Assembly (NCBI GenBank): GCA_029260715.1
Contig: JAJDCS010000002.1
Span: 1-43,583 of the forward strand
Length of the DNA: 43,583 nucleotides
Direction of reading: 5' to 3'
From: Phycisphaeraceae bacterium
Lineage (GTDB): Bacteria > Planctomycetota > Phycisphaerae > Phycisphaerales > Phycisphaeraceae
Shown: one piece after another, positions 1 to 43,583 of the stretch
How the letters are laid out: the number at the start of each line of letters is the position of its first letter
Position numbering within the stretch: position 1 is the stretch's first letter
Notes under the pieces: generated by a model
What the model was told of the DNA's origin: nothing
The model's database searches: none
The model's input: the letters and a program-made list of their open reading frames with translations, nothing else
Program-made: the position numbers and the translations under genes

Positions 1-139
1 CTAGAAGCCATCCCAAAACCCCAAACGGCAGATCACCGGCAACGGTCGGTCCGTTGCAAACCTCCGCCATTTACACTGGCTGGCAAGCAGCCAGTGGCAC
101 ACAATTCAACCTCATCAGGGGTTTTGGGATAGCTTCTAG
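1..139. repeat. Palindrome-rich MITE-like element, copy 1
   Basis: The ends are inverted repeats of 22 nt with one mismatch (1-22 against 118-139; each begins CTAGAAGC when read inward). Inside are two further hairpins: CAACGG/CCGTTG at 40-45/51-56, and ACTGGCTG/CAGCCAGT within 75-95, followed by GGCAC. No coding sequence is supported. The architecture suggests a small non-autonomous mobile element or a structured spacer. The window edge coincides with its first base, so the left flank and any target duplication cannot be seen. Confidence 0.7.
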
Positions 140-275
140 AACCTATCCCAAAACCTCAAACGGTAGATCACTGGCAACGGTCTGGCCGTTGCAACCCTCC
201 GCCATTTGCACTGGCTGGCAAGCAGCCAGTGGCACACAATTCAACCTCATCAGGGGTTTGGGGATGGCTTCTATT
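140..275. repeat. Palindrome-rich MITE-like element, copy 2 (tandem)
   Basis: This is a diverged tandem copy of the element at 1-139, differing at scattered positions. The CAACGG/CCGTTG stem (175-180/186-191) and the ACTGGCTG/CAGCCAGT hairpin with trailing GGCAC (210-235) are unchanged while the first loop has changed, so the stems look better conserved than the loops. The right end runs into the stop codon of the outer-membrane-type gene (stop at 271-273). It may therefore also act as that gene's 3' transcript structure. Confidence 0.65.
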
Positions 276-2109
276 GGGCGAAGTTGAACTCGAAGAAGAA
301 GGTGGTGAGTTCTGTGTCGACGCTGTTGTAGTACCAGGTTCGTCGCGCGCCCATTTCGGCGCGGAAGGGGCCGGCGTTGAAGATGGACAGGCGTGTGACG
401 AGGGCGAGGCTGTCGAAGTCGTGTGTGTCGGCGACGGCGTGTTCGAGTCCGACGCTCAGGTCCACGTTGGTGAAGATTTCGCGTGTGAGCCTGGTTTCGA
501 TTGTGTAGAAGTCGTACACGCGGTTGGTTGACGGGAGTGTTTGATTTAAGAACGCGTCGGTGTCGACTTTGAAATAAGCGACCTCGGTGAACCATCGCCA
601 TAGGCCTTGGTCGTCGAGTTCGACGATGGCGTTTGCGAAGAGTTCGATTTCGTGCGTGGCGTCTTTGGCGCGGGCGTTGGGCGTGACGACGTTTTCACGG
701 TAGACCGCGCCGACGGTGGAGAAGGCGGTTTGTTGGGGGTTGTACCACTGTCGCCACTCGGCGCGGAAGACTTTTTCGGTTTCTTCGGAGTTGACGTTTT
801 TGTGGTCGGCTTTGCCGTAGAGGAGTTGGAAGAAGAACTGCCGCTGTTGGTGCTCGTCGTGCAGGACGGCGTTGATCAGGCCGCGGTGTACGTCGCGTCG
901 GGTTTCGGCGTCGGCGGTGTCGGTGGAGGTTCGGAAGTATTGGTAGGTCGGCTCAAGGGTCAGTCGGAAGCGTGAGGCGTCGTCGAGGTAGGGGGTGGTC
1001 CAGAGTAGGGCGGCTTCGTGGACCTGCTGGCGGAAGTCCAGTGCGATTGAGGATTGCGAGTCGACCTCGACGTCTTCGTAAGTGAATCTGAAGCGTGGGA
1101 TGTCGGGTCGGCCTGGGACGTCGAAAATGATCGAACCGCCGGCGTTGCGGACCTGTATGGGCTCGGTGAGCATGGATCGGGGGTCGAAATTCGGGTCGTT
1201 GAAGCCCTTGCGTACTTGGTTGATCAGCAGCGCGTCGATGCGGTGGGTCTCTTCGCGGAGGATGGCCTTGGAACTGATGCCAAGCGAAGACAGGGGGTCG
1301 ATGTCGAGCTTGAACCCGGCGCCGGAGACGAACAGGGCGGTGGAGGGGTCGTCGCGTTTGATGGCTTGCGTGGCTTCGGGGGCGGTGGGTGTGGGCGTGT
1401 ATGGCTGAGCGGGCGTTGGGGTTGGGGCGGTCTGTTGTTGGCTGGGCTCGTGGGCGGTGCGGGGTTGCGTTGACGGCGGTTGTTTTTTGTAAGCCTTGGC
1501 CGGTGTGAATTCGAAGTATTGGATGGTGTCTGTGGTGATGGCCAGTGGTTGACTGGAGCCGTCGGGGTGTACGTGGTCGATGCCGTCGAGTTGGAGCGCG
1601 CCGGCGGTGGCGGTGTTGTATGTCGCTTCGACGATGACGCCGACGTATTGGATTTTATCCCACTGCGGCCAGAGTGCTTTTCGCTGCCAGCCCAGCGGGT
1701 TGAGGCCGTCGAGCGGGCGCTTGCCGTTGAGAATGATTTGCGCGTCTTGGCCGGCTTTTAGTGAGGTATGACGCAGGGCGCTGCGGTAGACGACGTTTGA
1801 TGATTCTTGGTCGCGGATTTCGATTTTGACGGTGGTGTCGTGGGTGATCCCGCTGAGGCGTAGTCGCAGTTGTGCGTCGGCGGAGAGGTCCACGGGTTGG
1901 GGCAGCCTGACCATGAACATGCACCACGGGGCGCGGTGGTTCAGGCCATGGAAGTCGAAAGTTAGGCGGTCGAGGGTGAACGGTTGTGTGCTGTGTGCGG
2001 TGGCGGTGTAGTAGGTGCCTTTGGCGGTTGATGGTTCGGCGGCGGCGTTTGCGGCGCTGATCAGGCAGGCCGCGGCGGTGAACGCGAGGATGAGTCGGTT
2101 GGGTTTCAT
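271..2109 (-). CDS. Secreted outer-membrane-type protein, binding-like domain plus beta-barrel-like C-terminus
   Basis: I do not recognise a named family. The 612-residue product begins with a signal peptide (basic MKPNR, hydrophobic core, AANA-AAE cleavage-like site near residue 23). Residues about 30-190 are beta-rich and resemble a jelly-roll or carbohydrate-binding fold. Residues about 205-250 are a Pro/Thr/Gln linker. From about 255 to the end, alternating polar and aromatic strands resemble an outer-membrane barrel, and the chain ends in aromatic-rich FFFEFNFAQ. The role may be binding or transport at the outer membrane, which is inference. The ATG at 2107-2109 directly precedes the signal peptide. 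A perfect LacI-like palindrome lies 29 nt upstream, suggesting control by a sugar-responsive repressor. Confidence 0.6.
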   Translation of the reverse strand: MKPNRLILAFTAAACLISAANAAAEPSTAKGTYYTATAHSTQPFTLDRLTFDFHGLNHRAPWCMFMVRLPQPVDLSADAQLRLRLSGITHDTTVKIEIRDQESSNVVYRSALRHTSLKAGQDAQIILNGKRPLDGLNPLGWQRKALWPQWDKIQYVGVIVEATYNTATAGALQLDGIDHVHPDGSSQPLAITTDTIQYFEFTPAKAYKKQPPSTQPRTAHEPSQQQTAPTPTPAQPYTPTPTAPEATQAIKRDDPSTALFVSGAGFKLDIDPLSSLGISSKAILREETHRIDALLINQVRKGFNDPNFDPRSMLTEPIQVRNAGGSIIFDVPGRPDIPRFRFTYEDVEVDSQSSIALDFRQQVHEAALLWTTPYLDDASRFRLTLEPTYQYFRTSTDTADAETRRDVHRGLINAVLHDEHQQRQFFFQLLYGKADHKNVNSEETEKVFRAEWRQWYNPQQTAFSTVGAVYRENVVTPNARAKDATHEIELFANAIVELDDQGLWRWFTEVAYFKVDTDAFLNQTLPSTNRVYDFYTIETRLTREIFTNVDLSVGLEHAVADTHDFDSLALVTRLSIFNAGPFRAEMGARRTWYYNSVDTELTTFFFEFNFAQ

Positions 2110-2137
2110 GTCGACACGGATATGCGGCGGGCTGTAT

Positions 2138-2149
2138 TGAAACGTTTCA
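2138..2149. promoter_or_regulatory. LacI-family-like operator
   Basis: TGAAACGTTTCA is a perfect 12-bp palindrome with the central CG typical of LacI/GalR-family operators. It lies 29 nt upstream of the outer-membrane-type gene, and an AT-rich stretch (about 2160-2175) that could hold the -10 lies farther upstream. Binding there would block transcription. No LacI-family regulator is encoded in the window. Confidence 0.5.
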
Positions 2150-2220
2150 GTAACAGCTTCTATCTATATTACGCGGGCCGGAAGTACTTCGACGAAAAAT
2201 GTGACATAGATTTTGCTTTA

Positions 2221-2275
2221 AATATAAAAAAACCGCTCCCTCATCCGCCTGAGGCGGACGGCTCGTAGCGGTTGG
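2221..2275 (-). terminator. Intrinsic terminator after the FHA gene
   Basis: Read on the minus strand, AACCGCT pairs with AGCGGTT around an inner TCCGCC/GGCGGA stem, followed by seven T residues and an AT-rich tail. It sits about 60 nt past the stop of the FHA gene. The inner part is a copy of the dispersed palindrome also found at 10735, 32282 and 32739. Confidence 0.75.
2233..2266. repeat. Dispersed GC palindrome (R2), copy 1
   Basis: Consensus ACCGCTCCCTNATCCGCC, then TGA, then GGCGGACGGCTCGT. The core TCCGCCTGAGGCGGA forms a stem-loop. Four copies occur in the window, all intergenic and all in the same orientation on the plus strand. This copy forms the body of an intrinsic terminator. 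Confidence 0.8.
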
Positions 2276-2332
2276 TTTAGTTTTTAACTGGGGTTTTTTT
2301 GGTGCGGGCGCTGCCCCCAAGGGTTGCGATTT

Positions 2333-2887
2333 TTAGTTGTACACCTGTAGCAGCAGGACGCAGACGGCCAGCGCTTTGACGGCGAAGACGCCCCAGCCAA
2401 GCGAGAGGATGGCGTTTGTGATGAAGCGTTTGATGCGTGACTGGTTGGTTGCGGTTTGCACGGTCGGTGCGACGGGTGGGTAGGCGTAGTGCGTGGGCTG
2501 TGCGGGCAGTTGGCCGACTTTGGCTTTTTCCGCGGTGGCGGGTTGCTCGATGAGTCGTCCGATTCGGGGCGTGTGGGCGGAGTGGCCCGAGCCGTTGGAC
2601 ATGATGTCAACGAGCATGCGTGTGTTGCCGAATCGGAGCTGGTCGCCCATGCGGATCTCGGTCTTGGCGGTGACGGGGTGGTCGTTGATGAAAGTGCCGT
2701 TGGTGGACGATAGGTCGTTAACGAACCACCGGCTGCCTTCGCAGAGCAGCTCTGCGTGGACGCGTGAGATTGATTTATCGTTTTTGAGCGGTGGTGTGTA
2801 GATGCGGCCCACGAGGTGGCGGGTGCAGTCTTGGACGCGGTAGGAATTGGCTTGTTCTGGGCCGTTGGTGACGATCAGGTTTAGCAT
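2333..2887 (-). CDS. FHA-domain protein with C-terminal membrane helix
   Basis: The start chosen is the ATG at 2885-2887, which has an AGGAG about 9 nt upstream; a longer frame from 2965 lacks this. The product is 184 residues. Residues about 23-95 form an FHA phosphothreonine-binding domain with the conserved GR (27-28), SRVHAEL (41-47) and LSSTNGTFIN (59-68). The middle is Pro/Ala/Thr-rich. Residues about 155-182 (AILSLGWGVFAVKALAVCVL) form one transmembrane helix close to the C-terminus, so the FHA domain probably faces the cytoplasm as a tail-anchored phosphopeptide reader. No Ser/Thr kinase is in the window, so its partner is unknown. It is divergent from the NfeD gene and followed by a strong terminator. 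Confidence 0.85.
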   Translation of the reverse strand: MLNLIVTNGPEQANSYRVQDCTRHLVGRIYTPPLKNDKSISRVHAELLCEGSRWFVNDLSSTNGTFINDHPVTAKTEIRMGDQLRFGNTRMLVDIMSNGSGHSAHTPRIGRLIEQPATAEKAKVGQLPAQPTHYAYPPVAPTVQTATNQSRIKRFITNAILSLGWGVFAVKALAVCVLLLQVYN

Positions 2888-3165
2888 GAGGGGTTGCTCC
2901 TGTTCGCTGGTTTGGGGGCTTGTGTGCCCCGGTGGTTTTTCCGATCTCTGTGTGATGGATACCACGCGTTTTGGGTGGGTCCACGCGGTGGGCGGTGTGG
3001 CGGTGATTTTTTGAGGGGGCGGGTACGCAGAGGCGAAATAGCTTGCCCGGCTTCACGGAAAGGGGGCTGTCGCGAGGGTCGGCGGCGGGGCCTGAGCGGG
3101 CGGGGGGGCGGTGTTTCTATATGATGGTGGGTCTGATGGGTGTAACGATGGAAAGTGAGCCGGTT

Positions 3166-4845
3166 ATGGCGGTCATAAGGTTGTTTTTGTCACGGTTGCT
3201 GGCGGTGGCGGCGGTGCTTGTCGTGCCGGTTGTAGCGACTGGTGTTGACGACGTGCCGGTGGCCGGCGGGGGCGGTGGCGCGGCGGGGCTGCCTTCGGGT
3301 GCGAATGTGGCGGTGTTGCCGGTGCGGGGTTTGATCTACGGGTACACGCTATCGAGCATTGAGCAGCGGGCCCAGCAGGCGATCCGGGAGGGGGCGTCGG
3401 TGATTGTGCTGGAGCTGGACACGCCTGGCGGGCTTGTGGACAGCGCGTTGAAGATCAGCAAGTACATCAAGGGTTTGCCGGTTCGCACGGTGGCGTGGAT
3501 CAACCCGGAGGCTTACTCGGCTGGGATCATGATCGCGGCGGCGTGTAACGAGATTGTGATGGCGCCGGTATCGGCGACGGGTGACTGCGCCCCGATCGTG
3601 CCGGGTATGAACCTGTCGCCGACGGAGCGAGCGAAGGCGTTGTCACCGATTTTGGAAGAATTCCGCGACTCTGCCCGCGCGCAGGGGTATGACTACGCGC
3701 TGTTTCACGCGATGTGCGTGCTGGGTGTGGAGGTGTATCAGGTGGAGCACACAGCCACGGGCCGGCGGCGGCTGGTGAACCAGGCGGACTATGGGGTGAT
3801 GGTGGGGGGGGACTCGCTGTGGGTTTCGTCGAAGCGCGTGGGTGGGGGTGAATCGTCCGCGGATGGTGAAGCGGTGCAGGCGTTACCAGCCGATCAAGCG
3901 ACGCTGGTGGGCGCGGCGCGGGTGAACGTGGCGACGGAGGCTGACCGGGGGCAGTGGAAACTGGTGCGGAAAATACACGACGGCACGACGCTGTTGACGC
4001 TTAATCAGCAGCGGGCGATGGATGCCGGTTTGGCCAAGGCGCTGGTGGGTAATGAGGTGGAGTTGGAGCAATACCTGGGCGCGGCGTCGGTGACGGCGGT
4101 GTTGCCGACGCGCACGGCGTTGGTGGCTTATTGGCTGACGCAGCCTTGGGTGCGTGCGTTGCTGATGGTGACGCTGGTGATGGGTGTTTATCTGGAGATG
4201 CAGGCGCCTGGGCTTGGCGTGGCGGGTTTTGTGGCGGTGGTGTCGCTGACGCTGTTGGTGGTTGCGCCGTTCTTGGTGGGGCTTGCACAGATGTGGCACG
4301 TGTTGCTGTTCGCGGGGGGTGTGGTGCTGGTGTTGTTAGAGATATTTGTGACGCCCGGGTTCGGGGTGTTGGGCGTGGGTGGGATTGTGTGCATGTTCAC
4401 GGGGTTGGTGCTGATGGTGGTGCCATCCGTGGGGCAGGGGCCGTTGCCGCTGCCGGCGCCGGAGATGGCCCAGCGGCTGCAGGACTCGGTGCTGTCAACG
4501 TTGGTGGGGATCATCGGCAGTGTGATCGGGATGTACTACCTGACGAAGCACTTTGGCAGCTTGCCTGTGCTGAACCGGCTGATTCTGAAGAGCGCTCCGC
4601 TGGCTGGGGCTGGTGGTGGTGGGGCGATTACGCACGTGAGCGGTGACGGGGCGATCGGGCAGGGGCGGGTCCAAGTGGGTGACAAGGGTGAGGCGATCAC
4701 GGAGTTGCGGCCTAGCGGGCGGGCGCGGGTGAATGAGCGGGTTATCGACGTGGTGACGCAGGGCGAGTGGATCGAGCCCAAGCACGCGGTGCGTGTGGTC
4801 GAGGTGCAGGGCAACCGGATCGTGGTGGAGGCAGAGGGTGCGTAG
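3166..4845 (+). CDS. NfeD-family membrane-bound ClpP-class serine protease
   Basis: A full-length (long) NfeD protein of 559 residues. Residues 1-26 are a signal peptide or anchor (MAVIRLFLSRLLAVAAVLVV). About 45-320 is a ClpP/SppA-like protease domain: ELDTPGG is the oxyanion-type motif, and AYSAGIMIAAAC carries the likely nucleophile Ser118; the partner Lys probably lies in ERAKALSPILEE. About 330-480 holds several membrane helices, and the last 80 residues are the NfeD OB-fold (GAIGQGRVQVGDKGEAI). Relatives cleave hydrophobic membrane-protein segments and sit with stomatin/SPFH partners; none is seen here. Upstream in-frame ATGs at 3121 and 3148 would add an acidic N-terminus, so 3166 is preferred. 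Confidence 0.88.
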   Translation: MAVIRLFLSRLLAVAAVLVVPVVATGVDDVPVAGGGGGAAGLPSGANVAVLPVRGLIYGYTLSSIEQRAQQAIREGASVIVLELDTPGGLVDSALKISKYIKGLPVRTVAWINPEAYSAGIMIAAACNEIVMAPVSATGDCAPIVPGMNLSPTERAKALSPILEEFRDSARAQGYDYALFHAMCVLGVEVYQVEHTATGRRRLVNQADYGVMVGGDSLWVSSKRVGGGESSADGEAVQALPADQATLVGAARVNVATEADRGQWKLVRKIHDGTTLLTLNQQRAMDAGLAKALVGNEVELEQYLGAASVTAVLPTRTALVAYWLTQPWVRALLMVTLVMGVYLEMQAPGLGVAGFVAVVSLTLLVVAPFLVGLAQMWHVLLFAGGVVLVLLEIFVTPGFGVLGVGGIVCMFTGLVLMVVPSVGQGPLPLPAPEMAQRLQDSVLSTLVGIIGSVIGMYYLTKHFGSLPVLNRLILKSAPLAGAGGGGAITHVSGDGAIGQGRVQVGDKGEAITELRPSGRARVNERVIDVVTQGEWIEPKHAVRVVEVQGNRIVVEAEGA

Positions 4846-4907
4846 GGATGTCAAGACGGGCGGCCGATTCCGGCCGGGCCGAGGCAAAGAAAAATCATGA
4901 AGCGTTG

Positions 4908-5543
4908 TTAGGCGGATGCGCTTTGAAGGCGTTTCTTCTCGCGGATGATCTGCTTGAAGAAGACGACTGAGGCGGCGATGAGGCAGATGGCGATGGGCCA
5001 ACTGGCGAGCATGACCGCGGCCATGGGCCTGGCGTCGTCGCGCGCGGCGCCTGGCACCCCGACGCCGATGAGCAGGAGTGCTGCCCATATCGCGGGGACG
5101 AGCAGCAGCACGCCTACTGTGGCTAGCAGGGGCGCTGCGGTGGCTTTGAGGTCGTGTGTCTTGCTCTTTCGCATGGGGGGTCGCTGGTGCGTTGCTTTGC
5201 GTGGCGCGGCGGCTTTGCCGGTCTTGGCTTTCGGTGAGGGCGCGGCACCGGTCGTCGAACGCGAAGACGCGCGAGCGGTCTTGGTTTTGGTGCGTTTTTG
5301 GGTGCTTGAGGCGTTTTTTGTGGGCTTGGCGGCGCGGGTGGGCTGCTGCTTACGTGGCTTGGGCGCCAGGGCGGCGGCGATGGGGTCGTTCGCGTCCGGG
5401 CCGATGCCCAGATCAGCCATATCTTCTAGATCGTCGGTCAGGTCCAGCAGCCCTGTGAGCGGCTGATCGGCCTGGTAGCCGCGTCTGCTTTTGGGCAGAT
5501 TTTGCAGGCCTGACGATCCCTCGTTTTTTACATAAGTGCTCAT
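4908..5543 (-). CDS. Two-helix membrane protein with long basic low-complexity arm
   Basis: No family recognised. The 211-residue product has three zones. Residues 1-60 include an acidic stretch (LLDLTDDLEDMADLGIGPDAND). Residues about 60-130 are rich in Lys, Arg, Ala, Thr and Ser (for example KRTKTKTARASSR). Residues about 135-200 contain two hydrophobic helices (LLATVGVLLLVPAIWAALLL and AAVMLASWPIAICLIAASVV), followed by a basic tail. It is convergent with the NfeD gene. The basic arm could contact nucleic acid or acidic phospholipids; this is a guess. Reality as a gene is supported by the clear membrane segments and the absence of a better frame. Confidence 0.6.
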   Translation of the reverse strand: MSTYVKNEGSSGLQNLPKSRRGYQADQPLTGLLDLTDDLEDMADLGIGPDANDPIAAALAPKPRKQQPTRAAKPTKNASSTQKRTKTKTARASSRSTTGAAPSPKAKTGKAAAPRKATHQRPPMRKSKTHDLKATAAPLLATVGVLLLVPAIWAALLLIGVGVPGAARDDARPMAAVMLASWPIAICLIAASVVFFKQIIREKKRLQSASA

Positions 5544-5702
5544 GAAAGTAGCTCTAGGGTGAAAATATCCCTAATTTAGTCGGTCCGTTGAGCCAATAAC
5601 TCCAATAATAAACGGCGGCGGTATTAGCTGGCTGCTGTGTCTGCCGGTCGTAAGACGTATAAGATTTAAGCAGGCGATACAACTCGCACAGTAGGTAGGC
5701 CA

Positions 5703-7508
5703 ATGGACCCCGTCATACAAATTATTATAGCAGCACGGCGGCGTTTATTCCTACAAGGGTGTGTTAAATCGTTGGGGTGGCTATTGGCGGGGGGGTTGTG
5801 GGTGGCGGCGTTGGTGTTGCTGAGCGGTCGGCTGTTCGCAGTGCCTTGGCCACACGGGGTTTACCTGTGGTTGTGGGGTGGGGTGGTATTGGGGTCGGTT
5901 TTTGCGGCATGGTGGGGGGTGCCGGGCCGTGAAGCGACGGCGGGTCTGATCGATCGCCGGTTGGGTCTTAAGGACCGGCTAGGTTCGGCGTTGTTTGCCA
6001 AGTCGGTACCTAGCGAGCCGATGAGCGGGGCGGTGGTCCGTGACGCCCAGGCAGCGGCGCGGGTGGCGCGGGTGGCGGGTGCGTTTCCGGTGCGGTTGAC
6101 GCGTGGCTGGGCTTGGGCGGTGGTGCCGGTTGGGGTGTTAGCCGCTGTGTGGGCGTTGGTGCCGCAGATGGATTTGTTGGGGTTGGACGAGGCGCGCGCG
6201 GATACCCGGTCGCAAGAAGCCAGGGCCCAGCAAGCCAGCGAGCAGGTCCTTCAGACCGTGGGCCTGCTTGAAGAGACGGCTTTGTTGGAGGACAAGCCGT
6301 TGCCGATGGCGGGCGTGGACGAAGAATTGGCTCCACGGGACGCGGCCGAGGCGCTGCGGCAGTTGTCGGAGCTATCGCCCGACGCGTTGGCTGACGAAAA
6401 GGACCGTCAGAAGGCGGCGGCGAAGCTCTCGCAACTTCAAGAGCAGATCGACGCGCAGACCCGGCGACAGCGGGAGTTGCTCGAAGGCTTACAGAACAGC
6501 TTGAGCCGGTTGGAACCGGAGGTGGCGGGGCCGGCTGAGCGGCTGGCTGAGGACTTGCGCAATGGTGATATCGAAGGCGCTCAACAAGCGGCTCAAGAGT
6601 TGGCTGAGCAGATCGAGTCGATGAGCCCGCAAGAGCGGGAGGCTTTGGCGGAGCAGATGCAAGACCTTGCCCGGCAGTTGGAAGAGGTGTCGCGGCAGCG
6701 GTCGCAAGATGAAACACGGACACTGGAGCAGATGCGCGAGCGATTAAGCCAATTGCCGCCGCAGGACGCCCAGCAGTTGCAGGAGGGGCTTGGCCGGTTG
6801 CTTGAGGACGACGAAGCGTTGCGTGAGGCGTTGGAGCGTCAGGGCCTGGACCCGCAGGAAACCGAGCAAGCCATTGAGCAACTCAAAAAGCTAAACCAAA
6901 CGCAGCAGAGCCAGCGGCAGTGCAAGGAGGGCCTTGAAGATTTGTCCAAGGCGATGGACGAGGCGGGTCGGGCGGTGGCGGATGACCAGAAGCGGCGCGA
7001 GGGCGCGGGTCAGCAAGAACAGCCTCAAGAGGGGCAGCCGCAACAGCCCATGTCCCCGGTTAACGATTCGCTGTCGAGGTTGGCCAAGATGAAGGAGATG
7101 CTCAAGCGTTTGGTCCAGGCACGTGACCAGACCCAGCGTGCGATGGACGAGTTGTTGCCCGCGCGTCAGTCTCGCCAAGGTGACGGCCGGGAGCCATCGA
7201 CAGCCGATGCCCCGGACAGCCCGCTCGGCCCGGAGCGGCGTGTGGCGGGCAACGCGCTTGAGCCTGTTAACGATGCGGGGGGCGAGCAGGGGCGAGTGAT
7301 TTCGTCTTGGCTGACGCGGGGGGCGATGGACAAGGACAAGCCGGGCGTTGGGTTTGAGCAAGCCGCCCAGCAGGCGAGAGACGAGGCGGAGCAGGCGGTC
7401 AGCCAACAGCGGGTGCCCCCGCAATACCACGAGGCGATCCGTGAGTATTTCAGTCAAATGCCTGATGACGCGGGTCAGATTACAAACCCCGAATCGCCCA
7501 CGCGCTGA
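5703..7508 (+). CDS. Membrane-anchored coiled-coil protein of the MoxR/VWA cluster (DUF4175-like)
   Basis: A 601-residue protein. Three hydrophobic segments (about 22-43, 53-72, 133-152) surround a conserved-looking stretch REATAGLIDRRLGLKDRLGSAL. From about 165 to 440 it is an almost uninterrupted Gln/Glu/Leu/Arg-rich coiled coil, followed by a low-complexity tail with acidic and Gln-rich patches. The layout resembles DUF4175-type proteins that accompany MoxR/VWA loci, a match by architecture and context only. The ATG follows TAGGTAGG. It is 26 nt upstream of the double-VWA gene and probably co-transcribed. It could act as a structural scaffold projecting from the membrane. Confidence 0.7.
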   Translation: MDPVIQIIIAARRRLFLQGCVKSLGWLLAGGLWVAALVLLSGRLFAVPWPHGVYLWLWGGVVLGSVFAAWWGVPGREATAGLIDRRLGLKDRLGSALFAKSVPSEPMSGAVVRDAQAAARVARVAGAFPVRLTRGWAWAVVPVGVLAAVWALVPQMDLLGLDEARADTRSQEARAQQASEQVLQTVGLLEETALLEDKPLPMAGVDEELAPRDAAEALRQLSELSPDALADEKDRQKAAAKLSQLQEQIDAQTRRQRELLEGLQNSLSRLEPEVAGPAERLAEDLRNGDIEGAQQAAQELAEQIESMSPQEREALAEQMQDLARQLEEVSRQRSQDETRTLEQMRERLSQLPPQDAQQLQEGLGRLLEDDEALREALERQGLDPQETEQAIEQLKKLNQTQQSQRQCKEGLEDLSKAMDEAGRAVADDQKRREGAGQQEQPQEGQPQQPMSPVNDSLSRLAKMKEMLKRLVQARDQTQRAMDELLPARQSRQGDGREPSTADAPDSPLGPERRVAGNALEPVNDAGGEQGRVISSWLTRGAMDKDKPGVGFEQAAQQARDEAEQAVSQQRVPPQYHEAIREYFSQMPDDAGQITNPESPTR

Positions 7509-7534
7509 TCGCCGGCGGGGGGTACACTTGAGCT

Positions 7535-10500
7535 GTGCCGACACGGTTTAATCACCCTGAAATGTTGTGGCTGCTGCCGGCGGCGGCGTTGGTCGTCGCG
7601 TTTGGCTGGCGTCGGTTGGGGTTGTTGAGTGCGTCTCAGCGGTGGACGTCGGTTGTGCTTCGGCTGATTGTTTTGGCGGTGTGTGTGCTGACGCTGGCGG
7701 GTTTGGCGGGGGTGCGTGAGCACGACAGCTTGACGGTGGTGGCGGTGATCGACCAGTCGGAGTCGGTGCGTCGTTTCGGGTCGGGGTCGGGCGGGGTGCA
7801 AGCGGGCGGTGACGCGGTTTCTGTTGAAAATTGGGCGCGGGTGTGGCTTGAGCGGTCGGCATCGGATCGGCGGCAGGGCGATCGGTTCGGGGTGGTGACG
7901 TTTGATCGTCGTGCGGCGGTAAAGAGCCTGCCGTCATCAGATTTTCAGTTTGACACCGGCGCGGCGGTTGGGCCTGTGTCGGGCACGGACATGGCTGAGG
8001 CGATCCGGTTGGCGACGGCGGTTTTTCCGGGTGACGCGGCGAAGCGCATGGTGCTGGTGAGCGATGGTAACGATACGGCGTCCGCGGACGGCGGGGCGGT
8101 GTTGGCTGCGGCGCGTGAGGCGCGTGCGGCGGGGGTGCGCATCGACGTGTTGCCGGTGGCGTACCGCTTGCCTAGTGAAGTGGCGGTGGAGGGTTTGTAC
8201 GCGCCGCTGGACGGGCGGATCGGTCAGGTGGTTGGGCTTCGCGTGGTGCTGGAGGCGACGGGCCCGGCGGAGGGGGTGTTGCAGCTAAAGCACAACGGGC
8301 GGTTGGTGGACCTGAACGGCGGGCAGGCGGGCACGGGCGCTGGTGTGGGGGTCGGGCAGTGGGTGGATCAAGAGGCGGACGCGGGTGGTGCCGGGTCTCG
8401 CGGGTTTGTGTGGGTCAGCAAGATTGACTTGACGCTTGGCGATGCGGGTGTGAATACATTCGAGGCGGTGTTTGAGCCGGGCGACGGGGGCGACACGATG
8501 GCGGTGAACAACAGCGCCGAGTCGTTCACGGTGGTGTACGGGCCTAGCCGGGTGTTGCTGGTTGAGAGCCCCTCTGATGCAAGTGACACGAGTTTGCTGT
8601 CGTCTTGGTTGAGTGAGCGGGGGGTGCGGGTTGATGAAGTTCCCGCGGCGGCGGTTCCGCCTAGCCTGGCGCGGCTGCGCGACTACGACGCGTTGATTCT
8701 GCGTAACACGCCCGCATCGCAGATCAGCCACGCCCAGCAGGAGATTATCGCGCAGTACGTTCACGACCTTGGCGGTGGTCTTGTGATGATCGGCGGGCCC
8801 GACGGGTTCGGGGCCGGTGGTTGGGCGGACACGCCCGTGGATCGGGTCTTGCCGGTTGATTCTCAGATCCCCAACCAAACTGTTTTGCCTTCGGGCGTGC
8901 TGCTGTTGGTGCTGGACCGGTCGGGTTCGATGGGTTCGCCCGTGGCGGGGTCGATCTACACGAAACAGGAGTTGGCTAATGAGGCGGCGATCCTGGCGCT
9001 GAAGACGCTTTACAAGCAGGACATGATCGGGGTGATCGCTTTTGATTCCAGCCCTCAGTGGGTGGTTCGGCTGCAACTGAACAGCGACCCGCACGCGGTG
9101 GCTAAGCAGATCAGCAGGGTCCAGCCCGGCGGCGGGACGGAGATTTACCCGGCGTTGGTGGAGGCGTATGAAGCGATGGTGGATCTGGACACGCAGGAGC
9201 GGGCGATCAAGCACATCGTGTTGCTGACCGACGGCCAAAGCCCAAGCAGCCGGTATCAAGACGTGGCTGCGAAGTTGGCTGGGGCGGGCATCACGCTTTC
9301 CACGATCGGTGTGGGTAGTGACGTGAACGCGACTCTGCTGGCGCGGCTGGCGCAGTGGGGCGGGGGTGTGTATCACGGCGTGTTCGACCCCAGCAAGCTG
9401 CCTCAGGTGTTTATCAAAGAGGCTCGCACGATCCGGAAAAACCTGATCAAGGAGGGGGTGTTGCAGCCTAGGCTTGTTTCGACGGGGTCGCCGATGACGG
9501 CGGGCATCGACGCGGTGCCGCTGTTGAAGGGGTTGGTGCTCACGTCGGCGAAGCAGGACCCGCGTGTGTTCTTGCCGATCGTCGGGCCGGAGGGTGAGCC
9601 TGTGTTGGCGCATTGGCAGGTGGGTTTGGGTCACAGCGCGGCGTTTACTTCGGATGCGACGAGCCGTTGGTGCGCCGCGTGGCAGGGTTGGCCTGGTCAC
9701 GGTGATTTTTGGGTGCGTGCGGTGCGTGCGATCGCTCGTCCGCCCGCCAGCCGCGACTACGACATTGCCACCACGGTGCGCGACGACACGGTTCATATCC
9801 GTTTGGACACGGCTGGTGGTGTGGGTGGGGTGTTCGCGCCGGTGTTGCGTGTGGCGGGCACGGTGTTGGTGCCCGACGGGTCGGTGGTGCGGGTGGAATT
9901 GGATCAGACGGAGCCGGGGGTGTACGAGGCGTCGGTCGGCGCGGCGGCGGCGGGCAACTACATCGTGAGCTTGTTTGTTCAACAGGAAGGCGGGTCGGGT
10001 GGGGCGGGCGCGTCTCGCAGTGTGGTGGTGGGGGGTGTGACGCGGTCGGCTGGTGAGGAGTTGAGCCGATTCCAGTCCAACCCCGGGTTGCTGCGTGAGG
10101 TCGCGCGGCTGACGGGAGGGCGTGTGCTAAGCGCGGCGGAGCCGGAGGCGGGGACGCTGTTCGATCGAGGGGGCATTGAGGCGACGCGCTCGTTGCGTCC
10201 GCTGTGGCAGGGGATGGTGATGGTGTTGATCGCGGCGTTTTTGATGGATGTTGCGGTGAGGCGGTTGGGGTTGAACCCGGCGTCGGTGAGGCAGTGGGTG
10301 GCTCAGCACGGCGAGGCGTTTAGCCTGTGGCTGGCCCCGCGTCAGGCCACGGCGCCGGCGACGCTGGCGGCGCTGAAGCGTCGCGCGGCGGAGGTGGACG
10401 AGCGGCTGGATGGGGGGCGGTTGGGGCCGGGCGGTGTGCGTGGTTCGGGTGTGGGGGCTGAGACTGAAGCGACTGGTGCGGTTGAGGTGGCGGCGCCGGC

Positions 10501-10648
10501 GCTTGATCCGCCCACGGCCGACCACCCCGCGCCGAAGCGTCAGGCGGCTGAAGCGCCGTCATCAACGAGCCCCCCGGGATCAACCACTGGCAGGCTTTTG
10601 GACGCTAAGCGACGGGCGCAGGAGAGAATGGATACGGACGATCGGTGA
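7535..10648 (+). CDS. Large BatA-like membrane protein with two VWA domains and a GATase-like domain
   Basis: A GTG-started 1037-residue protein. The N-terminus matches the BatA pattern FNHPEMLWLLP, with two helices (about 9-25 and 38-58). VWA domain 1 starts with a MIDAS motif DQSES at Asp73. After beta-rich modules, about 325-450 resembles a class I glutamine-amidotransferase-like fold (VLLVESPSDAS, GGGLVMIGGPDGFG). VWA domain 2 carries DRSGS at Asp461. A C-terminal helix lies near 890-912 (MVMVLIAAFLMDVAV), followed by a cytoplasmic Ala/Pro-rich tail. Both metal-dependent adhesion sites are intact. In related loci VWA proteins are substrates or partners of MoxR ATPases; here it is directly upstream of moxR. 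Confidence 0.85.
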   Translation: MPTRFNHPEMLWLLPAAALVVAFGWRRLGLLSASQRWTSVVLRLIVLAVCVLTLAGLAGVREHDSLTVVAVIDQSESVRRFGSGSGGVQAGGDAVSVENWARVWLERSASDRRQGDRFGVVTFDRRAAVKSLPSSDFQFDTGAAVGPVSGTDMAEAIRLATAVFPGDAAKRMVLVSDGNDTASADGGAVLAAAREARAAGVRIDVLPVAYRLPSEVAVEGLYAPLDGRIGQVVGLRVVLEATGPAEGVLQLKHNGRLVDLNGGQAGTGAGVGVGQWVDQEADAGGAGSRGFVWVSKIDLTLGDAGVNTFEAVFEPGDGGDTMAVNNSAESFTVVYGPSRVLLVESPSDASDTSLLSSWLSERGVRVDEVPAAAVPPSLARLRDYDALILRNTPASQISHAQQEIIAQYVHDLGGGLVMIGGPDGFGAGGWADTPVDRVLPVDSQIPNQTVLPSGVLLLVLDRSGSMGSPVAGSIYTKQELANEAAILALKTLYKQDMIGVIAFDSSPQWVVRLQLNSDPHAVAKQISRVQPGGGTEIYPALVEAYEAMVDLDTQERAIKHIVLLTDGQSPSSRYQDVAAKLAGAGITLSTIGVGSDVNATLLARLAQWGGGVYHGVFDPSKLPQVFIKEARTIRKNLIKEGVLQPRLVSTGSPMTAGIDAVPLLKGLVLTSAKQDPRVFLPIVGPEGEPVLAHWQVGLGHSAAFTSDATSRWCAAWQGWPGHGDFWVRAVRAIARPPASRDYDIATTVRDDTVHIRLDTAGGVGGVFAPVLRVAGTVLVPDGSVVRVELDQTEPGVYEASVGAAAAGNYIVSLFVQQEGGSGGAGASRSVVVGGVTRSAGEELSRFQSNPGLLREVARLTGGRVLSAAEPEAGTLFDRGGIEATRSLRPLWQGMVMVLIAAFLMDVAVRRLGLNPASVRQWVAQHGEAFSLWLAPRQATAPATLAALKRRAAEVDERLDGGRLGPGGVRGSGVGAETEATGAVEVAAPALDPPTADHPAPKRQAAEAPSSTSPPGSTTGRLLDAKRRAQERMDTDDR

Positions 10649-10734
10649 CACGGCGGGTGAGGATTGTTTTTATGATGTTGTTAGAGTGCTTTTCTTGCGT
10701 GTGTACAGACTGATCGGCTGGTCACCTCCTTTCG

Positions 10735-10770
10735 GACCGCTCCCTTATCCGCCTGAGGCGGACGGCTCGT
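10735..10770. repeat. Dispersed GC palindrome (R2), copy 2
   Basis: Second copy of the R2 family (core TCCGCCTGAGGCGGA), in the 180-nt gap between the double-VWA gene and moxR. It could attenuate transcription into moxR or act as a processing site, separating expression of the two halves of the cluster. Confidence 0.8.
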
Positions 10771-10828
10771 CGTGGGGCACGGTACCCAACTGGAAAAGCT
10801 CTAATACTACGACTGTCGGAGCATTTTT

Positions 10829-11851
10829 ATGAGTCAAGAAGAGCAGCAAATATTCGAACAAGCCAAGCGGTTCCGGGAGGCTTACGCGGCGGTGCGCCAG
10901 CAGCTTGGCCGTGTGATCGTTGGGCAGCAGGAAATCATCGACGGGGTGCTGACGTGCCTGTTCACGGGCGGCCACGCGCTGCTTGAGGGCTTGCCCGGCT
11001 TGGGTAAGACGCTGCTGATCCGGTCGCTGAGCCAGGCGTTGTCATTGAAGTTTAGCCGTATTCAGTTTACGCCTGACCTGATGCCCGCGGACATTACGGG
11101 CACGACGATCGTTTCGGAGCCCGACGCTCAGACGCACACGCGTGGGTTCAAGTTTCAGCCTGGTCCGATCTTCGCGCAGATTGTGTTGGCGGATGAGATC
11201 AACCGGGCCACACCCAAGACGCAGTCGGCCATGCTCGAGGCGATGCAGGAGCGGAGCGTGACCGTGGGCGGTCAGACGCACGAGATTTCCCAGCCGTTTT
11301 TTGTGATGGCGACGCAGAACCCGATCGAGCAGGAGGGGACGTACCCGCTGCCCGAGGCGCAGCTCGATCGGTTTTTCTTCAAGCTACAGGTGGGCCACGC
11401 CACGCGGCAGGAGATGCACACGATCCTCGACCGCACGACGTCGGGTGATCAGCCGGCGGTAGAGCCTGTGCTTGACGGCGAAGCGATTGTGGGGTTTCAG
11501 AAGCTGGTGCGGCAGGTGCTGATCGCGCCGCACGTACAGGACTACGCGGTTCGGTGCACGCTGGCGACGCACCCGGGCAGCGAGCAGGCGACGAAGATGG
11601 TCAAGCAATTCTCGCGGTTCGGGGCGTCGCCGCGCGCGGCTCAGGCGATGGTGCTGGGCGCGAAGGTGCGGGCGTTGCTCGACGGGCGGGCGAACGTGAG
11701 TACGGACGATGTCAAGGCGGTGTTGCTGCCGGCGGTGCGGCACCGGGTGTTGCTGAACTTCGAGGGGCAGGCGGAGGGGGTGACGACGGACATGATTGTT
11801 GAGGATATTCAGAAGAGCGTGCCGGTCGAGGGTGGGCCGGTGCACGCGTAG
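10829..11851 (+). CDS. MoxR-family AAA+ ATPase
   Basis: A 340-residue MoxR ATPase of typical family length. Walker A is GLPGLGKT at 54-61 and Walker B is LADEINRA; MLEAMQERSVTVGG and ATQNPIEQEGTYPLPEAQLDRF are the family's sensor and arginine-finger regions (the second quoted in parts: ATQNPIEQEGTYPL, then PEAQLDRF). MoxR proteins are chaperone-like remodelers that work with VWA proteins to insert metals or mature complexes. The ATG is preceded by CGGAGC at good spacing. The stop is followed almost at once by the DUF58 gene. This is the engine of the five-gene cluster. Confidence 0.95.
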   Translation: MSQEEQQIFEQAKRFREAYAAVRQQLGRVIVGQQEIIDGVLTCLFTGGHALLEGLPGLGKTLLIRSLSQALSLKFSRIQFTPDLMPADITGTTIVSEPDAQTHTRGFKFQPGPIFAQIVLADEINRATPKTQSAMLEAMQERSVTVGGQTHEISQPFFVMATQNPIEQEGTYPLPEAQLDRFFFKLQVGHATRQEMHTILDRTTSGDQPAVEPVLDGEAIVGFQKLVRQVLIAPHVQDYAVRCTLATHPGSEQATKMVKQFSRFGASPRAAQAMVLGAKVRALLDGRANVSTDDVKAVLLPAVRHRVLLNFEGQAEGVTTDMIVEDIQKSVPVEGGPVHA

Positions 11852-11862
11852 CGGTGAAGCTT

Positions 11863-12783
11863 ATGACTCAGGTTGCCCCCGCACAGCCCGTTGATCAGGA
11901 GGCGTTGCTGTCGAGCGATTTTGTTCGCAAGCTCGATCGGCTGGACGTGCTGTCTCGCAAGCTTTTGGCGGGGAAGCTGCACGGTGAGCGACGCAGCAAG
12001 CGAAAGGGGCGGTCGGTGGAGTTCGCCGACTACCGCCCCTACACACCCGGCGACGACCCGCGGTTCATTGATTGGAATCTTTACGCACGGCTGGATCGGC
12101 TGTTCACGCGGCTGTTCATGGAGGAAGAGGATTTGTCGGTTTCGGTTTTGTTGGACGTTAGTGCGTCGATGGACTGGGGGACGCCGAACAAGCTTTTGTT
12201 CGCGAAGCGTTTGGCTGCAGCGCTTGGGTATATCGGGTTGGCTCACTACAACCGCGTTCATTTTTATAGTTTCGCTGACACGGTGGTGGACCGGCTGGTG
12301 AATCTGCGTGGGCGTGGGCCGGTGGGGCGCATGCTGGGGTTCCTGGGGTCGCAGAGGGCGCGTGGTGGCGGCGACTTGGCGCAGTCTTGTAGGCGGTTCG
12401 CGTTGACGCAGCGGGGCAAGGGCGTGGTGGTGATCGTGAGTGATTTTTTTGATAAGGGCGACCTCGGCGCGGCGCTTCGGTATTTGTCGCCGAGTTTGTA
12501 CGACGTGTACGCGATCCAGTTGTTGTCGCCCGACGAGTTGGACCCGCGTGTGGGGAAGGTGATCGGTGATTTAAAGCTGGTGGATTGTGAGGACGGTGCG
12601 GCGACGGAGGTTTCGGTTACGGCGGGGGTGCTTGATCAGTACACGGCGAACCTGCGTGGGTTTTGCCGGGGGCTTCGTGGCCAATGCTTGCGACGCGGCG
12701 TGAGCTATATGATGAGCGATACGTCGGTGGGGTTTGACACGCTGGTGCTGCGTTATTTGCGCGAGCGGGGGTTGCTGCGTTAG
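11863..12783 (+). CDS. DUF58-domain protein (MoxR partner)
   Basis: A 306-residue DUF58 protein. The signature GRSVEFADYRPYTPGDDPRF and IDWNLYARLDRLFTRLF (adjacent) is in the N-terminal third. It is followed by a VWA-like fold with an intact DVSAS metal site at about residue 98 (LLDVSASMDWG). DUF58 proteins are almost always encoded beside MoxR and are thought to be its cytoplasmic partner. No membrane helix is seen. The ATG at 11863 has GGTGA just upstream; a GTG at 11854 is the alternative and would add three residues. It lies 11 nt after moxR, so co-translation is likely. Confidence 0.93.
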   Translation: MTQVAPAQPVDQEALLSSDFVRKLDRLDVLSRKLLAGKLHGERRSKRKGRSVEFADYRPYTPGDDPRFIDWNLYARLDRLFTRLFMEEEDLSVSVLLDVSASMDWGTPNKLLFAKRLAAALGYIGLAHYNRVHFYSFADTVVDRLVNLRGRGPVGRMLGFLGSQRARGGGDLAQSCRRFALTQRGKGVVVIVSDFFDKGDLGAALRYLSPSLYDVYAIQLLSPDELDPRVGKVIGDLKLVDCEDGAATEVSVTAGVLDQYTANLRGFCRGLRGQCLRRGVSYMMSDTSVGFDTLVLRYLRERGLLR

Positions 12784-12824
12784 GGCGTGGTGATACGTGA
12801 CACCCACGGGATACGGCGGATACG

Positions 12825-14774
12825 ATGGATTTGCTGTCACTGCCAACCGCGATCGCCGCCGCCGCTTTGGCGGTTCCGGCGCTTCTGCTGCTTTACTTTT
12901 TGAAGCGGCGTCGTCGGCGTGTGGTTGTGAGCACGACACTGCTGTGGCTCAAGACGATTCAAGACCTGCAGGCCAGCTCTCCGTTTCAGAAGCTGCGACG
13001 GAATTTGTTGCTTCTGTTGCAGCTTCTGGTGCTTTTGGGGTTGCTGGGCGCGTTGGCTCGGCCGACGCTGCCGGGCGTGGTGGCGGCGGGGCGGCGGGTG
13101 ATTATTTTGATTGATCATTCTGCTTCGATGAACGCCACGGATGTTGTTCCTTCGCGGCTGGCGCGGGCGAAGGCCGCGGCGGTTGAATTGATTGAGGGGT
13201 TGACGGACGACCCGGAGACGGGGGCGGTGGGCGGTGCGATGGTGGTGAGTTTTTCGGAGGCGGCGCGAGTGGTTGAGCCTTGGACGACGGACCGTGGGCG
13301 GTTGCGTCGCGCGGTGGCGTCGATTGAGCCTACGGATCTGCCCACGAAGCTCGGCCCCGCGGCGAGGCTGATTGAGCCTTACACGCGCGGCGTCGGGCAG
13401 GGGGGCGGAAGCGGTGTGACGGTGTATGTGATCAGTGACGGGCGTGTGCAAGACCGGCAAACGGTGGCGGCGGTGGGCGGTGCGTGGCGGTACGTGCGTG
13501 TGGGTGAGTCGGCGGAGAACTTAGGGATTGTGTCTTTGGCGGCGAGGCGGGAGAGCGACGACCCGCGGCGCGTGCGGGTGTTTGCGCGTCTGGCGAATGG
13601 GGGTGACGGGCCCGTCACGACGAACGTGAGTTTGTTCGTGAACGGGCGCGTGCAGCGTGTGGTGCCGGTGGCGGTGGGTGGTGGTGAAGGCGGTCGGGCG
13701 GGCGCGTTGCGGTTTACGCTGAGTGTGCCGTTGTCCGCTGTGATTGAGTTGCGGCACGACCACGTAGACAGTCTGGAAGCGGACAATTCGGCGTGGCTGA
13801 TACTGACGCCGCCTCGGCGTGTGCGCGTGTTGCTGGTGACGAATGGCAATCGGCTGTTGGAGCAGGCGATCCGAGCGGCGGGAGCGACGGGTGTGGTGCG
13901 TGTGTCGCCGGGTCAGTATGAGCGTGGGGAGGGGATGAGGGCGTCGTCTGATGAGGCGGAGGCGAGCGGGGGCGACGGTGGTTTTGACGCGGTTGTGTTT
14001 GATAGGCATAGCCCGCGTGTTAGGCCGGGGGTTAATAGTTTGTACTTCAACGCGGCGCCGCCGGTTGAGGGGCTGGCATTGGTGGGGCGAGCGGGTGGTG
14101 GGGACCGCACGGAGCTGATGCTCGATTGGCGGCGTGACCATCCGATCATGCGGTACGTGAGTTTGGACGGTGTGCTTGTGCGTGGTTCTGGGCGGCTGAG
14201 CCTGCCGGGCGGGGCGGTGACGCTTGCCACGGGGCAGTCGGGGCCCGCGGTGGTGCTGGTGAGCGATCGCGGGACGCAGCACGTGGTGGTTGGTTTTGAC
14301 CCTTTGCATAGTAATTGGCCCATGCAGGTGGGCTTCCCAGTGTTTATGAAGAACGTGTTGGGTTGGTTGAGCGTTGGCGGGCGTAGCGGTCACGGTTCGG
14401 TGGTTCGGCCTGGGCAGGCGGTGGCGGTGCCTGTTGGGCGTGGTGTTGAGTCGTTGGTTTATGAGGGGCCTGTGCGGGTGGCGGCGGCGTTGACGGGGGC
14501 GAACGGGGCGGCGGTGGTGGCGTTTGATCGCGTGGGTTACTACGCGGCAGAGCCTGAGTTGGTCGGGGCGTGGGGTGCGGTGGGGGTTAGCTTGCTCGAC
14601 CCTTTGGAGAGCCGGATCGGGCCTGTGGATGAGATTGATATGGGTGGGCAAGTGGTGGCTGGCGCTGGTGAGGCGGTGGCGGCGAGGCAAGAGATTTGGC
14701 GGTGGTTTGTGTGGGCTGCGCTGGTGGGGTTGCTGGTTGAGTGGGTGGTGTATGCGCGGCGGTTGGGCGTGTGA
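12825..14774 (+). CDS. BatA/BatB-like VWA membrane protein
   Basis: A 649-residue protein. Residues 1-80 form the BatA N-terminal module: helix at about 5-25, basic KRRRRR, the FQKLRRNLLLLLQLL segment and a second helix to about 80. A VWA domain follows directly, with MIDAS motif DHSAS at Asp97 and the second Thr-containing loop around residue 170. The remainder is beta-rich and probably periplasmic, possibly including a GATase-like fold. A C-terminal helix (about 625-643, WFVWAALVGLLVEWVVYA) ends in a short basic tail. It is the last gene of the MoxR cluster and converges on efp with a 6-nt gap. Confidence 0.88.
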   Translation: MDLLSLPTAIAAAALAVPALLLLYFLKRRRRRVVVSTTLLWLKTIQDLQASSPFQKLRRNLLLLLQLLVLLGLLGALARPTLPGVVAAGRRVIILIDHSASMNATDVVPSRLARAKAAAVELIEGLTDDPETGAVGGAMVVSFSEAARVVEPWTTDRGRLRRAVASIEPTDLPTKLGPAARLIEPYTRGVGQGGGSGVTVYVISDGRVQDRQTVAAVGGAWRYVRVGESAENLGIVSLAARRESDDPRRVRVFARLANGGDGPVTTNVSLFVNGRVQRVVPVAVGGGEGGRAGALRFTLSVPLSAVIELRHDHVDSLEADNSAWLILTPPRRVRVLLVTNGNRLLEQAIRAAGATGVVRVSPGQYERGEGMRASSDEAEASGGDGGFDAVVFDRHSPRVRPGVNSLYFNAAPPVEGLALVGRAGGGDRTELMLDWRRDHPIMRYVSLDGVLVRGSGRLSLPGGAVTLATGQSGPAVVLVSDRGTQHVVVGFDPLHSNWPMQVGFPVFMKNVLGWLSVGGRSGHGSVVRPGQAVAVPVGRGVESLVYEGPVRVAAALTGANGAAVVAFDRVGYYAAEPELVGAWGAVGVSLLDPLESRIGPVDEIDMGGQVVAGAGEAVAARQEIWRWFVWAALVGLLVEWVVYARRLGV

Positions 14775-14780
14775 GGGGCG

Positions 14781-15335
14781 TTAGGCGCGTGATTGATAAC
14801 TGCCGTCGTCCGTGCTGATGCGTACGGTTTCGTCCACGTTGATGAACGGCGGGACGCGTGTCTTGAGCCCGGTTTCGAGCGTGGCTTCTTTGAGTTGGTT
14901 GGTGGCGGTGGCGCCCTTGATGCCCGGCGGTGTGTCCACCACTTTCAGGTCGACGGTTTTGGGCAGTTCCAGGGAGACAGGTTGGCCTTCCGTGAAGAGG
15001 ACGGTGATCTGGGTGTTGGGGATGATATACATCATGGCGTCGCCGGCGAGCTCGTTGCTGAGCGTGATCTGCTCGTAGTTTTCGCTGTCCATGAAGACCG
15101 GGCCTGTGGGTTCGGGGTAGAGGTACTCCATCTGCCTGCGGTCGAGGTTGACCTGCTCGACTTCTTCGTTGCTTCGCAGTCGTTTTTCGAGGGTTGCGCC
15201 GTCGGGCACGCGTTTGATTTTCACTTGGACGAACGCGCGCAGGTTGCCCGGCGTGACGTGTTGGAATTGGGTGACCACGTACACGTTGCCGTCCATCTTG
15301 ACGGCCATGCCGGGGCGCAGGTCTGTTGATTTCAC
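14781..15335 (-). CDS. efp: Elongation factor P
   Basis: EF-P relieves ribosome stalling at polyproline stretches by binding between the P and E sites. The product has 184 residues when started at the GTG at 15333-15335, which has AGGAGA about 8 nt upstream. A longer ATG frame from 15389 would add 18 non-conserved residues. The three-domain order is intact: KOW-like domain I (STDLRPGMAVKMDGNVYVV), central OB domain and C-terminal OB domain (GLKTRVPPFINVDETVRIST). At the loop tip the usual modified Lys or Arg is replaced by Asn31 (TPGNLRAF). No EpmA/EpmB, EarP or YmfI-type modification gene is in the window. Confidence 0.95.
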   Translation of the reverse strand: MKSTDLRPGMAVKMDGNVYVVTQFQHVTPGNLRAFVQVKIKRVPDGATLEKRLRSNEEVEQVNLDRRQMEYLYPEPTGPVFMDSENYEQITLSNELAGDAMMYIIPNTQITVLFTEGQPVSLELPKTVDLKVVDTPPGIKGATATNQLKEATLETGLKTRVPPFINVDETVRISTDDGSYQSRA

Positions 15336-15449
15336 CGTTGCTGTCTCCTGTGAGTCTGATTCTAGGTGGGTTGCGTGGCGCACGCACAAAGGGCGGGATT
15401 GTACCGGTCGCCCGGCTGGTGTGCCATGAGTTGCGTCTTATTTCATGGC

Positions 15450-16133
15450 TTACATCACTAGCCCGTCGAGGGCGGCCAGCCCAAGCGGCTCTTTGGTGTG
15501 GAAGGGTTCTGCGTATTCGGTACCGATGCGGCTGCCCATGTAGCCGTTCATCTGGCGGACCCATGCGACCACGCGGCGGTTTTTCTCTGGCACGACGAAT
15601 TGTGTTTCGTAGGCGAGGATGGACTGCTCTTTGGTGTCCATGTGCGCGGTGGTGTCGATGCAGAATGATGGGTTGGCGACGTGTCGCAGGTGGGTGCAGT
15701 AGTAGTAGAACAGCCACTTGGGGTAGATGGGTTGGCCGGGGATGTCGGTCTTGGTGAGCTTGGCGTCGAAGCGGGCGTCTTCGATGATGCGCGTGGTGGC
15801 GATGTGGTCGGGGTGTGCGTCTTCGGGGTAGGGCAGGAAGACGATGGACGCTTGGTGTTGGCGGATGACGGCGGCGGCGGCGTGGCGGGCTTCTATTGTG
15901 TGTTGGACTTGGCGGTTGGGTAGGCCTAGCAGGTGGCGCTTGACGTTGAGAATTTCGGCGGCGCGGGTCCATTCTTGTTCGCGTTTTTCAACGGAGCCAT
16001 GGGGGGTTGGCTCGCCGTTGGTCATGTCCAATAGCAGGACGTTGTGGCCTTGTTGAGCGAGCAGGGCGATGGTGCCGCCCATGCCGAGCTCTTGGTCGTC
16101 GGGGTGGGGGCCTGCGACGAGGATGTTGGCCAT
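15450..16133 (-). CDS. bshB1: PIG-L deacetylase, BshB1-like
   Basis: A zinc-dependent N-acetylglucosaminyl deacetylase of the LmbE/PIG-L family, 227 residues. Zinc-site motifs are GPHPDDQELGMGG (His10, Asp12-Asp13) and EDAHPDH (His107, His110). Conserved BshB1-type features are FYYYCTH, AYETQF and the near-terminal EYAEPFHTKEPLGL. BshB1 deacetylates GlcNAc-malate in bacillithiol synthesis. The family also acts on other GlcNAc conjugates, and no other bacillithiol genes are in the window, so the substrate is inferred. A heptanucleotide repeat array sits immediately upstream of the ATG, between this gene and truA. Confidence 0.8.
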   Translation of the reverse strand: MANILVAGPHPDDQELGMGGTIALLAQQGHNVLLLDMTNGEPTPHGSVEKREQEWTRAAEILNVKRHLLGLPNRQVQHTIEARHAAAAVIRQHQASIVFLPYPEDAHPDHIATTRIIEDARFDAKLTKTDIPGQPIYPKWLFYYYCTHLRHVANPSFCIDTTAHMDTKEQSILAYETQFVVPEKNRRVVAWVRQMNGYMGSRIGTEYAEPFHTKEPLGLAALDGLVM

Positions 16134-16140
16134 GATAAAA

Positions 16141-16197
16141 GTCCAAAGTCCAGAGTCCGGGGTCCAGAGCGTTTGGTTCAGAGTCTAGAGTTTACGG
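16141..16197. repeat. Heptanucleotide tandem repeat (GTCCRGA type), copy 1
   Basis: About eight 7-bp units in register, beginning GTCCAAA, GTCCAGA, GTCCGGG, GTCCAGA and continuing with decayed units up to the truA stop. It occupies the whole gap between truA and the bshB1-like start codon. A second array lies at 34573-34614, and a stretch of about 25 nt is identical between the two (16145 onward and 34570 onward). Confidence 0.8.
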
Positions 16198-17013
16198 TTA
16201 GTACTTGATCCATTCGAGGCACAGGCCTGTGGGGGGTAGGGTGGGGCCGGCTTGGCGGCGGTCGCATGTGGCTAGGATTTGGTCGATTCGATTGGGTTGG
16301 AAGTGCCCTCGGCCGACTTCGATGAGCGTGCCGGCGATGATGCGGACCATGTTGTAGAGGAAGCCGGTGCCTTCGACGACGATGTGTAGTTCGGGGTCGT
16401 GGCGTTCTATTTCGCAGCGTAGGACGGTTCGCACGGTGGTGGCTCGGCCGTGGCTGGCGGCGGCGAAGCCCTCGAAGTCGTGCGTGCCGACGATGCGTGC
16501 GGCGGCGGCGGCCATGGCGGTGGTGTCTAGCGGTATCCAGCAGTGCCAGACGGTGTGGCGGATGGCCAGCGGGCGGCGCGTGGTGTTGTGGATGCGGTAG
16601 CGGTACTGCTTGCTGGCGGCGTCGCTGATGGCGTCGAAGGTGGTGGGTGCGGGTTCGGCGGAGACGACTTCCACGTCTTGCGGCAGGCGGCTGTTGATGG
16701 CGGTGGCGAGGCGTTCGGTGGGGATGGTGGTATCGGCGTTGAAGTGGGCGGTTTGGCCGACTGCGTGGACACCGGCGTCGGTGCGCGAGGCGCCGACCAG
16801 GCTGATCGGCTGACGCAGGACGCGGCGGAGGGTGTCTTCGACGGTGCCTGCGACGGTGCGCAGGGGTTGGCCGTCGAGGGTGACTTGCTTCTGCCAGCCG
16901 TGGAAGGCTGTGCCGTCGTAGGCGAGGGTGAGCTTGTAGCGTTGGCGCGTGGCGGTGGCAGGGGGGATAGCCGCGGCTGGGTCGCACGTCGTTAAAAAGT
17001 CTTGCTGGGTCAT
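16198..17013 (-). CDS. truA: tRNA pseudouridine(38-40) synthase TruA
   Basis: It converts uridines 38, 39 and 40 in the anticodon stem-loop of many tRNAs to pseudouridine. The 271-residue product fits the family. Visible motifs are LAYDGTAFHGWQKQ near the N-terminus, GASRTDAGVHAVGQ with the catalytic Asp79, and GTGFLYNMVRIIAGTLIEVG in the C-terminal half. The first 25 residues before YKLTLAYDG are not conserved, so translation may start a little later. It runs in the same direction as its neighbours, 18 nt after the AhbAB-like gene, and is probably in the same operon. Confidence 0.93.
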   Translation of the reverse strand: MTQQDFLTTCDPAAAIPPATATRQRYKLTLAYDGTAFHGWQKQVTLDGQPLRTVAGTVEDTLRRVLRQPISLVGASRTDAGVHAVGQTAHFNADTTIPTERLATAINSRLPQDVEVVSAEPAPTTFDAISDAASKQYRYRIHNTTRRPLAIRHTVWHCWIPLDTTAMAAAAARIVGTHDFEGFAAASHGRATTVRTVLRCEIERHDPELHIVVEGTGFLYNMVRIIAGTLIEVGRGHFQPNRIDQILATCDRRQAGPTLPPTGLCLEWIKY

Positions 17014-17031
17014 TTTTTAGCCCATGCAAGC

Positions 17032-18162
17032 TTACGCGCGCATCTGTTGTGGGTCCAAGCCGACTTGTTTACACCACTGCTGATAGGCGATGGGGGAGAT
17101 CTCCGACGGCTTGATCTCGCTGCGCCCGCCCCAGAAGACGTTGGTGTAGCTGACGGGGATGGAGACGGATTCGAGGTGTTGGTCGATGGCGGTTTTGTGT
17201 TCGAGGAGCTTGGCTTTGTCGGTGCCGTGTGCGACGGCCATGACGTTCACGTTTTTGAACTCGGGGCCGGCTTCGCGCCAGTAGGCGTGGGTGAGGATGT
17301 GATGGCGGCCGACCTGTTGCCCGGCTTCGAGCTCCCTGCCATGGGGGACGGCCCAGTGGAACAGCGCGTTGAACTTGGTGACGCGTGAGCCGTCGGAGAG
17401 TTTTTTAACGTGTTCCAGAAAGGTTGAGAATCGGCCGACCACGCCGCGATGGTTCAGGGCCTGGGCGAGGCGGGTGAACTCTTCGAGTGTCATGCCCGCT
17501 TCGCTTGCGCGGTGTTGCCAGGGGTTGGGTTGGATTTCGTCGGGCTCGAATTCGCGCTTCAGGGCGGTGAGCACCCGCCACTCTTGGTCGTTTAACTCGA
17601 CGATGTTGGTATCGGTGACTTTGGCCAGGTCGTCGGTCTTGGCGCCGGGTGGCAAGTCCTTTCGTCGGACGTGCCCGACGCCCAGGGCGAAGAGTCGTTT
17701 GGCGGGCATGAGGCGGTAGTGGTCGGCGCCGGTCTGCTTGACCAGGAAGTCGCAGTGCTTGGTCATGGAAAAACCTTGTGGCACTTTGAGCGTGGTCCAG
17801 AGGCGGTAGGTTGAGCCGGGCGTGGCGGCGTCTGTGGAGCGGACGACGACGTGACCCGAGAACGGGTCTTGCTGGAACATGTAATCGAAGGCGGGGTCGA
17901 GGCGGTCTGGCGATACCTGCCAAGCGACGAGCGCGCCGGGGGCGAGGCTGGTGGTTAATAGTGTTTGACGCACGCGGCGGATGGTGCCGCCGGTGAGCAT
18001 GGCGCGGATGCGTTCGAGGACGGTGTCGAGGTCGACGCCCGACAGGCGGCTGATCTCCTGGAAGGGTGTGGGGAGGAAGCCTTGGATGCGGTCCTCGGAC
18101 ACGGCCAAGATTTTGGCGTTGGTGGGGTCGTCGATGCTAACGGGTATGGTCGAAGCGGTCAT
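17032..18162 (-). CDS. Tandem AhbA/AhbB (NirD/NirL)-type siroheme-decarboxylase-like protein
   Basis: A 376-residue protein with two similar halves, each an Lrp/AsnC-like winged helix plus a ferredoxin-like domain. Half 1 (about 10-180) has FQEISRLSGVDLDTVLERI and YRLWTTLKVP followed by LMPAKRLFALGVG. Half 2 (about 190-370) has LNDQEWRVLTALKREF and THAYWREAGPEFKNVNVMAV. These patterns match the AhbA/AhbB and NirDL/GH family, which decarboxylates siroheme to didecarboxysiroheme for heme d1 or alternative heme synthesis. Normally the two are separate proteins of 150-180 residues that form a heterodimer. A divergent regulator of the same fold is possible. No other alternative-heme gene is nearby. 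Confidence 0.62.
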   Translation of the reverse strand: MTASTIPVSIDDPTNAKILAVSEDRIQGFLPTPFQEISRLSGVDLDTVLERIRAMLTGGTIRRVRQTLLTTSLAPGALVAWQVSPDRLDPAFDYMFQQDPFSGHVVVRSTDAATPGSTYRLWTTLKVPQGFSMTKHCDFLVKQTGADHYRLMPAKRLFALGVGHVRRKDLPPGAKTDDLAKVTDTNIVELNDQEWRVLTALKREFEPDEIQPNPWQHRASEAGMTLEEFTRLAQALNHRGVVGRFSTFLEHVKKLSDGSRVTKFNALFHWAVPHGRELEAGQQVGRHHILTHAYWREAGPEFKNVNVMAVAHGTDKAKLLEHKTAIDQHLESVSIPVSYTNVFWGGRSEIKPSEISPIAYQQWCKQVGLDPQQMRA

Positions 18163-18305
18163 GAGCGTGATGTAGGTAGGGGTAACTGTCAGGGGTATAG
18201 TTTAGCGTATTGGTGGGTGGGGCGGGTGATTGGTCTGTTTTTTGTGGCGCGTTTTTTGATTCGTGGTAGGGCGGATCGCCTGTTTTACAGGTATGTACGC
18301 TCGGC

Positions 18306-18331
18306 ACTGGCTGGCAAGCAGCCAGTGGCAC
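18306..18331. repeat. Dispersed hairpin (R1), stand-alone copy
   Basis: Same hairpin as inside the elements at 1-275: ACTGGCTG, loop GCAAG, CAGCCAGT, then GGCAC. Here it lies between the flavin reductase stop and the AhbAB-like start, without recognisable outer inverted arms. Confidence 0.8.
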
Positions 18332-18355
18332 GCCTAAGGGGCTTTGAGGCGGGGG

Positions 18356-18856
18356 CTAGTACGTGAACCCGTTTTTGCGTAGGTGGACGTAGGGCTCTCC
18401 GGCGATGAACTCGCCTTTGCAGACCTTGCCGATGAACAGGTCGTGGTCGCCTTCGACGTCGATGTGGCAGACCAGTTCGCAGACCATGTATGACATGACG
18501 TTGGCGAGTATGGGCGCGCTCCACGTCGAGTTGGACTTCATCTCGAATCCGAGGAACGGGTCTTCGCCGGGCTTACAGCCGTTGGCGAATTTTCGCATGA
18601 TGATTTTTTCGTCGAGCGGCAGTTGGCAGACGCCGAAGTGCCTGGCTTCGCTGATCAGGGGCATGATGGGTCTGCCCTTGGCGACGGCGACGCTGACCAT
18701 GGGCGGCTCGAAGCAGGTCTGCTGTACCCAACTGGCGAGCATGCCCGTGCGTTGCTCGTCGTTTTGAGCGGTGAGGACGAACAGGCCTGAAGGGATGCGG
18801 CCGATCGCTTGTCCGATGCTCTCTTTTACCGGGTCTTCCTGTAATTTGTTTTGCAT
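18356..18856 (-). CDS. Flavin reductase-like FMN-binding split-barrel protein
   Basis: A 166-residue protein of the flavin reductase (DIM6/NTAB) family, which binds FMN in a split barrel and either supplies reduced flavin or acts as an FMN electron carrier. Family motifs are IGRIPSGLFVLTA, GMLASWVQQTCFEPPMVSVA, the core HFGVCQLP and the late DHDLFIGKVCKGEF. Length is typical. The ATG at 18854-18856 is used. It is upstream of, and on the same strand as, the AhbAB-like gene, from which it is separated by an R1 hairpin. The substrate or partner cannot be told from the sequence. Confidence 0.85.
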   Translation of the reverse strand: MQNKLQEDPVKESIGQAIGRIPSGLFVLTAQNDEQRTGMLASWVQQTCFEPPMVSVAVAKGRPIMPLISEARHFGVCQLPLDEKIIMRKFANGCKPGEDPFLGFEMKSNSTWSAPILANVMSYMVCELVCHIDVEGDHDLFIGKVCKGEFIAGEPYVHLRKNGFTY

Positions 18857-19000
18857 ACGGTGGCTGGGTGAATCGAAAACAAGGCGGGTTTTGTGTGCGG
18901 TCCCTCGCGAGTAGGCGCTCTCCCTGCGGTGTAAGCATAAAGGTTATCAGCCCGCTTAGCAAAGCCCGTTATGCACGGGGGTAAAGGCAGAAGCGGGGCG

Positions 19001-19627
19001 TCATTGATTTGGGGTATTTCGGCGTGCGTCGCGCAGTGATTTGGCTGCGTTTTGTAGGCCTGATCGCCACTCGATGTAGCGGTACGGCAGCCGGTGGGTG
19101 TCGTGCAGCGTGCGGAGTTTAGCTAGGAACGATTCGTAGAGTTCGTTTTGCCAGGCCTGGGTGCCCTGCTGGCAGAAGAACGCTCGGCAGCCCAGCGGTC
19201 GGATGGCGTGGACGGAGCACAGGCCGTCGGTTTGGAAGGGGCAGGGGCCTTGGGTGTCCATGTTCAGCAGCGGGTCTAGGTGGGCGTTGTGGTCGCCGGT
19301 TTGCTGGGCGTTGTGTGTCTCGTGTTGGCGCAAGACCCAGGCGATTTCTAGTGCGGTGACGTATAGCCGGTGGCCGTAGGCGTTGAAGTTGCAGCACCGG
19401 CCGCTGACCCAGCAGGTTGGGCCTCGGGATTGGATTTGCCGGTCGAGGTCTTGGTAGAGGGTTTTGATGGCGAGGTCGATTTCGGGTGTGGCTGCGGCGT
19501 GGTGGCAGTGCGCCCATGCGGCTGCGTCGTCGCTGTCGCCGGTGGGGGTTTGCAGGGGCGCGCGTGGTTCACGCGGGGTTGCTGTCCCGGATGATGCGGA
19601 TTTCTTCGATGGGGTAGAAGCGGCCAT
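19001..19627 (-). CDS. YkgJ-like cysteine-cluster protein (paralogue B)
   Basis: A 208-residue protein. After a non-conserved, Ala/Thr/Ser-rich N-terminus of about 45 residues, it carries a cysteine cluster: CWVSGRCCNF around residue 72-81, then CPFQTDGLCSVHAIRPLGCR and a further FFC. This arrangement matches the zinc/iron-chelating YkgJ family, whose biochemical role is largely unknown. The proposed ATG at 19627 lies inside the preceding Cys-cluster gene, giving a 59-nt overlap in another frame. Translation may start later, but no in-frame ATG lies before the conserved part. Translational coupling of the pair is likely. Confidence 0.75.
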   Translation of the reverse strand: MAASTPSKKSASSGTATPREPRAPLQTPTGDSDDAAAWAHCHHAAATPEIDLAIKTLYQDLDRQIQSRGPTCWVSGRCCNFNAYGHRLYVTALEIAWVLRQHETHNAQQTGDHNAHLDPLLNMDTQGPCPFQTDGLCSVHAIRPLGCRAFFCQQGTQAWQNELYESFLAKLRTLHDTHRLPYRYIEWRSGLQNAAKSLRDARRNTPNQ

Positions 19628-19997
19628 GGTCGATCCCGGGGCAGGTGTTGGCGGCTCGTCGCCAGTTTTCGGGTTTCTTGAGGTTTTCAGGCCAGAACGG
19701 CCACGTGCGGCACTGGGTGGGGCGGACGGGGTAGATGCCGCACTGGGCTTTGCCGTCTTCGGTGCGTGAGAGGAAGACGCAGTCCAGGCCGTGCTCGGTT
19801 TGGTGTTCGTTGAGGGAGCGGCGATTGTCGATCCTGTGTGTGTAACGACGCAGGAATGTGGAGCGGTCGATGCCCAGATGTTTGGCGATGGCGTCGGCCT
19901 CGTCGTCGCTGAACCAGACGTAGCCCGCTGGGCCGGTGCAGCAGTTGCCGCACTGCGTGCAGGAAAAGCTCAAACCTTCTTCGTACCACTGGGGCAT
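19569..19997 (-). CDS. YkgJ-like cysteine-cluster protein (paralogue A)
   Basis: A 142-residue protein with the CxxCxxCC signature of the family (CTQCGNCCTGPAGYVW at about 13-28) and later cysteines in DCVFLSRTEDGKAQCGIYPV and RPTQCRTWPFW. These cysteines probably bind a zinc ion or an iron-sulphur cluster. It is short and consists of just the core domain. Its 3' end overlaps the 5' end of the second Cys-cluster gene, and the two proteins may work together. The function is not established for the family. Confidence 0.85.
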   Translation of the reverse strand: MPQWYEEGLSFSCTQCGNCCTGPAGYVWFSDDEADAIAKHLGIDRSTFLRRYTHRIDNRRSLNEHQTEHGLDCVFLSRTEDGKAQCGIYPVRPTQCRTWPFWPENLKKPENWRRAANTCPGIDHGRFYPIEEIRIIRDSNPA

Positions 19998-20246
19998 TTA
20001 GCGACCCTTCTCTAAACCGTTCACCCGCCAGTGTACAGCGGCTGGGGTGTGGCGGCGATTTCGTTACGTCGGGTGCGGCGCGGTTGTAGCGTTTGGAACG
20101 GCTGTGCGGGTGGTAGCGTTTGTTTTGATGAACCCCGTGTGGTGGCGAGGGGATTCGCGTGGGGCGTGGGTATTGAGCCTTAAGCCTGATAGTTGTGGGG
20201 TCGATGGCTAGTGATGACGAGGGGAAACAACCCAGGGAGAATTTTT

Positions 20247-20579
20247 ATGCCTACCGATCCGTCCACTGGCGCGCCTCTGATTAGCGAGTTCGCTGACGAC
20301 CCGGACATGTTGGAGTTGGTGGAGATGTTTGTGGGCGAACTGCCCCAGCGCGTGGCTGACATCCAGCAGGCGGTGGACACATCGGACAAGGCGACGCTTG
20401 CGCGGCTGTCGCATCAGCTCAAGGGCTCCGCGGGCGGTTACGGGTTTACGCCGATCACCAACGCCGCGGCCGACGTTGAGAAGCTGGTCAAGGCTGACAA
20501 GCAGCTCCAGGACATCGAAGCGGAGATCGCCGAGTTGCTGACGCTGTGCCGGCGAGCTTCGAGCCAGCCCAAGGCGTAA
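20247..20579 (+). CDS. Stand-alone HPt (histidine phosphotransfer) protein
   Basis: A 110-residue, all-helical HPt domain. The phospho-accepting residue is His56 in ARLSHQLKGSAGGYGF, the standard HPt motif. Such proteins relay phosphate from a hybrid histidine kinase to a response regulator. The start is the ATG at 20247, which has AGGGAGA about 6 nt upstream; an earlier in-frame ATG (20193) would add residues without similarity to the family. No kinase or response regulator is encoded nearby, so it serves a distant system. Confidence 0.9.
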   Translation: MPTDPSTGAPLISEFADDPDMLELVEMFVGELPQRVADIQQAVDTSDKATLARLSHQLKGSAGGYGFTPITNAAADVEKLVKADKQLQDIEAEIAELLTLCRRASSQPKA

Positions 20580-20680
20580 TTCCTTTACCAATCGAACGGT
20601 TTATCACGTTAGCCCGTCCGCGGGTGGGGCGTCGCTATCGTGTTGTCTTTGGCGTTGATGGCTGAGTCTCCGGCCCCCGG

Positions 20681-20697
20681 GCCCCCTTCCGGGGGGC
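20681..20697. terminator. Possible GC hairpin terminator after the HPt gene
   Basis: GCCCCC, loop, GGGGGC forms a 6-bp GC stem about 100 nt past the HPt stop. There is no T-tract, so it could be a rho-assisted or processing structure, not a classical terminator. Confidence 0.35.
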
Positions 20698-20823
20698 TTG
20701 TCTGCCCGCAACCCTTGCAAATTTAGTTTGTTAAGCCGCCCCTCGTCGTTCGGTGGATATCCGACCGTGAGAGTGTAGAATAACCCTTCTATCGAAACAG
20801 CGAATCCCTTTTGGAGACTACTT

Positions 20824-21432
20824 ATGAAAGTCAAGCGTGTGTATGTGGCATTGGCGATCGCGGCGGCCGTGGGGCTGGGCGGGTTCATGGCGGCCCAGGC
20901 AGGGTACGTTTTGAAGGGGCAGCCCACCGCGGTGGCGGTGGTGGATATCCAGATTGTGTTCGAGTCTCTCAAAGAGAAAGTTCAGATCGAGGCGGACCTG
21001 AAGAGCAGGCTCGAGCAGCTCAACATGGACGAAGAAGGCCAGAAGCAGGAGTTGCAGGAGCTGCGCAGCGATCTCGAGATCCTCGCTCCCGACACGCCCG
21101 CGTTCAACGAGAAGCAAAACGCGCTTGAGCAGAAAGCGATCGAGCTGCAGACGTGGCGTGCGTTCCACACGCAGAAGCTCAACCACGAGCGCGGCCTACA
21201 GGTCGAGCGGCTGTACCGCAAGACGCTCGACGGGATCGGTCGCGTGGCCCAGCAGAACGGGTACGAGATCGTGCTGTTCAAGGAAAAGCCCGCTGATTTC
21301 CGCGGCGCCAAGCCCGAAGCGCTGAACACGCTGATCCAGGTGCGCAAGGTGCTCTGGTCGGCTGACAAGCTGGACCTGACCGACGAGGTCATCCAGTTGA
21401 TGAACAACCAATACAGCAACATGACGCCTTGA
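20824..21432 (+). CDS. OmpH/Skp-family periplasmic chaperone-like protein
   Basis: A 202-residue OmpH (Skp) homologue, expected to be a periplasmic trimer that holds unfolded outer-membrane proteins. The N-terminal hydrophobic segment (VYVALAIAAAVGLGGFMAAQAG) is a signal peptide or anchor. VAVVDIQIVFESLKEK is the conserved strand and helix that starts the family core. About 60-130 is the charged coiled-coil tentacle, and the C-terminal part repacks on the core. The ATG follows GGAGACTACTT. Skp/OmpH next to lpxD is a widespread arrangement in Gram-negative bacteria, and it heads the lipid A cluster here. Confidence 0.9.
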   Translation: MKVKRVYVALAIAAAVGLGGFMAAQAGYVLKGQPTAVAVVDIQIVFESLKEKVQIEADLKSRLEQLNMDEEGQKQELQELRSDLEILAPDTPAFNEKQNALEQKAIELQTWRAFHTQKLNHERGLQVERLYRKTLDGIGRVAQQNGYEIVLFKEKPADFRGAKPEALNTLIQVRKVLWSADKLDLTDEVIQLMNNQYSNMTP

Positions 21433-21537
21433 TGCGTTGAAGGGCGATTGTGCCGTGTTCGGTGGCGTGATGGGGGCGGTACGCCCGTTGGGGCGGCGCT
21501 GGTGCGTGGCCAAGTCTGTTTATTTATTCGTACGACC

Positions 21538-22566
21538 ATGCCTACGCACACCATTGGGCAGATCGCGCAGCGCGTCAAGGGCAGTCTGGTAGGCCCGGAT
21601 CATTTGACGATCCACGCGGTGGACCAGCTCAACGCCGCTGTGGAGGGGTGTATTTCATTTATCCGCGACAACCGCCACGCCAAGCAGTGGGCGCGGTCCA
21701 AGGCCACGGCGGCGCTGGTTTCGGCGGGCGTTGAATTAGAGCCCGGCGCGGGGCGGGCGCTGGTGCGGGTGGACGACGCGGACGTGGGCTTGGCGGTTGT
21801 GCTGGAGATGTTCTCGCCGCCCGCGCCCAAGCCGGAGGGCGGGGTGCATCCATCGGCGACGGTTGACGCGACGGCGCGGGTCGGCCCCGACGCGGCGATC
21901 GGGCCGGGGTGTGTAATCGGCAAGGGCGTGACGATCGGCGAGGGGTGCGTGCTGCACGCGAACGTGTGCGTGATGGACGACGCGGTGGTCGGCCCGGGGT
22001 GTGAGCTGTTCCCGGGTGTGGTGGTTTACCGTCTGTGCGAGTTGGGCAGCGGGGTGATCGTTCACGCCAACGCGGTGATCGGGGCTGACGGGTTTGGGTA
22101 CCGCCCGGCGCCCGACCGGTCGGGGCTGGTGAAGATCCCGCAGATCGGGACGGTCAAGATCGGCAACGACGTTGAGATCGGCGCGGGCGCTTGCATCGAC
22201 CGAGGCAAGTTTTCAGCGACGGTGATCGGCGACGGGACGAAGATTGATAACCTGTGTCATATCGCGCACAACTGCCGGATCGGCAAGGGGTGCGTGCTGG
22301 CGGCGCAGGTGGGGCTTTCGGGCAGTGTGGTGGTGGGGGACGGGGTGGCGATCGGCGGGCAGGTGGGCGTGGCGGACCACTTCACGGTGGGTGACGGCGC
22401 TCAATTGGCAGCCCAGGCGGGTGTGATCTGCGACGTGCCGGCTGGCGCGACGTGGTTCGGCACGCCGGCTCACGACCTGCGTGCCACGTTGCGGGAGGCG
22501 GTGGCCCTGCGTAGACTGCCCGACCTGATCAAAACACTAAAGAAAACAAGCACGCAAGACGGCTAA
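21538..22566 (+). CDS. lpxD: UDP-3-O-(3-hydroxyacyl)glucosamine N-acyltransferase LpxD
   Basis: LpxD adds the second acyl chain to the lipid A precursor. The 342-residue product starts at the ATG at 21538 ([15 protein letters not shown]); upstream codons lack family similarity. An N-terminal uridine-binding domain (about 1-100) precedes a long left-handed beta helix of hexapeptide repeats ([20 protein letters not shown]). The catalytic His244 lies in [12 protein letters not shown]. The C-terminal helix is short. It is the second gene of the ompH-lpxD-lpxC/fabZ-lpxA cluster. Confidence 0.96.
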
Positions 22567-22604
22567 GCGGGTTCCGCGCGGGCCTATGATGTAGGCGTAA
22601 CACC

Positions 22605-23978
22605 ATGGTATTGCTGCAAACCCAAAACCTGGCGAACGGCACCGAGCTTCAGCCCGGCCCGGTGATTGAGCAGCAACACACGATCGATAGCACGGTGACG
22701 GTCGAGGGTCCGGGGCTGTTCTCCGGGCACCCGGGCAAGGCGGTGTTTCACCCGGCGCCGGCGAACCACGGGATAGTGTTTGTGTGTCCCGAGCACGGCG
22801 GGGTGGAGATCCCCGCGTTGGTGCGGCACGTGGTGAAGCGCACGAGGCGGACGACGCTGCGCGTGGGTGATGCGGTGATCGAGACGTGTGAGCACTGTCT
22901 TAGCGCGGTGGCGGCGTTGGGGATTGATAATCTATTGATCGAAGTGGAAGGCCCGGAGCTGCCCGGGCTGGACACGTCGCCCAAGCAATATTTAGAAGCG
23001 CTGACGCAGGCGGGGTTACGAGCCAACGACGCGCCGCGGCAGCGGGTGGTGATCACCCAGCCGGTGGTGGTGCGTCAGGACGACGCGATGCTCGTGGCGC
23101 TGCCCAGCGACCAGCCTGCGTTGGAGATTACGTATGACCTGGACTATGGCCCGCGCACGGTGGTGGGCAGGCAGCACCGTACGTTTAGCATGTCCAACGG
23201 GGATTACGCATCTCAGATCGCCCCGGCCCGGACGTTTGTGCTGGAGGCCGAGGTGCAGGCCCTGCGCGCCGGGGGGATCGGCACGCACCTGACGGAAGAG
23301 GACGTGCTGGTGATCGGCGAGCAAGGCCCGCTGGGCGGTAACAAGATGCGGTTCTCCGACGAGCCGGTGCGTCACAAGATCGCCGACTTGATCGGTGATT
23401 TGTACCTGCTGGGCGCTCCGATTCAGGGGAGGATTATCGCGTATAAGTCGGGGCACTCACTCAACCACGCGCTGGTTCGTCGTTTGATCGAGATGCAGCG
23501 GCACCAGCGGCGTAGCCGTTTGGCGGTCAAGCCGAAGAACCTGCTGGATATCCGCAAGCTCAGCAGGATCTTGCCGCACCGCTACCCCATGCTCTTGGTT
23601 GACAGGGTGATCGAGATCGACCCGGACAAGCGGGTGGTGGGGATCAAAAACGTGACGATCAACGAGCCGTTTTTTCAGGGGCACTATCCGGGCGCGCCGA
23701 TCATGCCTGGGGTGTTGATCGTTGAGGCGATGGCCCAGTTGTCGGGTGTGCTGGTCGGGCAGACGCTTGAGCACACGGGTAAGCTGGCGGTACTGCTGAG
23801 CCTGGACCGTGTGAAGCTGCGCCGGCCGGTGACGCCGGGCGATCAGTTGGTGATGGAGGCCCAGGCGGTGCGGGTGCGCAGCAGGATCGCGCACCTGCGG
23901 TGTCGTGCGTACGTGGCGGACGACCTGGCTGCGGAGGCGGAAGTAAAATTTATGCTCGTGGACGACGAGCAGGATTAA
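22605..23978 (+). CDS. lpxC/fabZ: LpxC-FabZ fusion (lipid A deacetylase plus 3-hydroxyacyl-ACP dehydratase)
   Basis: A 457-residue bifunctional protein. Residues about 20-305 are LpxC, the zinc deacetylase that commits UDP-3-acyl-GlcNAc to lipid A. Zinc-site elements are CEHCLSAVAALGIDN (His97) and HKIADLIGDLYLLGAP (His257, Asp261), with the general-acid region AYKSGHSLNHAL. Residues about 310-457 are FabZ, with the ILPHRYPMLLVDRV motif and the catalytic GHYPGAPIMPG (His360). The two enzymes compete for, or feed from, the same 3-hydroxyacyl-ACP pool, so fusion may balance lipid A and fatty-acid synthesis. Such fusions are known from Bacteroidota and Planctomycetota. The ATG is 38 nt after lpxD. 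Confidence 0.95.
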   Translation: MVLLQTQNLANGTELQPGPVIEQQHTIDSTVTVEGPGLFSGHPGKAVFHPAPANHGIVFVCPEHGGVEIPALVRHVVKRTRRTTLRVGDAVIETCEHCLSAVAALGIDNLLIEVEGPELPGLDTSPKQYLEALTQAGLRANDAPRQRVVITQPVVVRQDDAMLVALPSDQPALEITYDLDYGPRTVVGRQHRTFSMSNGDYASQIAPARTFVLEAEVQALRAGGIGTHLTEEDVLVIGEQGPLGGNKMRFSDEPVRHKIADLIGDLYLLGAPIQGRIIAYKSGHSLNHALVRRLIEMQRHQRRSRLAVKPKNLLDIRKLSRILPHRYPMLLVDRVIEIDPDKRVVGIKNVTINEPFFQGHYPGAPIMPGVLIVEAMAQLSGVLVGQTLEHTGKLAVLLSLDRVKLRRPVTPGDQLVMEAQAVRVRSRIAHLRCRAYVADDLAAEAEVKFMLVDDEQD

Positions 23979-24071
23979 TCGTGCCGGGCGGCGGAGGGTT
24001 GCGTAAACTATCCGGCCGTGCCTGGCAGACAGGGCAACTGATCAGACGCAGGCCCTTGTGACTCGCAGCGT

Positions 24072-24920
24072 ATGAGCCGTATTCACCCGACATCCGTGGT
24101 TGACCCCAAGGCGCAGATCGACGCGAGCGTTGAGATCGGCCCGTTTTGCTACGTTGGGCCTGACGTGCGTATCGGCCCGGGCTGCCGCTTGGTGAGTCAT
24201 GTGACCGTCTTGGGCCAGACGACGCTGGGGGCCGACAACACGATATGGCCCCACGCCGTGCTGGGCGCCGACCCGCAGGACCTGAAGTACCACGGTGAGG
24301 AGAGCATTTTGGTGATCGGCGATCACAACTCGATCCGCGAGTCGGTCACGATCCACCTGGGCACGGAGAACGGCGGCGGGGTGACGCGGATCGGCAACGA
24401 CAACCTGATCATGGTCGGCGCCCACGTGGCTCACGACTGCTTGATCGCCAACCACGTGGTGTTGGCCAACTCGGTGCACCTGGCTGGGCACGTTTCGATT
24501 GAGGACCACGTGGTGGTTTCGGGTGCCACGGGGATTCACCACTTTGTCACGCTGGGGCAGTACGCTTTTATTGGCGGGATGACGCGGATCGTTCACGACG
24601 CGCCGCCGTTTATGATTGTTGAGGGCAACCCGTCGACGGTGCGTGGTGTGAATGTGATCGGCTTGGGGCGACACCAGTTTCCGGAGGAGAGCATCGACCT
24701 TCTCAAGGACGCCTACCGGCGGTTGTTCCGCAAGAGCAGCGCGGGTGTGGGGTGCGCGGGGACGGTGTCGGAGCACCTGGCGGTCCTTGAAACCGAATAC
24801 CCCGATGAAGAGTGCATCCAGTTGCTGATCCGGTTTATGCGCAACTCTTCGATCGGCATGTTCGGCCGGTACCGCGAGCGCCAACGCGCCGACAACCGCC
24901 AAAAAAGCCCGGTGCGGTAG
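24072..24920 (+). CDS. lpxA: UDP-N-acetylglucosamine acyltransferase LpxA
   Basis: LpxA transfers the first 3-hydroxyacyl chain to UDP-GlcNAc. The 282-residue product is a hexapeptide-repeat beta helix (IHPTSVVDPKAQIDASVEIG) with the catalytic His121 in GAHVAHDC. The family segments SGATGIHHFVTLGQYAFIGG and ATG-type loop are present, followed by the C-terminal helical domain that packs against UDP. The RNA between lpxC/fabZ and this gene is 93 nt and holds no obvious promoter. It is the last gene of the cluster and converges on the ClC gene, 17 nt away. No lpxB or lpxK is in the window. Confidence 0.96.
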   Translation: MSRIHPTSVVDPKAQIDASVEIGPFCYVGPDVRIGPGCRLVSHVTVLGQTTLGADNTIWPHAVLGADPQDLKYHGEESILVIGDHNSIRESVTIHLGTENGGGVTRIGNDNLIMVGAHVAHDCLIANHVVLANSVHLAGHVSIEDHVVVSGATGIHHFVTLGQYAFIGGMTRIVHDAPPFMIVEGNPSTVRGVNVIGLGRHQFPEESIDLLKDAYRRLFRKSSAGVGCAGTVSEHLAVLETEYPDEECIQLLIRFMRNSSIGMFGRYRERQRADNRQKSPVR

Positions 24921-24937
24921 GGGTTGGCCGTGTTACT

Positions 24938-26830
24938 TTAAATGCTGAATGATTTCTGGTCCTTGCGCATGGCCAGCAGGCGGGCGCTGTAGGTGGCGAT
25001 GACGTCTTGGCGACGCAATAGGGCGATGATCTTGTTGGGCTGCGCTTGGTCGACGACGGGCAGCTCTTCGTAGCGTCCTTGTGAGAATTGTCCGATCGCG
25101 CTGGACAGGTCGGTTTGAAGTGTGAGGGGCACGTCTTCGGTCCTAGCCAGGTCTTGGGCCACGGCCAGGTCGCCCACGCCGCCCGAGTCGTACAAGAACT
25201 GGCGCACGTCGCTGAGCTCGAACAGGCCGTAGAACCAGCCTTGGGCGTCGACCACGGGGAAGCACGTTTGCTGCGTGTCGGTGATCATGTGGACGATTTC
25301 ACTGAGCGGCATGTCCAGGGGCACGGTACGGAACTGGTGTCTGGCCCGGCTAATCGCGTCGCGCACGGTTAGGCCTTCTAGGACGTCGAGCACAAAGTCG
25401 CCGCGGTGGGCGGGAGAGTCGATGCGCGAGCCCACCTGTTCGGAGAAGATGGTCCACCCCCGGCCGATCAGGTACGCCAGCGCGCAGACCCACATGGCTG
25501 GCAAGAGCAGTTCGTAGCTGCCCGTCATTTCCGAGACCATGATGAGCGTGCTGACGGGTGTGTTGGCCGCGGCGGCGAAGAAGCTTGCCATGCCCAGGAT
25601 GGCGAACACGTCCACGCGCACGCCCCACCAGGCGGACAGGTCCGGCAGCCACTGTTGAAACGCCAGCCCGACCACGGCGCCCAGCGCCCCGCCGATGACC
25701 ATGCTCGGCGCGAACACGCCCGCCGACCCGCCCGACCCGATGGTCAGCGAGGTGGTGAGCATCTTGCCAAACCCGACCACCAACAGGACGCTGACCAGCA
25801 AACCCGACCCCTGAGGGTTGAGCACTTCTTGTAAAAACCCGTAGCCGACTGAAAACACGCCCAACGCTTCTTGGGGCGCCTCGACACCGAAAGCCCAGAG
25901 CGCGTAATACGCGGTGACTCCCAGCACGCCCGTGGCGACCCCGCCGATGACCGGCTTGAGCACCCTGGGTACGTTCAGCTTCGCGAAGAGCCCGTGGATG
26001 CCGTAGAAGCACTTGACGTACAGCAGCGATGCCAGGGCCATGACCACGGCCATGACCGTCAGCGGCATCAGTTGGTAGGGGTTATCAAACCGCATGTCCG
26101 GGACGATGAACAGGTGCTGGAATCCGAAGACCATGCTGTAGACGTTGTAGGCGACGGTGGTGGCGAACAGAGCGGGGATGAGGTTTTCGGTTTCAAAGTC
26201 GGGGTCGCGGTAGAGGACTTCGGTGGCGAAGATCGCGCCGGCCAGCGGCGCGTGGAAGAGCGCGCCGATACCCGCGCCCAGTCCCGCGGCCATGAGGCTG
26301 CGCCGTTCGGCGTCGGTGAGTTTTAGTTTTGTGGCAAGCCACGACCCGCATCCGGCGCCGATATGCGCGATGGGCCCCTCTTGGCCGCCCGAGCCGCCCG
26401 TGCCCAGCGTGAGCGCGGAGGCAAGCATTTTGACGAAGGGGACGCGTCCGCGCACGACGCCGCGCTTGTTGTGATAAGCGTCGATGGCCGCGTCCGTGCC
26501 GTGTCCCTCGGCTTCGGGCGCGAATTTGTAGACCAGCCATCCGGCGACCAGCCCGCCGATCGCCGGGACGAACAGCAGCACCCAAACGCGCAAAGGCGTT
26601 GACGAGGCCCAGTGTAGGAGGTGCTCTTCACCGGCCGGGGCGTTGGGGCGGTAGCCGGCCAACCGATCGAGACAGTAGTAGCTGACAACTTCCCTTAGCC
26701 CTTGAAACGCGATCGCCAAGACACCGGCCATGGCCCCGACGATCATCGCGTACACAATGCCCCGCCCTAGTTCCCATATGCCTTTGCTGGGTGAAAGGTC
26801 CAGTTTTGTGGATAGCGAAGCGGCTTTCAT
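24938..26830 (-). CDS. ClC-family chloride channel with C-terminal CBS pair
   Basis: A 630-residue ClC protein with about 10-12 membrane segments (about 25-430) and a cytoplasmic tandem CBS domain (about 470-610, for example TCFPVVDAQGWFYGLFELSD and GRYEELPVVDQAQPNKIIAL). The gating glutamate is present in GGSGGQEGPIAHIG (Glu151). The position of the intracellular proton glutamate of transporter-type ClCs is Val205 here (ATEVLYRDPDF), which suggests a channel and not a Cl-/H+ exchanger. The pore helix GSGGSAGVFAPSMVIGGALG is intact. CBS domains probably sense adenine nucleotides. Confidence 0.93.
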   Translation of the reverse strand: MKAASLSTKLDLSPSKGIWELGRGIVYAMIVGAMAGVLAIAFQGLREVVSYYCLDRLAGYRPNAPAGEEHLLHWASSTPLRVWVLLFVPAIGGLVAGWLVYKFAPEAEGHGTDAAIDAYHNKRGVVRGRVPFVKMLASALTLGTGGSGGQEGPIAHIGAGCGSWLATKLKLTDAERRSLMAAGLGAGIGALFHAPLAGAIFATEVLYRDPDFETENLIPALFATTVAYNVYSMVFGFQHLFIVPDMRFDNPYQLMPLTVMAVVMALASLLYVKCFYGIHGLFAKLNVPRVLKPVIGGVATGVLGVTAYYALWAFGVEAPQEALGVFSVGYGFLQEVLNPQGSGLLVSVLLVVGFGKMLTTSLTIGSGGSAGVFAPSMVIGGALGAVVGLAFQQWLPDLSAWWGVRVDVFAILGMASFFAAAANTPVSTLIMVSEMTGSYELLLPAMWVCALAYLIGRGWTIFSEQVGSRIDSPAHRGDFVLDVLEGLTVRDAISRARHQFRTVPLDMPLSEIVHMITDTQQTCFPVVDAQGWFYGLFELSDVRQFLYDSGGVGDLAVAQDLARTEDVPLTLQTDLSSAIGQFSQGRYEELPVVDQAQPNKIIALLRRQDVIATYSARLLAMRKDQKSFSI

Positions 26831-26915
26831 CGGCTGGTCCGGTTGGTGATTGATTGATCCGCTGTCCGATCACGGCAGGGTAGGCGAATCGGTTGGCGTT
26901 GTGGTGCTTGGCCGC

Positions 26916-27785
26916 TCACGCGGTGGCCTGCATGGGCTTCGTGGACTCGATGACCTGGGCCAACCCCAGCCCCAGTGTACACCCGGCGGTTCCCGCTGAG
27001 GTGTAGTAGATCGGCAAGACCAGCGTGACCCCGGGGAGGTTTTGTTGGTACCAGGCGCCCAGCATGTCGGCGTCGGTTTGGAACGACGCCATGGCGTAGG
27101 CGTAGGCTGCCAGTGCCACGAACGTGGGGCTGAACAAGACGCCGACCGGGCTTGCCTGTGGGTAGATCAAACCCGCTGCCACGCCGCCGGCGGCGAAGGC
27201 AGCCAAGAGCGACACGACTACCTGGGCCGGGTCGCTGGAGCGGATCAAGAACCACCCCAATGCAAAGCCACAGACACTTGCGATCGCGCCGCCGATCCAG
27301 GCTTGGAGGTGGGGGTGGTGCAGGTGGACGTCGACGCCGAGGTGGTCGTCATACGCCAAGGCTGGGTACCACGCGCGCATCGGCGATCGCAGCCGCTGGA
27401 TCGACATGAGCATCACCACCACGCCCGCCTGCCAGATGAGTGATTCGAGCATCAGCCATTGGTAATCGCCCGGCAGGTGCGCCCGCGTCATCCAGCCGTC
27501 AATCGGCCCGCCCCACAACGCCAAGGCGCTAAGGCCGGCGCACACCACGAACAGCCCCGACATGGGGTTGCCCATCGCTGAGATGACTAGCCCCATCACC
27601 AGCGACGGCAGGCCGGCAAGCGCTACAAGCATCAACGCCTGGGCGACGCCCGTGTGTGACCATAGCAGGCTGATCCCGCCCAAGCCGTCGGCCGGCTTCA
27701 GGGCGCCGGCGATGAGCAGCCAGACGAACGCGCCAGCCAACGCCGTCAACGCAATCACTAGCCGGTGTCTTATCCTTGGGAACAT
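26916..27785 (-). CDS. Polytopic membrane protein of unknown function
   Basis: No family recognised. The 289-residue product has about seven hydrophobic segments, including about 9-28 (VIALTALAGAFVWLLIAGAL), 48-68, 73-93, 112-128, 166-182, 190-210 and 218-238. A His/Asp-rich loop (DDHLGVDVHLHHPHLQAW, about 146-163) lies between helices 4 and 5 and could bind metal; this is only a possibility. The last 45 residues include a further weakly hydrophobic stretch. It runs in the same direction as the ClC gene, 85 nt upstream of it, and may be co-transcribed. Confidence 0.7.
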   Translation of the reverse strand: MFPRIRHRLVIALTALAGAFVWLLIAGALKPADGLGGISLLWSHTGVAQALMLVALAGLPSLVMGLVISAMGNPMSGLFVVCAGLSALALWGGPIDGWMTRAHLPGDYQWLMLESLIWQAGVVVMLMSIQRLRSPMRAWYPALAYDDHLGVDVHLHHPHLQAWIGGAIASVCGFALGWFLIRSSDPAQVVVSLLAAFAAGGVAAGLIYPQASPVGVLFSPTFVALAAYAYAMASFQTDADMLGAWYQQNLPGVTLVLPIYYTSAGTAGCTLGLGLAQVIESTKPMQATA

Positions 27786-28010
27786 CTAGGCTTCCGTCCG
27801 TTGAGCGGTCCGTGCGCTGTGCGTGTGACATTGTCCGTGGCTTGCATGATATCAATGGATGCACGGCTTCGCTTCGGGTGTGTGTTGAAAGGTATTTAGA
27901 GGGTGATGGTGTTTGTGTTGTTGGAGCGACGCGTGGTTTTTGCGGGCGTTTAGCATGCTCTATGTTGGGTGGGGTAAAATCGCGGTGTCATTTTTCTTAT
28001 TAGGTTTCTC

Positions 28011-28039
28011 TTGCGTCGCTTGCGTTGTGCCGGTATACT
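28011..28039 (+). promoter_or_regulatory. Sigma-70-type promoter for the PEP-CTERM gene
   Basis: TTGCGT (28011-28016) and TATACT (28034-28039) are separated by exactly 17 nt. This places transcription start near 28046 and gives an untranslated leader of about 100 nt. The rest of the 27786-28147 gap shows no supported gene. Confidence 0.6.
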
Positions 28040-28147
28040 GGGTTTTGGTAAGAGAGCTGGCTACGTTTTCCCCGCCTTGTTGAGAGAGAGTCAATAACCC
28101 ACCGGATTTATCAGTAGTTTTTTGAGACACTTGGCTGGAGTTGAAAG

Positions 28148-28516
28148 ATGAGTAGGGTCTGTTTGCTGTCCTACGCGGTTGGTTTTGTTATTGCGTCGGC
28201 GTCGCAAGTTGCATTGGGCGATGCGGGCATCGGCGACACCGATGAACAATTGCAGAGCGTTCTAGAGTCGCGTGTCGGCGTTACCGCCAGCGTCGCGCCC
28301 CTGAACGATTCGCCGTTTACAGCGACATTGGGCACCGCGGTTTTTGATCAGACAGTGACGCGGACGCAGATCGGTCCGGCCACGCCGCCTGATGTGGCGG
28401 AGGGCGAGTCGGATTTCCGTGTCCGGCGTATCCCCGAGCCAGCAAGCGTGGTCTTGCTGGGTATTGGCGTGGTTTGTGTGTTGTCCGACTGGCGGCGCAC
28501 CCGACGCGCAGTGTGA
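28148..28516 (+). CDS. Small PEP-CTERM exported protein
   Basis: A 122-residue protein. An N-terminal signal peptide (about 1-24, ending SQVALGDAG) is followed by about 70 residues of small, polar, unrecognised sequence. A C-terminal PEP-CTERM sorting signal follows: IPEPAS (95-100), a hydrophobic helix VVLLGIGVVCVL and the basic tail DWRRTRRAV. PEP-CTERM proteins are processed by exosortase and often end up in the envelope or exopolysaccharide matrix. No exosortase is in the window. The ATG has GGAG 8 nt upstream. It is downstream of a good promoter and appears to be a single-gene unit. Confidence 0.88.
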   Translation: MSRVCLLSYAVGFVIASASQVALGDAGIGDTDEQLQSVLESRVGVTASVAPLNDSPFTATLGTAVFDQTVTRTQIGPATPPDVAEGESDFRVRRIPEPASVVLLGIGVVCVLSDWRRTRRAV

Positions 28517-28565
28517 CTTTGTCTTGTCTGCTGAGCGCCGTGGTTGTGCGCGGTCGCGCGGCTTT

Positions 28566-28728
28566 GCTTTTAAAAGTCTTTTGCTCTGTTGAAACCCTTC
28601 ACGCAAAGGGTGGCACGGCTTGCTCGTCAAGCCGTGTTTGCGAACCACCAAGTCAGAAACACTGGTTGCAAGCAACCAGTGGCACCCCTGGTTCGGGGGT
28701 TTCAACAGAGCAAAAGACTTTTAAAAGC
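28566..28728. mobile_element. MITE-like element with perfect 32-bp terminal inverted repeats
   Basis: The arms 28566-28597 and 28697-28728 are perfect inverted repeats of 32 bp (GCTTTTAAAAGTC inward from the left end) separated by 99 nt. The interior contains two hairpins of the R1 type: CACGGCTTG/CAAGCCGTG (28614-28636) and ACTGGTTG/CAACCAGT followed by GGCAC (28661-28685). It has no coding capacity. No clear target duplication is visible. Confidence 0.75.
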
Positions 28729-28919
28729 GGTATTGCTGTTTATAAAACGGCTGATAAAGGAACGCCAAGGCGCGTTAGCGCCGTGGGTTCCGGGGTTTCT
28801 CCGCGACTCCTACCAACTTCTTCCTCCTTCTCACCACACTCCGCCCTTGGTCATACGTGGTTGTCATGCTTTTTCATTCTGAGTTTTCCGGGTGCTGCAC
28901 GCGTGAGCGTCGTGGGTGT

Positions 28920-28952
28920 ACCGGCAAGCGGCGGGTTAAGCCGCTTGCCGGT
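28920..28952. repeat. Strong GC hairpin
   Basis: ACCGGCAAGCGGC (28920-28932), a 7-nt loop GGGTTAA, then GCCGCTTGCCGGT (28940-28952): a perfect 13-bp stem. The outer bases GGGT and ACCC can extend it after a small bulge. No T-tract follows. It lies in the non-coding stretch 28517-29340. Confidence 0.8.
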
Positions 28953-29062
28953 GTTTACCCTTCGACGGTATCGGGCTACTTGCGCGTGTTCATAACCGAT
29001 GCCCGATACACGCGGCAGATTGTTGCGGCCTGCCAACCGGTTGTTGTACGTCGTTAATTTCC

Positions 29063-29120
29063 AGGCAGGTATGGTGAGTTTTGAGCCTGCCTAGTGCTTG
29101 GTTGCCCCCTGCAAGGGGGC
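29063..29120. repeat. Pair of short hairpins in non-coding DNA
   Basis: AGGCAGG/CCTGCCT (29063-29069 and 29086-29092) and GCCCCCT/AGGGGGC (29104-29110 and 29114-29120) lie one after the other. With the element at 28566-28728, a small hairpin at 28769-28782 and the stem at 28920-28952, they make 28517-29340 a gene-free zone dominated by palindromes. No other gene or RNA is supported there. Confidence 0.55.
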
Positions 29121-29340
29121 GTCATGGTGGGACAACGCTAATGGTACTACGTACCAAGTGGGCGGGGCGTTTGCCACGCGGCCGGCTTTTTTCACTTTTT
29201 TTAGCGGCGTTGTTTTGGCGGAGGGGGTAAGTCCATCCCCGGTCTGCAATTCTTTACACGTCTTAACGGTGTGTGACAACGGGCGAGGGGCGCGGTTGGC
29301 TGTGTTGCTTGACTACCGATTGACCGATAGGTTGGCATAG

Positions 29341-30714
29341 ATGCCCCCCGGACGGAACCTCGTTATTGTTTTGACGCATGGGCTGCGGTCAGACGCGCTG
29401 GACGACAGCCAGTCGTGGCCGCTGCAGACGCCTAACCTGCGCAAGATTGTTGATGAGGGTTTGCGGCTTGAAGCGATGGCCGCCTGCCCCGCCGATCGCG
29501 GCGGCATGGTTAGCCTGCTGACGGGCCTGCACGCCAGGCAGCACGGGTACGTGGATCAAGACGACGGCCAAGCGGTGTCCCCGTGTTGGGGCTGGCCGGC
29601 CATGCTGACCGAGGCGGGCTACCACGTGGCCGGTGTCGGGTGTGTGGGCGCGGTCGAGCCGTGGCTGGCCGATGCGGTGCGCGTGGACCATGTAGACAGC
29701 CCATCCTCGGCCCGGTGCGCGTATCTCTCCGCGGTCCGCGCCAAGGGCATGGAGACGGCGATCCTCCAGCAACGCGACAAGCGCAAGCGCTACGGCCCGT
29801 TCGACCCCGACCGTTTGTTGATGGATTCCGAAGACGACATCGACGGCTTCATCGCCGCCAAAGCCAGGACCATGCTTTCGCAGATGCCGGCGGACAAGCC
29901 TTGGGCGTTGGTGGTCGGCTTTAGCGGTCCGGGCAACGACCTGCCGCCGCCCACGCTGTTTGAGTACTTGGTGGACCCCACCACCCTTGAGCACGGGTTT
30001 GTGCCCGCGGACCTGAAGTATCTCGACGTGTTGGCTGAACTGGACTACCCACGCATCCTTTTGCAGCGGCTAGACCCTGCTCAGATCGGGCGGATCCGAG
30101 CGGACTACTTGGGCAGGGTCGGGCTGATCGATTACGCGGTGGGCAGGCTCATGACCACGGTCATGGGCCGGACTGACAGCGACCGCACGTGGCTGGTTGT
30201 CGCGTCGGATCGGGGGCAGGTTCTTGGCGAGCACGGCCTGGTGGGACACCGCTCTTTCCTGGCTGGGGCGACGCAGGTGCCCGTGTTGATCGCCCCGCCA
30301 ACGCCGGTGAAGCAGAAGACCTACCCGCAACTGCTTAGTACGGTGGACGTAGCGGCGACGATCGCGGCTTTGGGCGGGTGCGACCTGCCCAAAGCCTCGG
30401 TGGGCAGATCGCTGCTGCCGGTGATCAACCACCAACCGGTTTGTACCCAGAATTGGCCTGGCGCGTTGAGCGAGTACGGCAAGCGGCTGATGCTCGATAC
30501 CGAGCGGTACAAGGTGGTATTCAACACGGAAACCTTTGATTCAATCGGTCTTTACGACAAAATGACCGACCCGGACGAGATCGAGAACCTGGTACACAAG
30601 CCCGTCGCGGCCAGCGTTTTGGACTCGCTGCGCAACCGGCTGGGTGATCTGCTGCTGCCGCTGCGGGCCATGCCGGGGGCTGGCTATGTAAATACTGATT
30701 CTGTCAAGCTATAG
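29341..30714 (+). CDS. Sulfatase-fold protein, probably catalytically inactive
   Basis: A 457-residue protein with the overall sulfatase (alkaline-phosphatase superfamily) pattern: NLVIVLTHGLRSDAL, TPNLRKIVDEGLRLE, SLLTGLHARQHGYVDQDD and LVVASDRGQVLGEHGLVGHR. The key residues are altered. The paired metal-binding Asp (TDD in active enzymes) are His13-Gly14. The C/S-x-P-x-R formylglycine motif is not in register before LLTG (only CPADRGGMV is seen). The His or Asn after the C-terminal metal Asp290 is Arg291. It has no signal peptide, unlike most planctomycete sulfatases. A structural or binding role, or a different chemistry, is more likely than sulphate-ester hydrolysis. Confidence 0.75.
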   Translation: MPPGRNLVIVLTHGLRSDALDDSQSWPLQTPNLRKIVDEGLRLEAMAACPADRGGMVSLLTGLHARQHGYVDQDDGQAVSPCWGWPAMLTEAGYHVAGVGCVGAVEPWLADAVRVDHVDSPSSARCAYLSAVRAKGMETAILQQRDKRKRYGPFDPDRLLMDSEDDIDGFIAAKARTMLSQMPADKPWALVVGFSGPGNDLPPPTLFEYLVDPTTLEHGFVPADLKYLDVLAELDYPRILLQRLDPAQIGRIRADYLGRVGLIDYAVGRLMTTVMGRTDSDRTWLVVASDRGQVLGEHGLVGHRSFLAGATQVPVLIAPPTPVKQKTYPQLLSTVDVAATIAALGGCDLPKASVGRSLLPVINHQPVCTQNWPGALSEYGKRLMLDTERYKVVFNTETFDSIGLYDKMTDPDEIENLVHKPVAASVLDSLRNRLGDLLLPLRAMPGAGYVNTDSVKL

Positions 30715-30787
30715 TGCGGTTTTAAGCGAGCGGGCATCCCTTCCCGGCATATTTTTCCATTTTTTCGACTAGTATCTGCAATCAGAC

Positions 30788-30823
30788 GGCTGCCTGGTGA
30801 CATTGAGTCAATGACGGGCAGCC
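30788..30823 (+). promoter_or_regulatory. Hairpin in the leader of the ECF sigma gene
   Basis: GGCTGCC (30788-30794) pairs with GGCAGCC (30817-30823) around an inner palindrome CATTGAGTCAATG (30801-30813). It ends about 55 nt before the proposed sigma start codon. It may be an operator for a dimeric regulator or an RNA structure. Confidence 0.45.
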
Positions 30824-30878
30824 ACGCGCAAACCCCAACGCCCGCGGTATCGTCTTGGTGGGGAAGGTGGACCCTGTC

Positions 30879-31457
30879 GTGGAACGGCTTAGCCCGGCTG
30901 AATTTGGTGAGCGGTTTAAGGAATCGTTCCGCACGTTTTGGTGCGTGGCGGTTGGGATTGTCAACGACTCGGCGTTGGCGGAGGACGTGGTGCAAGAGGC
31001 GGCGGTGTCGGCGCTGGAGCGGCTGGATCAGTTTGAGCCGGGCAGCAACTTCAAGGCTTGGATGTGCCAGTTTGTCCGCTTCACGGGCGCGAACCACCGC
31101 CGTAAGAAATACCGGCGGCAGGCGATTCCGCTTGAGCCTGAGATCACCGGGCAGCACGCGGCGATCGACGGCGGGCAGGCCGAGCCGGCGGGGCTGACGA
31201 GCGACGGCAAGCTGCCGGAAGGCCAGAGCATGTTCGACGACCGCGTGGTGGCGGCGTTGGAGACAATTAGCGACACCGCGCGGGCGTGCTTGTTGCTGCG
31301 GACGCTGGAGGATTTGTCTTATGACGAGATCGCCGGGGTGCTGGGCGTTCCCAAGGGCACGGCGATGAGCCATGTGCACCGGGCACGCCAACAACTGCGG
31401 CAGCGGTTGGCGCCTCAACAACCGGGGGTGGTCGATGCACAGGGGGAGGAGCCATGA
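30879..31457 (+). CDS. ECF-type RNA polymerase sigma factor
   Basis: A sigma-70 family ECF protein of 192 residues with the proposed GTG start at 30879, which has AAGGTGG 8 nt upstream. TTG/GTG codons at 30855-30867 are alternatives. Region 2 (FRTFWCVAVGIVNDSALAED, then VVQEAAVSALERLDQFEP) binds core polymerase and the -10. Region 4 (YDEIAGVLGVPKGTAMSHVH) is the helix-turn-helix for the -35. A long Gln/Gly/Pro-containing linker (about 85-125) separates them. The stop overlaps the start of the downstream membrane protein by 4 nt, which is typical of a sigma/anti-sigma pair. Confidence 0.9.
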   Translation: MERLSPAEFGERFKESFRTFWCVAVGIVNDSALAEDVVQEAAVSALERLDQFEPGSNFKAWMCQFVRFTGANHRRKKYRRQAIPLEPEITGQHAAIDGGQAEPAGLTSDGKLPEGQSMFDDRVVAALETISDTARACLLLRTLEDLSYDEIAGVLGVPKGTAMSHVHRARQQLRQRLAPQQPGVVDAQGEEP

Positions 31458-32254
31458 ACGACCAAAGCAAACAACACGGCGACACGCTCGACCAATACCT
31501 GGACGGGTTGCTAACCGGGTCGGCTCAAGGTGCGTTCGAGGGGCGGTTGGAGCAGGAGAGCCAACTCAAGGACGAGGCGGCGCTGCAGGGGCGGATCGAT
31601 CAGTCGCTGCGTCGGGCCTACCAGGCGCCGTCTGCTGACAAAATGCTTGAGAAGGCCATGGCTGCGCACGAGGCCAAGCGCACCGAGCCGATCCGCGGCT
31701 GGTTCGGGCCACGCTTGCGGGTGTACGCCGCTGCCGCGGTGATCGTGCTGGGGCTAGGCGTGGGGTATCGCGTGGCGATGTGGTCGCTGACCAGGCCGGC
31801 GGACCCTGACAAGTTGTTCGGCCCCATGCCGCTGATGAGCATGGACAGCGTGTACGAGCGCACGGTCCGGGCGGGGTTTAAGCCTACGTGGGTGTGCGAG
31901 AGCGACAAGCAGTTCGCGGTGTCGTTCTTCCGGCGTGTGAAGCAGGGGCTGGTGTTAGCCAACCTATCGCCGGGTACGACGGCGCTGGGTATCGCCGCGT
32001 CGCGCACGATCTCGCGTGACACGCTGCAACTGTTAGCCACGGTCGATGGGAGCAAGGTGATGGTGTTTGTCGATCAGGCCGAGCACGACCGTGGCCACGC
32101 GGTCGACGCCGGCACGGGCTTGCACCTGTTTCGCAAGCGGTTAGGGCCGGTGGTGCTTTATGAATTGACGCCGCTGATTGAGCCGCGTTTGCTTGATTCG
32201 ATTGAATTGGTTGATGTGCCCCAGCAATGGCTGGAGGATGTGCCGGATTGGTGA
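31454..32254 (+). CDS. Membrane-anchored anti-sigma-factor-like protein
   Basis: A 266-residue protein translated from an ATG that overlaps the sigma stop codon (ATGA). Residues 1-85 are helical and charged and begin with DQYLDGLLTGSAQGAFEG, similar in style to anti-sigma N-termini, but there is no HxxxCxxC zinc motif. One membrane helix lies at about 90-110 (VYAAAAVIVLGLGVGYRVAM). The remaining about 150 residues are beta-rich and probably outside the cytoplasm, possibly the sensor. The role of holding the ECF sigma at the membrane rests on the overlap and topology, not on a recognised domain. Confidence 0.7.
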   Translation: MNDQSKQHGDTLDQYLDGLLTGSAQGAFEGRLEQESQLKDEAALQGRIDQSLRRAYQAPSADKMLEKAMAAHEAKRTEPIRGWFGPRLRVYAAAAVIVLGLGVGYRVAMWSLTRPADPDKLFGPMPLMSMDSVYERTVRAGFKPTWVCESDKQFAVSFFRRVKQGLVLANLSPGTTALGIAASRTISRDTLQLLATVDGSKVMVFVDQAEHDRGHAVDAGTGLHLFRKRLGPVVLYELTPLIEPRLLDSIELVDVPQQWLEDVPDW

Positions 32255-32281
32255 GCTATTTTGAGTTGACGTGGGAGTCAA

Positions 32282-32327
32282 AAGAGACCGCTCCCTGATC
32301 CGCCTGAGGCGGACGGCTCGTTGTGGG
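32282..32327. repeat. Dispersed GC palindrome (R2), copy 3
   Basis: A 46-bp sequence that is exactly repeated at 32739-32784 in the same orientation. It abuts the ybaB stop codon (32328). The core TCCGCCTGAGGCGGA forms a stem. Confidence 0.9.
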
Positions 32328-32702
32328 TTAATCTTGCTCGGTTGAGAGCGAAGGCATGCCGGTTAAGCCGGGGATGTTCAGCCCACCGGTGAGTCGGGCC
32401 ATCTCTTGTTGGACCAGTTCCTTGGCTTTGACGAGCGCTGCGTTGGTGGCGCCGGCGATGAGGTCTTCGACCATCTGCTGGTCGGTTTCGTCGCCTTCGC
32501 CGGCGAGCGTCGCCAGCAGCGGTCGGTCCAGTCGGACCGCGACGACTTCTAAGTTGCCGTTTACTACGACACGCACCGCGCCGGCGCCGGCGTCGGCTTC
32601 GACCGTCTTTTGACCAAGCTCGGCTTGGAGTTGTTGCATCTTCTCTTTGATCTGCTTGGCTTGGCCCAGGACGGACGCCATGTTTTTGATTTGGTCAAAC
32701 AT
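32328..32702 (-). CDS. YbaB/EbfC nucleoid-associated protein
   Basis: A 124-residue YbaB/EbfC-family DNA-binding protein that forms a tweezer-shaped dimer and coats DNA. Visible features are FDQIKNMASVLGQAKQIKEK and MQQLQAELGQKTVEADAGAG in the first helix region and the conserved GNLEVVAVRLDRPLL strand, then DLIAGATNAALVKAKELVQQ. The C-terminal tail LTGGLNIPGL is typical. It follows dnaX on the same strand, as in many bacteria, but recR, the usual third gene, is absent. The gene is bracketed by two identical 46-bp R2 repeats. Confidence 0.93.
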   Translation of the reverse strand: MFDQIKNMASVLGQAKQIKEKMQQLQAELGQKTVEADAGAGAVRVVVNGNLEVVAVRLDRPLLATLAGEGDETDQQMVEDLIAGATNAALVKAKELVQQEMARLTGGLNIPGLTGMPSLSTEQD

Positions 32703-32738
32703 ATTTAGGCTGCTTTCCGCGTTGAGTTCACGCTACAG

Positions 32739-32784
32739 AAGAGACCGCTCCCTGATCCGCCTGAGGCGGACGGCTCGTTGTGGG
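32739..32784. repeat. Dispersed GC palindrome (R2), copy 4
   Basis: Identical over 46 bp to 32282-32327 and in the same orientation, lying between the dnaX stop and the ybaB start. Recombination between the two would delete ybaB precisely. It may also act as a transcript-processing or attenuation structure between dnaX and ybaB. Confidence 0.9.
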
Positions 32785-32812
32785 CGCCTCGTGATTAATC
32801 TGAATCCCATGG

Positions 32813-34564
32813 TTAGTTTTTCTCAGGTGGCGGTTGCTTTTCGGGGTACACGCCCACCACGGACGCGTCGAACGTTTCCATGACCTGCTTGACCAGCGGC
32901 TGTGCCATGGCGAGTGCGCGGTCGGCTTGGGTGACCGGGCGGCGCGGGGCGGGGGCTGAGCCTTGGGTGCGGCTGGCGGGCTGGTTAAGCGGTTGTTCGG
33001 ATCCTGGTGACGCCGCTCTTGCTTCGGTCATTTCCAACTCAACCCGCACGGGCCGACCGATGACGGTTTTGAACAGATCGGCGAGTTGCTGACACCGGCG
33101 TGCGTCGATGAAGCTGGCCAGGTCGCGGTGCCCCGGCTGGGGGGCGACGCGCGCGGTTTGGTCGTCTAAGCGAAGCAGGTCCAGGTGTCGCACCCACGAC
33201 ATGTTCGGCTGGTCCCGCACCGCTGCCAGCACGGTGGGCCAAACTTCGTCTTGCTCAACGGGGCTAGCAACGACTGGCGGGCTTGGCGGCGCTTCAGTCG
33301 GATTAATTTCAACGGTGTTGGGGGGCGCTACTTTTTTTTTTAGCGGTACAGGGGGTGTGGTCGTCGTCACTGTTGGGGCGGGCGCTTGGCCCGCGAGCAA
33401 TGCGGCGACGTCGGCCATTTTTTCGGCTAGCGCTAGGCGTACGATTGTTGCGTCGAGTAGCGCCCGTGGGCTTGAGCTGGACCGGCTGGATCGCTGGAGG
33501 TTTTCACACAGGGCGATCATGTAGACGAGGCCGCTCGCGTCGAATTGCTGGGCTTGTTGAGCGGCTTTGTCGCGCGCCTCGTCGGTCAACTCGACCAAGT
33601 TGCTGTCGACGCCGCAGACGTGGATGAGCATCATCTGCCGGAGGTACTCGATGAGCACGTTGATGAACTGCTCTTGACCGATGCCGCGGTCGAGTAGCGC
33701 CGCGGCTGCGGTCAGTGCGGCTGCTACGTCACCGCTAGCCAAGGCGTCGATCAGTGAAACGATCGCTTCTTGATCCGGGAGCCCGAGCATCTGCTCGAGC
33801 AGTTCGGCGGATAGGTTTGGCTTTTTACCCTTGGCGCCTTCGCCTGCCGCGGCGATCAGGCGGTCGAGCAAGCTCAGCGCGTCGCGCATGGACCCGTTGC
33901 CCAGCTTGGCGACTTGCGTTACGACCTGTTTGTCTGCGGCGATTTTTTCCTGCTTGAGCACGGCTGTGAGGTGGTCGGCGATGGCCGCGGTGGGGATGGC
34001 GCGGAAGTCGAACCGCTGGCAACGGGACTGGATCGTGGCGGGTACTTTGTGGGATTCGGTGGTGCACAGGATGAACTTCACGTGGGCGGGGGGTTCTTCC
34101 ATGGTCTTGAGCAAGGCGTTGAACGCCTCGCGTGTGAGCATGTGGACCTCGTCGATGATGTAGATTTTGAATATTGCTTGCCCGGTGGGTGACAGGCCGG
34201 CGTTGGCGATGAGTTGGCGAGCCTCTTCCACGGAGCGGTTGGAGGCTCCGTCGATCTCGATGACGTTCAGGTCGTCGCCTCGGCGGATCGCTTCGGCCAT
34301 GCGGGCTTGGACCTCTTTGGACGGGTATTCGCGCTCGCCGGGCAGCTTGGGGCAGTCGGGGATCGAATCCGGCGCGTTCAGTGCGCAGGCCAGCAGCCGG
34401 GCCATGGAGGTCTTGCCCACGCCGCGCGTTCCGGTGAACAGGTACGCGTGGGCCACGCGTCCGGTGGCGATGGCGTTCTGGAGCGTGCGCGCGATGGGCT
34501 CCTGGCCGATGACTTGGCCGAAGTCGGTCGAGCGGTAGCGTCGGGCTAAGACGGTGTATGACAT
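32813..34564 (-). CDS. dnaX: DNA polymerase III subunit gamma/tau
   Basis: The clamp-loader ATPase, 583 residues. Walker A is GTRGVGKT (45-52). DEVHMLTREAFNALLKTMEE is Walker B with the SRC-type region that follows (TIQSRCQRFDF). The lid and collar domains are present to about residue 365. A Pro/Thr-rich hinge (about 385-440) then leads to a tau-like C-terminal domain. The zinc module between Walker A and B is degraded, with only Cys60 and Cys71 where four Cys are usual. In the hinge the coding strand has ten consecutive A residues (33332-33341), a candidate frameshift or slippage site. SRP RNA lies just upstream. Confidence 0.96.
   Translation of the reverse strand: MSYTVLARRYRSTDFGQVIGQEPIARTLQNAIATGRVAHAYLFTGTRGVGKTSMARLLACALNAPDSIPDCPKLPGEREYPSKEVQARMAEAIRRGDDLNVIEIDGASNRSVEEARQLIANAGLSPTGQAIFKIYIIDEVHMLTREAFNALLKTMEEPPAHVKFILCTTESHKVPATIQSRCQRFDFRAIPTAAIADHLTAVLKQEKIAADKQVVTQVAKLGNGSMRDALSLLDRLIAAAGEGAKGKKPNLSAELLEQMLGLPDQEAIVSLIDALASGDVAAALTAAAALLDRGIGQEQFINVLIEYLRQMMLIHVCGVDSNLVELTDEARDKAAQQAQQFDASGLVYMIALCENLQRSSRSSSSPRALLDATIVRLALAEKMADVAALLAGQAPAPTVTTTTPPVPLKKKVAPPNTVEINPTEAPPSPPVVASPVEQDEVWPTVLAAVRDQPNMSWVRHLDLLRLDDQTARVAPQPGHRDLASFIDARRCQQLADLFKTVIGRPVRVELEMTEARAASPGSEQPLNQPASRTQGSAPAPRRPVTQADRALAMAQPLVKQVMETFDASVVGVYPEKQPPPEKN
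33332..33341 (-). other. A10 slippery run in dnaX (candidate gamma-producing site)
   Basis: On the coding strand the sequence is CTA AAA AAA AAA GTA (codons 408-412). Adding one A gives AGT AGC GCC and a TGA after seven new codons. Losing one A gives AAG TAG, an immediate stop. Either would produce a protein of about 411-418 residues, which ends after the clamp-loader core like a gamma subunit. CGCTA and TAGCG flank the run as an inverted repeat. Confidence 0.65.
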
Positions 34565-34572
34565 CGGTTAAA

Positions 34573-34614
34573 GTCCAGAGTCCGGGGTCCAGAATCCAGA
34601 GTCTGGGGTTACAG
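34573..34614. repeat. Heptanucleotide tandem repeat (GTCCRGA type), copy 2
   Basis: Six 7-bp units in register: GTCCAGA, GTCCGGG, GTCCAGA, ATCCAGA, GTCTGGG, GTTACAG. It lies between the SRP RNA and the dnaX start codon. It shares about 25 identical bases with the array at 16141-16197, which also sits directly before a minus-strand start codon. Confidence 0.8.
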
Positions 34615-34638
34615 GGCTGCGGGACGTGGCAGACACCC

Positions 34639-34771
34639 ATCGCTGCGTAGACAGACGGCCAGGACACCGACGGCACCGGGCGAACGACACTTAGGGCTGC
34701 TCCGGTCAAGGCCTGACCCGGTTCATGAGCCCACCCGTGCACCGGGCCCGGCCGCCTATCTTCGCAGCGAT
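34639..34771 (-). ncRNA. ffs: Bacterial SRP RNA (4.5S-like)
   Basis: On the minus strand the apical part reads GGGTCAGG-CC-TTGACC-GG-AGCAGCCCTAAG (34690-34720 region), matching the conserved SRP helix 8 that binds Ffh. The ends pair perfectly as ATCGCTGCG with CGCAGCGAT (34763-34771 and 34639-34647). This is followed by a 12-bp helix AGATAGGCGGCC/GGCCGTCTGTCT with two G-U pairs, giving one long hairpin of about 133 nt. It lies upstream of dnaX-ybaB, as scr does in Bacillus. The apical loop is UUGACC where a GGAA tetraloop is usual. Exact ends are uncertain by a few bases. Confidence 0.87.
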
Positions 34772-34897
34772 CGAGTCTGACTATAGCAACCCCGCCGCGC
34801 CGCACCAAGTAGGTGCGAGGGTGGCTAAAAACGGCTATTTTCATATGATAAAGGCTGACAGGCGTTGCTCATCGCCCTTTACAAGTGAGGATTTATC

Positions 34898-35959
34898 ATG
34901 GTCCTCTACATCCTCCGCGGCGGGTTTATTCTTTTGGTCGCCGCAGTGACCATGCTCTACGTTCTGCCGTTCCAGGCGGACCAGGGCACCGATTTTGACA
35001 ACGTGTTGCTCATGACCGGCCTGGCGCTTGGTGTTGCGGGCTTGATCGTGTTGGTGGATGTCGCTGTGCCCGGCAAGAAGCTGTCGGCGATCTCGGGGGT
35101 TTTCTTGGGGCTGCTGGCGGGGCTGTTGGCTGCGTACGCGTTGAGTTTTGTGGTGGACCTGATTGGGTTGCTGGCCGTGCCCGAGGGCAAGGCCGACCAC
35201 GAGGCGTTTATGAACCTGCTCGAAGGCGTGAAGGTTATCATCGGGCTGGTCACCTGTTACGTGTCGATCTCGCTGGTGATCCAGACGAAAGACGACTTCC
35301 GGTTTGTGATCCCCTATGTCGAGTTCGCCAAGCAGGTGCGGGGCCAGCGCCCGACGTTGTTGGACACCAGCGTGATCATCGACGGGCGCGTGCTCGACGT
35401 GGCGGACACGAACATCCTCCAAGGGCATTTGATCGTCACGAAGTTTGTGCTCGACGAGCTGCAGGCGATTGCGGATTCTTCTGATGGTCTTCGCCGTGCG
35501 CGGGGGCGACGCGGGTTGGACATTCTTAAGCAGCTCCAGGCCAACCCACGCGTGGACGTGGGCATCGAAGACAGCGACGCCGCGGGCGCGACCGTTGACC
35601 AGAAATTGGTGTCCGCAGCTCAGCAACTCCAAGCCAGGATCATGACCCACGACGTGAACCTGAACAAGATCGCGTCGCTGCGTGGGGTGGAGGTGATCAA
35701 CATCAACGACTTAGCCAAGGCTTTGCGACCGGTGGTGCTGCCGGGGGAGAGGCTGGACGTCAAGCTAATTAAGCCCGGCGAAGCGGCCAACCAGGGCGTG
35801 GGCTACCTCGACGACGGGACGATGGTCGTGGTTGAGAACGGTCGGGCGCAGGTCGGCAGCCAAGCGGAAGTGACCGTCACCAGCACGATCCAGACCTCGG
35901 CGGGGCGCATGGTGTTTGGGCGTATCGCTGAGAGAGACGACAAGCCACAAAGTCATTGA
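34898..35959 (+). CDS. YacL-type membrane protein with PIN and TRAM domains
   Basis: A 353-residue protein. Four membrane helices (about 4-22, 37-55, 60-90, 108-128) are followed by a PIN ribonuclease-like domain starting LLDTSVIIDGRVLDV (Asp156). The other acidic residues of the nuclease site are in TKFVLDELQAIAD and IMTHDVNLNKIA. A C-terminal TRAM/OB-type RNA-binding domain (about 285-345, GYLDDGTMVVVENGRAQVG) completes the YacL architecture. It may be a membrane-bound RNase; the substrate is unknown. It has its own leader after the divergent SRP RNA gene. Confidence 0.9.
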   Translation: MVLYILRGGFILLVAAVTMLYVLPFQADQGTDFDNVLLMTGLALGVAGLIVLVDVAVPGKKLSAISGVFLGLLAGLLAAYALSFVVDLIGLLAVPEGKADHEAFMNLLEGVKVIIGLVTCYVSISLVIQTKDDFRFVIPYVEFAKQVRGQRPTLLDTSVIIDGRVLDVADTNILQGHLIVTKFVLDELQAIADSSDGLRRARGRRGLDILKQLQANPRVDVGIEDSDAAGATVDQKLVSAAQQLQARIMTHDVNLNKIASLRGVEVININDLAKALRPVVLPGERLDVKLIKPGEAANQGVGYLDDGTMVVVENGRAQVGSQAEVTVTSTIQTSAGRMVFGRIAERDDKPQSH

Positions 35960-36070
35960 TCTGTGTTGCGTGTTGACGCGTTATCAAATCGTGGTGTTGC
36001 TTGGGGTTTATTGCAACCGTGTTCGCTGCGGTTATGCTGAACGCCGCATCAGAGAATCACTAATACGGGT

Positions 36071-36198
36071 CTAGAGCAACCGGCGTCATTATCAGCCATC
36101 CTATTCGGTGACAGTTGTCATGGCGGAGCCGTATTTCACGGCTTGCAAGCAAGCCGTGCCACCCGGCGAATGGCGATTAATCACACCACTTGCTCTAG
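36071..36198. mobile_element. MITE-like element with imperfect inverted arms and inner R1 hairpin
   Basis: CTAGAGCAA (36071-36079) and TTGCTCTAG (36190-36198) are perfect inverted ends, and similarity between the arms continues with mismatches for about 35 nt inward (shared ATTA and GCCAT blocks). The interior holds CACGGCTTG/CAAGCCGTG (36137-36158) followed by CCAC. The element lies in the leader of the mlaF-like gene, and its right end is 21 nt from that start codon. Confidence 0.6.
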
Positions 36199-36218
36199 CT
36201 GAATAACGGACACGCGGC

Positions 36219-37070
36219 ATGAGTGGATTACCTCCACCCCCAGGGCCAGACGGGCAACCCCCAAGCGGCGCCGCGGTGCCCCCGGCGAACCCGATGATCC
36301 GTTTGGTGGATGTGCACATGTCATTCGGGCCGCTGCGGGTGCTTCGGGGCGTTAGCCTCGATCTGTACCACGGCCAAGCCGCGGTGATCGTCGGGCCCAG
36401 CGGCACGGGCAAGAGCGTGTTGCTGAAGATCATTGTCGGGTTGATCAAGCCCGACCGCGGCCAGGTTTTTTTTGAGAACAAGCGGATCGACCGCCTTGGC
36501 GAAGCCGAGTTGGTCGAGGTGCGTAAGAAAATCGGGATGTTGTTCCAGATGGGCGCGTTGTTCGACTCGATGAACGTTGAGAAGAACATCTGTTTCCCGC
36601 TGGTCCAGCACACGGACATGACGGCTGACCAGATGCGTCAGCGTTGCGCGCGTGCGTTGCGGTTGGTCGGTTTGGAGGGGATCGAGTCGAAGATGCCGTC
36701 CGAGTTGTCGGGCGGTCAGCGCAAGCGCGTGGCGTTGGCCAGGGCGGTGGTGCTCGAACCGAGCATTGTGCTTTACGACGAGCCGACGACCGGGCTGGAC
36801 CCGATCCGCTCGGACGTGATCAACGAATTGATCTCGTCATTGTGTAAGCGGCTGGGGATCACCACCGTGGTAGTGACGCACGACATGGCCAGCGCGAACA
36901 AGATTGCCGACCGGATGATCATGCTCTACGATGGCCGCGTCATCGCCGACAGCGACCCGAAGACGTTCTATCAAACCGATCAAGAGCTGGTGCAACGGTT
37001 TATCCACGGCCGAGCAAACCCAAGCGAATTGGAAAGCATCCACAGGGGATTCGAGCCGCTGGGCGTGTAG
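36219..37070 (+). CDS. MlaF-like ABC transporter ATPase (lipid transport)
   Basis: A 283-residue ATP-binding protein of the Mla/Mkl/Ttg2A group, which powers phospholipid transport between membranes. A Pro-rich 25-residue N-terminal extension precedes the fold. Walker A is GPSGTGKS (59-66), the Q-loop is in MLFQMGALFDSMNVEKN (the MlaF-type sequence), the signature is LSGGQRKRVALARAV, and Walker B is IVLYDEPTTGLDP. An H-loop is in VVVTHDMASANKIADRM. It is directly followed by an MCE-domain gene. The MlaE-type permease expected in this transporter is not in the window. Confidence 0.9.
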   Translation: MSGLPPPPGPDGQPPSGAAVPPANPMIRLVDVHMSFGPLRVLRGVSLDLYHGQAAVIVGPSGTGKSVLLKIIVGLIKPDRGQVFFENKRIDRLGEAELVEVRKKIGMLFQMGALFDSMNVEKNICFPLVQHTDMTADQMRQRCARALRLVGLEGIESKMPSELSGGQRKRVALARAVVLEPSIVLYDEPTTGLDPIRSDVINELISSLCKRLGITTVVVTHDMASANKIADRMIMLYDGRVIADSDPKTFYQTDQELVQRFIHGRANPSELESIHRGFEPLGV

Positions 37071-37103
37071 CGTGCTGTGGTCCGCGGCAGAGAGGGCAAG
37101 CCG

Positions 37104-38108
37104 GTGTCGGAAAGAATGCGGAACCTGATCGTCGGCGTCACGGCCCTGCTGGGTTTGGCTGGGGTGTTCGGGCTGTTGCTGCTGTTCGGTTATGTGCCGG
37201 CTTGGATGGAGGGCGGTTACGAATTACGCGTGTTGATGAGCGACGCCAGCGGCCTGACGAACGGCAGCCGCGTGCGGTTGAGCGGGATCGACGTGGGCAG
37301 GATCACCGCTGTGCGGTTCCGTGAAGAGCCTGGGCAGACCGGCGTGGAGATTGTCACGCTCATCCGCGATGGCGTGCTCGTGCCCAGCCGCGCTGTGGTG
37401 CGGGCGGAGAGCCCGCTGATAGGAGGCAACCCGACGCTGGCGTTTGATGTGGGGCACCTGGACGCCGACCAGCTTCGTCTCTGGCTGCCCGTTGATGGGT
37501 CGGCTGTGGTCAAGGGCGAATCGTTGACCCTGGTGAGCCAATTCGCCGGTGAGCTTGAGGCGGCCATGGCCGAGCCGACCAAGCAATTTAACCAGATCGC
37601 CAGGCGGTTCGACTACCTCAGCCAAGAGTGGGCTGTTGTCGGCGAAAACCTCAACCGTTTGATCGGTCCGAACACGCCTGGGGATGTGGACACCGGCGCG
37701 ACGGTGGGCAACCTGACCACGGTTTTGGCCCGTGCCGACCAGCGTCTCGCGGAAGCGGGGCGGGTGATCGACGGGATCAACCAGTGGGTGAACAATCCGC
37801 GGATGCAGCAAGACGCCACGGCCGCCGTCGCCAACGCACGCCAGGCCATGGAGCAACTCAACAACGCGCTGCCACGGCTTGAGCACCGGCTTGTCGCTTT
37901 GGCGGACGACATGGCCGGCGCGGTCGGCACCATGCAAGCAGTGCTCAGCAGAGCGCAGGCAGGCGAGGGCACCGTGGGTAAGCTTTTCAACGACCCGGCG
38001 GTGTATGACAATCTTAATGACACGGCTCAGCGTCTGGGGTTGGCGTTGGACGAGTTGCGGCTGATGATCCAGAAATGGAAAGCCGAGGGGTTGCCCGTCC
38101 AGTTTTAA
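37104..38108 (+). CDS. MlaD-like MCE-domain protein
   Basis: A 334-residue protein started at GTG 37104, which has GAGAGGG 7 nt upstream; an upstream GTG at 37077 would add nine residues. An N-terminal anchor helix (NLIVGVTALLGLAGVFGLLL) leads to the MCE domain (about 35-115), with SDASGLTNGSRVRLSGIDVG and GGNPTLAFDVG. The C-terminal half is helical and rich in Gln/Asn/Ala, predicted to form a coiled tube or needle like other MCE proteins. It is the substrate-binding, periplasm-facing part of the lipid transporter, with MlaF upstream. Confidence 0.87.
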   Translation: MSERMRNLIVGVTALLGLAGVFGLLLLFGYVPAWMEGGYELRVLMSDASGLTNGSRVRLSGIDVGRITAVRFREEPGQTGVEIVTLIRDGVLVPSRAVVRAESPLIGGNPTLAFDVGHLDADQLRLWLPVDGSAVVKGESLTLVSQFAGELEAAMAEPTKQFNQIARRFDYLSQEWAVVGENLNRLIGPNTPGDVDTGATVGNLTTVLARADQRLAEAGRVIDGINQWVNNPRMQQDATAAVANARQAMEQLNNALPRLEHRLVALADDMAGAVGTMQAVLSRAQAGEGTVGKLFNDPAVYDNLNDTAQRLGLALDELRLMIQKWKAEGLPVQF

Positions 38109-38210
38109 TGAGGATCGCGGGCGGTTGCCGCTGCGAGTCTCTCCTACCTAAAAACCAAGTTTTGATCGGTGCGGGCGTGGTCTGTACTTGTTGGCATAGA
38201 ATACGTCTTT

Positions 38211-39419
38211 ATGAAGTACGTCATTATCATCCCCGACGGTGCGGCCGACCACCCGCTTGACGAGTTGGACGGCAAGACGCCTTTTGAAGCGGCGGACAAG
38301 CCCAACACCGATCGGCTTAGCATCCACGGCAGGCAGGGGACCGTGGCGACCACGCCCGAGGGTTTTAGCTGCGGCTCGGACGTGTGCACGATGAGCCTGC
38401 TGGGGTACGACCCGTCGCGCTACCACACCGGTCGCGCCCCGCTCGAAGCGGCGGCCATGGGGCTGGAACTGGCCCCTAGCGACTGGGTGTTCCGCGTGAA
38501 TCTTGTCGCTGTGATCGAGGGGCGGATGCACGACCACTCGGCTGGGCACATCACCACCCAAGAGGGCACCAAGCTGCTGTCCGATCTGGCTGGTCGGCTG
38601 GACCTGGCGGGGCTGACGCTTTATCCGGGCGTGAGCTACCGCAACATCATGATCGACTCGGACGGCACGCGCGACTGGTCGAAGCTGGTGACCACCCCGC
38701 CTCACGACATCCTCGACAAGCCCATGTCTAAGCACCTGCCCACGGGCGGGCCACACGCGGAGCTGCTCAAGCAGATGATCCTTGAGAGTGAGGTGTTGTT
38801 CAGAGATCACGAGGTCAACCAAACACGTCGGGAGCTTGGCGAGTTGCCCGCGACGCACGTTTGGCCTTGGGGGCAGGGCAGGCCGCCGCAGATTCCCAGC
38901 TTTGAGTCGCGGTTCGGCTTACGCGGGGCGATGATCACCGCGGTGGACCTTTTGGCTGGGCTGGCTTCGCTGATCGATTGGGACCGCTTGGACGTGCCGG
39001 GCCAGACGAGCTACCACGACACGGATTATGTCGCGGCGGGTAAGCACGCCATCGCGGCGCTGGATCGGTACGATGTGGTGTGTGTGCATATCGAGTCTCC
39101 CGACGAAGCGTCCCACGGGGCGGACGCGCAAACCAAAGTCGCCGCGATCGAAGCGATCGACAAGCACGTCGTGGGCCCCATTCACGAGGCGCTGGAGCGG
39201 CTAGGCGGCGGGTACCGCATTCTGTACATGCCCGACCACTACACGTCGGTTTCTACGCGCATGCACGACCCGACGCCCGTGCCGTTCATGATCCACGGCG
39301 AGAACGTTAAGAGCGTGCTCGAACGGCCGTTCAATGAGCGCAACGCGGGCGAGGCGGACCTGCATATCCAAGTCGGGCACGACCTGATGGAGTATTTCCT
39401 GTTTAGCGGGCTGTCGTAG
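38211..39419 (+). CDS. ApgM-family phosphoglycerate mutase or proposed homoserine kinase
   Basis: A 402-residue member of the alkaline-phosphatase superfamily, related to cofactor-independent phosphoglycerate mutase of the archaeal (ApgM) type. The start is the ATG at 38211 (MKYVIIIPDGAADHPLDELD). Metal and active-site features are Asp9, Ser56 in CGSDVCTMSLLGYDP, HIESPDEASHGAD, and MPDHYTSVSTRMHDPTPVPF. A bacterial subfamily of this length is annotated as a proposed homoserine kinase, and I cannot separate glycolysis from threonine synthesis by sequence alone. It lies after the mlaF/mlaD-like pair with a 102-nt gap. Confidence 0.82.
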   Translation: MKYVIIIPDGAADHPLDELDGKTPFEAADKPNTDRLSIHGRQGTVATTPEGFSCGSDVCTMSLLGYDPSRYHTGRAPLEAAAMGLELAPSDWVFRVNLVAVIEGRMHDHSAGHITTQEGTKLLSDLAGRLDLAGLTLYPGVSYRNIMIDSDGTRDWSKLVTTPPHDILDKPMSKHLPTGGPHAELLKQMILESEVLFRDHEVNQTRRELGELPATHVWPWGQGRPPQIPSFESRFGLRGAMITAVDLLAGLASLIDWDRLDVPGQTSYHDTDYVAAGKHAIAALDRYDVVCVHIESPDEASHGADAQTKVAAIEAIDKHVVGPIHEALERLGGGYRILYMPDHYTSVSTRMHDPTPVPFMIHGENVKSVLERPFNERNAGEADLHIQVGHDLMEYFLFSGLS

Positions 39420-39599
39420 CGGGCTGCCATTGCGGCACCCGTCGGGCGGGCAGGGCGGGTATTTGTCAGGTATTTAGCCTATAAGTTCTTATAATTAGTG
39501 TGACTACGTTGTTTGATGTGGCGCGCCGATTGCTCATTGTTTTGGTGACTGAGCGGCGATTGGGGCTCGGCACGCGGCTGAGAACCTTGGGAAACGCGT

Positions 39600-40595
39600 A
39601 TGAGCGTTAAATACAAGGACTACTACGAAGTCCTGGGTGTGAAGCGAGACGCTTCTCAGGAAGAGATTAAGCGCGCCCACCGGCGTTTGGCGCGCAAGTA
39701 CCACCCGGACGTGAACAAGGGCGACAAAGCGGCTGAAGAAAAGTTTAAGGAAGCCAGCGAGGCTTACGAGGTCCTCAAAGACCCGGAGACGCGAAAAAAG
39801 TACGACGCGTTGGGAGCCAACTGGAAGTCGGGTCAGGAATTCACCCCGCCGCCTGGTTTTGAGAACATCCACTTCGAGTTTGGCGGCCAAGGGGGCCAGG
39901 GCTTTAACTTCAGTGGCGGGGGCGGCGGTTTTAGCGATTTTTTTGAGATGCTCTTCCGTCAAAGCGGGCAGGGCGGCGGGCGTGGCGGCGTGGAAGATCT
40001 TTTCGCGGGCAGGGTTCACCCAGGCGGGTCCAGGGCGGCGCAAGCCCCCGCGCACACGGAGGCGGGCCTGACGATCAGCCTGGAAGACGCTTACTACGGC
40101 GCGGCTAAGCAGATCACGCTCCAAGACCCGTCGAACGGCTCGACCAAGACGCTGAACGTAAAAATCCCGCCGGGCACGACGACGGGAGCGAAGATCCGAT
40201 TGGCCGGGCAAGGCGGTCGGGGCGTCGGCGGGCGGGCGGGGGACGTGTTGCTGAAGATCACGATCGCACCCCACCCGCGGTTTGAGGTGCAGGGGCACAA
40301 CCTGCACATGACGCTGCCGGTCTCGCCCTGGGAAGCGACGCTGGGCGCGAAGGTGCCTGTTAAGACGCTCGACGGGGAGATTACGCTGACGGTGCCGGCG
40401 GGCGCCCAGAGCGGTCAGAAGCTGCGTCTGCGTGAGAAGGGGCTGCCCGAGCGTGGCCAAGGGGCGGGGCGGGGCGACCTGCTGGTCCAACTGAAGACCG
40501 TGGTGCCTAAAGACCTGAACGACCGCGAGCGGGAGCTGTTTGAAGCGTTGGCAAAGGAATCGGAATTCGACCCACGCAAGGAGCAAGAGAAGTAA
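39600..40595 (+). CDS. CbpA-type J-domain co-chaperone
   Basis: A 331-residue DnaJ relative lacking the cysteine zinc-finger domain of DnaJ itself, so a CbpA-like (type II) J-protein. The J-domain (about 6-70) has the DnaK-stimulating HPD motif at 35-37 ([11 protein letters not shown]). A Gly/Phe-rich linker (about 90-140) is followed by two beta-barrel substrate-binding domains ([20 protein letters not shown] and [20 protein letters not shown]). It is 74 nt upstream of clpB and probably co-transcribed. J-proteins deliver aggregates to DnaK, which then works with ClpB. No dnaK is in the window. Confidence 0.92.
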
Positions 40596-40669
40596 CACCC
40601 CCGGATCGCACGGGCTCAAGCTGTACGAACCAGAAAAACGGGGATGCATCACTACCGGGAGGGCACGAT

Positions 40670-43312
<2,643 letters not shown>

Positions 43313-43359
43313 TTCGCATGGGGTGGTATAGGGCCGCGTTAAGGCATTTTTGTAAACAT

Positions 43360-43388
43360 GAAGCCCACGGGTTGAATCCGTGGGCTTC
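43360..43388. terminator. Hairpin after clpB
   Basis: GAAGCCCACGG (43360-43370), loop GTTGAAT, CCGTGGGCTTC (43378-43388): an 11-bp perfect stem 47 nt after the clpB stop. No T-tract follows on the plus strand, so it is either a weak terminator or another dispersed palindrome. Confidence 0.5.
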
Positions 43389-43460
43389 TGTGTGGATCGG
43401 TTGCGGCTGGCGGGTCAGGGTGCCGCGTCTCTAAAGCACCCCCCTAGGTGCTACGGACAT

Positions 43461-43583
43461 TCATCCGCATGTTGTGATTCCGGCGGCGAGCCAGACGAAG
43501 GCGGCAAAGTTGGAGGCCTTCTTCTCGTAGCGGGTGGCAACGCGACGGCACTGCTTGATCAGGCGGAAGAATCGTTCGATCAC
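43461..43583 (-). CDS. IS5-family transposase, C-terminal fragment (cut by window edge)
   Basis: The last 40 codons of a transposase reading in from the right edge to a TGA at 43461-43463. The peptide contains IERFFRLIKQCRRVATRYEK and KASNFAAFVWLAAGI, which match the C-terminal end of IS5-family DDE transposases (the RVATRY and FxxxxxLAA pattern). The Glu of the DDE triad would be that of IERFF. Its 3' side continues to about 43426, where AGCACC/GGTGCT (43435-43440 and 43447-43452) may mark the end of the insertion sequence. The other end lies outside the window, so completeness is unknown. Confidence 0.82.
   Translation of the reverse strand: MIERFFRLIKQCRRVATRYEKKASNFAAFVWLAAGITTCG

Follow-up and report, generated by a model that had tools for sequence, protein, structure and literature searches.

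The dnaX locus and its adenine run

The window, by which is meant the whole stretch of 43,583 nucleotides analysed here, carries on its minus strand a dnaX gene, with ybaB/ebfC, the usual neighbour of dnaX, just downstream. The features on which the argument is built are the following (coordinates are those of the window).

32813..34564, minus strand: dnaX, tau/gamma subunit of the clamp loader, 583 aa (open reading frame, TIGR02397, Pfam domains)
33407..34564, minus strand: clamp-loader core, residues 1-386 (ATPase, lid and domain III), common to both products (Pfam)
33332..33341, minus strand: A10 run, putative slippage site, codons 408-411 (sequence and conservation in the class)
33328..33330, minus strand: TAG that would end gamma on A9 (or A12) mRNA, 411-412 aa (sequence)
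33309..33311, minus strand: TGA, predicted end of gamma (417-418 aa) if the mRNA has A11 (or A8) or the ribosome shifts by -1 (sequence)
32816..33331, minus strand: C-terminal part of tau only, residues 412-583, absent from the predicted gamma (sequence; shifted-frame homology in relatives)
32328..32702, minus strand: ybaB/ebfC, just 3' of dnaX, given for context only (PF02575, 84.9 bits)

The gene is identified by its match to TIGR02397 (dnaX_nterm; 366 bits for a cut-off of 250) and by the Pfam domains PF13177, PF22608 and PF12169 in the core, the last of which (domain III) ends at residue 386. It is an orthologue with the full core and a C-terminal part, and its hinge holds an uninterrupted run of at least nine As. 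Indeed, the ten Ts read on the plus strand at 33332-33341 are ten As on the dnaX strand, where codons 407-413 are CCG CTA AAA AAA AAA GTA GCG and the run begins in codon 408. An earlier note on this DNA had placed an A10 run in the dnaX hinge at these positions, which is confirmed, the run lying just after domain III. The same note held that one missing A would bring an immediate stop and one extra A a stop after seven codons, and the computed products agree on both counts: an mRNA with nine As encodes 411 aa (44.2 kDa, TAG at once), with ten As 583 aa (63.0 kDa, tau), with eleven As 418 aa (45.0 kDa, TGA after seven codons), with twelve As 412 aa and with thirteen As 584 aa.

Runs of this kind are scarce in the genome. 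The 3.32-Mb assembly of the organism contains 18 separate runs of at least nine As, counting both strands (20 nine-base matches), two of which are A10, and no open frame longer than 100 codons covers the A10 outside dnaX; for both reasons the A10 within dnaX is more than chance. Four of the 18 runs are found on a single contig of the same assembly (C9, L214-L217), three of them with AT-rich flanks, and this contig is possibly mobile or foreign DNA.

Two kinds of repeats surround the locus. Short direct repeats of the type AGTCCAGAGTCCGGGGTCCAGAATCCAGAGTC occupy 34566-34620, just upstream of the dnaX start, and ybaB lies between two identical copies of a 44-base repeat (32284-32327 and 32741-32784) that contains the palindrome ATCCGCCTGAGGCGGA. 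For this repeat, 19 matches (43 bases, at most three mismatches) exist genome-wide in both orientations, as in a REP-like dispersed hairpin element.

The run, the closed frames and the frame of tau among relatives

The survey of the class covered 141 dnaX genes and their genomes out of 231 class genomes, relatives first and then mostly better-scoring matches, and in the rest of the phylum 40 dnaX genes out of 166 genomes. A locus without the DnaX core (L002) and the relatives without a full dnaX match (G001, G002, G023, G028, G031 and G033) were left out, a gene with a short core (L288) was left out of the trees only, and the named loci L052-L131 were inspected and enter no count.

Among the 141 class genes, which are not independent of one another, the longest stretch of As close to where the core ends is A10 in 83, A9 in 29, A12 in one, A8 in one and A7 in 15, while six have no such run but an in-frame G_GGA_AAA and another six have neither. 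A9, A10 or A12 is present in the hinge of 113 of the 141, and A11 in none. Genes of this A9-A12 kind occur in 22 of the 23 family codes sampled, A9 being the length in all ten run-bearing genes of family f23, and the run lies 15-55 codons past the core in 111 of the 113 (further out in L180 and L243). The relative with the best score (G032), 65% identical over residues 1-573, shares with the window an A10 with GTAG directly behind it and the same codon phase. Far from being absent or interrupted in close relatives, an outcome that the earlier note had named as contrary to its reading, the run is kept together with the paired nearby stops in most relatives examined. Outside the class, A9 or A10 was present in the stretch scanned in 12 of the 40 dnaX genes of the phylum, in two cases far from where the core ends, and both other frames are closed within ten codons in nine of the 12.

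The run occurs in all three codon phases (phases 0, 1 and 2: A10 in 5, 51 and 27 genes, A9 in 10, 6 and 13, the A12 in phase 1), and its flanks look unrelated among relatives while it persists, so that it is the nucleotides, not the lysines, on which selection acts. Furthermore, lysine is written AAG 1281 times and AAA 618 times in the 141 class cores, hence three AAA codons in a row are not the default.

Both frames other than that of tau are closed within ten codons in 102 of the 113 A9-A12 genes (11 are not so closed) and within 20 codons in 111. The ten-codon closure concerns 75 of 84 genes with tau in frame 0, 23 of 25 with tau in the n+1 frame and four of four with tau in the n-1 frame. 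At control positions in 95 of the 113 genes, both frames are closed within ten codons at 6.7% of 7,532 downstream and 7.9% of 21,375 upstream positions. By contrast, in the 22 class genes with an A7, A8 or G_GGA_AAA heptamer instead of the long run (the PRF-type genes), both non-tau frames are closed in none and one is closed in all 22 (Fisher 1.8e-17 against the A9-A12 genes). A process that shifts in both directions needs both frames closed; for -1 ribosomal shifting, one closed frame is enough.

The frame in which tau is encoded is variable. Of the 113 A9-A12 genes, 84 share the window's arrangement, with tau in frame 0 and a gamma that would come from slippage; in the other 29, the frame of the core meets a stop shortly past the run, and the C-terminus of tau is encoded in another frame, n+1 in 25 and n-1 in four. 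In all 29, BLASTP against in-frame tau C-termini finds homology in the assigned shifted frame (E of 1.5e-5 or better; six of the 29 alignments are shorter than 80 aa, at 31-77 aa). Since their tau C-terminus is out of the core frame, a shift appears to be needed in these 29 genes to make tau at all. The run is A10 in 27 of them: the frame varies, the length does not. Such genes with A10 are found in assemblies of one or two contigs (G030, G189 and G003), which argues that broken assembly is not their general cause.

Parsimony on a FastTree phylogeny of DnaX cores (180 sequences, run left out) gives 18 polarity changes among the A9-A12 genes of the class, where 50 label shuffles give a mean of 25.7 and a minimum of 22, and 16 changes of site type, where shuffles give a mean of 27.0 and a minimum of 24. 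On a quick IQ-TREE phylogeny built from the 141 class cores, the counts are 19 and 15, respectively. A shift direction that is not conserved has been pointed out as a mark of transcriptional realignment, i.e., polymerase slippage (Antonov 2013, PMC3711429). What the DNA itself shows is the run with its stops, the conservation of both across the class and the relatives with a shifted frame.

Ribosomal-type sites and RNA structure around the run

The 22 PRF-type genes offer an internal comparison, as they are predicted sites of ribosomal -1 frameshifting with, as a group, strong 3' stems. In the A9-A12 genes, shuffled sequences fold as well as the 55 nt downstream of the site (mean Z -0.25 with tau in frame, n=84; -0.13 for n+1, n=25; 0.15 for n-1, n=4), whereas in the PRF-type genes with reversed layout the mean Z is -2.06 for A7 (n=10) and -2.84 for G_GGA_AAA (n=6). 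These 16 genes differ from the tau-in-frame and n+1 groups of A9-A12 genes with Mann-Whitney values of 9e-6 and 3e-5, respectively. The six A7/A8 genes with tau in frame are intermediate (mean Z -0.91 or -1.52, according to the stretch taken), and several G_GGA_AAA and A7 sites have stems of at least ten pairs starting some six nt past the heptamer. A Shine-Dalgarno-like stretch precedes 5 of the 113 A9-A12 sites and 8 of the 22 PRF-type sites (Fisher 1e-4). Tau is out of frame in 16 of the PRF-type genes; BLASTP places the homology in the -1 ribosomal frame in 11 of these and finds no match in five.

The six G_GGA_AAA genes (L049, L051, L139, L153, L156 and L160) would be dnaX genes with reversed ribosomal frameshifting: the frame-0 stop comes one codon on in five of the six, and the -1 frame is open. 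The automatic assignment of tau to the longest open frame labelled four of them (L049, L139, L153 and L156) as n-1; homology places tau of L139 and L051 in the -1 ribosomal frame, against the automatic label in the case of L139. In L049, L153, L156 and L160, all of family f2, the C-terminal part in the -1 frame measures 68-77 codons and has no BLASTP match to longer tau C-termini. The count of no PRF-type gene with both frames closed is unaffected by this relabelling. Among the literature matches listed, none joined dnaX, slippery and GGGAAAA. A single class would in this way combine polymerase-type sites of three polarities with ribosomal-type sites of two heptamers and two polarities.

According to one proposal, the choice between slippage and ribosomal shifting depends on a second lysine tRNA (PMC5009743). 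In the class, pattern matches to tRNA-Lys(CUU) exist in 190 and to tRNA-Lys(UUU) in 191 of 198 genomes and do not separate the groups; some matches are plainly not tRNAs, controls with reversed patterns give none in most, though not all, genomes, and a single copy, from the organism's own genome, was checked with ARAGORN. Five PRF-type genomes (G037, G042, G046, G050 and G058) match both patterns, and the CUU match is absent from one PRF-type genome (G212) and from four with A10 (G045, G063, G074 and G130). The heptamer ends in AAA in each of the 22 PRF-type genes, which would agree with the presence of both lysine tRNAs.

In the window, the elements of ribosomal shifting are partly present. 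Its run contains the in-frame slippery heptamer A_AAA_AAA, though not A_AAA_AAG, and a stretch of 67 nt that starts within the run folds better than shuffles (z -2.25). In this fold, a 4-bp hairpin stands about 11-12 nt after the run and the main stem begins about 32 nt after it, and an E. coli-type stem a few nt past the heptamer is not found, the usual spacing there being about 5-9 nt. Nor does the window's site (L001) have an upstream Shine-Dalgarno-like stretch, and it is not among the 5 of 113.

These observations bear on the reading in which ribosomal -1 frameshifting on A_AAA_AAA makes a gamma of 418 aa as in E. coli, the length of the run being incidental, a reading we consider unlikely. 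Besides the heptamer and the fold behind the run, it can draw on related families of the same order, which use such heptamers with stems, on the bias towards n+1 (25 to 4), and on the run being followed by an in-phase G (A_AAA_AAG) in 16 of 25 n+1 genes, compared with 23 of the 84 genes whose tau is in frame (Fisher 0.0016), an excess that hints at a ribosomal share in the n+1 genes. Nevertheless, such a mechanism does not need a closed +1 frame, yet the window closes that frame after 0 codons, and 102 of 113 relatives close both; the window has neither a stem close behind its run nor a Shine-Dalgarno-like stretch, the latter being rare at A9-A12 sites in comparison with PRF-type ones. Moreover, the four n-1 genes need a shift in the opposite direction, and the shifted C-termini of PRF-type genes with a match lie only in the -1 frame.

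Structure on the 5' side has also been considered. The earlier note had described CGCTA/TAGCG around the run; the repeat is present, with the last A of the 5' arm inside the run, so that 4 bp remain outside, and it appears incidental. As a functional hairpin it was rejected, since relatives show no excess of repeats enclosing the run: arms of 4 bp or more occur in 2 of 113 genes, where shuffled pairing gives a mean of 5.6, and arms of 5 bp or more in none of 113, where the mean is 1.4. A general 5' hairpin was likewise rejected: the 30 nt before the run fold like dinucleotide shuffles in 95 genes (mean Z -0.33; 7% at p of 0.05 or less), although raw fold energies before the run are lower than further upstream (-9.4 versus -6.6 and -7.0 kcal/mol). 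Perfect hairpins of at least 5 bp ending at most 3 nt from the run occur in 22 of the 113 A9-A12 genes, where mononucleotide shuffles give a mean of 6.4 and a maximum of 12 in 200, and 11 control offsets give 2-9. Support for such hairpins is moderate, since the test was chosen after the broader one had failed and hairpins had been seen by eye, and since its shuffles were mononucleotide ones. In the window itself, the 5' flank folds no better than shuffles (z 0.33). With the broad test negative and the window's flank unfolded, tuning by a nascent-RNA hairpin would be a lead in relatives and not part of the explanation of the window.

Probable slippage, its precedents and the evolution of gamma and tau

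The A10 run of the window is, in all probability, a programmed transcriptional slippage site making both gamma and tau. RNA polymerase would add or drop As at the run and give rise to dnaX mRNAs of mixed A number. Those with ten (and thirteen) As would be translated into full tau (583-584 aa). With one or two As too many or too few, translation would reach TAG or TGA after 0-7 codons and yield a gamma of 411-418 aa that would keep the clamp-loader core and do without the C-terminal part. Slippage itself, its rate and the incorporation of gamma into the clamp loader are inferred. The earlier note had preferred the polymerase to the ribosome as the agent of the shift. This preference is supported by three features of the A9-A12 sites, set against the PRF-type dnaX genes of the class: the closure of both alternative frames, the position of tau in one or the other shifted frame among relatives, and the lack of 3' stems.

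Slippage could also take place in replication, as phase variation or ordinary mutation at the run, and switch a cell line between tau and gamma; this is a highly improbable account. Tau is expected to be essential, which makes an off state unlikely, and the lengths show no drift (83 A10, 29 A9, one A12 and no A11 among 113), A9 being moreover typical of some families. On the other side, the polarity has switched 18-19 times on the two trees, and long A/T runs are likely hypermutable in DNA too (PMC1088944). That the run is chance or a lysine-rich linker with no second product can practically be dismissed: a hinge can hold charged residues, and gamma is here a predicted product, yet the run is kept in all three codon phases with closed frames, and 29 genes would be left without full tau unless shifted.

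Transcriptional slippage has an established precedent in Thermus thermophilus dnaX (Larsen 2000, as described in PMC5009743, PMC1088944 and PMC4320859). Like the window, the Thermus gene has tau in one frame, an A run after the core and nearby stops in both other frames. It slips at A9 (PMC5009743), and its longer gamma form ends 16 codons on, versus seven codons on in the window. The window differs further in its A10, in belonging to an unrelated bacterium and in that its slippage is predicted.

Two-ORF dnaX genes with A10 were also known, with slippage predicted in 2013 (Antonov 2013, PMC3711429); they share with the window the A10 and the predicted slippage, and their layout is that of the 29 shift-type relatives, unlike the window's gene, which has tau in frame. 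E. coli dnaX, with the same gene, hinge and product pair, is the established case of ribosomal -1 shifting (PMC5009743), and it relies on A_AAA_AAG, a Shine-Dalgarno stimulator and a stem, neither stimulator being present in the window; sister families in the window's order do, like E. coli, use heptamers with stems. A stem-loop in the nascent RNA stimulates slippage in the Roseiflexus IS630 element (PMC5009743); the perfect hairpins adjacent to the run in 22 of 113 relatives resemble it, whereas the unfolded 5' flank of the window and the different run do not. The open-licence papers searched gave no description of dnaX frameshifting, or of its spread and switching, in Phycisphaerae. The window's dnaX may be regarded as a well-supported instance of the known Thermus-type mechanism, in an unusually informative family.

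The two trees allow a joint reading, which we hold to be about evenly balanced: the gamma:tau output would be a selected trait that outlives its mechanism, the mechanisms having been swapped repeatedly and tuned in some lineages by a hairpin of the nascent RNA directly 5' of the A run. On one side would stand polymerase slippage at a run held at A9-A10, whether tau is in frame, n+1 or n-1; on the other, -1 frameshifting by the ribosome on A_AAA_AAA or G_GGA_AAA heptamers backed by stems. The basis is the 15-16 site-type and 18-19 polarity changes counted by parsimony on two DnaX trees. In E. coli, the question of whether gamma matters was the subject of considerable controversy before it was settled (PMC5009743). 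In the class studied here, 135 of 141 dnaX genes carry a frameshift-type signal in the hinge, and because they do so by different mechanisms and polarities, this is strong evidence that both products are selected. The dnaX genes of the class also constitute a natural set of paired sites for the determinants of slippage rate: run length, 5' hairpin and direction.
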